A stretch of 64,000 nucleotides of DNA, taken from Methanocaldococcus lauensis (GTDB taxonomy: Archaea > AGJL01 > Methanococci > Methanococcales > Methanocaldococcaceae). Both the position numbers and the translations under genes were made by a program. Within the stretch, counting starts at the first letter, position 1, and each line of letters starts with the position of its first letter. Under the pieces are notes generated by a model. The model saw only the letters and a program-made list of their open reading frames with translations. It made no database searches and was not told the DNA's origin. Shown here in pieces: positions 1-64,000 of this stretch. Location of the stretch: contig NZ_LR792632.1 of assembly GCF_902827225.1 (NCBI RefSeq), forward strand, positions 639,030 to 703,029, read 5' to 3'.

Positions 1-382
1 CTAATGATAGATATAAAACTATTGGTGAAACAGTGCAAGTATTACATATAACAGCATTTTTAGGGACATGTTCAATTATATTCTTAACAATATTAAAAGT
101 TATTTTACCGAATGGAGTGAATAAAATATGGACTTCTCCATGCTTTGCCGCTTCTATATCATCAGTAACAACTTTAACTCCTGCATCTTCAACCTTTTTC
201 CATAAATCGTCACTCATTATATTTTTATTTGGTTCTGCTAAAACTACATCATGTCCTGCCTCAGCAAATTCCATCGCCATTCTTGAGCCTCCATAAGGAG
301 GCTCTCCCCCAAATTTTTCTGGCAAATTTAACTGTTCTATATACAACTTCTGATTTCCAGCCCCATATACTGATACTTTCAT
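1..382 (-). CDS. Hmd paralogue (HmdII-like), 3' end outside window
   Basis: The reverse strand encodes the first 127 residues of a protein starting MKVSVYGAGNQKLY, followed by EKFGGEPPYGGSRMAMEF and VICNTCTVSP. This is the N-terminal Rossmann domain of the Hmd (H2-forming methylene-tetrahydromethanopterin dehydrogenase) family, and the start differs from catalytic Hmd and resembles HmdII/HmdIII paralogues of Methanococcales. Cys in the ICNTC motif corresponds to the iron-guanylylpyridinol cofactor ligand region. Paralogues bind the cofactor but are thought to have regulatory or other roles rather than H2 activation. The start at 382 has an AGAGGTTGAG ribosome-binding site just upstream. The gene is cut by the window edge, so the C-terminal half cannot be judged. 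Assignment to the family is firm; which paralogue is an inference. Confidence 0.85.
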   Translation of the reverse strand, partial: MKVSVYGAGNQKLYIEQLNLPEKFGGEPPYGGSRMAMEFAEAGHDVVLAEPNKNIMSDDLWKKVEDAGVKVVTDDIEAAKHGEVHILFTPFGKITFNIVKNIIEHVPKNAVICNTCTVSPIVLYLSL

Positions 383-457
383 ATTCTCAACCTCTTTACA
401 TCACAAAAAATTTAATTATATATTTATTTTGTGTATCTTACCTTTATATAATTTTCG

Positions 458-487
458 ACTTATTATTACTTATTATTACTTATTATT
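458..487. repeat. 10-bp tandem triplication ahead of the Hmd paralogue
   Basis: The unit acttattatt occurs three times head to tail in the AT-rich leader of the Hmd paralogue. The 383-638 gap otherwise holds only AT-rich sequence and the palindrome at 550-567. This may be simple-sequence slippage without function. Confidence 0.6.
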
Positions 488-549
488 AGTATGATAATAT
501 CACAATCAGAACTTACCATAAAATAGATATTAACTAAAAAAATATATAT

Positions 550-567
550 ACTTTACATATGTAAAGT
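550..567. promoter_or_regulatory. Perfect 18-bp palindrome (operator or terminator candidate)
   Basis: The sequence actttacatatgtaaagt is a perfect palindrome. It lies 168 bp upstream of the Hmd paralogue start and 72 bp beyond the stop of the FIST gene; both genes run leftward. A perfect palindrome of this size suits a dimeric DNA-binding protein better than a terminator, because there is no loop and no T-run directly after it on the minus strand. Function is inferred. Confidence 0.4.
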
Positions 568-638
568 TCCTAATAACTCATAATAAAATATTATTTAACT
601 ATTCTTATAAAATAAAAATTAAAAAAAGATTTATCGAT

Positions 639-1874
639 TTATTGAGATATAGTTTCATTTCCAATTACTAAAATAGTTGATGTCTGATTGTAATGTCCAA
701 TTGAACCTCCCAATGTTGTCCCCTGTTCCCCATAGGTATTAAATCCAATTACTGGAACATCTCCAATAACTTCCTTTATTATATCAAGGTCGTTATTATT
801 TAATCTCTCATTCAATAGATGTCTCAATATACAGTTGAATATTATAATTGCCCCTATCCTTTTTGGAGAACCTGCATTAATTATGGCATTATTTAATGCC
901 TTTTTAAATGCCTCAATAGCGTATTCTCTATTTGTATCCATTACCGTTAAATACTGCCCTTCATTAACCTCAGAATAGAATGTAATACTTCCATCGTCAT
1001 TGGCTTTCATAGCACTTTTTATTGTATATTCTCCAAAGACATCTGAGGATTTAACTCCCATAGGTTTTTGAGCAAATATTTCTGGTGTAAGTTCATCCAC
1101 TTCAAGAAGTTCTTTCATAACCTCAACTGCTGGTCTATGGTTGAGTTCATAAACAGTTCTACCCTCTGATTTTGTAATAATTGCACCTTTTTTCGTTGGG
1201 AAATATGGATGGCTATAACCTACTCCAATTTTTAATGCACTACTTAATGTAGCAACGATTCCTGTATTTGAATATACACCATTGGCAAACTGAAAAGTTT
1301 TCTCAAATTTTAAATCATCCCCTGTGGAACCTCCTACAATAGGAACATTACATCCTACTTCTGAAACTATCCCTCTTAAAAACTCCTCCTCTTTACCAGA
1401 CAAACCATCTGGAATTACTATATTTACAAAAGGTTTCATTCTAATGATGTCTGTACTTTTTTTATTCATAAAAGCAACTGATATTATGGCAGATGCTGTT
1501 GGATTATTTTTTAAAGAAGCATATGCATTATGTATTGCCTCTTTACCACTCTCAAAAGGTTTTTCAGATAAATTTTTTCCAACTCCTACTCCAACCTTTA
1601 AATAGGGACTCTTTAATGTCATAACTGCAACTGTGTTGGTTGTAGGTTTTTCCCTTATATTGGTAATTTCTCCAGCAGTAGTTCCTCCAATTATCGCTGA
1701 ATTACCAACTTCCTCCTTAATTGCATTATAAACTTCCTCTGGATTTAAATTAGAGGAAGAAAAAACTATTGTTAAATCCGGATTACCCCCAGTTTTCTCT
1801 AATGCCATTTTTATTGCCTCTTTTGGGTCTTCCGAATGCCCTACTCCTACTTTTAATACATCTTTAATTGCCAT
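639..1874 (-). CDS. FIST domain protein
   Basis: A 411-residue protein with the FIST_N then FIST_C layout: an N-terminal half with GGTTAGEITN and VGGSTGDDLKF, and a C-terminal half with GAIIIFNCILRHLLN and VIGFNTYGEQG. FIST proteins are presumed sensors of small ligands, found beside signalling or redox systems; no catalytic function is established. There is no signal peptide or membrane segment, so it is cytoplasmic. The ATG at 1874 has an AGGAGGGAAATT ribosome-binding site. Its upstream region carries a 26-bp tandem repeat and is shared with divergent pgk. No partner sensor gene (kinase, cyclase or chemotaxis gene) is adjacent. Family recognised from overall pattern; ligand unknown. Confidence 0.75.
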   Translation of the reverse strand: MAIKDVLKVGVGHSEDPKEAIKMALEKTGGNPDLTIVFSSSNLNPEEVYNAIKEEVGNSAIIGGTTAGEITNIREKPTTNTVAVMTLKSPYLKVGVGVGKNLSEKPFESGKEAIHNAYASLKNNPTASAIISVAFMNKKSTDIIRMKPFVNIVIPDGLSGKEEEFLRGIVSEVGCNVPIVGGSTGDDLKFEKTFQFANGVYSNTGIVATLSSALKIGVGYSHPYFPTKKGAIITKSEGRTVYELNHRPAVEVMKELLEVDELTPEIFAQKPMGVKSSDVFGEYTIKSAMKANDDGSITFYSEVNEGQYLTVMDTNREYAIEAFKKALNNAIINAGSPKRIGAIIIFNCILRHLLNERLNNNDLDIIKEVIGDVPVIGFNTYGEQGTTLGGSIGHYNQTSTILVIGNETISQ

Positions 1875-1908
1875 AATTTCCCTCCTAATTATAGATTTTA
1901 TTCAATAT

Positions 1909-2006
1909 ATTTTTAGGTATTTAGTTATATTTATATTTTTAGGTATTTAGTTATATTTATATTTTTAGGTATTTAGTTATATTTATATTTTTAGGTATTT
2001 AGTTAT
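1909..2006. repeat. 26-bp tandem repeat, nearly four copies, in a divergent promoter region
   Basis: The unit atttttaggtatttagttat plus atttat is repeated at 1909, 1935, 1961 and 1987, the last copy ending at 2006. The copies look identical to each other. The array lies between the divergent FIST gene (start 1874) and pgk (start 2160), and fills about a third of that 285-bp gap. The core aggtatttag recurs at exactly 26-bp intervals, roughly 2.5 helical turns, so successive cores alternate faces of the helix. Confidence 0.9.
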
Positions 2007-2159
2007 TCGAATTTATAGATATAAAAATAAGATTAATCTTTTTGAATATTTTCATCTTAAATTAGATTATAGTTGTTATATAGTGTTTGATAAAATTTAT
2101 AAACCTTATTTAAAATAAAATTATTCCTAACTATATAAAATACATTATGAGGGATGAGT

Positions 2160-3410
2160 ATGTTTCTAACATTGGACGACTTTGACTTTGAAGATAAAAG
2201 AGTAGTTTTGAGAGTAGATATAAACTGTCCAATAGACCCAAATACTGGAGAGATTTTAGACGATAAAAGGATTAGAGAAATAAAAGATACAATTAAAGAG
2301 TTGATAAATAAAAATGCCAAAGTTGTAATATTGGCACATCAGAGTAGGCCAGGAAAAAAAGATTTTACAACATTAAAAAATCATGCAAAAGTTTTATCTA
2401 ATGTTATTGGTAAAGATGTAGAGTTTATTGATGAAGTAATTGGCTATACGGCAAGAGAGTCTATAATTAATATGAAGTGTGGTGATGTCATTTTATTGGA
2501 AAATATTAGATTTTATTCTGAAGAGGTTTTGAGTGATTGGAAAAAGTGGGAAGGAATAACTCCAAAAAAACAGGCAGAGACAAATATAATTAAAAAACTA
2601 TACCCATTATTTGACTATTTTGTTAATGACGCCTTTGCGGCGGCACATAGAGCTCAACCCTCATTAGTTGGTTTTTCTTATTATATGCCAATGATTGCTG
2701 GAAGATTAATGGAAAAAGAAGTTAGTATTTTATCAAAAGTTTTAGAAAATCCAGAGAGACCTTGTGTTTATGTTTTAGGAGGAGCAAAGGCAGATGATTC
2801 AATAAAAGTTATGAAAAATGTCCTAAAAAAAGGAGTGGCAGATAAAGTTTTAACATCTGGAATCGTTGCCAATATATTTTTAATAGCTATGGGATACGAT
2901 TTAGGAGTTAATATAAAAGTTATAGAGAATCTTGGATTAACTAATCAAATAGAGATTGCAAAAGAGTTGTTAGATAAGTTTAAAGATAAAATTGTTGTTC
3001 CAGTAGATGTAGCTTTAAATATAAATGAAAATAGAGAAGAGACAGATTTACAAAAAGACAAAAAAATAGAAGGTTTAATTAACGATATTGGAGAAAAAAC
3101 CATTGAACTTTATAGTGAGATTATAAAAGAGGCAAAAACTATTGTAGCAAATGGTCCTGCTGGGGTTTTTGAAAAAGAATTATTTGCAAAAGGGACTAAG
3201 GAATTGTTAAAGGCGATAGCAAACTCAGATGGATTTTCAGTTATTGGAGGAGGTCATTTATCAGCCGCGGCAGAGTTGTTTGGATTTGCTAATAAGATAG
3301 ATCACATTAGTACAGGAGGAGGAGCAACATTAGAGTTTTTAGGTGGAGAAAAGTTGCCAGTAATAGAAATGTTAAAGGAATCTTACAAGAAATATAAAAG
3401 AAAGAACTAA
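2160..3410 (+). CDS. pgk: Phosphoglycerate kinase
   Basis: A 416-residue enzyme interconverting 3-phosphoglycerate + ATP and 1,3-bisphosphoglycerate, used for gluconeogenesis in methanogens. Visible family motifs are [12 protein letters not shown] near the start, [12 protein letters not shown] (substrate loop), ENIRFYSEE, the conserved [10 protein letters not shown], a central [13 protein letters not shown], and the C-terminal nucleotide-binding loop [13 protein letters not shown]. The length is normal for archaeal PGK. The start was placed at 2160 rather than the ATG at 2154, because the GAGGGATGAG ribosome-binding site overlaps the earlier ATG. A TATA-like ttataaacc near 2096-2104 fits a promoter. 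Gene monocistronic or leading the next gene after a 108-bp gap. Confidence 0.97.
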
Positions 3411-3518
3411 CAATTAACTTTAAATACATAAAACATAATTACTTTTTATTAAACTATTTATTACTTTATCTTAATTTTTGCTTTGGTTGTATTACTATAT
3501 AAATAAAAAGGGGATTGT

Positions 3519-4493
3519 ATGAATTTAAAAAAAATAGTTTATGAAATAAGAAATTTTGAAGGGATTTTGAGGAAAATAGCTATTAAAGATGTTGTGGAGA
3601 ATTTTAAATTTAATGATGAAGATTATGAATTTGAAATTATAGTAGATTTTGGTGATGATGCGGCAGTAATTGGCATTGATGGGGATAACGCTATTTTGTT
3701 AGCCGCTGATGGAATATGGGAAAAACTATTAGAGGCTGATCCTTGGTGGGCTGGCTACTGTTCAGTTTTAGTTAATTGTAAAGATATAGCGGCAATGGGT
3801 GGAAAGTGCATAGGAATGACAAATATAATAAGCATAAAAGACAAAGATGTTTGTAGAAAAGTTTTAAAAGGAGTTAAAGATGGTGTAAAGAAATTTGGAG
3901 TTCCTATGGTTGGAGGGCATACACATCCTGATGCCATGTGTAATGTCTTAGATGTTTCTATAACTGGTATAGCCAAAAAGGATTGCATATTGAGAAGTGA
4001 CAATGCAAAAGTTGGCGATAAAATAATATTTGCCTATGACTTGGTTGGACAAATATATAAATCATTCTCGTTAAATTGGGATACTACTACAATGAAGCCT
4101 AAGAAGTTAGTTAAAGCTCAGATGGATGCATTAGTTCAAATTGCTGAAAATAAATTGGCTAATTCATGCAAAGATATAAGCAATCCTGGAGCTATAGGAA
4201 CTTTGGGAATGTTATTAGAAGTTTCAAGAAAAGGAGGAATTGTTGATATTACAAAAATTCCAAAACCAGAGGAGATTGATTTAATTCATTGGCTTAAAGT
4301 TTATCCGGGAAGTGGATATGTTCTAACAGCTAAGGAAGAAAACTTCAAAGAGATTAAAAATATTTTTGAAGATGTAGAAATGACTGCTGAAGTTTGTGGG
4401 GAAGTAATCCCAGAAAGAAAGTTATACATTACTGATGGAACTAACAAAGAAATTGTCTTTGACTTTGAAAAAGAATTCATTTGCGGATGTTAA
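3519..4493 (+). CDS. Methanogenesis marker protein 2 type AIR-synthase-fold protein
   Basis: A 324-residue member of the PurM/SelD/HypE/ThiL ATP-binding superfamily. VDFGDDAAVIGIDGDNAILLAADG matches the conserved N-terminal metal/phosphate region, and WWAGYCSVLVNCKDIAAMGG matches the segment typical of methanogenesis marker protein 2, a family present in essentially all methanogens. A glycine-rich MVGGHTHPDA loop follows. The protein ends in a cysteine pair FICGC, reminiscent of HypE-like C-terminal tails, but this is only an observation. The reaction is unknown; superfamily members activate acyl or amide groups with ATP. Followed after 28 bp by a small conserved-looking gene with good ribosome-binding site, suggesting co-transcription. 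Confidence 0.8.
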   Translation: MNLKKIVYEIRNFEGILRKIAIKDVVENFKFNDEDYEFEIIVDFGDDAAVIGIDGDNAILLAADGIWEKLLEADPWWAGYCSVLVNCKDIAAMGGKCIGMTNIISIKDKDVCRKVLKGVKDGVKKFGVPMVGGHTHPDAMCNVLDVSITGIAKKDCILRSDNAKVGDKIIFAYDLVGQIYKSFSLNWDTTTMKPKKLVKAQMDALVQIAENKLANSCKDISNPGAIGTLGMLLEVSRKGGIVDITKIPKPEEIDLIHWLKVYPGSGYVLTAKEENFKEIKNIFEDVEMTAEVCGEVIPERKLYITDGTNKEIVFDFEKEFICGC

Positions 4494-4521
4494 TTTTTAA
4501 ACTTTATTTTAGGTGATTTTT

Positions 4522-4809
4522 ATGAAATTAGCAGTTGATGCTGTTTTTTATGTAAGGGAGGGTTTTAATTTTGAAAAAGCATTTAAAGAAGTTTTGAAAA
4601 TTTTAGGAGAGGATGTAAAAATTTTATCTGTCGAATATCCAGAGTTGGCTTTAATTTCGGAAGAGGGGTATTATTACAGATGCGGATTTATGATTGACAA
4701 AAAATTAGATAGAGAACTTAGTAGAGAAGAAATTGATGAAATTAAAGAAAAAATTAAAAAATTGTTTGAAAATGAGATAATTTATACATTAACATGTGAA
4801 ATATTATGA
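4522..4809 (+). CDS. Small conserved-type protein linked to marker 2 gene
   Basis: A 95-residue acidic/basic soluble protein beginning MKLAVDAVFYVREGFNF. I do not recognise a named domain. It shows a beta-alpha-beta pattern with a C-terminal charged helix (EEIDEIKEKIKKLFENE). The start at 4522 follows a GGTGAT ribosome-binding site; the in-frame codons before it overlap that site. Its stop overlaps the start of the next gene by 4 bp (ATGA), so translation is coupled to the methyltransferase. Position directly behind the marker 2 gene suggests a shared pathway, but that is inference. Confidence 0.7.
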   Translation: MKLAVDAVFYVREGFNFEKAFKEVLKILGEDVKILSVEYPELALISEEGYYYRCGFMIDKKLDRELSREEIDEIKEKIKKLFENEIIYTLTCEIL

Positions 4810-5504
4810 AAGAAGTTAAAGATTTTTACGACAGTTGGAATCCTAATAACTTTCCAAAATACATGAAGTGTATTATAAATTTCGCAGATAAGTTAATCTT
4901 TGAAGAACTAAAGAAATTAATAAAAACTATTGTAAATAATGAAAATAAGGATAATAAAGATTTTTTAGTTTTAGATTGTGGATGCGGTTATGGGGCCTTT
5001 TATAATTTAACAAAAGACTTTAATACTATATATTTGGATATTTCATTAAATTTACTAAAAAAATTCAAAATCAAAGAGCGAAAAGTTTGTGGCAATATAT
5101 TAAATCTACCATTCAAAGACAACACTTTTGATTTAGTTCTATGTATAAATGTTTTAGAGCATGTAGATTATTTAAAATCTTTGAATGAAATACATAGAGT
5201 TTTAAAAAATAATGGACATTTAATTGTAGTTGTTGTAAATAGAGATAGCTTAATTAAAGAAGAAATTTTTAACGATTTTAAAATTTTTCATAAACCTTTA
5301 TCTTACAAAGATTTTGAAGAAACAAATATAAACTTTAAAATCGTTTATTTAAGTTCATTATATTATTTGCCACCAATTTTTAAAATATTCCCACCAGTAT
5401 TTTTAAAAATAATTCTAAAATATTGGAAACCTTTGGATAAAAGATTATCAAAGATTTTTAAAAATAGAGGGCAGTTTTTAGTTCTTAATATGGTGAAAGA
5501 ATGA
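4806..5504 (+). CDS. Class I SAM-dependent methyltransferase (UbiE/Methyltransf_11 type)
   Basis: A 232-residue methyltransferase. Motif I is LVLDCGCGYGAFYNL (residues about 55-69), the post-I acidic residue follows in TIYLDISLNLL, and motif IV/post-motif region is FDLVLCINVLEHV, the signature of small-molecule methyltransferases of the UbiE/biotin-synthesis type. The C-terminal region is basic and hydrophobic (LPPIFKIFPPVFLKIILKYW) and may contact a lipid or hydrophobic substrate. Start overlaps the upstream stop by 4 bp, and its own stop overlaps pheA by 4 bp, so it is inside a tightly coupled operon. Substrate cannot be read from sequence. Confidence 0.85.
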   Translation: MKEVKDFYDSWNPNNFPKYMKCIINFADKLIFEELKKLIKTIVNNENKDNKDFLVLDCGCGYGAFYNLTKDFNTIYLDISLNLLKKFKIKERKVCGNILNLPFKDNTFDLVLCINVLEHVDYLKSLNEIHRVLKNNGHLIVVVVNRDSLIKEEIFNDFKIFHKPLSYKDFEETNINFKIVYLSSLYYLPPIFKIFPPVFLKIILKYWKPLDKRLSKIFKNRGQFLVLNMVKE

Positions 5505-6310
5505 ATATTTATACCTTACCAAAAGGAACTTACAGTGAAAAGGCTACAAAAAAATTTTTAGAGTATATAGATGGAGATTATAATATAAAATACTGTAATT
5601 CAATATACGACATATTTGAAAGTGTAAGTAATGGAGGTTTAGGAGTAGTTCCAATAGAAAATTCTATTGAGGGCTCTGTATCATTAACACAAGATTTATT
5701 ATTACAATTTAAGAATATTAAAATATTAGGAGAGTTATCCTTAGATATACATCACAATTTGATAGGTTATGATAAAGATAAAATAAAAATTATTATATCT
5801 CATCCCCAGGCGTTGGCTCAATGCAGAAATTACATAAAAAGGCATGGTTGGGAAGTTAAGGCAGTAGAAAGCACGGCAAAGGCTGTAAAAATTGTCGCTG
5901 AAAGTAAGGACGAAAATTTAGGGGCTATTGGTTCAAAAGAATCAGCAGAATATTATAATTTAAAAATATTAGATAAAAATATTGAAGATTACAAAAATAA
6001 TAAAACAAGATTTATTTTAATTGGTAAAAATGTGAAATTTAAAACACTTCCAAAAAAATATAAAGTTTCAATTGTTTTTGAGTTAAAAGAAGATAAGCCG
6101 GGGGCGTTATATCATATTTTGAAGGAATTTGCAGAAAGAAATATAAATTTAACAAGGATTGAATCAAGACCTTCAAAAAAGAGATTGGGAACATATATTT
6201 TTTATATCGACTTTGAAGATTCTAAAGAGGATTTAGAGGAAATTATAAAATCACTAAAAAAACATACGACTTTTATTAATATTTTGGGAAGATATCCTGT
6301 TTTTGATTAA
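5501..6310 (+). CDS. pheA: Prephenate dehydratase
   Basis: A 269-residue enzyme converting prephenate to phenylpyruvate for phenylalanine synthesis. The periplasmic-binding-fold catalytic domain shows VVPIENSIEGSV, ISHPQALAQC and the catalytic Thr-Arg-Phe in NNKTRFILIG. A C-terminal ACT regulatory domain carries GALYHILKEFAERNINLTRI and the ESRP motif that binds phenylalanine, so feedback inhibition is expected. There is no fused chorismate mutase. Overlaps the preceding methyltransferase by 4 bp and the convergent oxidoreductase by 4 bp: the two stops share TTAA at 6307-6310. Confidence 0.97.
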   Translation: MNIYTLPKGTYSEKATKKFLEYIDGDYNIKYCNSIYDIFESVSNGGLGVVPIENSIEGSVSLTQDLLLQFKNIKILGELSLDIHHNLIGYDKDKIKIIISHPQALAQCRNYIKRHGWEVKAVESTAKAVKIVAESKDENLGAIGSKESAEYYNLKILDKNIEDYKNNKTRFILIGKNVKFKTLPKKYKVSIVFELKEDKPGALYHILKEFAERNINLTRIESRPSKKRLGTYIFYIDFEDSKEDLEEIIKSLKKHTTFINILGRYPVFD

Positions 6311-7482
6311 GTTCTAAACTCCTTATAAAATATGTCTGTTGATGGATGAACCTCTATAAAGTTGTTATATACATCAATTCCTCTAATTAATTGAGCAAAG
6401 TATGGAAGAATCTCAGGGCATGGAGTCATTATTATTGCTCCAACAACCTTCCCATTTTCGTAATATATTTTATTTAAGCCAACGCTCTTTAAAACCTTGT
6501 AAAAGTTTCCTTTACCTATGTGGCTTTTTAATATTTTGTATTTATTAGTTTGTTTTCCCACATAGGCAATAGTTAAAGACATTCTAACAGTTTTTGGAAC
6601 TAAATCATAGTTTGGCTTTTTTAATTCTCTGTTGTTTATTTCATTGTATATATTTTGAGCTACAATTCTTCCTTCCATTCTTGAAATTGGAGTATTTCCT
6701 CCTCCATTTATTAAACAATCTCCACATGCATAAGTTTTGTTTTTATTTTTTATCCTCAAATATTCATCTGTCTCAAATAATCCTTTTCCTCCAATGGCTA
6801 AGATTTTTGTATAATTATCATCTTTTAATAATTTCTCAAACTTATCTTTATCATTTATAATTTTAAAATTAACAAGATTTTTCATTATATAATTCCTAAT
6901 ATCTTCATCTTTAATTTCTTTTAAAATTTTAGATCTTGTATATAAAATAACATTGCTTCCAAAGTCAGAAAATATTGATGCATATTCGACTCCAACAGTC
7001 CCTCCACCGATGATTAATATATTTTCAGGAAGCTCTTTTAGATTAGGTATATCTCTGTGGGTTAATACATTTTCATATCCATTGTATGATTTGGGATATT
7101 TTTTTCCAACTGCATAGACAATATAATCATAGTTATCTTCATATTTTTCCTTGAATTCTTTATATTTTATATTCACTCCTTTTTCCTTGGTTTCTTTCTC
7201 CAATTTGTTTCTAATTTTATCTTGGATTTTACTTATCTTCTCCTGTAATTCTTTAAATGATATAATTTCTTCTAATCTTATCTTTTTATTCTTTAAAATA
7301 CTTAAATCGTTGAGAATATCTGCCATTTCTCTAAGACCAGTTATATATGTACATCCGTAATTTAAGCATGTCCCTCCTATTTTATCTTTTTCAAATAAAT
7401 CAACATCAAAACCATAATCTGCTAAGGACATTGAACAAGTCCTCCCTGCTGGTCCAGAGCCGACAACAGCAATTTTTGTCAA
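6307..7482 (-). CDS. Pyridine nucleotide-disulfide oxidoreductase (dihydrolipoamide-dehydrogenase-like)
   Basis: A 391-residue flavoprotein. The FAD-binding GSGPAGRTCS motif is at the N-terminus, followed by the redox-active disulfide GGTCLNYGCTY (Cys-x4-Cys), a second NAD(P)-binding loop IIGGGTVGVEYASIF and a second FAD contact ACGDCLI. The C-terminal interface motif appears as EVHPSTD, keeping the His-Pro expected in group I disulfide reductases. It is shorter than a typical dihydrolipoamide dehydrogenase (about 460 residues). Methanogens lack a lipoate dehydrogenase complex, so the natural substrate is unknown. Starts at 7482 behind a GGTGATAA ribosome-binding site. Confidence 0.85.
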   Translation of the reverse strand: MTKIAVVGSGPAGRTCSMSLADYGFDVDLFEKDKIGGTCLNYGCTYITGLREMADILNDLSILKNKKIRLEEIISFKELQEKISKIQDKIRNKLEKETKEKGVNIKYKEFKEKYEDNYDYIVYAVGKKYPKSYNGYENVLTHRDIPNLKELPENILIIGGGTVGVEYASIFSDFGSNVILYTRSKILKEIKDEDIRNYIMKNLVNFKIINDKDKFEKLLKDDNYTKILAIGGKGLFETDEYLRIKNKNKTYACGDCLINGGGNTPISRMEGRIVAQNIYNEINNRELKKPNYDLVPKTVRMSLTIAYVGKQTNKYKILKSHIGKGNFYKVLKSVGLNKIYYENGKVVGAIIMTPCPEILPYFAQLIRGIDVYNNFIEVHPSTDIFYKEFRT

Positions 7483-7543
7483 TTTATCACCATTATTTAC
7501 GATAATACATAATTATTAAGCAAAAAACTTTAGTGATATTGTT

Positions 7544-7721
7544 ATGAACTCTTCAATATAGAGAATAAGATAAAGGAAATTTTATCAATTATAATGGAAG
7601 AACCTAATTTTATTATATTATATTTGGACCAATAACTAGTGATAAGAATACCTTAATTAATGAGGTAATAAACAATAGGTTAGACAAAAATAAAGTATAT
7701 TGTATTTTATATAAATCTTAG
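7544..7721 (+). pseudogene. 5' remnant of an archaeal-type P-loop ATPase gene
   Basis: No open frame survives, but two adjacent frames read ELFNIENKIKEILSIIMEEPN and then FGPITSDKNTLINEVINN, RLDKNKVYCILYKS. This is the start of the archaeal ATPase family (pfam archaeal_ATPase), whose members begin with a REKEI-like segment, then a YGPxxSGKT P-loop, then IN..I. Here the P-loop glycine-lysine-threonine has decayed to SDKNT. Frameshifts lie just after the ATG at 7544 and near 7620. The homology ends where the truncated tnpB begins, so most of the gene was lost in a rearrangement. Recognition is by eye and moderately certain. Confidence 0.6.
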
Positions 7722-8355
7722 AGGGTTTGTAGCAGTTACTTAGTTTTTGTAGCATAATTCGTTTAGGAGATTTTTTATAAATTGATTTTAATTTATCAAT
7801 GATAATATCATAAACCTCTTTAATTCTATGGAGTTCGGATAAATCAACTCTAATCCATCCTTCAATTGGATGATATATATCGAGAGATTTTAGATTGCTA
7901 TAAACTCCGACAATTATTTCTATAATCGAATGGTCTATAGATTGTTTGAAAGTTAGATAAGCAGAGTTTTCCTTCAAAATAATTTCTCCAATCTCCCAAT
8001 CTTTAACCTTATCGAAAAACCATTCATCTTTAATGTTTAAAATTAAATATTCCTTTCTCGGCTTAATAGTAATTTTAATTTCTCCTTTTTCTTTATTGTA
8101 TTTTATTAAGGTTGTTTTCACTCTAACGAATGGTCTTTTAAATATCACCTTAGTTCTTTTTCTCAATCCCTTTAAATAATTGGATTTCCAACAATCCATT
8201 GTTGAATAAGCGACTTTAATAGTCGCATCGACATAATGGAGAGCATAATTCCAACCGTTTAATAATCTTCTCCTTAACACCCTCTTAAAATCTTTATCTT
8301 TGGGAATTTCTGGGATTAACCGAAACGGTAGAGTAGTATTTATAATTATTTCCAA
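7722..8355 (-). pseudogene. Truncated, inactive IS605-type tnpB
   Basis: The reverse strand encodes the N-terminal ~210 residues of a TnpB-type protein of the kind common in Methanocaldococcus (MEIIINTTLPFRLIPEIPKD, then KRPFVRVKTTLIKY and IKPRKEYLILNIKDEWFF). The frame reaches SNLKSLDIYHP and SELHRIKEVYDIIID, then after KKSPKRI runs into unrelated sequence at 7722-7757 and stops at 7657. The RuvC-I motif reads VGVYSNL, so the first catalytic Asp (usual GVDSN) is replaced by Tyr. The rest of the nuclease, including the zinc ribbon and later acidic residues, is missing. No ribosome-binding site is obvious. Not functional as a nuclease. Confidence 0.85.
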
Positions 8356-8717
8356 CTTTATACCGATGTTTAACTATTCTCTCTTTCCATTGGATATTGT
8401 TCCAGATAATATCGACAGCAGTTTGAGATAGATTTAAAAATCGATTAGAAAATTATTTATATTATAATTGTGAGAAACTTTATATGCCAGAACGATTTGG
8501 TTGGGGATTTTATTCCTCATTTTATCACCGAAATTTTTATCTCTTTTTGTATAAGAATTATTTTACAAAGTATAAAAAGATTTCTTTTTTAACTGTCGAT
8601 AAATGAGTATCTTTGTCTATCTATGCCTATATATTTTTAAACAGTGTTAGATAGCAATTTCTTAATTTCTGTAACATATCACAGTATATAAATATTCAAT
8701 TTAATTATATTACTAAT
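8356..8717. other. Intergenic stretch upstream of the tnpB remnant
   Basis: About 360 bp of AT-rich sequence between the tnpB remnant and the structured repeat. I see no credible ORF, tRNA or strong inverted repeat. It may contain the left part of the degraded element, but nothing in it is recognisable. Confidence 0.5.
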
Positions 8718-8922
8718 TAACCGATGAGAGGGCTCTGCCTTCGAGGTTATTATAAATGCTTATAAATTTCATTTGAAGGGCCGTTTCCGTTCTACCCAAA
8801 GTCCAATGAACCTATAGCAGAGAGAATGGTATTCCCAATGAAACAGGGTTGAATATCACCCATTTCCATGGCCGTAAGTTATTATATGTTATAATACTCC
8901 ATGGAAATGGGAAACGGTAACC
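8718..8922 (+). repeat. Structured dispersed repeat, copy 1 (possible ncRNA)
   Basis: About 205 bp, locally GC-rich for this genome, matching the minus strand at 24132-24327 with long conserved blocks: ccgatgagagg-ctctgcc-ttcgagg at one end, then ccgttctaccca, caatgaacctat, gcagaga, and the hairpin cccatttccatgg...ccatggaaatggg at 8859-8911. The hairpin has a 13-bp stem. A long-range pairing ctctgc (8733-8738) with gcagag (8817-8822) is also possible. Copy 1 lacks the terminal block present next to copy 2. It ends about 50 bp before the SRP RNA gene on the same strand and overlaps that gene's promoter region. Could be a noncoding RNA or the end of a mobile element; strand is assigned to match copy 2 read on the minus strand. 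Confidence 0.75.
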
Positions 8923-8936
8923 ATTAACCATCATAA

Positions 8937-8947
8937 ACTATATAAAC
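8937..8947 (+). promoter_or_regulatory. TATA box of the SRP RNA gene
   Basis: The sequence actatataaac, preceded by cataa, is centred about 29 bp upstream of the predicted 5' end of the SRP RNA at 8971, the usual archaeal TATA spacing. Confidence 0.6.
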
Positions 8948-8970
8948 CTGATTATATTATAATATAAAGT

Positions 8971-9297
8971 TGGTGTGCATGGCTAGGCCGGGGGGTTGGG
9001 CGTCCCCTGTAACCCGAAATCGTCCTTATGCGGGGGCCGAAAACCTGGGGGCGGTATGTCCTCCAGTCTTCTCTCCACAGGTCTCTCGATGATGCCTCGT
9101 CCCGTGGGGCTCGGCGGTGGGGGAGCACCTTCTGTAGGGAAGGTGTAACCCCCTTTACCTGCCGAACCCCGCCAGGCCCGGAAGGGAGCAACGGTAGGCA
9201 GGACGTCGGCGCTCACGGGGTAAACGGGGTTGAGAAGAGACCTGTGGGTAGGAGGGGGCTGGAGGACATACCCACCCCAGGGAAGCCATGCACACCA
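8971..9297 (+). ncRNA. ffs: Signal recognition particle 7S RNA
   Basis: The RNA is closed by a perfect terminal helix: tggtgtgcatggct at 8971-8984 pairs with agccatgcacacca at 9284-9297, which is helix 1, a mark of archaeal SRP RNA. The Alu domain near the 5' end contains ggctaggccgggggg and cctgtaacccg. The S domain contains the near-universal helix 8 segment gccaggcccggaagggagca around 9170-9190, where SRP54 binds, and the asymmetric loop acggtaggcag. About 327 nt, a typical archaeal length. The block is very GC-rich against the surrounding AT-rich DNA. A T-run (ttttttatat) at 9300-9310 may be the terminator. Apparent ORFs across it are artefacts. Confidence 0.97.
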
Positions 9298-9370
9298 CTA
9301 TTTTTTATATATCTTAAATTTTATTTTCTAAATATTCTAATTGATAAAAACTTAAATATGAGGGAAAATA

Positions 9371-9847
9371 ATGCTTATTGGTGTAATATCTGACACTCAT
9401 ATTTACGATAGAGCATATGAATTGCCAAAATCTGTTTTTGATGAATTTTCTAATGTTGATTTAATTATACACTGTGGAGATGTTACTGACAAAGATGTTT
9501 TAAATTTATTGAGTGATTTAGCAGAAGTTATTGCGGTTAGAGGAAATATGGATTATCTTAATCTTCCAAAACAACAAATTTTAAATATAAATAATTTTAA
9601 AATAGGAGTTATTCACGGAGATGTTATTTATCCAAGAGGAGATAAACTAAAATTAAGATTATTAGGTAAGGAGATGGGAGTAGATATATTAATCTCAGGA
9701 CATACACATACACCATTTATAGATGACTGTGGAGATGTTTTATTACTAAATCCCGGCTCTCCAACGGTTCCAAGGTGTCCTATTAAGTCAATTATGAAAT
9801 TAAATATTGAGGATAATGTTAAAGCTAAGCTAATTCCAATTGAATAA
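9371..9847 (+). CDS. YfcE/MJ0936-type metallophosphoesterase
   Basis: A 158-residue calcineurin-like phosphoesterase. All metal-binding motifs are visible: GVISDTHIYD (D-x-H), IIHCGDV (GD), RGNMDY (GNxD in variant form), GVIHGD (GH-like) and SGHTHTPF (GHTH), followed by NPGSPTVPR. It belongs to the small one-domain YfcE family, which hydrolyses phosphodiesters with Mn or Ni; the cellular substrate is unknown. Starts at ATG 9371 after AGGGAAAATA. Followed by a ferredoxin gene after 31 bp. Confidence 0.92.
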   Translation: MLIGVISDTHIYDRAYELPKSVFDEFSNVDLIIHCGDVTDKDVLNLLSDLAEVIAVRGNMDYLNLPKQQILNINNFKIGVIHGDVIYPRGDKLKLRLLGKEMGVDILISGHTHTPFIDDCGDVLLLNPGSPTVPRCPIKSIMKLNIEDNVKAKLIPIE

Positions 9848-9878
9848 TTTTATATAAATTTTATTTTTGGTGTTAGGA

Positions 9879-10040
9879 ATGGAAATATTAAATAAATGTG
9901 TTGGATGTGGTAATTGTGTTGTATTTTGTCCAAAAAAGGCAATAAAAACCTATGGGGTGGCGATTGTAGATAATGATAAATGTGTAAATTGTGGTATATG
10001 TGCAAAATACTGTCCAATTGATGCTATTGTGATAGACTAA
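9879..10040 (+). CDS. 2[4Fe-4S] ferredoxin, 53 residues
   Basis: A short gene starting MEILNKCVGCGNCVVFCP and ending CAKYCPIDAIVID. Two complete Cys-x2-Cys-x2-Cys-x3-Cys-Pro motifs (CVGCGNCVVFCP and CVNCGICAKYCP) bind two [4Fe-4S] clusters. The whole protein is just the ferredoxin fold, at 53 residues close to the minimal size. The start at 9879 follows a GGTGTTAGG ribosome-binding site. It acts as a soluble low-potential electron carrier; the partner is not evident from neighbours. Confidence 0.93.
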   Translation: MEILNKCVGCGNCVVFCPKKAIKTYGVAIVDNDKCVNCGICAKYCPIDAIVID

Positions 10041-10154
10041 AAATGAATTTATTCAAATAAAACGATAAAAAATAAACTAATAAAAATTAAAACGAACTAA
10101 AGTAATATAATGTAATAGAAAGATAACAATGTAAAGATATAAGGAGGTTTAAAA

Positions 10155-10769
10155 ATGTATATAGGAAGGTTTTTAGTGGTTGGTAAGACAAAGGATGGAA
10201 AACTCTTTGCCGCTTACAGAGTTTCGAGTAGAAGTTTTCCAAATAGAGTGGCTAAAAAAATAAACGATAATACAGTGGCAATAATTCCAAAGGACTTAAA
10301 TGAAATTTTTAAAAATCCTTATATCACTTACAACTGCATAAAAGTAGTTAATAATACTGTTATAGTCACTAATGGCTCTCATACTGATTTTATAGGTGAG
10401 AAATTACATTTTGGTAAAAGAGATGCATTAGCTTATGTATTAACCGTTATGGACTATGAGAAAGATGATTACAAAACTCCAAGAATAGCGGCAATATTAG
10501 ATAAAAATGAATGCTATATGGGATATGTTACTCATGAAGATATTAGAGTTAAAAAGGTTGAATTAAAAGAAGGAAAAGGTTATTATTTAGGAGTATATAA
10601 CTCATGTAAAATAGATGAAAATCAAGTTATAGATATTGAAGGAACCACTGCAGAAGAGATAGCAGAGTATATTTTAAACTACAAAGAATTTGAGCATCCA
10701 GTAGCATGTGCTGTAGCTGTTATTGACAAAGATAAAGTAAAGATAGCTACTAAAAATAAAAATGAATAA
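10155..10769 (+). CDS. purO: Archaeal IMP cyclohydrolase
   Basis: A 204-residue protein starting [31 protein letters not shown], which matches archaeal PurO, the enzyme that closes FAICAR to IMP in the last purine step in archaea lacking bacterial PurH. Other recognisable segments are [22 protein letters not shown] and TPRIAAI. Length matches the family. AAGGAGGTTT precedes the start. It stands alone; purT is in the same window at 56.8 kb. Confidence 0.93.
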
Positions 10770-10818
10770 TTTCATTAATTTTTAAAAATTTTTAAATTAA
10801 CTATATTGCGTGATTGTT

Positions 10819-11448
10819 ATGTCTATTTTTTTATTTGAAAGGAACAATGAAAAAAATGTAATTAACAATATTAGACAACTTATTAAAATGGCTTTAAATA
10901 GCATTAATCTTTTGAAGGAGTATATGCACTCTAAGGATGAAAAACTATTGAAAGAAATTATAAAAATAGAGGAAGAAGGGGATGAAATAACTAAAAATAT
11001 AAGAATAAATTTAGAAAATGCATTTTTGCCAAATATGAAGAGAGAACTATCGAGGTCTGCTGAGCTTTTAGATGAAACCTTAGATAGCTTAAAACATGCT
11101 GCTATGCTTTATGAATTATTAAAATATGAACTGGATAGTTATTTAAAAGATGAAATCGATCTCGTTTTAATGATAACTGTTGATATGTTCAAACACTTAG
11201 AAAGAATTTTAGATGTTATTGAAAATGGAGGAGACTTAGATACAATAATTAAAGAAATTAAAGATAAAGAGAAATTTATTGACGACATTTATCAAAACAA
11301 AATTTATAAATATTTAATTAATTTAAAAATCATATCTTTTTGGGATGGGAAGATACTATGTGATTTTATTGATAACATAGTGGATATTAGCGACTACATA
11401 GAGGATGTTGCAGATGAATTACAGATAATGTATTTCCATATTAAATAA
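10819..11448 (+). CDS. PhoU-like DUF47 protein, partner of Pit phosphate permease
   Basis: A 209-residue all-helical protein with no membrane segment, of the DUF47/PhoU_div family. Acidic metal-cluster motifs appear as IEEEGDEITKNI (E-x3-D type) and DIVDISDYIEDVAD (D-x3-D-x3-E/D). Such proteins are normally encoded directly before a Pit-type phosphate transporter and regulate or assist it; that arrangement is seen here. The ATG at 10819 is preferred because GTGAT of the ribosome-binding site begins at the earlier GTG at 10810. Next gene follows with its ribosome-binding site beginning right after this stop. Confidence 0.88.
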   Translation: MSIFLFERNNEKNVINNIRQLIKMALNSINLLKEYMHSKDEKLLKEIIKIEEEGDEITKNIRINLENAFLPNMKRELSRSAELLDETLDSLKHAAMLYELLKYELDSYLKDEIDLVLMITVDMFKHLERILDVIENGGDLDTIIKEIKDKEKFIDDIYQNKIYKYLINLKIISFWDGKILCDFIDNIVDISDYIEDVADELQIMYFHIK

Positions 11449-11457
11449 GGTGATATT

Positions 11458-12342
11458 ATAAATTCCCAAATTTTAAATTTAATAGTAAGTTTTTACTTAT
11501 TGTTTATCTTAGGTGCTAACAATGTTGGAAATGCTATTGGCACAGCATATGCTTCAAAAGCGGCATCTTATAAAAGTTTATTAATTTTATTTAGTGTTAG
11601 CGTTATTGTTGGTTCTTTATTTGCTAAAAATGTTGGTAATACTGTAAATAGTATATCCTCAGAAGCTTTAATTTCCTTAATAATTTCTTCTTTAGTTATG
11701 ACAATATCAACATATAAAAAAGTGCCTATTTCTTTACACACTATTATAGTATGCTCATTAATTGGCTTAAATTTTAGTTCTTCAAATTTAAAAGTGTTTT
11801 TTAAAATATTATTAAGTTGGATTTTTTCTCCAACTATTGCAGTTATTATTGCTTATATATTCTATTTAACTTATGAAAGAATTAAGATTCCAATTTTTAA
11901 AAAATTATCTATAATTAGAACTTTATTATTACTAACTTCTGGAATAATTGCATTTAACTTAGGAAGTAACGATTTACCAACCATTTTAGGAACTTTTACA
12001 ACATCTCAAACAATCTATCTTATTGGAGCAGTTTTTTTGTGCTTAGGAGCATATCTATATGGAAACAAAATTTCAGAAACATTTACTATGATTACCAATT
12101 TGAGTGTAACATCTGCATTTATAGCCCAACTATCTGGAGGTTTGGCTGTAACTATATTTACTGCATTGGGAATGCCTGTTTCAACAACTCAGGCAATAGT
12201 TGGGGGTATTTTAGGGGTTGGATTAACCAAAGGAATAAAAACAATAAAGTGGAGTGTATTTAAAAAAATTATTTTTTGGTGGGTTGTGGCTCCAATAATT
12301 GCCTTAATAATTGGGTTTATTATTAAGAAAAAACTAATGTAA
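11458..12342 (+). CDS. Pit-family inorganic phosphate permease, probable ATA start
   Basis: A membrane phosphate/cation symporter with about 8-9 hydrophobic segments and the duplicated Pit signature: GANNVGNAIGTA near the N-terminus and STTQAIVGGILGVGL near the C-terminus. The reading frame is open upstream to 11455, but the only canonical start nearby is TTG at 11500, inside the first membrane helix and just before the signature. The ribosome-binding site GGTGAT at 11449 is followed by ATT and then ATA at 11458, giving a normal family N-terminus (xINSQILNLIVSFYLL). The gene 54431 has exactly GGTGATATTATG at this place, so ATA appears to be a mutated or non-canonical initiator. Coordinates use that ATA; TTG 11500 is the conservative alternative. 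Confidence 0.85.
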   Translation: MNSQILNLIVSFYLLFILGANNVGNAIGTAYASKAASYKSLLILFSVSVIVGSLFAKNVGNTVNSISSEALISLIISSLVMTISTYKKVPISLHTIIVCSLIGLNFSSSNLKVFFKILLSWIFSPTIAVIIAYIFYLTYERIKIPIFKKLSIIRTLLLLTSGIIAFNLGSNDLPTILGTFTTSQTIYLIGAVFLCLGAYLYGNKISETFTMITNLSVTSAFIAQLSGGLAVTIFTALGMPVSTTQAIVGGILGVGLTKGIKTIKWSVFKKIIFWWVVAPIIALIIGFIIKKKLM

Positions 12343-12356
12343 TTAAGGAGATTGTT

Positions 12357-12875
12357 ATGAACAATTTAATAAAACTTTTAAAAGGTTGTAAAAAATTAGT
12401 AATTATAGGAGTAGGAAATGAATTAAAGGGAGATGATGGTATAGGAGTATATGTAACTAAAAAATTAATGAATTACTTTAGTGAAAATAATAATTTAAAT
12501 AATGAAATTTTAAAAATAAAAAATCTATATTTAATAAATGCTGGAACTGTCCCTGATTTTTATACTGATATTTTGAAAGAGATAAAGCCTACTCATCTTA
12601 TAATTATTGACTGTGCTTTGATGAATGAACCTCCTGGCAAAGTTAAAATTATAAAAGAAGATGAAATAATAAATTACAGTTTATCAACTCACACATTACC
12701 AATATCATTTATAATTAAATATTTAAAGAATTTTGTAAATTTTGATGTAATAATTATAGGAATCCAGCCTAAGATTATAGATTTTTGTCCTATGTCTAAG
12801 GAGGTTATAGAATCTGGAGATAAATTGATAGAAACTCTTATAAACTGTATAAAAAAATTAAATCTAACAGAATAA
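12357..12875 (+). CDS. Hydrogenase maturation endopeptidase (HycI/HyaD family, M52)
   Basis: A 172-residue protease that trims the C-terminus of a NiFe-hydrogenase large subunit after nickel insertion. VIIGVGNELKGDDGIGVYVTKKL carries the family N-terminal motif with the nickel-sensing acidic residue in DDGIG, a second metal ligand is in LIIIDCALM (Asp) and the third in LSTHTLPISF (His). The HTLP motif is typical of the HycI-type branch that serves F420-reducing or Ech-type enzymes. AAGGAGATTG precedes the start, 15 bp after the permease stop. No hydrogenase genes are in the window. Confidence 0.9.
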   Translation: MNNLIKLLKGCKKLVIIGVGNELKGDDGIGVYVTKKLMNYFSENNNLNNEILKIKNLYLINAGTVPDFYTDILKEIKPTHLIIIDCALMNEPPGKVKIIKEDEIINYSLSTHTLPISFIIKYLKNFVNFDVIIIGIQPKIIDFCPMSKEVIESGDKLIETLINCIKKLNLTE

Positions 12876-12890
12876 TAGGATGTGATTGAT

Positions 12891-15710
12891 ATGATTGACT
12901 TTAAGGAAATAGAAAAAAAATGGCAAAAAAGATGGGAAGAGGCAAAGATTTTTGAGGCAGATCCTGATGATAGGGAGAAGTTCTTTATAACTGCGGCATT
13001 TCCCTACTTAAATGGTGTATTACACGCTGGGCATTTAAGAACATTTACAATTCCAGAAGTTGTTGCAAGATTTCAAAGGATGAAAAATAAAAATGTCTTA
13101 TGGACTTTTGGTTATCATGTAACTGGAACTCCAATATTAGGTTTGGCTGAGTTGATAAAAAATAAAGATGAAAAAACAATTTGGGCATATACAAATTTAC
13201 ACGGAATACCAGAAGAAGACCTTTTACAATTAACAACACCAGAGAAAATTGTAGAATACTTCTCAAAAAAGGCAACTGAGGCATTTAAAAGAATGGGATT
13301 CAGTTTAGATTGGAGAAGAAACTTTAAGACGGATGATGAAGTTTTCAATAAGTTTATTGAATGGCAATTTCATAAATTAAAAGAAAAAGGTTTAATTGTT
13401 AAAGGTTCTCATCCTGTTAGATACTGTCCAAGATGTGATAACCCTGTTGAAGATCACGACATATTAGTTGGAGAAAATGCCACTTTGGTAGAGTATATAT
13501 TAATTAAATTTAGAACAGAGGATGGCTACATAATGCCTATGGCTACTTTAAGACCAGAAACTGTTTTTGGAGTTACAAATGTTTGGATTAATCCTTCTGC
13601 TACATATGTAAAGGCAAAAGTTTATTTAGAGATAGAAAAAGAGGATGGAGTTGAATTAATTGATAATGGAATTTGGATAATGTCAAAAGAATGTGCTGAA
13701 AAACTAAAACATCAAAATAGAAGAATAGAGATTCTTGAGGAGTTTAAAGGAGAACTACTTATTAACAAAAAGGTTATAAATCCAGTAACTGGTAAGGAAG
13801 TTCCTATACTACCTGCTAAATTTGTAAAAACTAATATAGGAACTGGTTGCGTTATGAGTGTTCCAGCACATGCACCTTATGATTATATAGCATTAAGAGA
13901 TTTAGGATTAGTTGATGAAATAGATTTAATTCCATTAATTGATGTTCCCGGATATGGAGAGTATCCTGCAAAGGAAATTGTAGAAAAAATGGGTATTAAA
14001 AGCCAAGAAGATGTTGATAAGTTAGAGGAGGCTACTAAAAAAATTTATAAAGATGAGTTCCACAAGGGAGTTTTAAATGAAAATTGTTTAGATTATAAAG
14101 GCATTCCAGTTAGAGAAATTAAAGATAAATTAACAAAGGATTTAATAGATAAAGGACTTGCTGAGGTTATGTATGAATTTAGTGAAGAAAAAGTTATTTG
14201 TAGATGTGGAACTCCTTGTATAGTGAAGATGGTTAAAGGACAATGGTTTATAAAATACTCTGATAAAAAATGGAAGGAATTGGCTCACAAATGTGTAGAT
14301 AAAATGAAGTTTATCCCTGAACATTTAAGACAAGTGTTCCACGAAAAAATTGACTGGATGAAGGATAAGGCTTGTGTAAGAAGAAGAGGATTAGGAACTA
14401 AGTTTCCATTTGAGGAAGGATGGGTTATTGAATCTTTATCTGACTCAACTATATATCCTGCATACTATACAATTGCAAAATATATAAATGAATATAAAAT
14501 AAAACCAGAACAACTAACCTTAGAGTTGTTTGACTATGTATTCTTAGGTAAAGGAGATATTGAGAAAATTTCCAAAGATACAGGAATTCCAAAGGATATT
14601 ATTGAAGGTATGAGGAAAGAGTTTGTTTATTATTATCCAGTTGATTGGAGATGTTCTGCTAAGGATTTAATTCCTAATCATTTAACATTCTACATCTTTA
14701 ACCACGTAGCAATCTTTCCAGAAGAGTATTGGCCAAGAGGCATTGTAGTCAATGGGTATGTTACAATTGAAGGACAAAAGTTGTCTAAGTCAAAGGGTCC
14801 ATTAGTTCCAATAATAGAAGTGGCTGAAAATTATGGGGCAGATGTTGGAAGGTTTTATATAACAACCTGTGCTGAATTACCACAAGATGCTGATATTAAA
14901 TTTAAAGAATTGGAAAATACTAAAAAAGTTTTAGAAAGATTGTATTTATTTGCAAAAGACATTGCTGAAAGAAAGGATGAAGAAGGAAGTGAATATAATT
15001 ACATTGACAGATGGTTATTAAGTAGATTATATAGATCTGTTAAGCTATACGATGAATATATGGAGAACTTTGAACTTAGAAAAGCGGGAATATTACTCTA
15101 TCAACTGTTAGATGACTTAAAATGGTATAGAAGAAGGGGAGGAAATAATATAAATGTATTGAGGGAGTTCTTAGAAGTTATAATAAAATTAATGGCTCCA
15201 TTTACTCCACATCTATGTGAAGAAATGTGGGAAATGTTAGGAAAAGAAGGATTTGTTTCTTTATCTAAATTGCCAGAAGTTAAAGAGGAGTTTATTGATG
15301 ACAGTATAGAAAAAGGAGAGGAATATTTAAAATCAGTAATTGATGACATAAAGGAAATAATAAATGTTACAAAAGTCCAACCAAAAAGAATTTATCTATA
15401 TACAGCCGATGAATGGAAATATGATGTCTTAAAAATAATTAAGGAAAATGAAGGAAAGACAATTAAAGAGTTAATGCCAATTATTATGAAAAATTCAGAG
15501 TTCAGAAAGTATGGTAAAGAAATTCCAAAGTTGGTTAATCAATTGTTAAAAGTTAATGCTGATATTATTAATGAAGTAGAAATCCTAAAAAATGCCAAAG
15601 AATTTATAAAAAGAGAGTTTAATGTAGATGAAGTTATTATCAATGGGGAAGACAAAGGTAATAAAAAGAGAGTAGCAATTCCATGCAAACCAGCAATTTA
15701 TTTAGAATAA
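12891..15710 (+). CDS. leuS: Leucyl-tRNA synthetase (archaeal type)
   Basis: A 939-residue class I synthetase. The HIGH motif appears as YLNGVLHAGHLR near residue 45, the inserted editing domain has TLRPETVFGVTN and GTGCVMSVPAHAPYDY, a zinc motif CPRCDNPVEDHD is present, and the KMSKS loop reads GQKLSKSKGP. The archaeal/eukaryotic LeuRS layout (editing domain placed after the first half of the Rossmann fold, long C-terminal extension) fits the length. The start was placed at 12891, because the GTG at 12882 forms part of the ribosome-binding site GATGTGATTGAT. Begins 16 bp after the upstream stop. Confidence 0.96.
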   Translation: MIDFKEIEKKWQKRWEEAKIFEADPDDREKFFITAAFPYLNGVLHAGHLRTFTIPEVVARFQRMKNKNVLWTFGYHVTGTPILGLAELIKNKDEKTIWAYTNLHGIPEEDLLQLTTPEKIVEYFSKKATEAFKRMGFSLDWRRNFKTDDEVFNKFIEWQFHKLKEKGLIVKGSHPVRYCPRCDNPVEDHDILVGENATLVEYILIKFRTEDGYIMPMATLRPETVFGVTNVWINPSATYVKAKVYLEIEKEDGVELIDNGIWIMSKECAEKLKHQNRRIEILEEFKGELLINKKVINPVTGKEVPILPAKFVKTNIGTGCVMSVPAHAPYDYIALRDLGLVDEIDLIPLIDVPGYGEYPAKEIVEKMGIKSQEDVDKLEEATKKIYKDEFHKGVLNENCLDYKGIPVREIKDKLTKDLIDKGLAEVMYEFSEEKVICRCGTPCIVKMVKGQWFIKYSDKKWKELAHKCVDKMKFIPEHLRQVFHEKIDWMKDKACVRRRGLGTKFPFEEGWVIESLSDSTIYPAYYTIAKYINEYKIKPEQLTLELFDYVFLGKGDIEKISKDTGIPKDIIEGMRKEFVYYYPVDWRCSAKDLIPNHLTFYIFNHVAIFPEEYWPRGIVVNGYVTIEGQKLSKSKGPLVPIIEVAENYGADVGRFYITTCAELPQDADIKFKELENTKKVLERLYLFAKDIAERKDEEGSEYNYIDRWLLSRLYRSVKLYDEYMENFELRKAGILLYQLLDDLKWYRRRGGNNINVLREFLEVIIKLMAPFTPHLCEEMWEMLGKEGFVSLSKLPEVKEEFIDDSIEKGEEYLKSVIDDIKEIINVTKVQPKRIYLYTADEWKYDVLKIIKENEGKTIKELMPIIMKNSEFRKYGKEIPKLVNQLLKVNADIINEVEILKNAKEFIKREFNVDEVIINGEDKGNKKRVAIPCKPAIYLE

Positions 15711-16050
15711 AACTATTTTTACTTTTTAATAAAAATTATTAAATTAAAATTATAATATTATATAATAAAAATAGTCCTGATACGAAAACTTTTTATATGA
15801 TTATCAATATAATTATTTTTGGAAATATTGTATTAAATAATCATAAATATCTTTTTAATAAATATAATAAATCCAAATAATTTTAATTTTTACATAATTT
15901 ACGAACATCTAAAACTTGTTTTAGCGGATTTTCTATTTTTATTTGACAAGGTTTAATTTAAAATTTTTGTCTTTACCTTTAAAGTTGTTTAAAAAACTGT
16001 AATTAATATATTAAATAATTTAAATTAATAAAATGATATGGAGGGGGAAT
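15711..16050. other. AT-rich intergenic region with small palindromes
   Basis: A 340-bp gap without a credible gene. It contains the hairpin-forming ctaaaacttgttttag at 15909-15924 and an inverted pair atgattat/ataatcat around 15797 and 15845. Presumably the 3' end of leuS and the promoter of the KamA-family gene. A GGAGGGGG ribosome-binding site occurs at 16040-16047. Confidence 0.5.
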
Positions 16051-17922
16051 ATGATAGCGAATTCAACAATTAACGAGGAATACAAAGTTATAAATAATTA
16101 TAAGTCTTTTTTGGAGATATTTTCTGAAGTTCCAGAAATTGGAGAAATTTTAGAGAAGAGTGAAAGTATAGAAGAGGCAAGAGAAAAGTTATTTGAATTT
16201 TGTAAAGAGTTAGAGTGGAAAATTAGAAGTGGTAAGATAAAATTTAAAAATGAAATAGATAGATGGCTATCATTAAAATCTATTGAAATATTTTTAAATA
16301 TAATCTCTAAACACAACGAAAAATTATCTGGATTTAGCACATTGGAATATTTATGGAAAGCATATAAAGGTTACGAAGATGCTTTAAAAGAAATAGGGGA
16401 GGGTTTTATTGAAGAATTTAGACATTTGTTTTTGGCTATGTCTGGAAAGGCGAACTATTCCTTAGGTTTCTTAGGAGAAAGATTATTAAATGAAGGTGTT
16501 GAATTTGTAGATTTTAGTAAGATAAAAGGTAGAAAAGCAGGAATTGCGAGATCCAACTTTTTAGATAAAGTTTATGAAATTATGAGAGAATACATTAGTA
16601 AATATCCAAGCGGGTTAGATAAGAGAATTATATTAAAAAGAAAAAAGAATAGGGAAATTTTAGAAGATTTCTTTGGAATTACTGATGATGAATGGTTTAA
16701 CTATAAGTGGCAGTTTAAAAATGTAATAAAAGGTAAAAAAGGAGTAGAAATTTTAAAAGAACTTAGAGAAGAGACAAACTTTAAAATATCTGATGAAGAT
16801 TTGGAGATTATAGAAGAATGTGTGAAAAATGGAATACCATTTGGAATAACTCCTTACTATTTACATTTATTTGACTTCGAAAATCCTTATGTTGAAGATC
16901 TACCAGTTAGAAGGCAGGTTATTCCTCCAAAATGGTATGTTGAAAAGATGATTGAACATAAAGAGGATAGATCAACATTCTTTGACTTTATGGGGGAGCA
17001 TGACACTTCTCCATGTGACTTAATAACAAGGAGGTACGTTACAATTGCAATTATAAAACCTTATGAATCTTGTCCTCAAATTTGTGTCTATTGTCAAAGA
17101 AACTGGATGGTTCAAGATTTTAACGAAAAGGCATTTAAAGGTTGGGATAAAGTTGAAAAAGCATTAGATTGGTTTGCTGAGCATGACTCAATGATAGAGA
17201 TACTAATTACCGGTGGAGATCCATTCAGTTTAAGTGATAAGGCTATTGAAAAGATGTTAAATAGAATCTCTGAAATTAATCATGTTATTGGAGTACGATT
17301 TGGAACGAGAACAATAGTCACAGTTCCTATGAGAATAACAGATGAATTGGTAGAGATATTAGACAATTATGAAAAGAGTTTAATGATTTCTACACATGTT
17401 GAAAGTTGTTATGAAATTACACCAGAAGTTAAAGAGGCTGTTAGAAAATTAGGAGAGAAAAATATTAAGGTTTATAATCAGCATGTATTTCATAGATATG
17501 TAAGCAGAAGATTTGAAAATGTCGCTTTAAGAATAGCTTTAAAGAAAGCAGGAATAATTCCATACTATACATTCTATCCTAAAGGAAAGATAGAGCATAA
17601 AGATTACTTAGTTCCAATAGCAAGAGTAGTTCAAGAAGTTAAAGAAGAAGCGAGATTATTGCCAGGATCATTTAGAACAGATGAGCCAATATTTAATGTT
17701 CCAAGAATGGGCAAGAATCATTTAAGAGGTTGGCAGGATAGAGAATTGATAGCTATAAAACCTAATGGAAGTAGAGTTTATCTAATGCATCCATGGGAAA
17801 AAGGAATATATCCAACTAAGTTATACACTTACGAAGATACGCCAATTAAAGAATACTTAGATAGTTTAAAGGAAATTGGAGAAAATATTGAAGAATATAA
17901 AACTATTTGGTATTACTATTAA
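16051..17922 (+). CDS. KamA-family radical SAM protein with long N-terminal region
   Basis: A 623-residue protein of the lysine 2,3-aminomutase (KamA) family. The radical SAM motif is CPQICVYCQR (Cys-x3-Cys-x2-Cys) near residue 345. Downstream are ILITGGDPFSLSD, the conserved VRFGTRTIVTVPMRIT and NQHVFHRYVSRRF, matching KamA segments. Characterised aminomutases are about 420 residues with the motif near residue 130, so this one carries about 200 extra N-terminal residues, mostly helical, with no recognised domain. PLP-binding lysine cannot be assigned with confidence. It could act on beta-lysine synthesis for osmoprotection or on another amino acid. The ATG at 16051 is preferred over 16033, which lies within the GGAGGGGG ribosome-binding site region. 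Confidence 0.85.
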   Translation: MIANSTINEEYKVINNYKSFLEIFSEVPEIGEILEKSESIEEAREKLFEFCKELEWKIRSGKIKFKNEIDRWLSLKSIEIFLNIISKHNEKLSGFSTLEYLWKAYKGYEDALKEIGEGFIEEFRHLFLAMSGKANYSLGFLGERLLNEGVEFVDFSKIKGRKAGIARSNFLDKVYEIMREYISKYPSGLDKRIILKRKKNREILEDFFGITDDEWFNYKWQFKNVIKGKKGVEILKELREETNFKISDEDLEIIEECVKNGIPFGITPYYLHLFDFENPYVEDLPVRRQVIPPKWYVEKMIEHKEDRSTFFDFMGEHDTSPCDLITRRYVTIAIIKPYESCPQICVYCQRNWMVQDFNEKAFKGWDKVEKALDWFAEHDSMIEILITGGDPFSLSDKAIEKMLNRISEINHVIGVRFGTRTIVTVPMRITDELVEILDNYEKSLMISTHVESCYEITPEVKEAVRKLGEKNIKVYNQHVFHRYVSRRFENVALRIALKKAGIIPYYTFYPKGKIEHKDYLVPIARVVQEVKEEARLLPGSFRTDEPIFNVPRMGKNHLRGWQDRELIAIKPNGSRVYLMHPWEKGIYPTKLYTYEDTPIKEYLDSLKEIGENIEEYKTIWYYY

Positions 17923-17990
17923 TAATCATAAATATAATCTCACTTTTCTATTTTTGTAATCTAAGATTTATAAACATAGAACTACAATAT

Positions 17991-18342
17991 AAACCGGACG
18001 AGGTTGGAGGTTGTCAAGATAAAGATAGGAGGAAGTTATAGATGGAAGCGAAAGAATTAAGCCAAGAGATAATTGTATTAAATTTGGAATTATTAGGGAA
18101 TCTATTATAGAAGGACTTAGTTTTTCGTTTAAGGAGGGAGAAGAAACTTACTACACAATTTCTTAATCAAAATCGAACTCTTTTGAATTTTAAACCTAAT
18201 CTCTGTAATGGTCATGGATACCATCCACTAAAATTTTTGGTTTATTCGAGCAAAATTTTAATATACTTCTTACGAATAATATTTTTTATTTCCATATTTT
18301 TAAATCTTTCTTATCTTGACAGTCTCTCTCAACCGGACAACC
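17991..18342 (+). mobile_element. Degraded mobile-element-like segment with imperfect terminal inverted repeats
   Basis: The left end (aaccggacgaggttggaggt, then tgtcaagataaagat) and the inverted right end (cttatcttgacagtctctct, then caaccggac) match imperfectly over about 33 bp. Between them, frames read [10 protein letters not shown], then [30 protein letters not shown], then NRTLLNFKPNLCNGHGYHPL, as if one ORF were broken by at least two frameshifts. I do not recognise the protein. The right end stops just before the tRNA-Val promoter (ttatatatg at 18349-18357). It could be a decayed insertion sequence or a MITE with a partial transposase gene; the protein reading is tentative. Confidence 0.45.
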
Positions 18343-18395
18343 GAAATATTTATATATGAGTTATTCATACTATAATCTCGCTGACTGATTGTTGT

Positions 18396-18472
18396 GGGCT
18401 CGTGGTCTAGCTGGCTATGATGCCGCCCTGACACGGCGGTGGTCGGGAGTTCGAATCTCCCCGAGCCCACCA
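18396..18472 (+). tRNA. tRNA-Val (anticodon GAC)
   Basis: The cloverleaf is clear. The acceptor stem gggctcg (18396-18402) pairs with cgagccc (18462-18468), followed by A and an encoded CCA. The D arm contains gtctagctggctatgat, the anticodon stem-loop is cgcc-ctgacac-ggcg giving anticodon GAC, and the T arm is cggga-gttcgaat-ctccc like. 77 nt with CCA. A TATA-like tttatatatg lies at 18348-18357. No intron is seen. Confidence 0.95.
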
Positions 18473-18606
18473 ATCCTTAAATAGGCAGAGCATTTTGGGT
18501 ATAGCAATAGGGCGAAGCCCTATGCTTTGAGACTCCTCAAACCCACCAATCCTTAAATAGATAGTATATTTTGAGCATAGTTATTTTTATTTTTAGAGAA
18601 ATAAAT
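18455..18606. repeat. Tandem 76-bp duplication of the tRNA-Val 3' end and flank
   Basis: cccaccaatccttaaatag occurs at 18466-18484 (tRNA 3' end plus flank) and again at 18542-18560, offset 76 bp. Similarity extends both ways: ctccccgagccca versus ctcctcaaaccca before it, and about 24 bp of decayed similarity after it. Most differences in the second copy are C to T or G to A. Between the copies is a strong hairpin, atagggc-gaa-gccctat at 18507-18523. The second copy cannot form a tRNA, as the 5' half is absent. Confidence 0.8.
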
Positions 18607-18692
18607 TATTATATTCAAATTTTTTATTAAATTTATTAAAAATAGATTAAATTAGGAAAATATTAATTAATATAGAATAATATTAAAATTAA

Positions 18693-19544
18693 TTAGTCAA
18701 CAATATCAACATGAACATATGCCTTTTCAACATTATCTAATTTTTCTAATCTTTTCTTAACATCTACCTCAATATCGTGCATTTCCTTTGCAGATATATT
18801 TGAAGGCACTTCAACATGTAACTCAACATAGATTTTAGGTCCTACATAATGAGCTTTTATATCATGGACACCTATAACCCTATCTACACTTAATGCCTCT
18901 TTTTTTACAATCTCATAAAAATCCTCTGGAGGAGAGCTTCCAGTAAGATAATTTATGTTAGTTATAATTATTTCAATAGAAACCTTAGCAATCATAATTG
19001 AAACGATTATCCCAGCAATGGCATCACCATAACTTACTCCAAATTTCTCCAACAATAAACCAATTAAAACTACTATACTACTTAAAACATCACTCCTATG
19101 GTGATAGGCATCTGCAATTAATATTTGACTATTTAACTTTTTTCCTACATATAAACTATATTGTGTCATTAACTCCTTAGATACTATTGAAATTATAGCT
19201 ACTGTGAGCATTATAATATTGACAGTAATTACTTCCTTACTGAAAAGTCTTTCAATTGCAAATTTACCAATCTCGCAGGCAGTAAAAAATAATGCCAGAC
19301 CCATTAAAAAAGCTATTAATGGCTCAAATCTTGAATGTCCTAATGGATGAGATTTATCAGCAGGTTTTGAAGCAAGTTTTATCCCAATATATCCTAAAAC
19401 ACTTGTTAAAACATCAGATAAAGAATGAACTCCATCAGAGATTAAAGATATACTTGAGTATATATAACCAACTATTATTTTTATTACTCCTAAAAAGATA
19501 TTACCAACAATACTCACAATTATTGGCTTTTCTTTTTCATCCAT
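18693..19544 (-). CDS. Cation diffusion facilitator (CDF) metal efflux transporter
   Basis: A 283-residue membrane protein with about six transmembrane helices followed by a cytoplasmic ferredoxin-like metal-binding domain (about residues 205-283). Metal-site motifs are SLISDGVHSLSDVL in helix 2 and ADAYHHRSDVLSS in helix 5, which place the Asp/His transport site; the HPLGHSRFE loop is also conserved. The C-terminal domain shows HDIKAHYVGPKIYVELHVEV. The HHRSD form is typical of Zn/Mn/Fe exporters; the metal cannot be decided here. Located divergent to nothing: the next gene (19564-20334) is upstream on the same strand, 19 bp away, so the two may be co-transcribed. Confidence 0.93.
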   Translation of the reverse strand: MDEKEKPIIVSIVGNIFLGVIKIIVGYIYSSISLISDGVHSLSDVLTSVLGYIGIKLASKPADKSHPLGHSRFEPLIAFLMGLALFFTACEIGKFAIERLFSKEVITVNIIMLTVAIISIVSKELMTQYSLYVGKKLNSQILIADAYHHRSDVLSSIVVLIGLLLEKFGVSYGDAIAGIIVSIMIAKVSIEIIITNINYLTGSSPPEDFYEIVKKEALSVDRVIGVHDIKAHYVGPKIYVELHVEVPSNISAKEMHDIEVDVKKRLEKLDNVEKAYVHVDIVD

Positions 19545-19563
19545 AAAAATCCCAAACTAAATT

Positions 19564-20334
19564 TTAAACTTTGAGAACTTTTCCAACATGTCCATAGATG
19601 AAGTTGTTTAATTGAGATAGTTTTGTTAATGCCTTAAATCCAGTGCAATGCATTGGCATAATCCAAAAATCTTGTGATTTGAAGTAATCTACAATTTTAT
19701 TTAAGTATTCATCAGAAACAGATACTAAGTGAAAACCACCTAAAACTTCTTTAATTTCACTCAACTTTTTTCCATATTCAACTACATTTATTATTCCACT
19801 GTGAGAACAGCCAGTAATTAAAACTCCATTGGCAATTAAAAACATATCGTCATTTATTTCATCTTTTACTTTTTTTCCATCCTTAATACAATGAAATTCT
19901 TCCATCTCATACTCATACTCTCTTGGAATGTATCCAGAGATGATAATATCTTTGTCTATTTTGTATGGCTTCTCTATAATCTTTAGGTCTGCTTTTTTTA
20001 GAAGATAATCTTTTATTTCTTTATCTATTCCAATATATCTATTTCCAGAATATTTGTCTAAAAAAGCGTCCTTATGAATTATAACCTTTCCACAAATTAA
20101 ATCGTTCTCTATAATATATTTTAAACCGTCAGTGTGATCATAATGGCCGTGAGATATAACTACATAATCAAAACCTTCATTTTCATTGAACAATTTTAAA
20201 TTTTCTCTCAAAACTATTGGGTTTTGCCCAGCGTCAAACAGAATTCTTTTATTGTTAATTTCAATTAAAGCAGAAAAGCCGTGCTGAGCAAAAAATTTTT
20301 TATATCCTGTGTTATCAACCAATATCTTAATCAT
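19564..20334 (-). CDS. Metallo-beta-lactamase fold protein (COG1237, DHPPP-synthase-like)
   Basis: A 256-residue metallohydrolase with VISHGHYDHTDGL (H-x-H-x-D-H), ITGCSHSGIINVVEYG and a C-terminal MPMHCTGF, which is the pattern of the COG1237 family. One Methanocaldococcus member of this family makes 7,8-dihydropterin-containing beta-ribofuranosylaminobenzene phosphate on the way to methanopterin; whether this paralogue does so is unknown. The start was placed at 20334, where a GAGGTGAAATT ribosome-binding site precedes ATG; the earlier in-frame codons to 20370 overlap it. Confidence 0.85.
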   Translation of the reverse strand: MIKILVDNTGYKKFFAQHGFSALIEINNKRILFDAGQNPIVLRENLKLFNENEGFDYVVISHGHYDHTDGLKYIIENDLICGKVIIHKDAFLDKYSGNRYIGIDKEIKDYLLKKADLKIIEKPYKIDKDIIISGYIPREYEYEMEEFHCIKDGKKVKDEINDDMFLIANGVLITGCSHSGIINVVEYGKKLSEIKEVLGGFHLVSVSDEYLNKIVDYFKSQDFWIMPMHCTGFKALTKLSQLNNFIYGHVGKVLKV

Positions 20335-20447
20335 AATTTCACCTCTTAAATTTATAGATTTATTTTCCACATATGCGTATAAATAATTTACGAATAATTA
20401 ATACTTTTCCTAACAGAGTCATATTAAAAATATTTTTGGTGTTAGGT

Positions 20448-20927
20448 ATGGAACTTAATAAAATTAAAGAAAAAATTAATGAATGGAAAAATAGAGAATG
20501 GAGGTGGAAAGGTAAGGGAATGGTTGAAATTAAATTTATCTGTTTAATTGAGAGAGCAGAAAGTTTTAAAAAATTAGTAGAAAATTTAGAGCATATTGTT
20601 ATTGAATATGAAAAGATAGAAAAACTTATTGAAGATGAAGATATAAACGAAATTGCTAAGTTAAATTTATTCTGTGGAAATAATGTTTATGAAGAGATGT
20701 TAAAAGACATTTTAAGTTCAAATAAATTTATATCTTTGACTGTAAGTTTTGATGAAAATATGGCCTATGTTAAATACATTGAAAGAGGAAAAGAGGAAAT
20801 TTTAACATTAGATGGAAAATCTACATATAAAGCATTGCAAATATTAAAAAATAGATACGAAGACATTTTAAAAAGGCAAATATCTATAATTGAAAACTCT
20901 ATTCCTTTAACCATCCCATCTCAATAA
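20448..20927 (+). CDS. Hypothetical protein, convergent with cofG
   Basis: A 159-residue soluble protein ([18 protein letters not shown] at its start), charged and mainly helical, with no motif I recognise. A GGTGTTAGGT ribosome-binding site sets the start at 20448 rather than the ATG at 20373. Its 3' end overlaps the 3' end of cofG by 29 bp on the opposite strand (20899-20927). Codon use looks like that of neighbours. It may be a Methanococcales-specific gene; function unknown. Confidence 0.7.
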
Positions 20928-21975
20928 TTTTGTTATAAACTTTTTCACTCAACCACTCTCTACTTATATACTTATCATAGACAGGCAATCTCATCTTTAA
21001 CTTTAATCCTAACTCTTCAGTCATATTTCTTAATTCCTCTATTTCTGGCCACTCTGCTTCTGGATTTACATAATCCTTTGTTAAAGGAGAAACTCCTCCC
21101 CAATCATCCACTCCCGCCAATAAAAATAACTGTCCTGTCTCTCTATTTAAATTTGGAGGAATCTGAATAGAGATATCTTTTAAAATTAACTTTGCTAAGA
21201 TTATAACCTTCAACATTTTTATAGGTGTTGGCTCCTTAAAATTTTCCATTGGAATGCCTTTCTTAGGTTTGAAGTTTTGAATTATAACTTCTTGAATATG
21301 CTTATATTTATCATAGATTTCTTTTATTTTAAAGAGGGAATCAACAATTTCCTTGTTAGTTTCTCCTATTCCAATTAATAATCCAGTAGTGAATGGAATT
21401 TTTAATTTTCCAGCATTTTTAATCATCTCTATCCTTAACTTTGGATCTTTACCCGGGCTGTATTTATGGGCAATAGTATTCATCAATCTCTCTGAGGCGT
21501 TTTCTAACATTAACCCCATAGAGGCATTAACATCTTTAAGCATCTTTAACTCTTCATAATCTAAAATTCCACAGTTAGTGTGTGGTAATAGAGAAGTATT
21601 GTTTAATGTCCATTCTTCTAAATCGTAAAGATATTCTAATATATTGCTATAACCCAAAGATTTTAACTGTTCTTTAATCTCTTTGTTTTCATCTACTCGC
21701 TCTCCAAAGGTAAATAACGCCTCTCTACAACCTAACTTATCCCCTCTCAATAAGATTTCCTTAACTTCATTAGGTTTCATTAAACTTGGGTTATCTTCTC
21801 TAAAAATGCAGTATCCACATCTATTTCTACACCACTTAGAAAGAGGAATAAATACATTTTTTGAGTAAGTTACATATTTTCTTTTGAAGTTGTTGTTAAT
21901 TAAATTTATATAATTCAATATATCATCAACAGATGCAGAGTTGAGAAAATTTATCGCCATCTCTCTACTTATCAT
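20899..21975 (-). CDS. cofG: FO synthase subunit 1
   Basis: A 358-residue radical SAM enzyme which, with CofH, joins a tyrosine-derived radical to 5-amino-6-ribitylamino-uracil to form the F420 chromophore FO. The cluster motif is [13 protein letters not shown] (Cys-x3-Cys-x2-Cys) near residue 50. Other CofG landmarks are [53 protein letters not shown] and the C-terminal [23 protein letters not shown]. The start at 21975 follows AGGGGATATGT, so the upstream 18 in-frame codons are dropped. CofH is not in the window. Confidence 0.96.
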
Positions 21976-22210
21976 ACATATCCCCTTATATTTAAATAAT
22001 TGAACCTTTAATAATTTTATATCGACCATAAAGCAATATATATAATGAGTAATATAAAACTATTTGCAGTAAAAAGTTAATTGAGTATATTAAAAGTAAA
22101 TTAAAAAACACTATAGAGTTTAAATAAGCATAAATAAAAACTTAGTATTTATAAGAAACACTATTAAAATTTCAAAAAATAACAAACAAAAATAAAAAAG
22201 GTGAGACAAT

Positions 22211-22516
22211 ATGGCAGAGCAACAAGAACAACAAATTAGAGTAAGATTACCAAAAAAAGAAGAGAATGAAATATTAGGAATTATAGAGCAAATGTTAGGA
22301 GCAAGTAGAGTAAGAGTTAGATGTTTAGATGGAAAAACAAGATTGGGTAGAATTCCCGGAAGATTAAAGAAAAAGATTTGGGTTAGAGAGGGAGATATTG
22401 TTATAGTAAAACCATGGGTAGTTCAAGGAGACCAAAAATGTGACATAATTTGGAGATACACAAAAACACAAGTTGAATGGCTTAAGAGAAAAGGTTACTT
22501 AGATGAGATATTATAA
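22211..22516 (+). CDS. Translation initiation factor aIF1A
   Basis: A 101-residue S1/OB-fold factor that binds the ribosomal A site during initiation. [21 protein letters not shown] then [15 protein letters not shown] and [19 protein letters not shown] match archaeal IF1A closely. The N-terminus starts [34 protein letters not shown] precedes the ATG. Rio1 kinase follows within 7 bp of its stop and a KH-domain protein after it, giving a translation/ribosome biogenesis cluster. Confidence 0.96.
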
Positions 22517-22523
22517 AAAGGTG

Positions 22524-23399
22524 ATGAATATATCTAAAGATTTAGATTTTAAAGTTAAAGATATTGACAAAGAAATTTATGAATTGAATAAATTACTATC
22601 TGAAAAGGAAGAGTTTCAATTAGATAGAGAATATCAAAAAGAAATCTTAGAAAAAGAAAGAAAGTTTTTAGAAGATTTAAAAACAGTCAATGAAGTTTTT
22701 GATAAAAGAACTCTTATGACATTATTTAGTTTGTTGGCAGGAAAACATTTAACAGAGTATATAGGAATAGTAAATTCAGGAAAAGAGGCTGTTGTATTTA
22801 AAGCCAGAAAAGGGAAGTTTTATAGGGCTGTTAAAGTTTATAGAGTTTCTACCTGTGATTTTAAAACTATGAGTAAGTATATACAAGGTGATCCAAGATT
22901 TCATTTGAGAAAGAGTAGTAGGAGGCAAATTATACACGCGTGGGTAGAAAAAGAATTTAGAAATTTAAGAAGGGCTTCTGAAATTATAAATGCTCCTAAG
23001 GCGAGATTGAGGAGAGAGAATGTTTTAATTATGGATTTTGTTGGATATAGAGGAATTCCTGCTCCAAAACTTAAAGAATTTCAAGATTTAGATTGGGAGA
23101 GATACTATAAAATTATAAGAGATAGTATGAAAAAACTTTACGAAGAGGGAGAGCTAGTTCATGGAGATTTGAGCGAATATAATATTTTAGTAAAAGATAA
23201 CGAGCCAGTTTTTATAGATTTTTCTCAGAGTGTTATAACTCAACATCCTTTGGCTCATCCTTTACTTATAAGAGATTGCATAAACATCTGTAATTTCTTT
23301 AGAAGAAAGAAAGTTAATTGTAATTATAAGGAGTTATATAAGTATATTACAGGAAATGATATAAATCCAGTTGACGAGGCTATGATTAAGCAGTTGTAA
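22524..23399 (+). CDS. rio1: RIO1-type atypical serine kinase
   Basis: A 291-residue RIO kinase. An N-terminal helical region (about residues 1-75) precedes the kinase domain. The nucleotide loop is YIGIVNSGKEAVVFKARKGK, catalytic lysine in YRAVKVYRVS, catalytic loop LVHGDLSEYNILV and metal-binding VFIDFSQSV; STCDFKTM and YIQGDPRF are typical of Rio1. Role in small-subunit maturation is known for the family. The start at 22524 uses the AAAGGTG ribosome-binding site right after the aIF1A stop; the site is close to the ATG (about 3-4 bp), so 22503, inside aIF1A, cannot be fully excluded. Confidence 0.93.
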   Translation: MNISKDLDFKVKDIDKEIYELNKLLSEKEEFQLDREYQKEILEKERKFLEDLKTVNEVFDKRTLMTLFSLLAGKHLTEYIGIVNSGKEAVVFKARKGKFYRAVKVYRVSTCDFKTMSKYIQGDPRFHLRKSSRRQIIHAWVEKEFRNLRRASEIINAPKARLRRENVLIMDFVGYRGIPAPKLKEFQDLDWERYYKIIRDSMKKLYEEGELVHGDLSEYNILVKDNEPVFIDFSQSVITQHPLAHPLLIRDCINICNFFRRKKVNCNYKELYKYITGNDINPVDEAMIKQL

Positions 23400-23444
23400 A
23401 AAATAATATTTATTTAAATTATTTATTTTTGTGTTGGTGAGAGA

Positions 23445-24095
23445 ATGGTGTTTAAAAATATTGGCCAAGATAAAAATATTGAGATTTTAAAAATCCCAAA
23501 AGAAAGAGTTGGTGTTTTAATCGGCAAAAAGGGAAGTGTTAAAAAAACAATTGAAAAAGAGTTGGGAGTTAAATTGGAAATAGATGAAGATGGAACTGTA
23601 ACTATTTACGGAACTGATGATCAGAGAGATCCATTAGCTGTTTGGAAAGCTAAGGATATTGTTAGAGCAATTGGAAGGGGATTTAATCCAGAAATCGCTT
23701 TAAAATTAGTTAGTGATGAGTATGTTTTAGAAGTTATAGATATAGAAAATTATGCAGGCTCAGAAAAGAGTTTAAGAAGACTAAAAGGAAGAGTTATTGG
23801 TAAAGAAGGAAAATCAAGAAGATATATTGAGGAATTAACAGGATCAAATGTATCTGTCTATGGAAAAACCGTTTCAATTGTTGGAGAGCATGACTCTGTA
23901 CAAATAGCAAAAGAGGCTGTTGAAATGCTTTTAAGAGGAGCATCTCATGCAAAAACTTTCAAATTCTTAGAAAGAGAGAGGCAGAAAATAAAGAGATCTA
24001 AATTTGAATTGTGGAAGAGAAGTGAAGTTGATGAGTTGTATGAAAAAATGAATCAAAATTATGATAATTATGAAAATGAAGATTTTAAAGACTGA
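23445..24095 (+). CDS. KH-domain RNA-binding protein (archaeal Dim2/Pno1-like)
   Basis: A 216-residue protein with two KH domains: KERVGVLIGKKGSVKKTIEK (GxxG = GKKG) near residue 25 and GRVIGKEGKSRRYIEELTGS (GKEG) near residue 115. A basic, helical C-terminal tail follows (FLERERQKIKRSKFELWKRS) ending in an Asn/Asp/Glu-rich stretch. Archaeal Dim2/Krr1-like proteins bind the 3' end of 16S rRNA during maturation, which fits its place behind aIF1A and Rio1. The stop at 24095 is immediately followed by the structured repeat copy 2. Confidence 0.93.
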   Translation: MVFKNIGQDKNIEILKIPKERVGVLIGKKGSVKKTIEKELGVKLEIDEDGTVTIYGTDDQRDPLAVWKAKDIVRAIGRGFNPEIALKLVSDEYVLEVIDIENYAGSEKSLRRLKGRVIGKEGKSRRYIEELTGSNVSVYGKTVSIVGEHDSVQIAKEAVEMLLRGASHAKTFKFLERERQKIKRSKFELWKRSEVDELYEKMNQNYDNYENEDFKD

Positions 24096-24098
24096 TAT

Positions 24099-24327
24099 CC
24101 TCTTCCACCTAAAGGGATGAAGATTCCCATAGGTACCACCGTTTCCCATTTCCATAGCATATTATAACATATAATATCTTACGGCTATGGAAATGGGCAG
24201 TCATCAACTCACAGATTCATCGAGAATACCAATATCTCTGCCATAGGTTCATTGACTTGGGTAGAACGGAGACAGCCCCATAAAAGGAATTTATATTGAC
24301 CTCGAAGGCAGAGTCCTCTCATCGGTT
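24099..24327 (-). repeat. Structured dispersed repeat, copy 2, with IS605-like end
   Basis: Read on the minus strand, 24327 to 24132 matches copy 1 at 8718-8922, in the opposite chromosomal orientation. The hairpin at 24145-24197 has a 14-bp stem cccatttccatagc...gctatggaaatggg. Compared with copy 1, stem pair G-C became A-T and an A-G mismatch became C-G, so base pairing is kept. ctctgcc (24236-24242) can pair with ggcagag (24307-24313). Beyond the shared part, 24099-24131 reads on the minus strand tacctatgggaatc...ccctttaggtggaagagg, resembling the end sequence downstream of the tnpB remnant at 44.5 kb (ctttaggtgaagag). It could be an ncRNA, an omegaRNA relic, or a transposon end. Confidence 0.75.
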
Positions 24328-24647
24328 ATATAACAATATTGTTCCACTGATATTTAGAAACTGCTACAAACCCTTATGAGTTCATTGAACTTCGATGAAC
24401 GGATACAACCTTCGAAGGTTTTTTATCAAAGTTATAAAGATATATTAACATTGTAATATATTTAAATATTTTATATTATTGTTATATTACAGAAAACAGA
24501 AATTAAAAACTATTTCGAACTCTTATGAAATAACAATTTTTAGCTGGGAGGAAACTATAAAAAAAATATTAAATTAAATAATATTTATTAAAAATCTATT
24601 AAAATAAGATTATATAAAAATACGATATAAAAATACGAGGTAGTAAA
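24328..24647. other. Intergenic region with 16-nt match to the tnpB scar and small hairpins
   Basis: aactgctacaaaccct at 24359-24374 is identical to the minus strand at 7722-7737, the junction where the truncated tnpB meets the ATPase remnant. Next come gttcat...atgaac (24380-24399) and the palindrome aaccttcgaaggtt at 24407-24420, followed by TTTT, which could act as a terminator on the plus strand. The rest is AT-rich and should contain the promoter of the thioredoxin reductase gene. No ORF seen. Confidence 0.55.
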
Positions 24648-25556
24648 ATGACATACGATACAATAATTATAGGAGCTGGTCCAGGAGGTTTAACAGCAGG
24701 AATATACGCAATGAGAGGTAAGTTAAATGCTATATGTATAGAAAAAGAAAATGCTGGAGGTAGAATTGCAGAGGCGGGGATTGTTGAGAATTATCCTGGA
24801 TTTGAAGAAATTAGAGGATTTGAATTGGCAGAAAAATTTAAAAATCACGCTGAAAAGTTTAAACTACCTATAATATATGACGAAGTTATTAAAATAGAAA
24901 TTAAAGAAAAACCCTTCAAAGTTATTACAAAAAATTCAACTTACGAAACTAAAACTATCGTCATAGCCACAGGAACAAGACCTAAAAAGTTAGGTTTAAA
25001 TGAGGATAAGTTTATTGGTAAGGGCGTTAGTTATTGCACTATGTGTGATGCCTTTTTTTATTTAAATAAGGAGGTAATTGTTATTGGAAGGGATACTCCA
25101 GCAATAATGAGTGCTATAAATTTAAAAGACATTGCTAAAAAAGTTACTGTAATTACTGATAAATCAGAGTTAAAAGCAGCAGAGCCTATAATGTTAGATA
25201 AACTTAAAGAGGCAAAAAATATTGAAATAATATACAATGCAAAACCCTTAGAAATTATTGGAGATGAAAAGGCAGAGGGAGTAAAAATATTAGTCAATGA
25301 AAAAGAAGAGATTATAAAAGCTGATGGGATATTTATAAGTTTAGGACACATTCCAAATACTGAATTTTTAAAAGATAGTGGTATAAAATTAGATAAAAAA
25401 GGATTTATTATAACAGATAAGAATTGCAAAACGAATATAGAAGGAATTTATGCTGTGGGGGATGTTAGAGGAGGAGTTATGCAAGTAGCTAAGGCTGTTG
25501 GAGATGGATGTGTTGCTATGGCAAATATTATTAAATATTTGCAAAGCTTAAAGTAA
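24648..25556 (+). CDS. Thioredoxin reductase (TrxB family, probably F420-dependent type)
   Basis: A 302-residue flavoprotein. FAD motif [15 protein letters not shown], redox disulfide [10 protein letters not shown] (Cys-x2-Cys), NAD(P)-type loop [15 protein letters not shown] and the closing [11 protein letters not shown] are all present. The NADPH-loop usually reads GGGxSA; here it is GRDTPA, consistent with the methanococcal enzyme shown to use reduced F420 instead of NADPH (deazaflavin-dependent flavin-containing thioredoxin reductase). That electron donor is inferred from family knowledge. The start follows ACGAGGTAGTAAA. Monocistronic, with 62 bp before the next gene. Confidence 0.9.
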
Positions 25557-25618
25557 TTTTATCTTTTCTAACTTTTTTATAAAATTAAAAAAAGAAATTA
25601 TTAGAGGTTGGGATAATT

Positions 25619-26908
25619 ATGGAAATTATTTTTAGGGGTGCGGCATTAGAGGTTGGTAGAAGTTGCATTGAAATAAAAACCGATAAAAGTAAAATATTAT
25701 TAGATTGCGGAGTTAAACTTGGAAAAACTATTGAATACCCAATATTAGATGAATCTATAAGAGATGTTGATAAAGTTTTTATCTCTCATGCTCACTTGGA
25801 TCATTCTGGGGCTTTGCCAATACTATTTCACAAAAAAATAGATGTTCCAGTAGTAACAACAGAATTAACAAAAAAATTAATTAAAATTTTGTTAAAGGAT
25901 ATGGTTAAAATTGCTGAATTTGAAAATAAAAAAATTTTATTTAACAATCATGATGTGAAGGAAACTATAAGACATACAATTCCTTTAAATTACAAAGATA
26001 AAAAATACTATAAAGATTTTTCATACGAATTTTTTAATGCTGGACATATTCCTGGGAGTGCCTCAATTTTGTTAGAGTATGAGGAGAAAAATAAAACTAT
26101 ACTTTATACTGGAGATATAAAGTTAAGAAATACAAGATTATCAAAAGGGGCTGATTTAAGTTATATAAAAGATGATATTGATATTTTAATTATAGAATCA
26201 ACCTATGGAAATAGTATCCATCCAGATAGGAAGGCTGTTGAGTTGTCATTTATAGAAAAAATTAAGGAAATATTATTTAAAGGAGGAATTGCCTTAATTC
26301 CAGTATTTGCTGTTGATAGGGCTCAAGAGATTTTATTAATATTGAATGACTATAATATTGATGCTCCTATTTACTTAGATGGAATGGCAGTTGATGTTAC
26401 CAAATTGATGCTTAAATATAAAGAGCTATTAAATGAAGGGTATAAAATGGAAGAATGTTTAAAAAATGTTAAATTAATTGAAAAGTCAGAAGATAGAGTT
26501 AAAGCAATTGAAAATCTATCAAAAAATGGGGGAATTGTTGTAACAACTGCTGGAATGTTAGATGGAGGACCAATACTATATTATTTAAAATTATTCATGC
26601 ATGATCCAAGGAATGCTCTATTATTAACAGGTTATCAGGTTAGAGATTCTAATGGTAGACATTTAATTGAAACTGGAAAAATATATATTGGAGAAAATGA
26701 GGTTAAACCAAACTTAGAGGTTTGTTTATATAACTTCTCATGCCACGCTGGAATGGATGAACTACATGAAATAATTAAAAAGGTAAATCCAGAGTTGTTA
26801 ATTATACAGCATGGAGAGGAAACTCAGGCAACAGTATTAAGAAACTGGGCTTTGGAGCATGGATTTGATGCAATAGTTCCAAAATTAGGAGAAAAGATAA
26901 GATTATAG
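25619..26908 (+). CDS. Beta-CASP metallo-beta-lactamase ribonuclease
   Basis: A 429-residue nuclease of the CPSF73/aCPSF2 group. Metallo-beta-lactamase motifs are VFISHAHLDHSGALP (H-x-H-x-D-H), NAGHIPGSAS (H), YTGDIKL (D), and the beta-CASP signatures ESTYGNS, PVFAVDRAQEI and TTAGMLDGGPILYYL; the last His motifs are LTGYQVRDSNGRHL and SCHAGMDEL, with a final IIQHGEETQ. There is no KH domain at the N-terminus, so it belongs with the aCPSF2-like or aRNase-like short forms, not aCPSF1. It would cleave RNA in processing or decay. The ATG follows GAGGTTGGGATAATT. Confidence 0.93.
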   Translation: MEIIFRGAALEVGRSCIEIKTDKSKILLDCGVKLGKTIEYPILDESIRDVDKVFISHAHLDHSGALPILFHKKIDVPVVTTELTKKLIKILLKDMVKIAEFENKKILFNNHDVKETIRHTIPLNYKDKKYYKDFSYEFFNAGHIPGSASILLEYEEKNKTILYTGDIKLRNTRLSKGADLSYIKDDIDILIIESTYGNSIHPDRKAVELSFIEKIKEILFKGGIALIPVFAVDRAQEILLILNDYNIDAPIYLDGMAVDVTKLMLKYKELLNEGYKMEECLKNVKLIEKSEDRVKAIENLSKNGGIVVTTAGMLDGGPILYYLKLFMHDPRNALLLTGYQVRDSNGRHLIETGKIYIGENEVKPNLEVCLYNFSCHAGMDELHEIIKKVNPELLIIQHGEETQATVLRNWALEHGFDAIVPKLGEKIRL

Positions 26909-26977
26909 TATTAAATTATTTTTTAGATTTTATTTTTGTCTTAAATTTCTTAAAATTTAAAAATACTTGGTGTGGAT

Positions 26978-27763
26978 ATGTTAGGACTTAAAATTGAGAC
27001 AGCATTAAAATACAATGAAAATCTAAAAAAATATGTCTATAAAAAAGGGGATAAACTTAGGATAGATTTTAAAAATAAAGATGCTTTAATAGAATACAAT
27101 AAAACTATTTTAAAAGTTTTATTTAATTTAGATGTAGAATTTCATAAAAATGGTTTAGTTCCTACACCAATAAACAGATATTACTTTATAAAATCTACTT
27201 TTGAAACATTATATAGATTGGGAATAAAAAAACCTAAAGTTTTAGAGATAGGAACAGGACATTCAGCAATAATTTCTCTATTAATAAAAAAGTTTTACGA
27301 TGCTGATGTATATGCTACAGAAGTTGATGAAGAATTTTTAAAATTTGCTAAAAGAAACATTGAAAAAAATAAATTAGATATAAAACTTATAAATTCTAAG
27401 GGAAAAATTATTGATGGAATAGAAGAAATTAAAGGTAAAAAATTTGATTTAATTATATCCTATCCTCCATTTTATTCAAAAAATTCTGTAAGTAGTGGGA
27501 GAAAATTTGGAGGAGCTAAGGCAAAGAGTGTTGAATTGATAGGTAGAGGTAAGTATGGAGAGGAATTTTCATTTAGAATAATTGAAGAAGGTATTAATTT
27601 TTTAAATAAAAAAGGAGTAATTTCTTTAATGATGCCAAAAAAACCTGAGAAAAGGAGAGAGTTAATAATTGAAAAAATGAAAAATATTAACTTAGATGTG
27701 GAAGTTGATGAAATAAAAACAGGAAATAGATTAAGATATGTAATTAAAGGAATAAAAGAGTAA
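26978..27763 (+). CDS. METTL16/RlmF-type N6-adenine RNA methyltransferase
   Basis: A 261-residue class I methyltransferase with VLEIGTGHSAIISLL (SAM loop) and IISYPPFYSKNS, a variant NPPF catalytic motif with Tyr-Pro-Pro-Phe preceded by Ser. NPPF enzymes methylate adenine N6, and this protein fits the RlmF/METTL16 group, whose archaeal target is probably rRNA. The catalytic Asn (or Asp) is replaced by Tyr if the alignment SYPPF = NPPF is right, which would be unusual. The ATG at 26978 is chosen because the earlier GTG lies in the GGTGTGGAT ribosome-binding site. Ten bp before the isopentenyl phosphate kinase gene. Confidence 0.75.
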   Translation: MLGLKIETALKYNENLKKYVYKKGDKLRIDFKNKDALIEYNKTILKVLFNLDVEFHKNGLVPTPINRYYFIKSTFETLYRLGIKKPKVLEIGTGHSAIISLLIKKFYDADVYATEVDEEFLKFAKRNIEKNKLDIKLINSKGKIIDGIEEIKGKKFDLIISYPPFYSKNSVSSGRKFGGAKAKSVELIGRGKYGEEFSFRIIEEGINFLNKKGVISLMMPKKPEKRRELIIEKMKNINLDVEVDEIKTGNRLRYVIKGIKE

Positions 27764-27773
27764 AGGGGATAGA

Positions 27774-28553
27774 ATGTTAATTATACTAAAATTGGGAGGA
27801 AGTATTTTATCAAATAAAAATATTCCTTACTCAGTTAATTGGGATAATCTTGATAGAATATCGAGAGAAATAAAAAATGCCTTAGATTATTACAAAAGAC
27901 ATAATAAAGATATAAAGTTAATATTAGTCCATGGCGGTGGCTCTTTTGGGCATCCTGTTGCTAAAAAATACTTAAAAATTGAGAATGACAAAAAAACATT
28001 TGTAAATATGGAAAAAGGTTTCTGGGAAATTCAAAGGGCTATGAGAAGATTTAACAATATAATTATAGACACTTTACAGAGTTATGACATTCCTGCAGTT
28101 TCTATACAGCCATCTTCATTTGTCATCTTTGGAGAAAAATTGATTTTTGACACTTCAGCAATAAGGGAGATGATTAAAAGAGATTTAATTCCAGTAGTTC
28201 ATGGAGATATAGTAGTTGATGACAATAATAACTATAAAATTCTATCTGGCGATGATATAGTTCCGTATTTATCTAAGGAGTTAAAAACTGATGTAATACT
28301 CTACGCTACTGATGTTGATGGAGTATTGATAAACAACAAACCTATAAAAAGGATTGACAAAAATAACATTTCTCAAATCTTAGAATATTTAAAGGAATCT
28401 AATAAAATAGATGTTACTGGCGGAATGAGATACAAAATAGAGACAATTATGAAAAATAAATGTAGGGGAATTATATTTAATGGAAATAAAATAAATAATA
28501 TTTATAAATCTTTATTGGGCTTAGTGGAAGGTACTAAAATTGACTTTTCATAA
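27774..28553 (+). CDS. Isopentenyl phosphate kinase
   Basis: A 259-residue amino-acid-kinase-fold enzyme that phosphorylates isopentenyl phosphate to IPP in the archaeal mevalonate pathway, feeding ether-lipid synthesis. ILKLGGSILSNK is the N-terminal phosphate loop, LVHGGGSFGHPVAKKY holds the catalytic His, and PVVHGDIVVD, LYATDVDGVL and DVTGGMRYKIETI are later family segments. The length fits. AAGGGGATAGA precedes the ATG. Likely co-transcribed with the methyltransferase upstream. Confidence 0.95.
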   Translation: MLIILKLGGSILSNKNIPYSVNWDNLDRISREIKNALDYYKRHNKDIKLILVHGGGSFGHPVAKKYLKIENDKKTFVNMEKGFWEIQRAMRRFNNIIIDTLQSYDIPAVSIQPSSFVIFGEKLIFDTSAIREMIKRDLIPVVHGDIVVDDNNNYKILSGDDIVPYLSKELKTDVILYATDVDGVLINNKPIKRIDKNNISQILEYLKESNKIDVTGGMRYKIETIMKNKCRGIIFNGNKINNIYKSLLGLVEGTKIDFS

Positions 28554-28559
28554 TATTCA

Positions 28560-30392
28560 TCATTTAATTTCAACTAATTTTGCATTTCCTATTTGATATA
28601 ATATTTTAAAGTATTTACTGTTGTTAAAAAATCCTTTATCATATCTTCCCAAATATTCAGAGATATATATGTATTTTATATTTTCTCTTTTGCACAGATT
28701 TACGATAAAAGTATAGTTTTTATTATCAATTGCTGTTGCAATGTCAAATAATGATATATTTCCCTCTAATTTATCTCTACCTGATGAAAAATTGTAATAA
28801 CAAAATACTGGTTTATTTTTTGTGTATATTGGTAAAAACTGAGCGGCGTCTTCACCAAAATTCAGTATTGTTTGATTTGTTATATTATTTTTGTTTATAT
28901 ATTCAAAGATTTTTAAGTCGTTTTGATGTATCACATATATCTTTTTTTGGAAATTTGATAATATACTATAGTTTGTATAGGAAGCATATAATGAAAATAA
29001 TAATACAAAACTTATGAAAATTATCTTTAAAAAATTATATTTTCTTTTTTTCATTGATATTAACCTATATAGGAAATATAATCCTGAACCGTAGAATATT
29101 GGCATAATTATTTGGATATGCATAGCCATTCTTGCACTGTCATATTGGTTACTGAAAAATGGAATATATATATGTAGAAATTTTATGTTAATAATGTTTA
29201 AAATTAACAATATTAGCAATATAATAAACGGGATTCCGTTGTATTTAATTCTGCTTAAATTATAAAGTCCTACAATTAATAAAAAAGTAAATACTATTGA
29301 TATTATAAAGGTATTTATATTATCTAAAATACCTGTTTTTAGTGTGTTTGTCCAAATGTATATGTAATATATTCCCAATCCTGCCAATATGTTATGAACT
29401 ATTTTTAATATAGGTTCAGGAGAAAAATTCGTAGATTTTCCATAATTTATAACACTTTTAGCCATTTTTTGTAATATTAACAAAACAGCCAAAGATATAG
29501 ACAAAATATAGGAACTCCAATATTTTATAATATCTTTATAATGTTTTGAATATAAATCGTAAATAGATACTGATATTAAGAATAATGTTAATATTATCAA
29601 TGGAAATGTGTGTATATATACCAAAGATAATATAACGAAGGAGAATAAATATATGTATCTATTATCCTTAGTTATTCTATATTTTAATATAAAGAATATA
29701 CATACGAGCATCATTGCATATCCTAAGGTATTTGGAAGCAATGTTCCAATAATTCTATAAACAACATTTGTTAATGGAAAAAATAATGATATAAAAATAC
29801 CTAATCCTCTTTTTATTCCCTCACCAACTAAATAATAACCAAAAATAAATAGAATTAGCATATAAAATTTCATAAATTGGATTGAATTAAGTATATCACT
29901 TACAGATGATGATAACAAATATATAATAGAATGAAAACCAGAAGGATAATCTACATAGTATTTATATGGTTCCTCATTTGTCTTATAGAATATTGTTTTT
30001 TCCTCAATAATTTCCTTTGCTTTATAGGAATGAAATTGTACATCAGTTGTATTCGCAGGATTTTGTGGAAATAAAATGTAGCCAATGAAAAGAGAATATA
30101 TCGTTATTATAGCAAGAATTATATGTGACTGTTTAAAATTTTTAAATTTAATAAATTTATTAGGTTTTTTATTTTTGAAGTATATCAACAGTAAAATTAA
30201 CAACAATGGAATTATATATAAATATTTATACATTGGTTTGTTTGAAATTGATAAAAGATATGAGAAAATAACTATATAGGAGACAGTTATAAATAGTGTT
30301 GTTAATATCTTTTCCTCATTATTTAGTGGATTTATAAAATAGATTAATATTAACAAAACTAAAAAATAAAATAAATCTATAATTATCACCAT
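28560..30392 (-). CDS. Large polytopic membrane protein (glycosyltransferase-like topology)
   Basis: A 610-residue integral membrane protein with roughly 12-14 hydrophobic helices and a C-terminal soluble tail of about 100 residues (NITNQTILNFGEDAAQFLPI). The YPSGFHSIIYLLS segment after a long loop recalls GT-C-type or DUF6541 membrane glycosyltransferases, where an acidic loop precedes such a motif, but I see no firm catalytic signature. It directly follows two type IV pilin-like genes (7 bp spacing), so a role with surface filaments or S-layer sugars is possible. The ATG at 30392 has no ribosome-binding site; GGTGAT lies inside the first codons and points to ATA (codon 5, at 30380) as initiator position. 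Codon use and AT content are like neighbours. Confidence 0.7.
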   Translation of the reverse strand: MVIIIDLFYFLVLLILIYFINPLNNEEKILTTLFITVSYIVIFSYLLSISNKPMYKYLYIIPLLLILLLIYFKNKKPNKFIKFKNFKQSHIILAIITIYSLFIGYILFPQNPANTTDVQFHSYKAKEIIEEKTIFYKTNEEPYKYYVDYPSGFHSIIYLLSSSVSDILNSIQFMKFYMLILFIFGYYLVGEGIKRGLGIFISLFFPLTNVVYRIIGTLLPNTLGYAMMLVCIFFILKYRITKDNRYIYLFSFVILSLVYIHTFPLIILTLFLISVSIYDLYSKHYKDIIKYWSSYILSISLAVLLILQKMAKSVINYGKSTNFSPEPILKIVHNILAGLGIYYIYIWTNTLKTGILDNINTFIISIVFTFLLIVGLYNLSRIKYNGIPFIILLILLILNIINIKFLHIYIPFFSNQYDSARMAMHIQIIMPIFYGSGLYFLYRLISMKKRKYNFLKIIFISFVLLFSLYASYTNYSILSNFQKKIYVIHQNDLKIFEYINKNNITNQTILNFGEDAAQFLPIYTKNKPVFCYYNFSSGRDKLEGNISLFDIATAIDNKNYTFIVNLCKRENIKYIYISEYLGRYDKGFFNNSKYFKILYQIGNAKLVEIK

Positions 30393-30398
30393 AAAGAT

Positions 30399-30620
30399 TT
30401 ATATGTTTTTTAAACTGTTACTATACCTTATTGAAACATTATTTAATGCATCTATAGTTTTATTTACAGTTTTTCCAGGAGTTTCAGGGTTTGAATCTAA
30501 ATAACCTGAAAGATAATAATAGGATGCAATAGTTGCCATTATAATAGAAGCAAATATTATTACACCGATTTCCATAGAAATTTGTCCTCTCTTAGAAAAA
30601 AGTTTTTTAATAATTGGCAT
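30399..30620 (-). CDS. Class III signal peptide (type IV pilin-like) protein
   Basis: A 73-residue protein MPIIKKLFSKRGQISMEIGVI. The basic leader followed by Gly and QISMEIG is the class III signal peptide (Q-x-S-x-E-x3-L type, DUF361) cut by the pilin peptidase EppA in Methanococcales. A hydrophobic assembly helix (IIFASIIMATIASYYYL) follows, then a short polar tail ending YSNSLKNI. It is shorter than major pilins in soluble part, so a minor pilin. Preceded by GGTGTTTTT-type spacing. In an operon with a second pilin-like gene and the membrane protein. Confidence 0.88.
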   Translation of the reverse strand: MPIIKKLFSKRGQISMEIGVIIFASIIMATIASYYYLSGYLDSNPETPGKTVNKTIDALNNVSIRYSNSLKNI

Positions 30621-30678
30621 AAAAACACCAAAAAATTTAAAAATTTAATAATTAGTACTACATTGAAATATTAATAAA

Positions 30679-30897
30679 TTAAATATTACTCATTAAATTT
30701 GCATATTTATTAGCTGCATTTGACATGTTTTCTATTGTTGAGTTTGCTGCAGCTCCTGCTCTACTTGCAGCTCCTTTGACATTTGTAGCATAGAAGTATG
30801 CTGCAATAGCGGCAACTGCAACAGCTGCAGCAATTAAAATTCCTATCTCCATTGAAACCTGCCCTTTCTTTGACAACAATTTTTTTAAGATTTTCAT
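30679..30897 (-). CDS. Type IV pilin (Epd-like, class III signal peptide)
   Basis: A 72-residue protein MKILKKLLSKKGQVSMEIGI with the same prepilin site (KKGQVSMEIG) and an Ala-rich helix (LIAAAVAVAAIAAYFYA). The mature protein is about 60 residues, ending AANKYANLMSNI, close in size to the major Epd pilins of Methanococcus and Methanocaldococcus. AAAGGTGATAGA precedes its start, a strong ribosome-binding site. The small size and Ala-rich helix suggest an abundant subunit of the adhesion pilus. The archaellum genes are not here. Confidence 0.9.
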   Translation of the reverse strand: MKILKKLLSKKGQVSMEIGILIAAAVAVAAIAAYFYATNVKGAASRAGAAANSTIENMSNAANKYANLMSNI

Positions 30898-30989
30898 TCT
30901 ATCACCTTTTATATATTATCTACACAAAATGTTTATATAATTATAACCTATATATAAATGTTACACATACTTTATTCTACAAAGTATAT

Positions 30990-31265
30990 CTATCCAATAT
31001 TTGATAAATTTAATAATTCAGTTAAATATTTTTTAAAATTTTCTCTCCCTACATCTGTAATTTTAACTATTGTTTTTATTCTTTTTTTAAAAGGATATTT
31101 TTTAATAATTATATAACCTTCTTTTTCCAATTTTTTTAAATGAGCCCATAAATTCCCCTCAGTTGTTTTAAGTTTTTCAAGTAAATATGTAAATTCGCAG
31201 TATTCCATTCCATACAATATTGCCAATATCTTAACTCTTATCTCAGAATTAAATACTTTACTCAT
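30990..31265 (-). CDS. Winged-helix transcriptional regulator (MarR/ArsR-like)
   Basis: A 91-residue DNA-binding protein starting MSKVFNSEIRVKILAILYGM. The helix-turn-helix is CEFTYLLEKLKTTEGNLWAHLKKLEKEGYI, followed by a basic wing KKYPFKKRIKTIVKITDVGR. This is the winged-helix pattern in which a recognition helix with N-x-x-x-H-L-x-x-L makes dimer contacts; related archaeal proteins pair with a membrane protein of the kind encoded just upstream. The start is set at 31265 by GGGAGTGATT. Ten bp after the membrane protein stop, so it is the last gene of the operon, and it may autoregulate. Confidence 0.85.
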   Translation of the reverse strand: MSKVFNSEIRVKILAILYGMEYCEFTYLLEKLKTTEGNLWAHLKKLEKEGYIIIKKYPFKKRIKTIVKITDVGRENFKKYLTELLNLSNIG

Positions 31266-31275
31266 AATCACTCCC

Positions 31276-31812
31276 TTATTTATTATCACAAAATAGTAAG
31301 ATAAAGGCAATAATCATTTGAATTGTTCCCAAAATCAAAAACTGATAATTTAAATATAATATCATTAAGATAGTAGAAAATATTAATAATAAGCCACAAA
31401 CCTTTCTATATTTTGATTTAAATAATATCCCGTCTACACATAACAACAATCCATAAATTGAGGCTATAAAAACACCTAAAAGAGGAGGATATATTACAAA
31501 TACAGAAATAGAAGATATTATGATACATGCTAATCCATAAACAATAATTTCTTCTAAGATTTTATCAAAATATCCATGGACTTTTTTATATAATCGCTTC
31601 TGCCTTATTATTAAGACTACTCCCATTATAATAATTAAAACCATCGTAATAGTTAATGCCGTAATATTCTCAAAAAAAGATAATACCAAATGAAGTAAGA
31701 AAAATACCAATGCACTTATAAAATTAGATATAAAATAAACTCTTTTTTTGTATTCTCTATCTTCACTACTATATCCTTCTTCTATCAACTCCAAAATTTC
31801 CTTCACATTCAT
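31276..31812 (-). CDS. Small membrane protein paired with winged-helix regulator
   Basis: A 178-residue protein with a soluble N-terminal helix (MNVKEILELIEEGYSSEDRE) and about five transmembrane helices (for example FISALVFFLLHLVLSFF and ILGTIQMIIAFILLFC). No domain name comes to mind; the pattern resembles membrane partners encoded next to PadR/MarR-like regulators in archaea (DUF2178-like arrangement), which is only an analogy. The start at 31812 uses GTGAT of the ribosome-binding site overlapping the end of the NifH-like gene (5-bp gap). Function unknown. Confidence 0.75.
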   Translation of the reverse strand: MNVKEILELIEEGYSSEDREYKKRVYFISNFISALVFFLLHLVLSFFENITALTITMVLIIIMGVVLIIRQKRLYKKVHGYFDKILEEIIVYGLACIIISSISVFVIYPPLLGVFIASIYGLLLCVDGILFKSKYRKVCGLLLIFSTILMILYLNYQFLILGTIQMIIAFILLFCDNK

Positions 31813-31817
31813 AAATA

Positions 31818-32690
31818 TCACTTATAAAAACTCTTTAATCTCTCTTTAATCTTCCTACCAATCATTAATATTTCCTCATTTTCTAAAGGTTTTGGAATTA
31901 CCCCACCTTTATTTTCATAAATTTTTTTAGCCAAATCTCTATAAATTGATGCAATTTCACTGTCTGGGGCGTATTCTATAACTGTCTTACCTTCAATTTC
32001 TGCCTCTGCTATTAAAAAAGAATTTGGAATTTTACCAACTATATCAGTTCTCAATTTTTTGGCAAACTCTTTAACAATATCTTCTGCATCTAATGAACCT
32101 CTAACATTGTAAATTAATCCTCCTAACTTAATCCTTCCAGTTTTTGCAAATTCTTTAATTCCTTTACAAATATTGTTTGCCGCATATATTGACATATAGT
32201 CAGAGGAAGTTACAATATAAATCTGATTGGCAAGTCCCATTCTCAAAGGCATTGCAAAACCACCACAAACAACATCTCCAAGAACATCATATAAAACAAC
32301 ATCAACTCCCAATGTTTCAAAAACATTCATCTTCTTTAACAACTCTATTGCCACTATAACCCCTCTCCCAGCACATCCATAGCCAGGCTTAGGCCCTCCT
32401 GCCTCAACGCAGTAAATTCCCTTATAACCTTTATAGACAATATCATCTATACTTATAACTCCTTTTTCTATTGCCTCATCTAAGTTAAGTTTATCCAAAT
32501 TTTTTTCTCTAATTGTATCTAATACCGTTGGAATCTCCTTTCCACCTCTTAAATTTGAAGTACAATCGTGTTTTGGGTCACAACCTATAACCATAACCTT
32601 CTTCCCTTCATCAGCCAAGGAAGCGGCTATATTACACACAGTTGTAGATTTACCAATACCACCCTTACCATAAAAGGCAATTTGTTTCAA
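31818..32690 (-). CDS. NifH/BchL-like iron-sulfur ATPase, TTG start
   Basis: A 290-residue P-loop protein. The Walker A motif [11 protein letters not shown] begins near residue 6, [11 protein letters not shown] and [13 protein letters not shown] follow, and [14 protein letters not shown] carries the second cluster ligand. Cys106 and Cys142 match the two NifH residues that bind a [4Fe-4S] cluster between two subunits. KHD in place of the nitrogenase KAD, together with YKGYKGI, places it closer to BchL/ChlL-type reductases than to nitrogenase iron protein. The related CfbC in F430 synthesis has a different set of residues, so this looks like a separate group. No NifDK- or CfbD-like partner lies in the window. 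Start is TTG at 32690, behind GAGGTGGT. Confidence 0.88.
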
Positions 32691-32720
32691 AAATACCACC
32701 TCTTTCATAAAATTAAATAT

Positions 32721-33590
32721 TTAGATATCCTCCAACTTTTCTTTAGCCTTCTTTTTAAGATAGTAATTTCCTATAAATCCAGATAGTATTGGTAAAGGGG
32801 TAAAGATATACATAAAACCTCCAAAAACTCCTAAAATTTTTTTATAAAATTTTATTGAATTTATTTTTTCATCATCTACTTTAAATAACATAGATTTTAT
32901 TAATTTTTTCTCTGATTCTAATACTATATCATAACTCCATAAAATAGCCTGATATAGAGGAGTTGGCTTTCCCCCAAATGTTGTTCTTTTTTTAATTATT
33001 GCTTTATATAAATCATCTGATGAATTACCTTCAAATAATGTATATGCATTACCAACCATTCTTGCTATATGTGCATCACTACTCCCAATAAATGCAAATG
33101 GCTTTTTATGATAATTTTCTATAACCTTTTTTAAAGCTATATTATTTACAATTCCATCTCTATGATAAGCGTTAAAAACTTCTACTCCATCTAAATCTAA
33201 ATCAAATATTCTATCTTCAAGAGATTTACATATTGGGCTATATGGATGTGGTGCTATCGCCAATCCTCCCTGTTCTTTAATTCTTTCTATTGTCTCCTCG
33301 GGAGTTAAATATTTAGGAATCTCTTCATTTAAAAATAAGCCAATAATTTCTCCCTCAGTAGTCAAAATTTCACTACCAACTATAACTTCAATATCAAACT
33401 CTTTTTCTAATTTTTTAGTTTCAATTCCCCCTCTTATTGTATTGTGGTCAGTTATTGCTATAACTCCAATATCTCTTTTTTTAGCCATTTTTAAAATATT
33501 CCTTGGCTCTTCTACGGAATCAGGAAATTTTAACTTCCAAAATCTCCCTATACCTGAATATTTAGTATGTATATGTAAATCTGCCTTCAT
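32721..33590 (-). CDS. PHP-domain phosphoesterase with C-terminal membrane segment
   Basis: A 289-residue protein. The PHP domain occupies about residues 1-210: ADLHIHTKYSGIGRF, VIAITDHNTIRGG, VGSEILTTEGEIIGLF, AIAPHPYSP, DGVEVFNAYH and GSSDAHIARMVG give the full set of His/Asp/Glu metal ligands. Such proteins hydrolyse phosphate esters or nucleotide 3'-phosphates. The C-terminal part contains a hydrophobic segment (ILGVFGGFMYIFTPLPILSG) and a basic end, so it is probably membrane-tethered. Sits between nnrD and the NifH-like gene with spacings of 9 and 30 bp. Substrate unknown. Confidence 0.88.
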   Translation of the reverse strand: MKADLHIHTKYSGIGRFWKLKFPDSVEEPRNILKMAKKRDIGVIAITDHNTIRGGIETKKLEKEFDIEVIVGSEILTTEGEIIGLFLNEEIPKYLTPEETIERIKEQGGLAIAPHPYSPICKSLEDRIFDLDLDGVEVFNAYHRDGIVNNIALKKVIENYHKKPFAFIGSSDAHIARMVGNAYTLFEGNSSDDLYKAIIKKRTTFGGKPTPLYQAILWSYDIVLESEKKLIKSMLFKVDDEKINSIKFYKKILGVFGGFMYIFTPLPILSGFIGNYYLKKKAKEKLEDI

Positions 33591-33599
33591 ATTATCTCC

Positions 33600-35036
33600 T
33601 TATTCAAAGAGTTTTAAAACATTTGGAATTTTTTCAATTAAATCTAATGCCGTGTAGTAATAACCTTTTTCCTTTAAAAGTAAATCCCCAGCATAGCCAT
33701 TAATAAAAGCTCCACAACACGCAGAAATAAAAGGCTCATTTGTAGCAAATAATCCTCCAATTAACCCTGCCAATACATCCCCAGAACCCCCAACTGTCAT
33801 TCCTGCATTTCCTGTCTTATTTATTTTTAAATTATTTGAATTAAATATTATGTCATATTTTCCTTTTAATACAATCGTTGATTTTACTTTCTCTATATTA
33901 TTTAAGTCTATTTTCATATATTCAAACTCTTTTTTATGGGGTGTAAATATGTAACTTTCAGAGAATTCAATATTATCATAATCAATAACTTTAATTGCAT
34001 CAGCATCAATTATAACCTTTTTATCATATTTTGATAAAAATTCATTTACAAATGACTTTGTTTTATTGTTATTAGATAAACCACTTCCTAAAACAACGAC
34101 ATCATACTTTTTAGCGATATTTAAAGCATAATCAACATGTTGAGCACTTAAATAGTTATCTTCAACCTTATACATAATAAACTCTGGATGATTTAATTTG
34201 TCTATTACACAATTAACAGAAAGAATCCCCACCAAATCAACAACTTTTAATGCGGCCAATCCAGCCAATATTGGAGCCCCAAAGAAATCTTTACTACCTC
34301 CTATAATTAATACTTTCCCATTCTGTCCTTTGTGGCTATTTTTATCTCTCTTTTTTAATGCTTTTAAGTCACCCCATCCAACTATATACTCTGCCTCTTT
34401 AGGTATTCCTATTTTTTCAACAATTACATTTCCTTTATTTATCGTCTTTCTCTTATGGAATGTTATAGTTAAATCACTTTCCAAGTTTCCAGTTTCTACA
34501 TCAACGCTCACAACAAAAATATTTTTATTTATTTTCTTTAATTCCTTTATTTTATTAACTATTGTCCTATATGGCTCTCTCAACTCTCCTTTAATTCCTG
34601 TTCCTATCATAGCATCTACAATAACAGCCTTTTTCTCCTTTAAACTTTCAAAAATATCCTCAATATCATCAAATCCTCTAATTTCCATAATTTTTATATT
34701 TCCAAACTCTGCCAAATTTTTTAATATTTTAAAGTTCTCTCTTGCCTCATAAGTTTTTATCTCTGATTCTTTTCCAATTAATATAACAATTCCTCTTCCT
34801 AAATGCCTCGCCGCAACAAAGCCATCTCCACCATTATTTCCAGTTCCACATAAAAAAATGTATTCCTCTGCCTCAATATTTTTAATTTTATCATATACTG
34901 CCTTTCCAGCATTTTCCATTAACAGTATCTTTTGAACTCCTAAATACTCTGCATTGTCATCAATAATAGCCATTTCCTTTGGAGTTATAACATCTTTTTC
35001 TTTTATTTTCTCCTTTAAAATGTTAAATATCTCCAT
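33600..35036 (-). CDS. nnrD: Bifunctional NAD(P)HX epimerase/dehydratase
   Basis: A 478-residue fusion that repairs hydrated NAD(P)H. The N-terminal YjeF_N domain (epimerase) shows CGTGNNGGDGFVAARHLG; the C-terminal YjeF_C kinase-like domain (ADP/ATP-dependent dehydratase) shows VLIIGGSKDFFGAPILAGLA, VVLGSGLSNN, VIIDADAIKVI, FTPHKKEFEYM and the final GNAGMTVGGSGDVLAGLIGG with catalytic Asp. The start at 35036 is placed after GGAGAGGATGAAAGTA, since the earlier ATG codons overlap that site. First gene of the operon that continues with PHP and NifH-like genes. Confidence 0.95.
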   Translation of the reverse strand: MEIFNILKEKIKEKDVITPKEMAIIDDNAEYLGVQKILLMENAGKAVYDKIKNIEAEEYIFLCGTGNNGGDGFVAARHLGRGIVILIGKESEIKTYEARENFKILKNLAEFGNIKIMEIRGFDDIEDIFESLKEKKAVIVDAMIGTGIKGELREPYRTIVNKIKELKKINKNIFVVSVDVETGNLESDLTITFHKRKTINKGNVIVEKIGIPKEAEYIVGWGDLKALKKRDKNSHKGQNGKVLIIGGSKDFFGAPILAGLAALKVVDLVGILSVNCVIDKLNHPEFIMYKVEDNYLSAQHVDYALNIAKKYDVVVLGSGLSNNNKTKSFVNEFLSKYDKKVIIDADAIKVIDYDNIEFSESYIFTPHKKEFEYMKIDLNNIEKVKSTIVLKGKYDIIFNSNNLKINKTGNAGMTVGGSGDVLAGLIGGLFATNEPFISACCGAFINGYAGDLLLKEKGYYYTALDLIEKIPNVLKLFE

Positions 35037-35164
35037 TACTTTCATCCTCTCCCACATAGATACTTATTAATATTATGTCATAATTATAATTAATATATCA
35101 TATTGTCAAAGTTGTTATATATAGATTACAGCAACCAATATTTCAATTAAATTAGGGGGTTTTT

Positions 35165-36085
35165 ATGGTAAAGAAACTTAGAAAGAAAGATATAAGGGTT
35201 CCATTAACTGTTCCAGAAAGTGTTAAAAAAGAATATATTAGTAATTATTTAGAATTAACTAAAAAGACAGGAAATGTTATGATATTTGCAGGAGATCAAA
35301 AAATTGAGCATATGAATGATGATTTCTTTGGGGAGGGGATTGCTAAGGAAGATGCATCTCCAGAGCATCTATTTAATATAGCGAGTAAAGGAAAAATTTG
35401 TGCATTTGCTACTCAACTTGGATTAATTGCAAGATACGGAATGGATTATAAAAAAGTTCCATACATTGTAAAGATTAATTCTAAAACGCATCTTGTTAAA
35501 AGTAGAGATCCTATAAGTAAGGCATTAGTAACAGTTAGAGATGTTGTCAATTTTAAAGAAAACTCTGGATTAAATATTTTAGGAGTTGGCTACACTATCT
35601 ACCCAGGAAGTGAATATGAGCATATAATGTTTGAGGAGGCATCTAAAGTTATATTAGAGGCTCATAGGCATGGATTAATTGCCATAATTTGGAGTTATCC
35701 AAGAGGTAAGAATGTTAAAGATGAAAAAGACCCTCATCTAATAGCCGGAGCCGCTGGAATTGCATGTTGCTTAGGAGCAGATTTCGTAAAAGTTAATTAT
35801 CCCCACTGCGAAAATGCCGCTGAAAGATTTAAAGAGGCAGTATTAGCCGCTGGAAGAACAGGAGTTTTATGTGCAGGAGGAAAGAGTGTAGATCCAGAAA
35901 TATTTTTAAAAAGAATTTGGGAGCAAATAAACATTAGTGGAGCAAGAGGAAATGCTACTGGAAGGAATATACATCAAAAACCATTAGATCAGGCAGTAAG
36001 AATGTGTAATGCAATATATGCAATAACTATTGAAGGTAAAAGCGTAGAGGAAGCATTAAAAATATATTATGGAGATAAAAAATAA
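35165..36085 (+). CDS. Class I fructose-bisphosphate aldolase / DKFP-forming type (FbaB/DeoC fold)
   Basis: A 306-residue archaeal class I aldolase. IFAGDQKIEHMNDDFFG is a family signature, VPYIVKINSKTHLVKS and DFVKVNYPHCENAAE contribute the Lys residues typical of the Schiff-base active site, and SGARGNATGRNIHQKPLDQAVRM forms the phosphate site. Methanocaldococcus encodes two close members: one condenses DKFP with aspartate semialdehyde (aromatic pathway), the other is FBP aldolase and also forms 6-deoxy-5-ketofructose-1-phosphate. The IFAGDQKIEH form fits the second, but I cannot be certain. Stop abuts the TrmO stop (36085/36086). Confidence 0.9.
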   Translation: MVKKLRKKDIRVPLTVPESVKKEYISNYLELTKKTGNVMIFAGDQKIEHMNDDFFGEGIAKEDASPEHLFNIASKGKICAFATQLGLIARYGMDYKKVPYIVKINSKTHLVKSRDPISKALVTVRDVVNFKENSGLNILGVGYTIYPGSEYEHIMFEEASKVILEAHRHGLIAIIWSYPRGKNVKDEKDPHLIAGAAGIACCLGADFVKVNYPHCENAAERFKEAVLAAGRTGVLCAGGKSVDPEIFLKRIWEQINISGARGNATGRNIHQKPLDQAVRMCNAIYAITIEGKSVEEALKIYYGDKK

Positions 36086-36463
36086 TTATTTTGGACAGTC
36101 CAACTCTTCTGAAAATATTTTTATGTCAATTATTGGTGTTTTGTCATAAGCATCAATTTTATCAATAATAATTTTATTTTTATTAATTTTGTGGATTTTT
36201 ACTGTGTATTTTCCAATAGGATTAGGTCTATACGGAGAGCGAGTGGCAAACACACCCTTTAATGGATTCTTTAAATTCTTTTTTGGATGAACCTTTAAAA
36301 TTTTTCTTTTTTCCTCATCATCATTTTTGTGAAACCAGAGGAGAATAATAATATAATTTCCTTCTTTTAAACCTTCTAATCCATCAATATATTCATCAAA
36401 TATCTCTAAAATAGTATAATTTTCATTCTGCTTTACGACTCCAATAGGTTTTAAGTAAAACAT
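36086..36463 (-). CDS. TrmO-like tRNA (N6-threonylcarbamoyladenosine-37) methyltransferase
   Basis: A 125-residue beta-barrel protein of the TsaA/TrmO (UPF0066) family. LKPIGVVK at the N-terminus, IILLWFHKND, and the signature GVFATRSPYRPNPIGKYTVK are conserved; the last holds the SAM/tRNA site. DAYDKTPIIDIK closes the domain. Shorter than E. coli TrmO, as usual for archaeal forms. It would methylate t6A37 in tRNA-Thr-like substrates. Its ATG overlaps the tatD-like stop by one base (TAATG), so translation is coupled. Confidence 0.92.
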   Translation of the reverse strand: MFYLKPIGVVKQNENYTILEIFDEYIDGLEGLKEGNYIIILLWFHKNDDEEKRKILKVHPKKNLKNPLKGVFATRSPYRPNPIGKYTVKIHKINKNKIIIDKIDAYDKTPIIDIKIFSEELDCPK

Positions 36464-37203
36464 TATAATCTCCTCTTAAAAAACTTACATGCATTTTTAT
36501 AAATAACTTTTTTTACCTCATCAACATCCATTTCTTTAATTTTACCTATCTCTTCAACAACCAATTTAACATTTTTTGGCTCATTTTTAGCTCCTTTAAT
36601 TGGAGATAAATAAGGGCTGTCAGTTTCAGTTATTAAGTAATCAATGTCTAAATTTTCTACAAGTTTTTTATGATGCTCTGAAAAACATAATAGAGTAGAT
36701 ATTGAAATTAAATTGCCCTCTCTACAAATATTTTTTGCAGTTTCTAAATCTCCACTGTAACAGTGAAACATAATATCAACTTTATCTTTAGCTATATCAA
36801 ATATCTTCCTCTCAAAACCTCTTGCATGAACTACAATTGGTTTGTCAAGCTCTTCTGCTAATGATAAAAATTTTTTAAATATCTCTTCTTGCCTTTCATA
36901 GTTTTCATCTTTAATATCCATCCCAATCTCTCCAACAGCTAAAATCTCATTCTCATTATTTCTAATTAAATTATAAACTTTATTTATTATTTTATTATCT
37001 GCCTTAACCCTTGAAGGATGATAACCTAAAGTTAAATAAATATTATATTTTTTCTTAAATTTTAATGCTCTTAAACATCCTCCTAAGCTTGCTCCACTTG
37101 TTACTATTTTAACATTCTCTTTTTTAGCCCTCTCAATTACTTCATCTCTATTTTTATTAAAATTTTTGTCCTCTATATGACAGTGAGCATCAACATAAAA
37201 CAT
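36463..37203 (-). CDS. TatD-family metal-dependent hydrolase
   Basis: A 246-residue TIM-barrel hydrolase. DAHCHIEDKNFNKNRDEV, LTLGYHPS, AVGEIGMDI, PIVVHARGFERKIF, MFHCYSG and ITETDSPYLSP provide the His/Glu/Asp metal ligands of TatD deoxyribonucleases. The usual Q at IGLD(Y) is replaced by GMDI as in archaeal members. Probable role: nucleic acid repair or turnover. Start follows AAGGTGGTTCT. Coupled with TrmO downstream. Divergent from the DUF362 gene across 44 bp. Confidence 0.92.
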   Translation of the reverse strand: MFYVDAHCHIEDKNFNKNRDEVIERAKKENVKIVTSGASLGGCLRALKFKKKYNIYLTLGYHPSRVKADNKIINKVYNLIRNNENEILAVGEIGMDIKDENYERQEEIFKKFLSLAEELDKPIVVHARGFERKIFDIAKDKVDIMFHCYSGDLETAKNICREGNLISISTLLCFSEHHKKLVENLDIDYLITETDSPYLSPIKGAKNEPKNVKLVVEEIGKIKEMDVDEVKKVIYKNACKFFKRRL

Positions 37204-37247
37204 AGAACCACCTTAATAATAATAAGATAATTTTAATGAGGGATAAT

Positions 37248-39289
<2,042 letters not shown>

Positions 39290-39324
39290 TTAAAGAATTA
39301 TAAATATTTTGGAGGAAAAGTAAT

Positions 39325-39669
39325 ATGGAATTAATTCAAATAGTTGGGATAGTATTTGCATTGTTCGCTTTATCAAGAGTTATATTACAACTAAAAAGAA
39401 GAAATATTAATATCAATGAAGGGCTATTCTGGATTTTCGTTTGGAGTTTTATTATTCTATTGTTAATATATCCAGAATTTTTTGGTTATATTGCAGAGAT
39501 TTTAGGAGTAGGGAGAGGAGTAGATGCTATTATCTATATTTCTATAGTAGTTCTATTTTACCTAATTTATAGAATTTATGCCAAAATTGATAAATTAGAA
39601 AGACAGATAACATACTTAGTTAGAGAAATAGCCATAAGGGATAGATATGAGCCAAAGAGAAGAGATTGA
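39325..39669 (+). CDS. DUF2304-type small membrane protein
   Basis: A 114-residue protein with three hydrophobic segments: LIQIVGIVFALFALSRVIL, LFWIFVWSFIILLLIYPEFF and IIYISIVVLFYLIYRIY, followed by a cytoplasmic helix KIDKLERQITYLVREIAI. This is the DUF2304 layout (often next to dolichol-phosphate glycosyltransferases). No glycosyltransferase is adjacent here. Start follows GGAGGAAAAGTAAT. Its 3' end overlaps the next gene by 23 bp in another frame. Confidence 0.85.
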   Translation: MELIQIVGIVFALFALSRVILQLKRRNININEGLFWIFVWSFIILLLIYPEFFGYIAEILGVGRGVDAIIYISIVVLFYLIYRIYAKIDKLERQITYLVREIAIRDRYEPKRRD

Positions 39670-39877
39670 TTTTAAATTATCGTTAATTTATGACGCTCTA
39701 CCTTATATGGAAAATGTAGATTTCATTAAAAAGTTAATTGAAAGTAGTGATAGTTTAGAAGACCTTGAAAAAAAAGTTAAAGAACTCTTGGAAAAAGAAA
39801 CTGATATTACTAAAAAAACTGATTTAAAAATATTATTAGAAAAAATTGAAGAGTTTAAAAACAAATATCAAAAATAA
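39647..39877 (+). CDS. Small coiled-coil protein overlapping DUF2304 gene
   Basis: A 76-residue highly charged protein (MSQREEIDFKLSLIYDALPY start) with a predicted coiled-coil from KKLIESSDSLEDLEKKVKEL onward. Its start lies 23 bp inside the DUF2304 gene, with no clear Shine-Dalgarno, so it depends on coupling. Codon use is typical of the genome (AAA, GAA rich), supporting a real gene. Unknown function; could act with the membrane protein. Confidence 0.65.
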   Translation: MSQREEIDFKLSLIYDALPYMENVDFIKKLIESSDSLEDLEKKVKELLEKETDITKKTDLKILLEKIEEFKNKYQK

Positions 39878-39881
39878 TTTA

Positions 39882-40646
39882 TTATTTTTTCTTTCTATAA
39901 CCATGCTCAAATTCTTTATCGTAGAGTTTTGAATAAGCATAATATTTAGGATTTAAAACTTCTCCAACGATTATTAAGGCAGTTTTATTAATTCCCTCTT
40001 TTTTTACCTTTTCAGCAATATCTTTTAAAGTTCCTCTAATAATCTTTTCATCCTCCCACGATGCGTGATAAACTACTGCTACAGGAGTATCTTCTTTATA
40101 ACCACCCTCAATTAACTCTTTAACGACTTTATCAATCATTGAAACTCCTAAAAAAATAGCCATCGTTGATTGATGTTTAGCTAAATCTCTAAGTTTTTCT
40201 TTTTCTGGCATTGGGGTTCTTCCTTCTGGTCTTGTAATAATTACAGTTTGAGAAACTTCAGGAAGTGTTAGTTCAACCTTCAATGATGCAGTTGCTGCAA
40301 ATAAGGAACTAACCCCTGGAATTATTTCAACATCTATCCCATATTTTGATAGTTCATCAATCTGCTCCTTTATAGCTCCATAAATAGATGGGTCTCCAGT
40401 ATGCAATCTAACAACTTTTTTTCCTTGTTCAACTGCTTTAACCATTACATTAATAATATTCTCCAAATCCATATTTGCACTATTATATATTTCAGCGTTT
40501 TTTTTATTATATTTTAAAAGTTCTTTATTAACTAATGAGCCAGCATAGATAATAACATCTGCCTCTTCTATGGCCTTTTTACCTTTTACTGTTATCAACT
40601 CTGGGTCTCCTGGACCTGCTCCAACTATAATAACCTTTTTTTCCAT
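39882..40646 (-). CDS. cbiF: Cobalt-precorrin-4 C11-methyltransferase
   Basis: A 254-residue tetrapyrrole methylase (CobM/CbiF). KVIIVGAGPGDPELITVKGK is the SAM-fold N-terminus, YAGSLVN the family-specific variant for C11 methylation, VRLHTGDPSIYGAIKEQID the glycine-rich Asp loop, PGVSSLFAATA and MAIFLGVSMIDKVV follow. It acts in the anaerobic corrinoid pathway, needed for methyl-transferring corrinoid proteins. Start ATG at 40646 follows AGAGGGAAATT. Overlaps nothing; 13 bp before the DUF2207 gene stop. Confidence 0.95.
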   Translation of the reverse strand: MEKKVIIVGAGPGDPELITVKGKKAIEEADVIIYAGSLVNKELLKYNKKNAEIYNSANMDLENIINVMVKAVEQGKKVVRLHTGDPSIYGAIKEQIDELSKYGIDVEIIPGVSSLFAATASLKVELTLPEVSQTVIITRPEGRTPMPEKEKLRDLAKHQSTMAIFLGVSMIDKVVKELIEGGYKEDTPVAVVYHASWEDEKIIRGTLKDIAEKVKKEGINKTALIIVGEVLNPKYYAYSKLYDKEFEHGYRKKK

Positions 40647-40659
40647 AATTTCCCTCTAT

Positions 40660-42492
40660 TTATCTTGCTCCTCCTCCACCGCCACCAAAACCTCCTCCAG
40701 CTCCAAAGCCACCGCCAAACGAACCAGAAGAGGAACTTGCAATAGTTGTAGTATAAGCACTATTTACAGAATGATACATTGAACCATAGGCAATATAAAC
40801 CGCTGGAGCAATTTCTGTTTCTGGAATATTTATATTTAATGATTTCATTGCCTCTACAACTTTATTCCCCACCCCTAAAGCAGTTCCATATATTAACCAC
40901 TCTTTCCAGATTGAAATATCTTCTGGAGAATACTTTTTAATCATTGCTAAGTCAGATAAAAATTTTTTAAATGCATCCCATTCGAGTTTTTCTTTATAGT
41001 AATTATTTTTCCACCTTCCAAATAGAGATTTTGGCGTAAATAATAGTAATATAGTTTGTATAATTAATATAATTGGTAAGTAAGGAATATCTCTAAATAC
41101 AGGATAATATTTAGAAAACTGCATAGAAATCAAATATAGAACTATTGTTAATAATACAAAAACTCCCAACAATATCCATATTATATCCTTTCCAGAAGTA
41201 TCCAAGAACTGTTTTGTTAAAGTTGATGACAGTGGAGGATTTTTCATAACTCTATTAACATCATTCCATAACATTTTAATTCTATCTTTATCATCTATAT
41301 TCTCTGCTATTTTTTCAATTTCTTTTGGATTGAATATATCATCTTTTGCATATTTAATTAAAAATCCCATAACAACTCTTTCATACTCATCTAAGTCATT
41401 TAAGTTTTTATTTAGAATTTTTATTTTTACATCTTCATCATCTTTCATTATTTTTATGTATCCTCTATTATGCAAATCCAACAATGTAGCATAAAAACCA
41501 TTTTTATCAAAATTACCTACTTCTCCATTAAATATAAGATTAACAACCCACGGCTTTCTATTTTTGTTTGGAACATAACTTAAATACTCTGGAACAACAT
41601 AAAATTTCTCCTTTCCATATTTTTGATAGATAATATAGGCGATTAAAGGAAAGGTTAATATTAAAGCAATTAAAAGATATTTTATAACCAGTGATATGTT
41701 GTATATCATTAAATATCTATTATATGCAGATATTGTTTTTTCTTTAACTCCTTCTATATAATTTAAGAATCCATTAACGGAATATGGCTTTAAAAGGAAC
41801 TCAACTTCAATTGGCTCATCTTTTGGGCTACTACCTTCAATTGTATATCCAAAACTTGTTTTATAAACATTGTATGTGGAAGGATAAACAAATAAATTTA
41901 ATATACTTTTATTTTCATCAATTATGTTTATTTTAACATTTTTATATGGTAGATGCTCATCTGCGAGTAGTAAATTTATATGACAAACTTTATTATCTGT
42001 TTCAATTGGAGGATATATGTAAAATTTATACTTTGTTTTATAAATTCCAACACTGTAATAATTAGGGTTGTAAAATCCAACTTCATTTCTAATATAATAT
42101 TCATATACAAGGTTATATAGGTTAGAAATTATCCACCTATCCACATTTCCAAATACAAAAACATCTCTTTTATAATCCACAACATATCCAACCATATTTT
42201 TTGACGATGCTGAAAGATTTAAAACCCTTACATAAGGAATCTCTAAGCTCTCATTATAAGTTAATGGAACTTTCCAATCTCTGTATAGCATTCTATATTT
42301 TCCATTTGACAAAATTTCATAAGTATATTTTTCTTCTAAGGTTAAATTTTTGCTAATATATAGATTTGCCTCATAATTCTTAACATAAACATCAGAATAT
42401 CCCGTTATATTTAAATTAACTAAAAAGACACCTAAAACTCCAACAATAAAAATAACAATACAAAAAATAATCATTTTCTTTTCTTCACTCAT
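40660..42492 (-). CDS. DUF2207 membrane protein with Gly-rich tail
   Basis: A 610-residue membrane protein. One transmembrane segment near the N-terminus ([19 protein letters not shown]) precedes an extracytoplasmic region of about 250 residues, with further helices around residues 270-290 and a pair near 440-490 ([31 protein letters not shown]). The C-terminus ends [21 protein letters not shown], a feature shared with the TPM/DUF2207 membrane proteins often found next to LemA. The extracytoplasmic part begins [20 protein letters not shown]. LemA follows upstream after 23 bp, a familiar pairing. Physiological role unknown, possibly envelope stress. Confidence 0.9.
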
Positions 42493-42515
42493 AAAAATCC
42501 CCCAAAATTAAAAAT

Positions 42516-43082
42516 TTAAAAGTTAATTTTAGGTCTTTCATATATATCTTCTTCAAACTGTAAGTAATCCATCTTTCTAAATCCAAATATATTTGCCACA
42601 ATATTTGAAGGGAATAAATCAATTTTTGTATTGTATTCTTGAACTATATTGTTGTATGTGTATCTATGTCTTGCAATTTCATCCTCTATCTCTCTTATAG
42701 CATTCATTAGTTCTTTAACTGTCTCAGATGTCTTTAACTCTGGATAGTTTTCTACTGCAACTAAAATATTTCCCAAAATATTTCTTGATTCTCTCTCAAT
42801 ATTTTGAATATCCTCTGTTGTATTTGCCTTCAAAACACTACTCCTTAATTCAGTTATTTTTGTTAATGTCTCCTTCTCAAAGCTTGCATAACTTTTTACA
42901 CTTTCAACGAGTTGGTTAATCATATCCAATCTCTTTTTTAAAGATACCCTTATCTGCCCTAATGTAGCCTCAGCTCCATTTTTTAACGTCTGGAATCTGT
43001 TATATATTAAGATACTATAGATTATTATACCCAAAATAACCAATATTATGATTAAACCAACAACAATTAGTAATAATGACAT
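42516..43082 (-). CDS. lemA: LemA family protein
   Basis: A 188-residue LemA protein: one N-terminal transmembrane segment ([20 protein letters not shown]), then a long helical domain containing [20 protein letters not shown] and the motif [19 protein letters not shown], both characteristic, and [16 protein letters not shown] near the end. Ends near [15 protein letters not shown]. LemA acts in membrane or envelope functions; the archaeal role is unclear. ATG at 43082 follows GGTGAAATTT. First gene of a LemA-DUF2207 unit. Confidence 0.95.
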
Positions 43083-43153
43083 AAATTTCACCAAAAAGAT
43101 TTGAATTATTAAATTTTATGTTATTGTTAATATATAAATTTTGTTATAAAAAT

Positions 43154-43720
43154 TTATAAAAATTTATAGCCACAAACTCTACAAAAGTTTTTCAAAATTT
43201 CACTGCCATATTCTGTGTGTGCCACTTCAGGATGAAATTGAACTCCGTAAATTGGTTTTGATTTATGCTTCATTGCCTCAACTTTACATATATCAGAATG
43301 AGCTAAAATTTCAAAATCCTTTGGGATTTTTTTAACGTCATCTTTATGAGATGCCCAAGCATTGAACTCTTTTGGAACATTTTTAAATAAATCATTTTCC
43401 TTATCAACATAAACTTTTGTTAATGCATATTCTTCAGCCTCAGCCCTCCCAACTTCTCCACCATATGCCTTAGCAATTAATTGATGTCCTAAACAGATTC
43501 CTAAAATGGGAAGTTTTGCATTTAACGCTATGTCAATACAATTCTTTGCCTTTTCAATATCTGGCCCTCCACTCAATATAATTCCTTTTATTTCTTTATT
43601 TTGTTCAATCTCCTCTAATGGCGTTGTATTTGGGAGTATTTTTGAGGGTACTCCTATGTATTTTAAACTTCTATGTATTCTATGAACATACTGCCCACCG
43701 TTGTCTAAGATAACAATCAT
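43154..43720 (-). CDS. guaAA: GMP synthase, glutamine amidotransferase subunit
   Basis: A 188-residue class I glutamine amidotransferase. LILSGGPDI-type loop ([14 protein letters not shown]), catalytic Cys in [17 protein letters not shown], and His-Glu in [15 protein letters not shown]. In archaea GMP synthase has separate amidotransferase (this) and ATPase subunits; the ATPase subunit GuaAB is not here. Length equals archaeal homologues. The start at 43720 lies just after TGAGGTGGTATAA. Confidence 0.95.
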
Positions 43721-43904
43721 TTATACCACCTCATTATAATAAAAATTTTTATTTGTTTGATATTTATTTGAAGAAGATTTAAATATATCGCCATATTTTT
43801 TGGATATTTAAATCTTGCGTGATGTTTATACTATATTTAATACGTAAAAATATTTAAGTCAAACTATATAAATTATATTACTATAAATTGATGCTAAGGG
43901 ACTC

Positions 43905-44390
43905 TACTTTAATGAATTCAGATGAGATCTTTTAGATTTCATTAGATGGAAAAATTTTGTTGTCTAAATCACAAATTGCAGAACAAGGTTTGAAGACTTG
44001 CAAGCGATTATCAAAGTTAGCCGTGAAGGAAAGGAATTATGTTAATGACTATATTCAGTTGTAAATTTAGCGAAAGAAAAGGATGTTTCAAAGGATTGTT
44101 ATAGGAAATCTGACGAATAATTTTCCAAATATAGACATAGGTAGAAAAAATAACGAAAAATTTCATAAAATTCCGTTCAGAAAACTAATACATAGAGTAA
44201 CTTATAAAGCTGAAGAAGAAGGAATATCAGTGGAGTTGGTGGATGAAAGTTATACATCTCAAAAATGCAGTGTTTGTAAAGTAATAAAGAAATCAAATAG
44301 GAAATACAGAGGTTTATATTTTTGTTCTGTCTGAATGTAAAATGGTTATTAATGCAGATGTTAATGGTGCGAGGAATATATTATTTAGCG
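43905..44390 (+). pseudogene. Broken 3' part of a tnpB (IS605 OrfB) gene
   Basis: Three frames together give SLDGKILLSKSQIAEQG, LSKLAVKERNYVNDYIQ, VNLAKEKDVS, then from 44083 IVIGNLTNNFPN and VDESYTSQKCSVCKVIKKS, and finally ECKMVINADVNGARNILFS. This is the C-terminal half of TnpB with its Cys-x2-Cys zinc ribbon and the RuvC-III motif INADVNGARNIL, whose Asp is intact. Frameshifts are visible near 44058, near 44092, and at 44326-44333, where TCTG is duplicated. The N-terminal half is missing. It is followed by an element end at 44391-44545. Different subtype from the remnant at 7.7 kb. Confidence 0.88.
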
Positions 44391-44545
44391 TAGTCCCAAA
44401 TCCCGAATGGGGATTAAACGAAATCCTTACGGATTTCGTAGCCCTCGCTTCGCTACGGTAAGGATAGTGGGCTTAGCTACCCATAGAGATGAGCTTAAGC
44501 TCCCTCTCCTAAATCCTCCGCTTTAGGTGAAGAGTTGTCATATCA
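44391..44545 (+). mobile_element. Right end of the IS605-like element (omegaRNA-like segment)
   Basis: Directly behind the tnpB remnant, GC-rich DNA carries stable inverted repeats: cgaaatcc-ttac-ggatttcg at 44419-44438, a cgtagc...gctacgg pair around 44436-44457, and gagcttaagctc at 44491-44502. It ends with ctttaggtgaagag at 44523-44536. TnpB elements encode their guide RNA across the 3' end of tnpB and the right end, so this could be a preserved omegaRNA scaffold. The terminal portion resembles the end of repeat copy 2 (24099-24118 on the minus strand). No transposase A (TnpA) gene is seen. Confidence 0.6.
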
Positions 44546-44741
44546 TCAAGCAATCAAATTAATTAATATATACAATAGATTTAAATATAAATATGGAGCT
44601 ACAGTATATAAGTAATTATATATAGCATCACAACCCATACAAATATAATATTATTATACCATACATATTATAATTAATTATATTTACAAAAATAATAATA
44701 AAAATATTAAAAATAATGATTATTCTGATTTGGTGATAATA

Positions 44742-46022
44742 ATGGTTTTTGAAGAATTTTTAGAATTAAATAAAGAAAAAAAATCTTTTGATGAATTTAA
44801 AGAAGAAAAAATCAAAGAAAAACCATTAAGTGAGAATATAATTGAAAGTGATTTAAAAAATAAAGCAACAGTTGCTGAATTAGAGAGTAAAATTTTAAAA
44901 TTAGAATTAGAGAAAAAAGAACTTGAAAGAGAGAATTTACAGTTAATGAAAGAAAATGAAATTTTAAGAAGAGAATTAGACAGAATGAGAGTTCCTCCAT
45001 TAATAGTTGGGACTGTAGTTGATAAAGTTGGAGAGAGAAAGGTAATTGTTAAAAGTTCAACAGGTCCAAGTTTCTTAGTAAATGTTTCACACTTCGTAAA
45101 TCCAGATGATATAACTCCAGGAAAAAGAGTATGTCTAAATCAACAGACATTGACTGTCGTTGATGTTCTTCCAGAAAATAAAGATTACAGAGCAAGGGCT
45201 ATGGAAGTTGATGAAAGACCTAATGTCAAATATGAAGATATTGGAGGTTTAGATAAACAAATACAAGAAGTTAGAGAAGTTGTAGAACTTCCAATGAAAC
45301 ATCCTGAACTATTTGAAAAAGTTGGAATTGAACCACCAAAAGGTATTTTACTTTACGGACCACCTGGAACTGGTAAGACATTATTGGCTAAGGCAGTAGC
45401 AACAGAAACCAATGCAACATTTATAAGAGTTGTTGGCTCTGAATTGGTTAAAAAGTTTATTGGAGAAGGAGCTTCATTAGTTAAAGATATATTCAAATTA
45501 GCAAAAGAGAAGGCACCTTCAATAATATTCATTGATGAAATAGATGCTATCGCCGCAAAGAGAACTGATGCCTTAACTGGTGGAGATAGAGAAGTTCAAA
45601 GAACCTTAATGCAGTTATTGGCAGAGATGGATGGTTTTGACGCAAGAGGAGATGTTAAGATAATAGGAGCTACAAATAGATTGGACATTTTAGACCCAGC
45701 AATATTAAGGCCTGGAAGATTTGATAGAATTATTGAAGTTCCTCCACCAGATGAAAAAGGTAGGTTAGAGATATTGAAGATACACACAAGAAGAATGAAT
45801 TTAGCTAAAGATGTTAATTTAGAGGAGATAGCAAAAATGACAGAAGGATGTGTAGGGGCTGAATTAAAGGCAATTTGTACAGAGGCAGGGATGAATGCTA
45901 TAAGGGAACTTAGAGATTATGTAACTATGGAGGACTTTAAAAAAGCTGTTGAAAAGATTATGGAAAAGAAAAAAGGTAAAGTTCAAGAGGAGCCAAGTCA
46001 TTTATCAGTTCTTTACAGATAA
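44742..46022 (+). CDS. pan: Proteasome-activating nucleotidase
   Basis: A 426-residue AAA+ ATPase that unfolds substrates for the 20S proteasome. Layout: an N-terminal coiled coil (about residues 35-90, [19 protein letters not shown]), an OB domain ([20 protein letters not shown]), then the ATPase domain with Walker [15 protein letters not shown], Walker [12 protein letters not shown], sensor 1 [13 protein letters not shown] and arginine fingers LRPGRFDR. The C-terminus ends SVLYR, the hydrophobic-Tyr-x motif that opens the proteasome gate. ATG at 44742 follows GGTGATAATA; codons before it overlap the ribosome-binding site. Confidence 0.97.
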
Positions 46023-46179
46023 AATAAAACTTTTTTATTTTTTATTTAGTTTAGTATTTAATTTAATATTTTTTATTTTAAATACATAATTAACTTATTT
46101 TTTATGTTAAAATTTTTATGTTAGGTTAGTTTATATTTTATGGAAAAATCTTGTCTTTATTAAAATTTTGGTGATTTTA

Positions 46180-48941
<2,762 letters not shown>

Positions 48942-49025
48942 ATAATAAAATCTATCAAAGATAACAAAAAATATAATTAAAAAATAGTTTAAAATCAAAA
49001 TGAAATTATATTATTTTAAAAATTT

Positions 49026-49850
49026 TTAAATTAAATCTGGGTTATTATCTACTGATATATACAATTGCCCTTTTGGTTTTCTATTTACATAGTCTCCTGT
49101 AAATTTGTAGAATGTTCCTTCTATTGGAATTCCTTCATCTTTTTTACTTAATTTGATTATTGGATTTTCTACTATTCCTTCAAACTTAAATGAAGGTAAT
49201 ACTTCCTCAACCTTTCCATAAACTACTATAGCTCCTGCTTTCATTTCTCCTCCTACTCTAACATCTACATTTCCATCAATAAATATTATTCCCCCATTCT
49301 GGTGAATTCCTGCCATTATACCTACATTTCCTTTTATATGAATAACTCCATTTTTCATAAACTCTCCAATTTCATCTCCAGCATTACCTTCTACAATAAT
49401 TTTTCCTCCACTCATTCCTCTCCAATCTCCTCTATAGGCAGAGCCAACATAGTCTCTTGCATTTCCTTTAATTAACAACTCTCCTCCTTTCATATTTTGT
49501 CCAGCCCAACTGTCAGCATTTCCATTTACAATAATTTTTCCTCCTTTCATTTCAGCGCCAACATACATTCCTACATCTCCTTCAACAATAATCTCTCCTC
49601 TACTCATCTTTGAGCCAATATATTTTAATTTTTGATTTGAATTCTTTATAATAATTCTTGGCTCTCCTTCAATATCATTTAATTCAACATCAAAAATATC
49701 GCCAACTTTAACTTTTTTTCTACCTTGGATTAACTCAATATTTTTTATTTCATCTAAACTTATCTTTTCAATAACTTCTGGCAATACTTTGTCCATCTCT
49801 ACCGGAACAATTATATCCTCCTTTTGTAGTGTTAATATTAACTCTTTCAT
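49026..49850 (-). CDS. fwdC: Tungsten formylmethanofuran dehydrogenase subunit C
   Basis: A 274-residue right-handed beta-helix protein related to the C-terminal domain of glutamate synthase. Repeats of G-x-x-G-x-x-M-x-x-G are visible: GMYVGAEMKGGKIIV, SWAGQNMKGGELLI, WRGMSGGKIIVEG, GDEIGEFMKNGVIHI, GIMAGIHQNGGIIF and VRVGGEMKAGAIVV. FwdC helps form the internal tunnel carrying formate between active sites of the complex that reduces CO2 onto methanofuran. Last gene of the fwd operon on the minus strand. The ribosome-binding site is TTGGTGATGTT. Confidence 0.96.
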   Translation of the reverse strand: MKELILTLQKEDIIVPVEMDKVLPEVIEKISLDEIKNIELIQGRKKVKVGDIFDVELNDIEGEPRIIIKNSNQKLKYIGSKMSRGEIIVEGDVGMYVGAEMKGGKIIVNGNADSWAGQNMKGGELLIKGNARDYVGSAYRGDWRGMSGGKIIVEGNAGDEIGEFMKNGVIHIKGNVGIMAGIHQNGGIIFIDGNVDVRVGGEMKAGAIVVYGKVEEVLPSFKFEGIVENPIIKLSKKDEGIPIEGTFYKFTGDYVNRKPKGQLYISVDNNPDLI

Positions 49851-49864
49851 AACATCACCAATTT

Positions 49865-50134
49865 TTATTTTTCATTATCTTTTGGTTCGACAATAACAGC
49901 AGTTCCATATGCATAGTATGTTAATTCAGGAATAGAATAATTTTTATCACATGCTATTTCTGTCATAACTTCATTAAAAATTCTTACTCCTATGATTGCA
50001 TTAGCTCCTAATTCTTTAGATACTTCTATTAAATCATCTAAGGCATCTTCTGGATCATCACCATATCCTATTACAACACCTAAATATTTTACAATTTTAA
50101 AACCTTCTAAATGGTCTGTTGTCGATGTTATCAT
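49865..50134 (-). CDS. YbjQ-like (DUF74) protein inserted in the fwd operon
   Basis: An 89-residue protein with the YbjQ/UPF0145 pattern: MITSTTDHLEGFKIVKYLGV, GDDPEDALDDLIEVSKELGA, NAIIGVRIFNEV and an ending with YYAYGTAVIV. Family members form pentameric rings; function is unknown, and heavy-metal binding has been suggested. It lies between fwdA and fwdC with 14- and 35-bp spacings, so it must be co-transcribed with formylmethanofuran dehydrogenase genes, which suggests a link with that complex or its cofactor. Lacks the usual long N-terminal part (IIxGxxxxxG). Confidence 0.88.
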   Translation of the reverse strand: MITSTTDHLEGFKIVKYLGVVIGYGDDPEDALDDLIEVSKELGANAIIGVRIFNEVMTEIACDKNYSIPELTYYAYGTAVIVEPKDNEK

Positions 50135-50169
50135 TAAAATCCCTATTTTGAAAAATTAAAAAATTATAA

Positions 50170-51873
50170 TTAGCTGATGTCAGTTGCATCTATCTTTATA
50201 ACCTTCCAACTATTTGCATATTCCTCAGTAACTGGATAGTTATCTAAATTGACTGAATAGTATTTTGTGAATTTCTCTCTCAAGTCTTTCATAATCTCCT
50301 GTTCTAATGACTCATCAACCTTAACATCTACATATATTGTGTCTCCAAAGACCTCTTTTACAACGTTTCCATCTTTAACAACCAATTCTCCTCTCTTCAA
50401 TACATACTTGGCATATCTAAATGCTCTCTCTATTTTCTTACCATCTTTTTCTTCTGGGTTTATTTCATAAATTGCTATATCTGCATCAGCCCCAACACCT
50501 AAATGACCTTTCTCTTTGCTTAATCCTAAAACTTTTGCTTGATTTGCTCTTGTAACTTTTGCTATTTCATACAAGTCATATTCTTTATCACTATCAGCCA
50601 CATGGCTTCTCTGTTGAGCCCACTTATGGACTTTGTTATATAACCACTCATCTCTGTATTTTTTACTCATTAACCATGCAATAATTCTTGGATATCTTGT
50701 GAATGGCCCTGCATTTGGATGATCAGTTGTTAATAATACTTTATCTGTGTCTATATTTAGGAAGATATCCAAACCAATTGCCCATTGTAGAGCATAAACA
50801 GGACCCTTTGGAGAGTAAATAAACGGAACGACTCCTGAACCTGTTTCAAGTTCAACATCACAGTTTGCCCATTTTAATCCATTTGTCATGTGTAAATCAT
50901 ATTCCATAGGTCCATCTGCTGTCATTGTTGTAGTTTCATCTAATGTAATTTGCCCTACATCAACCACTAAATGGTCGTTTTTATTAACATATTCAGCAAT
51001 TTCTAAACCTTTACTTTCAAAGTCCTTCCATGAAGTTCCTCCGTAGGAGTGGAATTGGACATGAGTATTATAGTAAATGGTTTCTCTCTCTCCATATTTT
51101 GGTTTTGCTTTTATACCTTTAACACAATCCATTGTTTCAAGAGTAGTTTCCCAGTTTCCAGGGTGTCCTAAGTTGTTTGGATGGACGTGGATTGAGTGAG
51201 GTAATCCAAGAAGTTCATTAACTTCACATAAACCTCTTACGATTTCTCTTGGAGTTATATCAAAGTATGGAACTGGATCATCAAGGCTATGGACATTTTT
51301 ACCCCAACCCCATGCCTCAGTTCCTCCTGGATTAACTATCTTTATTGCAAAACCTCTTGTGGCTTTTAAAAGCCATGCTACATAAGCGGCACATTTTTTA
51401 ATATCACCTTCTTTTAAATACTCTAAAACAAACCAATTATTACCAAATAGTGTTAGAACTCCTTTATCTACCTGAGGAGTTTCTATAAATTCTTCATGTG
51501 TATGTCTTGCCAATAATGGAGGCATTGCTGCTTCAAAAACTGTTGTATATCCCATCTCTGAGTATTGATAACCAGTTTTGTATGTTGATGGAACTGAAAA
51601 CCCAGTTCCAGTTCTTAAACCTTTTTTTGCATAAATTTCTTTTTTACTGTCCTCTGGTCTAAACATTCTACCTACATTAACTTTTGGTCCTGCAACATGA
51701 GTGTGGGAATCAATACCCCCTGGCATAACAACACAGTTTGATGCATCAATAATCTTTGCATTTTCAGAAACTTTTTCAACGATTTTCCCATCTTTTACAC
51801 AAATATCCATTTTTTCTCCATTAATTCCATTTAGAGGGTCATAAACAATTCCATTTTTTATTATATATTCCAT
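50170..51873 (-). CDS. fwdA: Tungsten formylmethanofuran dehydrogenase subunit A
   Basis: A 567-residue metal-dependent amidohydrolase that joins formate to methanofuran in the first step of methanogenesis. GGIDSHTHVAGPKVNVGRMF starts the metal site (H-x-H), AIKIVNPGGTEAWGWG contains the lysine expected to be carbamylated, and LPHSIHVHPNNLGHPGNW, YNTHVQFHSYGG and LLTTDHPNAGPFTRYP supply further ligands, the last with the catalytic Asp. Length is as in known FwdA. Start behind TGGTGATAGT. Downstream DUF74 and fwdC follow. Confidence 0.97.
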   Translation of the reverse strand: MEYIIKNGIVYDPLNGINGEKMDICVKDGKIVEKVSENAKIIDASNCVVMPGGIDSHTHVAGPKVNVGRMFRPEDSKKEIYAKKGLRTGTGFSVPSTYKTGYQYSEMGYTTVFEAAMPPLLARHTHEEFIETPQVDKGVLTLFGNNWFVLEYLKEGDIKKCAAYVAWLLKATRGFAIKIVNPGGTEAWGWGKNVHSLDDPVPYFDITPREIVRGLCEVNELLGLPHSIHVHPNNLGHPGNWETTLETMDCVKGIKAKPKYGERETIYYNTHVQFHSYGGTSWKDFESKGLEIAEYVNKNDHLVVDVGQITLDETTTMTADGPMEYDLHMTNGLKWANCDVELETGSGVVPFIYSPKGPVYALQWAIGLDIFLNIDTDKVLLTTDHPNAGPFTRYPRIIAWLMSKKYRDEWLYNKVHKWAQQRSHVADSDKEYDLYEIAKVTRANQAKVLGLSKEKGHLGVGADADIAIYEINPEEKDGKKIERAFRYAKYVLKRGELVVKDGNVVKEVFGDTIYVDVKVDESLEQEIMKDLREKFTKYYSVNLDNYPVTEEYANSWKVIKIDATDIS

Positions 51874-51918
51874 ACTATCACCATTTTTACAACAATTTTT
51901 ATTTTTATTTATTTAGAT

Positions 51919-52320
51919 TTACTCAAGATTTTCAAGGTATTTTTTTCTCATTAAAGTTTTCATATCTAAAAATTCTTCATCAGTTTTTTCTATCTCAACA
52001 TAAAATCCAGGATATCCTTTAAGACAGGGCATTCCTGTACTGTGAGTGTCTGGCTTAACTACACAGTTTGCCCAAGGACCCATAGGGATAAATACCATAC
52101 CTTCTGGCATTCTCTGGGTAGCTTTTTTTACATAAACTACGACCTCTCCATACTCAGACTTAACTTTAACTTTATCTCCTTCTTTAACTCCTAATTTTTC
52201 CATATCTTCTTCATTAATGTAAATAACTCCTGCTGCTTTAACATACAAATCGAGATTTTTTCCAGCCTCTATTGCCTCTCCTTGCCAAATAGTTCTACCA
52301 GTATTTAACATAAACTTCAT
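51919..52320 (-). CDS. fwdD: Tungsten formylmethanofuran dehydrogenase subunit D
   Basis: A 133-residue molybdopterin-dinucleotide-binding protein, equivalent to the C-terminal domain of formate dehydrogenases. MLNTGRTIWQGEAIEAGKNL, NEEDMEKLGVKEGDKVKVKS, EGMVFIPMGPWANCVVKPDT and STGMPCLKGYPGFYVEIE are typical; the last contacts the pterin. Together with FwdB it would hold the tungstopterin. ATG at 52320 follows AAGGTGAAAAA. Confidence 0.96.
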   Translation of the reverse strand: MKFMLNTGRTIWQGEAIEAGKNLDLYVKAAGVIYINEEDMEKLGVKEGDKVKVKSEYGEVVVYVKKATQRMPEGMVFIPMGPWANCVVKPDTHSTGMPCLKGYPGFYVEIEKTDEEFLDMKTLMRKKYLENLE

Positions 52321-52329
52321 TTTTTCACC

Positions 52330-52578
52330 TTATTTTCTTATGAAAACTAATTCTATGGCGTTAACTGGACATGCTTCTATACAGGCTCCACATCCACCAC
52401 ATAAATCAGGATTTACTATATTAACTACTCCATTCTCAACTCTAATAACTACATCGTCACTATATGGTCCCTTTCCTCCCCATGTTTCAGGATGTTTAGC
52501 ATTGACAGGACATGAAACTACGCAATTACCACATCCATGACATCTTTCTGGATATACAACTAACTTATAAGCTTTCAT
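52330..52578 (-). CDS. fwdG: Tungsten formylmethanofuran dehydrogenase subunit G (ferredoxin)
   Basis: An 82-residue 2[4Fe-4S] ferredoxin with CHGCGNCVVSCPVNAKHPE and CGGCGACIEACPVNAIEL. An insert between the two motifs (TWGGKGPYSDDVVIRVENGV) is usual for FwdG. It passes electrons between FwdF and the FwdB cluster. Start follows AAAGGTGAGCAA. Nine bp before fwdD. Confidence 0.96.
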   Translation of the reverse strand: MKAYKLVVYPERCHGCGNCVVSCPVNAKHPETWGGKGPYSDDVVIRVENGVVNIVNPDLCGGCGACIEACPVNAIELVFIRK

Positions 52579-52664
52579 TTGCTCACCTTTAAAGTTTTTA
52601 ATATTTTTGATTGGTTAATTTTATTGGTTTTTTATTTTTTTTAATGATTATTTTGTAATTAATA

Positions 52665-53735
52665 TTAATTTTGTAATAGTTTTTCAAACGCCTTTTTCCA
52701 GGCAATTGCTTTAGGTTCTCTTTCAAAGTTAATCTCTTTTCTAACTACCTTTATAGCATTAATTGGACATGCTTTGCTACAAGCTCCACATAAAACACAT
52801 AAGTTTTGATTAACAACCAATCTTGGAACTTTTTCAGCCTTATCTTTTGGTTTAGGGAATTCTAAAGCACTACATGGACATATTGAGATACAAGCTCCAC
52901 ATGCGTTACAGGCATCAACATCAATTATAACCTCTCCCTTGAATGGCTTCTCTACTTCAATGGCATTAGCAGGACAAATATAAGCACACCATCCACAGGT
53001 TACACATAAATCTTTATCAACGACCGTTTTTCCTTGGATATCTTCATATAATTTTGCTTGAGGTATTCTTTTCATCATTGGACACTTATAACAAATAACC
53101 TCTATTGCATCATGAGGACAAACAAATTCACAAACTTTACAATAGACACATTTATCTTTATCAACTTCAATGTCAGTTATTGGTTTTGGATTTGATGGAG
53201 TTGGATAGTTGTATTTTAAATCAATAGCATCTGCTGGACAGTATTCAGCACAAATTCCACAGAGGACACACTTATCTTTGTTTATATTTATTTCTCCAAT
53301 AACAAACTTACTTCTCTCTGCTAAATTTCTCTCTACTGCTATAGCCGCCTGAGGACAAACCATTTCACACTGCTCACACAAGACACACTTATCTTGATAT
53401 ATCTTAATATCTCTTTTAATTTTTGGATATCTTTCATCTTCTTTTATTGATTTTCCATTGATTTTTAAATCTAATGCATCAAATGGACATGCTGATGCAC
53501 ACATTCCACATAAAACACAAGTATCTTTATCAATATCTAATTTTGGAGCAACTATATCTCCTTTAGCAATAGCCCCTAATGGACCCATAACTATTGCATT
53601 TACTGGACAGATATCGGCACAGATTCCACAGCCAACACAATATTCATCGTTCCAAAATAGTTCTCTTTTTTCAAGTTTTCCATCTCTATATATTATGAAT
53701 CCATTTTCATATATTTCTTTTACTTGTTCAATCAT
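52665..53735 (-). CDS. fwdF: Tungsten formylmethanofuran dehydrogenase subunit F (polyferredoxin)
   Basis: A 356-residue polyferredoxin. I count eight Cys-x2-Cys-x2-Cys-x3-Cys-Pro motifs, in order: CVGCGICADICP, CVLCGMCASACP, CVLCEQCEMVCP, CVLCGICAEYCP, CVYCKVCEFVCP, CVTCGWCAYICP, CNACGACISICP and CVLCGACSKACP, giving eight [4Fe-4S] clusters, arranged as four ferredoxin pairs. An electron wire connecting FwdBD centres and the heterodisulfide reductase. Its start at 53735 overlaps the preceding gene's stop by 8 bp, so translation is coupled. Confidence 0.97.
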   Translation of the reverse strand: MIEQVKEIYENGFIIYRDGKLEKRELFWNDEYCVGCGICADICPVNAIVMGPLGAIAKGDIVAPKLDIDKDTCVLCGMCASACPFDALDLKINGKSIKEDERYPKIKRDIKIYQDKCVLCEQCEMVCPQAAIAVERNLAERSKFVIGEININKDKCVLCGICAEYCPADAIDLKYNYPTPSNPKPITDIEVDKDKCVYCKVCEFVCPHDAIEVICYKCPMMKRIPQAKLYEDIQGKTVVDKDLCVTCGWCAYICPANAIEVEKPFKGEVIIDVDACNACGACISICPCSALEFPKPKDKAEKVPRLVVNQNLCVLCGACSKACPINAIKVVRKEINFEREPKAIAWKKAFEKLLQN

Positions 53736-54174
53736 AACTCTCCCTCACAAATTTTAATGAGTTAGTTGGGCAGTTTATTATACAATTTCCACATAGTATG
53801 CAAGAATTGTAATCGATATTTATAGTCAAATAATCAAGTGTGAGTGCTTCACACATAAGGCAAGTGCCACAAAATATACATGAATCTTTATCCCAAGAAA
53901 GTTTTATATTATATAACTCTTTTATTAAATTCTTTGCAAGTTCTTTATCATCAGTTAAAGAATGTATTATTCTTGCTCCATATTCAGGAGGTATCTCTCC
54001 AATAGTTTTTGCTATTTTTAAAATTTTTTCCTTTGGATACCTTCCAGAGAGATAGTGAGAAACTATTGACCTATCACTCTTAATAATTTTTGCTATTTCT
54101 TTTTGAGTTAGCCCCTTTCTTCTCAGTTTCATTGATACTATTGCTTTTATTCCTGAAAGAATATGTTCTGGCAT
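53728..54174 (-). CDS. fwdE: HTH-ferredoxin fusion heading the fwd operon (FwdE-type)
   Basis: A 148-residue protein with an N-terminal helix-turn-helix (residues ~15-45: KGLTQKEIAKIIKSDRSIVS HYLSGRYP) and a C-terminal ferredoxin-like part with CIFCGTCLMCEAL and CILCGNCIINCP. The first Cys cluster has Cys-x2-Cys-x2-Cys-x2-Cys, one residue shorter than standard and without the proline; the second is standard. Gene position at the head of the fwd operon, and the fusion of DNA-binding and iron-sulfur parts, suggest a redox- or iron-responsive regulator of the operon rather than an enzyme subunit. The symbol fwdE follows common annotation for this position. A palindrome lies in its promoter. Confidence 0.8.
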   Translation of the reverse strand: MPEHILSGIKAIVSMKLRRKGLTQKEIAKIIKSDRSIVSHYLSGRYPKEKILKIAKTIGEIPPEYGARIIHSLTDDKELAKNLIKELYNIKLSWDKDSCIFCGTCLMCEALTLDYLTINIDYNSCILCGNCIINCPTNSLKFVRESYD

Positions 54175-54200
54175 TGTCTCACATTGACATTATTTTAGTT

Positions 54201-54222
54201 AGTGATACTCACTATATAAATG
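54201..54222 (-). promoter_or_regulatory. fwd operon promoter with operator-like palindrome
   Basis: On the minus strand, catttatatag (54222-54212) is a good TATA box, and it abuts the palindrome agtga-tac-tcact at 54201-54213, between the TATA box and the probable transcription start. That is the position where archaeal repressors block polymerase. A matching half-site actcac recurs at 54271-54276. Either the HTH-ferredoxin protein or the divergent HTH protein could bind it. Confidence 0.5.
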
Positions 54223-54315
54223 GTTTATACTAAATTTAAGTAGAAATTAATATATAACATTGTGTGTTTTACTCACATCTCTATTGTAGAACTATTATTC
54301 AAAATATATGAATAA

Positions 54316-54338
54316 TTTATCTATTTTTGGTAGATAAA
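54316..54338. promoter_or_regulatory. Inverted repeat upstream of the divergent HTH gene
   Basis: tttatcta and tagataaa form perfect 8-bp arms separated by tttttgg, 93 bp upstream of the start at 54431. It is followed at once by gtttatattag, a weak TATA-like element for rightward transcription. An operator for autoregulation is a plausible reading. Confidence 0.4.
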
Positions 54339-54430
54339 GTTTATATTAGTAAAGTTCAATAATATAAAATACAAATCGTAAAAAATAAATATAACATTGA
54401 TTTGAATTAGAAAATTTTTATGGTGATATT

Positions 54431-55381
54431 ATGAGGGAGATGTTAATATCTGAATGTATAGAACTATTAAGAGCACATAGATTTATTGTTTCAAAACCAT
54501 TAAGTAGAAGTTGTTTTGACATAATTGCAAGTAAAGATAGTATTAGGCTTATTTTAAAAGTTTTAAAAAATATTGACAGTTTAAGTAAAGAACAATCAAA
54601 GGAATTAAAAAAAATAAGTAGGATATTACGTGGAACTCCTTTAATAATTGGTATCAGAACAAGAAATGCTCCAATGGAGCATGGAGTAGTTTATGATAGA
54701 TACAACATAAAGGCTGTAACTTTTGAAACATTTAAGGACTATTTAGAAGGTAGTCCGCCAGTAGTTTATGCAAAGAGAGGAGGGTTTTTTGTAAATATAG
54801 ATGGACACGTTTTAAGAGAGGCTATAGAAACTATGGGAATATCTGTTGGAAAATTGGCTGAAGTTGCAGGAGTTTCAAGAAAGGCAATATATAAATATGA
54901 AACGCAGATGGCTAATCCTTCTGTAGAGGTAGCAATGAAAATTGAAGAATTCTTAGATGTTCCATTAGTTAAAGGAATTGATTTATTTGAACCTATTGAA
55001 GATGAGGACTTTGAAAATAAATTGGAAAAATTAGAAGATTACAAAAAAGAAGCATTACATTTCTTAAATAAATTAGGATTTGACTTATTTATAGTCAATA
55101 AAGCGCCATTTGATGCTGTAGCAGAAAAGGATTTAAAAGAATCTCAAAATATCTTATTAACCAATATTGAACAACAAAACAATGAAGAAGTTAGAAGAAA
55201 AGCATTATTAGTTAAAGAACTATCAAAATTATTGGAAGGATATTCATTATTGATATTAGAAAAAAAAGAGAAAGAATATAAGAATTTACCAGTAGTAAGT
55301 ATTGAAGAGTTAAAAAAAATGGACGATGCTCTTGATTTAATTGAGCACATAAAATCAATATTGAAAAAAAATATTGCGTAA
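54431..55381 (+). CDS. Archaeal HTH-type transcriptional regulator (XRE-like, 316 residues)
   Basis: A protein with an N-terminal domain (MREMLISECIELLRAHRFIV) of the kind seen in conserved archaeal regulators, a central cro/C1-type HTH at about residues 130-185 (MGISVGKLAEVAGVSRKAIY then KYETQMANPSVEVAMKIEEF), and a C-terminal domain resembling a degenerate nuclease-like repeat of the N-terminus (FLNKLGFDLFIVNKAPFDAV). It matches a widespread euryarchaeal family of putative regulators. Divergent from the fwd operon; its ATG follows GGTGATATT, exactly the arrangement expected. It may control fwd genes or itself. Confidence 0.9.
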   Translation: MREMLISECIELLRAHRFIVSKPLSRSCFDIIASKDSIRLILKVLKNIDSLSKEQSKELKKISRILRGTPLIIGIRTRNAPMEHGVVYDRYNIKAVTFETFKDYLEGSPPVVYAKRGGFFVNIDGHVLREAIETMGISVGKLAEVAGVSRKAIYKYETQMANPSVEVAMKIEEFLDVPLVKGIDLFEPIEDEDFENKLEKLEDYKKEALHFLNKLGFDLFIVNKAPFDAVAEKDLKESQNILLTNIEQQNNEEVRRKALLVKELSKLLEGYSLLILEKKEKEYKNLPVVSIEELKKMDDALDLIEHIKSILKKNIA

Positions 55382-55805
55382 ATCTAAATCTTACCAAATT
55401 AAATTAGATAGGATTTTCACATATATATTTAAATATTTAGATTAACGATAAACCAATTTTACTCTAACTGACAGTGTGATTACTATTGCATTTGCATTTT
55501 TAACTACGTCATAAAATGATATCAACGAGTATCTATATTACCGTTTTTTAGCATTTTTAAACCTTATCTATTTCTATTTTTGTTTTTAAGATTCTTTTCG
55601 CTAATTCACACTGTCAGTTAATTACCATTATAGATAGGCAACAAAAACCAAAATAAAATTTATCTTAGCTATCGATATGATATAATTTTTAGTAGTTTGA
55701 ATATTTAAATATACTTTAAAGATATTAAAATTCATTAATTAATCGAAAACTATAAATACTACTTTTTTTAATGTTTATACTATAATTTTTATAATTGGTG
55801 AAATA
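55382..55805. other. Intergenic gap with a MITE-like element
   Basis: 424 bp without an ORF. It holds the inverted-repeat element at 55465-55620 and AT-rich flanks. The promoter of the OsmC gene should lie near 55740-55790. Nothing else is recognisable. Confidence 0.6.
55465..55620. mobile_element. MITE-like element with 18-19 bp terminal inverted repeats
   Basis: taactgacagtgtgatta at 55465-55482 is the reverse complement of taattcacactgtcagtta at 55602-55620 except for one extra base. The 156-bp segment between them is AT-rich and non-coding. If TA at each end is the target duplication, the repeat would begin ACTGACAGTGTGA, as for IS630/Tc1-like elements, but TA is self-complementary so this cannot be proved here. 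It could also be a pair of operator sites. Confidence 0.65.
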
Positions 55806-56387
55806 ATGAATCCAGAGATGATAATGGAAATGATGGACTCAGAAATGGCTAAGGAAATGGCTCCAAAGATTATGCCAAAAATGATGCCTTTAGCTTTAGA
55901 AAAGTTTTTAGATAAAATTCCTGAAAATGAAAGAAAAGAGTTTATAGCTAAGATTGTTGATATTATTGTAAGTAAAAATGAGAAAAAGGAAATTTTCGCT
56001 GAGTTTTGTGATATGTTTGAAACTCTATTAGATATTAAAGGATTAAGTATTCATTCAAGGGGAGGAAAAGGTTCTACAAAAGAAAAAATATCTCCAATGG
56101 ATTTATTTTTAGCAGGGCTCTGTGGATGTATCTGTATAGCTGTTGGTAATACATTAAAAGAAAATAACATAGAGACTAAGATAAAAGTAGATGGAGCTGT
56201 CGAAAAATCTTTTGAAGAGGGACGAATAAAAAAAGTAATATTAAATATCTATCTAAAAATTGATAATATTGAAAATCTTAATTTGAATAAAGAAGATTTA
56301 AAGAAATTAGTTTTAAATGGCTCTAAAAAATGTTTAATTAGTAATACCTTAAACTGCGAAATTGAGAAAAATATTATTTTTGAATAA
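55806..56387 (+). CDS. OsmC/Ohr-family protein with Met-rich N-terminus
   Basis: A 193-residue protein. The C-terminal ~120 residues have the OsmC fold pattern: FETLLDIKGLSIHSRGGKGS, DLFLAGLCGCICIAVGNTL with the active-site-like Cys in helix alpha, and a final CLISNTLNCEIEKNIIF with a second Cys. Typical OsmC proteins reduce organic peroxides through two cysteines; here several cysteines are close (CGCIC). The N-terminal ~60 residues are unusual: MNPEMIMEMMDSEMAKEMA has seven methionines among its first 20 residues, then KIMPKMMP. GGTGAAATA precedes the start. Followed by a ferredoxin-like gene. Confidence 0.85.
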   Translation: MNPEMIMEMMDSEMAKEMAPKIMPKMMPLALEKFLDKIPENERKEFIAKIVDIIVSKNEKKEIFAEFCDMFETLLDIKGLSIHSRGGKGSTKEKISPMDLFLAGLCGCICIAVGNTLKENNIETKIKVDGAVEKSFEEGRIKKVILNIYLKIDNIENLNLNKEDLKKLVLNGSKKCLISNTLNCEIEKNIIFE

Positions 56388-56420
56388 TAAAAATAATAAA
56401 ATATTTAATGAGGTGAAAAT

Positions 56421-56795
56421 TTGAGTGAAGATTTACCAATTATAGGAAAAGATGCCTTAGGTAGAGTAATAAAAGATTGGAGTAAAAAACCATGGTGGGG
56501 TATTGATAGGAAAAAAATTGAATGGTATCCTAAAATAAACTATGATAAATGTATTGGTTGCGGATTATGTTTTATAACCTGTGCAAATAGAGTAGTATTT
56601 GATTGGGATAAAGAAAAGAAGAAACCTGTTGTTGCCAGACCTTACAACTGTGTAGTTGCCTGTACTACTTGTAAAAAGTTATGTCCAGTAGATGCATTAG
56701 AGTTTCCAGATAAAGAATATATGCAAAAAATTATTAAAGAAAATAAATTGTTAGCCAAAGCCAAAGAAATTTTAAAAAATCATAATTTAATTTAA
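56421..56795 (+). CDS. Ferredoxin-like protein with TTG start
   Basis: A 124-residue iron-sulfur protein. After LPIIGKDALGRVIKDWSKKP comes a cluster motif CIGCGLCFITCANRVVFDWD (Cys-x2-Cys-x2-Cys-x3-Cys) and a second with CVVACTTCKKLCPVDALEFP (Cys-x3-Cys-x2-Cys-x3-Cys-Pro), so the second motif has an extra residue. The C-terminus is a helix (KIIKENKLLAKAKEILKNHN). Initiation is TTG at 56421 after GAGGTGAAAAT. It is 33 bp after the OsmC gene and might serve as its electron donor, which is speculation. Confidence 0.88.
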   Translation: MSEDLPIIGKDALGRVIKDWSKKPWWGIDRKKIEWYPKINYDKCIGCGLCFITCANRVVFDWDKEKKKPVVARPYNCVVACTTCKKLCPVDALEFPDKEYMQKIIKENKLLAKAKEILKNHNLI

Positions 56796-56807
56796 ATTAA
56801 TGAAAAA

Positions 56808-57974
56808 TTATTCTATCTTAACAGCATGGGCACATCTTTTTGCAAGTTCTCTTGCCTCCTCAATAGAGTTTGCATATGCCAAAGCTACTCCCATCCTTCT
56901 ACCTACTTTTGCATTCGGCTTACCAAACAATCTTAATTTTGTATTAGGTACTTTTAATGCATCTTTTATATCGTATTTTGGAGCGTATTTGTTTATATTT
57001 GCTTTTATTACATGGCTTGCTCCTGGTGTAATAAGTTTTGTTGAAACTGGTAAGCCCAATATTGCTCTAACATGAATCTCAAACTCACTCATCTCCTGAG
57101 TAACCATCGTAACCATTCCTGTATCGTGTGGTCTTGGTGAAACCTCACTAAATATAACCTCATCTCCTTTAACAAACATTTCAACTCCAAATATCCCATA
57201 ACCTCCTAATGCATTGGTTATCTTTTTTGCTATCTCTTGTGCTTGTTCTTTTAACGCACCCATTTCGTGAGGTTGCCAACTTTCGTGATAATCTCCATCT
57301 ATCTGAATATGCCCTATTGGCTCGCAAAATTTAGTTCCTTCCTCTGTAACTGCTGTTAATAATGTTATTTCGTAATCAAAGTTTATAAATTCTTCAACAA
57401 TAACTCTATTTCCTATCCCTCTTGCTCCTTCTTTTGCTCTAATCCACGCTTTTTCTATATCCTTTTCTTTTTTAATTACACTTTGCCCTTTTCCAGATGA
57501 GGACATAATTGGTTTAACAACACAAGGCAATCCAATTTTTTCAACTGCTTCCTTTAACTCCTCCAAAGAATTTGCAAATTCATATTTAGCAGTTTTTAAT
57601 TTTAACTTTTCAGCGGCTAATCTTCTTATTAGTTCTCTATTCATTGTTATTTTTGTTGCCTCTGCAGTAGGAACAACAGTATATCCATCTTTTTCAGCAT
57701 CTATTAACGCATCAGTATTTATCGCCTCAATCTCTGGAACTATGTAATCTGGCTCTTCCCTTTTAATAATCGCCATTAAAGCATCGTAATCTTTCATATC
57801 AATAACATAACTTTTATGAGATACTTGCATAGCAGGAGCATTTTGATATCTATCTACGGCAATACATTCAATTCCTAATCTTTGCGCTTCAATAACAACC
57901 TCTTTCCCTAACTCTCCACTACCTAACAATAAAAATTTAACACTACCCTTCAAAAGAGGTGTCCCAATTGCCAT
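56808..57974 (-). CDS. purT: Formate-dependent GAR transformylase
   Basis: A 388-residue ATP-grasp enzyme that uses formate and ATP to formylate glycinamide ribonucleotide, replacing folate-dependent PurN in methanogens. [57 protein letters not shown] and [17 protein letters not shown] are classic PurT motifs. ATG at 57974 follows TTGGTGGAATTT. Its 3' end is 12 bp from the convergent ferredoxin-like gene. The gap upstream (57975-58252) carries inverted repeats. Confidence 0.96.
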
Positions 57975-58057
57975 AAATTCCACCAAAAAATTTTTAGCAT
58001 TAAAAATTTTATTCTATATTTTTAGCTTTTAAAGGAATCCTTAATATAGTTTTTGTC

Positions 58058-58210
58058 ATAGGACTTTCGCATGGATAAATATTAATTAATGAATATTTGA
58101 TGCCTTTAGCATCATATTTTCCTTATTAATTATATAAACTACGAAAGTCCTATATATTTTAAGATATTTATGATTTGGCATTTAAAAATTTATTTCTGCG
58201 AAAGTTCTAT
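58058..58210. repeat. Three copies of a 14-bp element, inverted, in the purT/radical SAM gap
   Basis: ataggactttcgca at 58058-58071 is inverted to tacgaaagtcctat at 58140-58153 and to tgcgaaagttctat at 58197-58210. Between the first two lies a hairpin, tgatgc-cttta-gcatca (58099-58115), so the 96-bp unit can fold into a long structure. Left and right ends are TA. It could be a small MITE, nested, or an operator array for the divergent purT and radical SAM promoters. Confidence 0.7.
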
Positions 58211-58252
58211 GTTAATTATCCCATTTGGGGATAAATGTTTTTAGGGGTTGAT

Positions 58253-59533
58253 ATGGGAGAAAACACAGCTTTGGTAGTTTATTATACAAAACAACACAAA
58301 AATAGTTTTAATGCATTGATTGGAGCATTAGAGGTTAATGAATACTTTGACAATTTTCCTATATACTTTGCCAATAAAAAAGATATTTATAACTTAGAAA
58401 GAATTTTAAAGAAGTATGATAAAGTAATTATTGCAATATCGTTTTTTACAACTGAGTTATGGAAAACCTATGAATTAATGAAAAAACTAAAAATTAAATA
58501 TAAAGAATATAGTAATAAAATAATTTACTTAGCTGGAGGACCTCACCCTACTGGAGATCCGAAGGGAACTTTAAAATTAGGGTTTGATGTAGTTTGCATT
58601 GGAGAAGGAGAAGAGACATTTCCAGAATTTATTATGTCAGTTAGTGAGTATGAAAATTATAAAAAAGTTAAAGGAATATGTTATTTTGAAGAGGATAAAT
58701 TTATATACACTGGAAAAAGAAAACCTATTGATTTAAATAAGTATCCGCCATTTCCAATAAAATATAACAAATTTGGACATATAGAGATAACGAGAGGCTG
58801 TCCTTATAAATGTTATTTCTGTCAAACACCAAGAATATTTGGAAAAAATGTTAGACATAGAAGTATTGAAAATATATGTAAATATGTTGAAATAATGGCT
58901 GAAAAAAATTTAAAGGATATTAGATTTATAACACCAAATGCTTTTGGATATGGTTCTAAAACTGGAAAAGATGTTAATATTGACAAAATTGAAAATTTAC
59001 TAAAAAACATTAAAGAAATTTTAGGTAAAGACGGGAGAATATTCTTTGGAACATTTCCTTCAGAGGTTAGACCAGAGCATGTTAATGATGAAACAACTGA
59101 CTTAATTTTAAAATATACATACAATAAAAGTTTAGTTATTGGAGCACAGTCTGGAAGTGATAGAGTTTTAGAGTTGTGTAATAGAGGGCATACAGTTGAG
59201 GATATTTATAGAGCTGTATATATAGCAATAAAAAAAGGAATTAATGTAAGTTTAGATTTTATTTTTGGATTACCTGGGGAGACTAAGGAGGATATTGAGA
59301 AAACAATAGAGGTTATGAAAGATTTTATAAAATTAGGAGTTAAAATACACGCTCATGCTTTTATTCCATTACCACAAACTCCTTTTGCAAAGGCAAATCC
59401 TGGGGTTGTTGATAAAAAAATAATAATGGCTATGAGATATGAGATTCCCAAAGGAATATTCTATGGTTCGTGGCATAATCAACAGATGTTAGCTAAAAAA
59501 ATATCAAAGTATTTAAGATTTGGAGAGTTATAG
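58253..59533 (+). CDS. B12-binding domain radical SAM protein (TIGR04013-like)
   Basis: A 426-residue protein with an N-terminal Rossmann-type B12-binding-like domain (residues ~1-150: [33 protein letters not shown]) but no DxHxxG cobalamin His motif that I can see, then the radical SAM motif [19 protein letters not shown] (Cys-x3-Cys-x2-Cys, near residue 190) and [20 protein letters not shown] with [18 protein letters not shown]. Methanogen-specific members exist, function unknown. The ATG at 58253 follows AGGGGTTGAT; an earlier in-frame ATG at 58235 lacks a site. Confidence 0.88.
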
Positions 59534-59583
59534 AGTTTTAAAATTAAAATATAACTAAATATGATTTAATAAATGGTGAAATA

Positions 59584-60708
59584 TTGAAAAGAATTGTTGA
59601 ACTGGATTATCTTAGAGGTATTGCAATATTGGGCGTTATTGCTATCCATGTAAGTGGTTATGGAATATTTGATTTAAATATATATTATAAATTATTTTAT
59701 GTATTAATGAACAACCTTACAAGATTTGCAGTTCCGTTTTTTATAATTATTAGTGGAATGGTATTGTCGTATAAATATGCAAACAACGGGATAAATTACA
59801 TATCATTTATTAAAAAAAGGATTAGTTTTATATTTATCCCCTATTTATTTTTTGTGTTGATATATTATTATTTTTTTCATATTGCCCGAGGAGAATCTTT
59901 TAGTGTGATTAATTTCTTAAAATACATTATATCTGGTTATGTAGCTCCTCATTTATACTTTATACCACTAATCTTTCAATTTTATATATTATTTCCTATC
60001 TTTATAAGTATTGCGAAATATCTAAATTCTAAAAAATTGCTTACAAATTTAGTAGTATTCATAATTTTTGGTATTATTTCCATATACTCTGTGTGTTATC
60101 TTCATATACTATCATGGGGCTTCCCCTTAATGATTACTCAGGCATATTTTTTCTTATTTGGATGTATATTAGGTTTAAACATTAGAAAATTTAAAGATGA
60201 ATTCCTCAATGATAAGGAAAACTTAATTAGAATTCTAATTTTATGGAGTATTTTAGCAGTTTATATAATATTAGACGGCTTATATCTAAAAACTTTTAAA
60301 TTTTATAATGATTTTCATTTCTACTTTTATTATTTTGGTATTACTGGATATAGTATATTACTATTCATCTTACTCTTTAAATTATCGAACTATATACACA
60401 ACAAAAAGATTTTTAATATAATTTTAAAAATTGGACAATATTCTTTTGGAATCTATCTTATCCATTATTTGTTTGTGCGATATGATTTATTTATAAGGGG
60501 TATCTATCAACTACTTAAGGGAGTAATAAACAACAATTTTTTAAAATTTTTAAATAATAGCATCATTAACCTTAATATTCAATATTATAATAGTGTAAGT
60601 TACTTTATTTTATACTTCATTTTAGTCTTAATTTTAAGTTATATTACTACTTATCTATTCACAGAGTTAAAAATAAAAATTAAAAAACATAGGAGGACAT
60701 TGTTATGA
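59584..60708 (+). CDS. Membrane acyltransferase (acyltransferase_3 family), TTG start
   Basis: A 374-residue protein with about ten transmembrane helices. ELDYLRGIAILGVIAIHVSG has the Arg and His characteristic of Acyl_transf_3, with FAVPFFIIISGMVLSYKYA following. These enzymes transfer acyl groups to sugars of surface polymers. Initiation is TTG at 59584 after GGTGAAATA. The stop overlaps the next gene's start by 4 bp (ATGA), so the acyltransferase and the flavoprotein are translationally coupled. Codon use is like neighbours. The substrate is unknown. Confidence 0.88.
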   Translation: MKRIVELDYLRGIAILGVIAIHVSGYGIFDLNIYYKLFYVLMNNLTRFAVPFFIIISGMVLSYKYANNGINYISFIKKRISFIFIPYLFFVLIYYYFFHIARGESFSVINFLKYIISGYVAPHLYFIPLIFQFYILFPIFISIAKYLNSKKLLTNLVVFIIFGIISIYSVCYLHILSWGFPLMITQAYFFLFGCILGLNIRKFKDEFLNDKENLIRILILWSILAVYIILDGLYLKTFKFYNDFHFYFYYFGITGYSILLFILLFKLSNYIHNKKIFNIILKIGQYSFGIYLIHYLFVRYDLFIRGIYQLLKGVINNNFLKFLNNSIINLNIQYYNSVSYFILYFILVLILSYITTYLFTELKIKIKKHRRTLL

Positions 60709-61901
60709 AGATTGGCATAGTTGGTGGTGGATTGGGAGGATTATTAACAGGAGCATTGTTATCTAAGAATCATGAAGTTGTTATATTTGAAAAACTTCCA
60801 TTTTTGGGTGGGAGATTTACTAATTTGGAATATGAAGGATTTCAACTAACAACAGGAGCTTTACATATGATACCACATGGAGATGATGGATATTTAGCTC
60901 AGTTATTAAGAAAGGCAGGAGCTAATGTAAAAATTATAAATTCAAATCCTGATGGAACTTTTTTAATTAATGGAAAAGAATATTTATACAGAGATTTATT
61001 TTCTCTTTTAGGATTTAAAGATAAGATTAAGGCTATAACAATGTCTGCCAAGTTAAAGTTAGGAAATGTTGATAAAAATATTTCATTTGGAGAGTTCTTA
61101 GAAGATGTTGAGTTAGCTCTAAAAATAGGGAATGCATTTACAGGATGGGCTTTAAGTTTAACTGCCTATGAAACTCCAATGAGTGAAATTATTGAGATTG
61201 CTAAAAATTATTACAAATTTGGAGGTCCTGGAATTCCTATTGGTGGTTGTAAGGCAGTTATTGATAAACTTTTAAGAATTATTAAAACAAATAATGGAAA
61301 AATTATTAAAGAATATGAAGTTAAAAAAATAGAGATTGATGAGAAAGCATATATTGATGATTACGAATTTGATGTAGTTGTTAGTAATATATCTCCTATA
61401 GAAACCCAAAAAATTTGTAATATTAAATTTTTAAAATCAAAGCCAAAACCTTCCAAAGGGATAAAAATATCTATAGCCACAAAAGAAGGAATTATAAAGC
61501 ATGGAGGGGTTTTATTTACACCAGAATGTGAAAGAATAAATGGATTGAATCAAGTGACAAATGTAGATAAATCCTTAGCCCCTGAAGGATGGCACTTAGT
61601 TATGACTCATCAAGCACAAATAACTAACAATGTAAAAAAAGAGATAGATTTAGGTTTGGAGGATATTGATAGATTATTTAAAGGTAAAGATTATAGAATC
61701 TTGCATATACAGTCATATAGAGAAAGTTGGCCAGTAAATCACGCTTCTAATGGAACAGATATAGATAATATTGTAAATGATAAACTCTTTTTAGTTGGAG
61801 ACGGATGTAAGGGGAGAGGAGGAATTGAAGTTGAAGGAATAGCCATGGGAGTTTTAAAAGTCGTTAATTATATAGAGCATTTAAATAAAAAGATGAATTA
61901 A
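60705..61901 (+). CDS. CrtI/phytoene-desaturase-like FAD oxidoreductase
   Basis: A 398-residue flavoprotein: GIVGGGLGGLLTGALLSKNH (FAD loop), VIFEKLPFLGGRF, then TGALHMIPHGDDGYLAQLLR and a C-terminal LFLVGDGCKGRGGIEVEGIA with the second FAD contact, all as in the phytoene dehydrogenase/geranylgeranyl reductase-like superfamily. It is shorter than CrtI. GGRFTNLEYEGFQLTTGALH is typical of archaeal members of unassigned function, maybe desaturation or saturation of isoprenoid chains. An AGGAGGACATTGTT site precedes the ATG, inside the upstream gene. Confidence 0.87.
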   Translation: MKIGIVGGGLGGLLTGALLSKNHEVVIFEKLPFLGGRFTNLEYEGFQLTTGALHMIPHGDDGYLAQLLRKAGANVKIINSNPDGTFLINGKEYLYRDLFSLLGFKDKIKAITMSAKLKLGNVDKNISFGEFLEDVELALKIGNAFTGWALSLTAYETPMSEIIEIAKNYYKFGGPGIPIGGCKAVIDKLLRIIKTNNGKIIKEYEVKKIEIDEKAYIDDYEFDVVVSNISPIETQKICNIKFLKSKPKPSKGIKISIATKEGIIKHGGVLFTPECERINGLNQVTNVDKSLAPEGWHLVMTHQAQITNNVKKEIDLGLEDIDRLFKGKDYRILHIQSYRESWPVNHASNGTDIDNIVNDKLFLVGDGCKGRGGIEVEGIAMGVLKVVNYIEHLNKKMN

Positions 61902-61943
61902 TTAAAATAAATTAATAAACTTCTATTTTGTGGGGATGCAACT

Positions 61944-63953
61944 ATGGATATGGAAACATTAGAAGACTTTAAAGACTATTTAGTTGCATATTTAAGGAAT
62001 ATTCACCAAGAGGATATTATATTAGACAGTGAAAAAATTGTAATTGATTTAAATAAACTTTATGAATATGGGTTAATGGAATTTGTAGAGTTTTTAGTAG
62101 ATAATCCTGAAGAGGGAATTAAATTTATAAAAGAGTGTTACTATGAGGCATACTACACTTTAAAAAACGAATATCCAAAAAACATAATAGTTTCAGTAAG
62201 GAATTTGCCAAAAATTTTTAAAACTACAAGGAAAGGGAAGATTTTTACAGTAGAGGATATTAGAAGCAATACTTTAGGGAAGTTGGTAGAATTTGAAGGA
62301 ATCATAGTAATGGCATCAAAAATTAGACCAATGCTAAAATATGCATATTATATATGTCCAAAATGTGGAAGAGAATATTATAAGGAGATAGATATTTTGA
62401 ATTTTGAGAGTGAAAAATCTGTATGTGAATGTGGCTCGGAATTAAATTTAATTGAAGATAAATCGACATATACTGACTTCCAAGAAATAAAAGTTCAGCA
62501 ACCTTTAGACTTAATGGAAAATCCAGAAGAACCTCCAAAGTATGTAACCGTGTTTTTAGAGAACAGTTCAGGAGTGTATGCTGGAAGAGTTAAAATAACT
62601 GGCGTTCCAATAAAAATTAGAAAGAGCAAAAAACTTCCTATATATGAAATTTATGTTAAGGCAATACATTGTGAAGTCTTAGATGGAGATGTTAAAATTA
62701 AATTAACTAATTCAGATATTGAAAATATTAAAAAATTAGCTAAAAGGCAGGATATCATTGATATATTGGCTGATAGATTAATTCCTGAAATTAGGGGACA
62801 TTCAGCAATAAAAAGAGCTGTATTTTTGCAACAAATAAAAGGAGTGAAAAAACCAGGTAAGAGGGCGGATATTCATATACTCCTAATAACAGACCCAGGA
62901 ATTGGGAAGACAGTAATTTTAAGAAAAATTGCTGAAATTCCTGGTAATTTGTATGGTTCAGTTACAACTGCAACTGGAGTTGGTTTAACTGCCGCAGTAG
63001 TCAGGGAAAAAACTGAAATTGGAGAAGATACATGGGTTATAAAACCAGGGTTATTGGTTAAGGCACATAAGGGAACTGCCTGTATTGATGAATTAACTGT
63101 TAATAAAGATTTGCAAAGTTATATCTTAGAGGCAATGGAAAGTCAAACAATTCATATTAGTAAAGGAGGAATTAATGCTAAATTGCCTGCTGAATGTGCA
63201 ATATTGGCAGCATGTAATCCAAGATGGGGTAGATTTAATCCAGAAGTTTCTGTAGCTGAGCAGATAAACATCCCTGCCCCACTATTAAGTAGATTTGACT
63301 TAATATTTCCAATTAGAGATGTTTCTGATAAGAATAGAGATAGAGACATTGCAGAATATATTATTGACTTACATAGGGCATACTTAGATGACAATATAAA
63401 TAAAAAGATAGGGCTAAATTATTTGGAAGTTGATGGTGTAAAGATTGACAAGGAGTTTATAATAAAATACATTTACTACGCAAGGCAGAAAAAGCCAGTA
63501 ATTAGCGAAAGAGCCAAAGAATTATTTATTAATTACTATGTTGAAATGAGAAAAAAGCACCAAATAACTGCAAGACAGTTGGAATCTGCTATAAGAATTG
63601 CTGAGGCACATGCAAAGGCAAAGTTAAAGGATGTAGTTGATGAAGAAGATGCCAAAGAGGCAATAAATATTATCACTGAATGCTTAAAAGAAATTGCCTA
63701 TGACCCAGAGACAGGAATATTTGATGTTGATAAAATATTAGGAGTTTCTAAGAAAGAAAGGGATAAATTAATTGTTGTTTATGAGATAATTAAGGAATTG
63801 GCAGAAAAATCAGAGCTCGTTGAGTATGTTGATATTGCTGAAGAGGCTAAAAAGAAAGGAATTAAAGAGGACGAATTAGAAAATATTATTAAAAAATTAG
63901 TTAAGTATGGTGATATTGACGAACCAAAGCCGGGAAGATATAGAATATTATAA
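61944..63953 (+). CDS. mcm: MCM replicative helicase (minichromosome maintenance protein)
   Basis: A 669-residue MCM. The N-terminal domain has a zinc motif CPKCGREYY...CECG around residues 138-170 and an OB fold. The AAA+ core has a Walker A LLITDPGIGKTVILR (canonical GDPGxxKS replaced by TDPGIGKT), Walker B ACIDELTVNKD, sensor 1 AACNPRWGRF and arginine finger LLSRFDLIF, and the helix-2 insert DLQSYILEAMESQTIHISKG. A winged-helix C-terminus (VDIAEEAKKKGIKEDEL) completes the layout. No intein. Methanocaldococcus has several MCM paralogues; this is not necessarily the main one. ATG after GGGGATGCAACT. Confidence 0.94.
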   Translation: MDMETLEDFKDYLVAYLRNIHQEDIILDSEKIVIDLNKLYEYGLMEFVEFLVDNPEEGIKFIKECYYEAYYTLKNEYPKNIIVSVRNLPKIFKTTRKGKIFTVEDIRSNTLGKLVEFEGIIVMASKIRPMLKYAYYICPKCGREYYKEIDILNFESEKSVCECGSELNLIEDKSTYTDFQEIKVQQPLDLMENPEEPPKYVTVFLENSSGVYAGRVKITGVPIKIRKSKKLPIYEIYVKAIHCEVLDGDVKIKLTNSDIENIKKLAKRQDIIDILADRLIPEIRGHSAIKRAVFLQQIKGVKKPGKRADIHILLITDPGIGKTVILRKIAEIPGNLYGSVTTATGVGLTAAVVREKTEIGEDTWVIKPGLLVKAHKGTACIDELTVNKDLQSYILEAMESQTIHISKGGINAKLPAECAILAACNPRWGRFNPEVSVAEQINIPAPLLSRFDLIFPIRDVSDKNRDRDIAEYIIDLHRAYLDDNINKKIGLNYLEVDGVKIDKEFIIKYIYYARQKKPVISERAKELFINYYVEMRKKHQITARQLESAIRIAEAHAKAKLKDVVDEEDAKEAINIITECLKEIAYDPETGIFDVDKILGVSKKERDKLIVVYEIIKELAEKSELVEYVDIAEEAKKKGIKEDELENIIKKLVKYGDIDEPKPGRYRIL

Positions 63954-63970
63954 TACTTTTTGGGATAACT

Positions 63971-64000
63971 ATGGGAAAAATAGAATATTTAAAGAAGGAA
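63971..64000 (+). CDS. Start of a gene, cut by the window edge
   Basis: Ten codons (MGKIEYLKKE) after a GGGATAACT ribosome-binding site, 18 bp behind the MCM stop. Too short to identify; same strand as MCM and probably co-transcribed. Confidence 0.55.
   Translation, partial: MGKIEYLKKE

What the first reader, a model, noticed from the sequence alone, without database searches (positions are those of the whole stretch)
24099..24327. A two-copy structured repeat with compensatory base changes: candidate noncoding RNA family
Seen: 24132-24327 (minus strand) and 8718-8922 (plus strand) share long blocks, including ccgatgagagg, ctctgccttcgagg, ccgttctaccca, caatgaacctat and a 53-nt hairpin. In the hairpin (24145-24197 versus 8859-8911), stem position 12 is A-T in one copy and G-C in the other, and position 14 is C-G in one and a mismatch in the other. 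The loop attataacatataat is identical. A second long-range pairing, ctctgcc with ggcagag, is possible in both copies. Inference: selection keeps the structure, so this is an expressed RNA or a single-strand DNA signal. Other copies probably exist elsewhere. GC-rich structured RNAs in AT-rich hyperthermophiles have been found before by GC screens (the hgc RNAs), so this might be one of them.
Basis: partly seen in the sequence, partly recalled or inferred. Interest (0 to 1): 0.8.

Follow-up and report, generated by a model that had tools for sequence, protein, structure and literature searches.

The report
Stand-alone transposon guide-RNA genes
The repeated structured sequence is a stripped-down IS607-type transposon that has lost its protein genes but kept its ends, a promoter-like box and the guide-RNA part of its TnpB nuclease, so this heat-loving archaeon probably carries about 15 stand-alone transposon guide-RNA genes, each aimed at its own insertion site.

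Summary
In detail: two copies (8712-8917 +; 24139-24334 -) match end to end, with the compensatory change described. There are 15 copies in this genome and more in seven other Methanococcales genomes. The RNA reading is mostly right, but the identity is different. Long copies run straight out of a tnpB gene: the conserved 5' block encodes ADERALPLR beside the TnpB zinc ribbon, and the 53-nt hairpin is the transposon's right end. The structure is therefore a TnpB omegaRNA scaffold, and the variable sequence after GGGAAACGG is its guide. The window copies are non-autonomous (MITE-like) IS607 elements: a left end carrying an archaeal TATA box, fused to the omegaRNA and right end, inserted after (A)GGG. 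It is not Rfam HgcC, but copy B sits inside a broken HgcC unit, and HgcC units here have the same architecture with IS605-type ends, so that orphan RNA is probably also a solo omegaRNA. Expression, TnpB binding and targeting are untested. The cognate TnpB in this species has lost RuvC-I, so guides may be idle, serve incoming TnpB, or guide a nuclease-dead protein.

The parts
8647..8711 (+). Copy A: left end of the non-autonomous element (left boundary approximate; diverged), with TATA box TATAAATA at 8687-8694
   Evidence: Shared with the left ends of other copies and of autonomous tnpB elements in G001
8712..8917 (+). Copy A: omegaRNA scaffold region, from the block CCGATGAGAGGGCTCTGCCTTCGAGG to the right-end terminus GGGAAACGG
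   Evidence: Covariance model 190.5 bits, E 1.6e-51; alignment A2
8859..8911 (+). Copy A: right-end hairpin, 14-bp stem in the consensus
   Evidence: Helix 6 of the consensus structure
8918..8937 (+). Copy A: predicted guide TAACCATTAACCATCATAAA (host flank just 3' of the right end)
   Evidence: Variable sequence after the conserved end; found only at its own locus
24335..24370 (-). Copy B: left end (TTTGTAGCAGTTTCTAAATATCAG...), TATA-like TAAATAT beginning at 24356
24371..24375 (-). Copy B: AAGGG at the left flank, the putative target-adjacent motif
   Evidence: AGGG precedes 27 of 40 recognisable left ends
24139..24334 (-). Copy B: omegaRNA scaffold region ending GGGAAACGG
   Evidence: Covariance model 178.6 bits, E 3.6e-48
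24145..24197 (-).
   Evidence: helix 6
24119..24138 (-). Copy B: predicted guide TGGTACCTATGGGAATCTTC
24093..24138 (-). 3' half of an HgcC (RF00062) unit interrupted by element B
   Evidence: Uninterrupted HgcC at the same place beside the KH gene in G005 contig C255 (L239), 89% identity across the right flank; SG1 keeps HgcC sequence on both sides of the element
24377..24435 (-). Remnant of an older copy of the same omegaRNA in the left flank of B
   Evidence: 61 nt at 79% identity to copy L007

Best explanation
Each copy is a non-autonomous (MITE-like) derivative of an IS607-family transposon (serine TnpA + TnpB). Internal deletion removed tnpA and most of tnpB and joined the left end, which carries the tnpB promoter, to the 3' tnpB segment and right end that encode the TnpB guide RNA (omegaRNA/reRNA). 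Shown by sequence: identity of the parts, ends, insertion motif, conserved structure and co-occurrence with one TnpB family. Inferred: (1) transcription from the left-end TATA box starts at about ATTAACCGATGAG and gives a ~200-nt scaffold running into ~16-20 nt of flank as guide (about 0.65); (2) the RNA loads a TnpB of this family in trans, from another copy or an incoming element, and directs it to the uninserted allele (AGGG motif + guide), favouring retention of the element (about 0.35, and only in genomes with an intact TnpB); (3) mobility was supplied in trans by an IS607 TnpA. In this genome the only TnpB copies of this family are broken, so copies A and B are at present probably expressed but idle, or serve a nuclease-dead TnpB.
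For: Long copies continue from tnpB...CPNCGNRLSQLYKLADERALPLRLMYCFDCGFYADRD..., where ADERALPLR is encoded by the conserved block. TnpB identity: Pfam PF07282 in L100, L098 and L022; best solved relative TnpB-like L79. A serine resolvase lies directly upstream of tnpB in G009, with relics of both in G000. Autonomous elements L099/L100 have the same left end with ATATAAATA and the same GGGAAACGG right end. Empty sites for the tnpB copy L008/L022 in three relatives, with no target duplication. AGGG before 27 of 40 left ends, like the published IS607 TnpB motifs AGGAG/GAGGG (PMC11061315). Structure: 92.3% of cells paired, 60 double-change cells against 23.3 +/- 3.7 shuffled; solos alone 39 against 16.2 +/- 2.9; SG1 copies not used to define it keep 521 of 571 pairs. 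The RNA occurs in 8 of 36 Methanococcales genomes: the seven with strong family-3 TnpB matches, plus SG1, whose tnpB was read. Guides match only their own site.
Against: No transcript data for this organism. Several solos (L005, L006, L034, L011, L012) have lost the TATA box and the M. jannaschii solos have it about 20 nt further away. Between two strains of the species the RNA region is less conserved (90%) than the flanks (96-98%), so individual copies are not under strict sequence constraint; gene conversion between copies is likely. The cognate TnpB in this species lacks RuvC-I. The published IS607 reRNA lies outside the coding sequence (PMC11061315), whereas here it overlaps the end of tnpB.
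Confidence: 0.82

Rival explanations
1. Only a MITE: the conserved structure is kept as DNA ends needed for transposition, and any RNA is incidental.
For: The ends are those of an autonomous element; the copies mark insertions and rearrangement breakpoints. The RNA region diverges faster than the flanks.
Against: Helices far inside the right end (5' block, columns 156-196) covary and are kept in solos; the solos keep a 5' block some 150 bp from the right end while deleting the zinc-finger segment between. IS607 ends need no long palindromes as far as I know.
Confidence: 0.25
2. A host-adopted noncoding RNA family unrelated to guide function.
For: Multi-copy, G+C-richer than the genome (39-40% against 28.8% for the window), structured, with a promoter-like box.
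Against: Strict co-occurrence with one TnpB family and derivation from its 3' end; each copy is followed by unique flank; no Rfam family reaches threshold.
Confidence: 0.06
3. Degenerate tnpB pseudogenes: chance remnants with conservation inherited from the coding sequence.
For: Some copies (L011, L012, L015) are clearly decayed, and the broken tnpB of L008/L022 is one of the copies.
Against: Solos lack the reading frame yet keep covarying pairs and the same left-end/RNA junction within ~10 nt in several lineages; near-identical recent solos in G001 and M. jannaschii show that the short form itself multiplies.
Confidence: 0.12

Closest known systems
TnpB omegaRNA/reRNA of IS200/IS605 and IS607 elements
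   Same: Lies at the 3' end of tnpB and the right end; structured scaffold followed directly by a guide taken from the flank; motif at the left flank
   Different: Here also present as solo copies without tnpB, with a left-end promoter joined to the scaffold; an IS607-type element whose RNA overlaps the tnpB coding end, unlike the RAGATH-18 reRNAs of gut bacteria
RAGATH-18-derived reRNAs of IS607 TnpB (PMC11061315)
   Same: Orphan structured RNA explained as guide RNA of IS607 TnpB; G-rich motif AGGAG/GAGGG
   Different: No Rfam match to RAGATH-18; archaeal; scaffold overlaps the coding sequence
HgcC (RF00062)
   Same: Multi-copy structured RNA of hyperthermophiles; in these genomes a unit with IS-type left end, TATA box, RNA, right-end hairpin and variable flank
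   Different: Different sequence; ends are IS605-type (TNAC-CATTAATTG... and ...GGAGAGGAGGTCA); element B is inserted in an HgcC unit
MITEs / PATEs of IS200/IS605/IS607
   Same: Short, no ORF, ends of an autonomous element, mobilised in trans
   Different: Retains the complete guide-RNA scaffold and a promoter
Stand-alone omegaRNAs of IscB in Ktedonobacter racemifer (from memory)
   Same: Many guide-RNA loci without an adjacent nuclease gene
   Different: IscB rather than TnpB; bacterial

Membership tests
TnpB omegaRNA (reRNA) | Encoded at the 3' end of a tnpB gene up to the right end | tested here: met
   L008, L040, L041, L036, L051, L054 and L037 run out of tnpB
TnpB omegaRNA (reRNA) | Conserved structured scaffold with covariation | tested here: met
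TnpB omegaRNA (reRNA) | Variable guide begins exactly at the right-end boundary | tested here: met
   Conservation stops at GGGAAACGG in nearly all copies; empty sites for one copy
TnpB omegaRNA (reRNA) | Transcribed, binds TnpB and directs cleavage | not testable with these tools
   Needs RNA-seq and biochemistry
IS607 family element | Serine recombinase TnpA next to TnpB | tested here: met
   In the parent: G009 C6 26871-27197 + 27239 onward; relics in G000 at 1005.1-1005.5 kb. The solos themselves carry no TnpA
IS607 family element | No target-site duplication, insertion at a GG core | tested here: met
   Empty sites AAAGG(G)-ATT in three relatives; GG before 32 of 40 left ends
MITE | No ORF, same ends as an autonomous element, multi-copy | tested here: met
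HgcC RF00062 | Score at or above the gathering threshold of 50 bits | tested here: not met
   24.2 bits on copy B only, largely from the HgcC remnant in its flank; no gathering hit in the window for either copy
RAGATH-18 reRNA | Match to the Rfam model | tested here: not met
   No gathering-level hit in the window, and not among the matches of the evalue-mode scan of copy B

The most novel reading that the evidence does not exclude
The dispersed solo omegaRNAs of this species work in trans with its RuvC-I-deleted TnpB (316 aa, open frame, two identical copies in strain SG1) as an RNA-guided DNA-binding, nuclease-dead system, so that a transposon has become a set of promoter-driven guide genes for one protein; HgcC is the parallel IS605 version.
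Probability: 0.1. Interest if true: 0.85.

Novelty: new variant of a known kind. Interest (0 to 1): 0.58.

Why it matters
It turns an unexplained repeat into about 15 candidate guide-RNA genes with predicted 5' ends, scaffolds, guides and targets in a hyperthermophile, with intact thermophilic TnpBs of the same family in relatives. It also gives a concrete explanation for HgcC, a northern-verified orphan archaeal RNA whose function was still called unresolved in 2017 (PMC5732400): in Thermococcus kodakarensis three HgcC RNAs start inside transposase genes in sense (PMC4247193), and in Methanocaldococcus HgcC sits between IS605-type ends. I found no paper in the library that makes this link. 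If solo omegaRNAs are active in trans, TnpB acts genome-wide on dispersed non-autonomous copies, which bears on how such elements persist.

Tried and rejected
HgcC membership was rejected (score, and because the hit comes largely from the flank). An origin from the tnpB relic next to copy A (7657-8355) was rejected: it belongs to another TnpB family (L057/L058). The long-range pairing ctctgcc/ggcagag was not supported. No relatives were found in plasmids or by exact block pattern in viral contigs. Guides were checked for second targets in the genome: none convincing beyond their own site. A TnpB parent carrying the HgcC-encoded peptide was looked for in 36 Methanococcales genomes: only HgcC loci matched, so the parent of HgcC here is missing or lost. 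Strong purifying selection on each copy between strains was looked for and not seen.

Full report
Observation. The two window copies are real and homologous over their whole length. A genome search finds 15 copies at 71-85% identity, and relatives hold more. A covariance model built from 30 copies (the two window copies included) gives 190.5 and 178.6 bits for them and finds the family in 8 of 36 Methanococcales genomes, in two genera only. One of these, G032, has the same copy coordinates as the named record LR792634.1 (Methanocaldococcus sp. SG1) and is marked as the same species as the window genome.

Identity. In the full alignment some copies contain some 50 extra bases that encode YCFDCGFYADRD, the second half of a TnpB zinc ribbon, and the conserved block CCGATGAGAGGGCTCTGCCTTCGAGG encodes ADERALPLR just before it. 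These copies are the 3' ends of tnpB genes: intact 421-440 aa proteins in G001 (two), G005, G009 and G015, broken in the window genome, in M. jannaschii (G008, recognised by its chromosome length) and in G012. The protein family is confirmed by Pfam PF07282 and by a solved TnpB-like relative. A serine resolvase lies directly upstream in G009, with relics of both genes in the window genome, so the parent is an IS607-type element. No Y1 transposase was found in the window genome.

Solo architecture. The short copies, including both in the window, share the left end of the autonomous elements (RGGG | TTTGAAACAGTTTCTTAGTTTTTGTAGCA...ATATAAATACTT) and their right end (long hairpin, GGGAAACGG |), with no reading frame. 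The TATA-like box starts 33-40 nt before CGATGAG in most solos, which would place transcription start at the 5' edge of the conserved block; several copies have lost it, and it lies farther upstream in the M. jannaschii solos. The left-end/RNA junction falls at the same place within about 10 nt in several lineages, while the deleted inner segment differs. A tree needs five label changes between solo and tnpB-linked copies, at least three forced by well-supported branches, so the solo form arose repeatedly or was spread by gene conversion.

Structure. For a six-helix structure 92.3% of cells pair; 60 cells have changes on both sides against 23.3 +/- 3.7 in shuffles, and the slid controls pair in 29-47%. 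Solos alone, free of coding constraint, give 39 against 16.2 +/- 2.9. SG1 copies, not used to define the structure but orthologous to some that were, keep 521 of 571 pairs.

Insertion. For the tnpB copy L008/L022, three relatives show the uninterrupted site with no duplication. AGGG precedes 27 of 40 recognisable left ends, against a background of 0.0017 per position; published IS607 TnpB motifs are AGGAG and GAGGG (PMC11061315). Predicted guides match only their own locus. At one site (L007) the element joins two GGG sites that lie about 400 bp apart in SG1, an adjacent deletion. Copies also mark exchanges of flanks between the two strains (B with L013, L014 with L011).

Copy B and HgcC. The weak HgcC hit on B (24.2 bits, gathering 50) comes largely from its right flank. 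In G005 an uninterrupted HgcC stands at this place beside the KH-domain gene, and in SG1 the element has HgcC sequence on both sides. So B went into an HgcC unit at TAGTAGGG|TG, and later lost its left HgcC flank by exchange with another copy. True HgcC copies are elsewhere. Their units have ends like an autonomous IS605 element of G001: 52 nt at 86.5% identity for the left end, 33 nt at 87.9% for the right-end hairpin, a TATA box about 25 nt before the RNA, and variable flank after GGTCA. In T. kodakarensis three HgcC RNAs start inside transposase genes in sense (PMC4247193), and the function was called unresolved in 2017 (PMC5732400). I infer that HgcC is also a TnpB omegaRNA, often solo. 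Its parental TnpB was not found in this order.

Mechanism and limits. Shown: element anatomy, derivation from tnpB, insertion motif, structure. Inferred: transcription, TnpB loading, targeting of the empty site. The cognate TnpB of this species lacks RuvC-I: a clean 316-aa frame in two SG1 copies, and 260 aa with a further 62-bp deletion in the window genome. Between strains the RNA region is 90.1% identical and the flanks 96.4-97.7%, which fits gene conversion among copies and argues against strict constraint on each copy. The guides may therefore be idle now, serve incoming TnpBs, or guide a nuclease-dead protein.

Verdict. A real structured RNA family, explained as stand-alone guide-RNA genes of a non-autonomous IS607 element; a new variant of a known kind.

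Noticed in passing
L221 2382-2510, L222, L219, L220, L223-L229; reference IS605 element L131/L215: Rfam HgcC units in Methanocaldococcus lie between IS605-type left and right ends and carry a TATA box, so HgcC looks like a solo omegaRNA; about five ~290-bp IS605 solos with another omegaRNA occur in G001.
   Followed up: partly
L111, L114 (SG1); L022 4222-5004 (-): TnpB of the same family with a clean in-frame deletion of RuvC-I; two SG1 copies encode the identical 316-aa protein, a candidate nuclease-dead TnpB.
   Followed up: partly
L057, L058, L087, L122, L124: A second TnpB family carries Q in place of the last RuvC aspartate (NRQ/DRQ instead of DRD) in several species; L058 also has Y for the first aspartate. 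Possibly nuclease-dead or with a moved active site.
   Followed up: no
window 7657-8355 (-): 232-aa relic of that second TnpB family (also with the D to Y change) beside copy A; no relevant Pfam hit by itself.
   Followed up: partly
window 8918-8976: Copy A ends 59 bp upstream of the SRP RNA gene (8976-9292), next to its promoter.
   Followed up: no
L110, L113, L232, L233 versus L027, L028, L031, L025: Copies lie at rearrangement breakpoints between two strains of the species, with reciprocal exchange of flanks.
   Followed up: partly
L007 1443-1727; L231: The insertion joins two GGG sites about 400 bp apart in the other strain, removing the DNA between them (adjacent deletion).
   Followed up: yes
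L102 3488-4132 (+): In G012 the tnpB of this family is interrupted by a gene resembling a DDE-type transposase.
   Followed up: no
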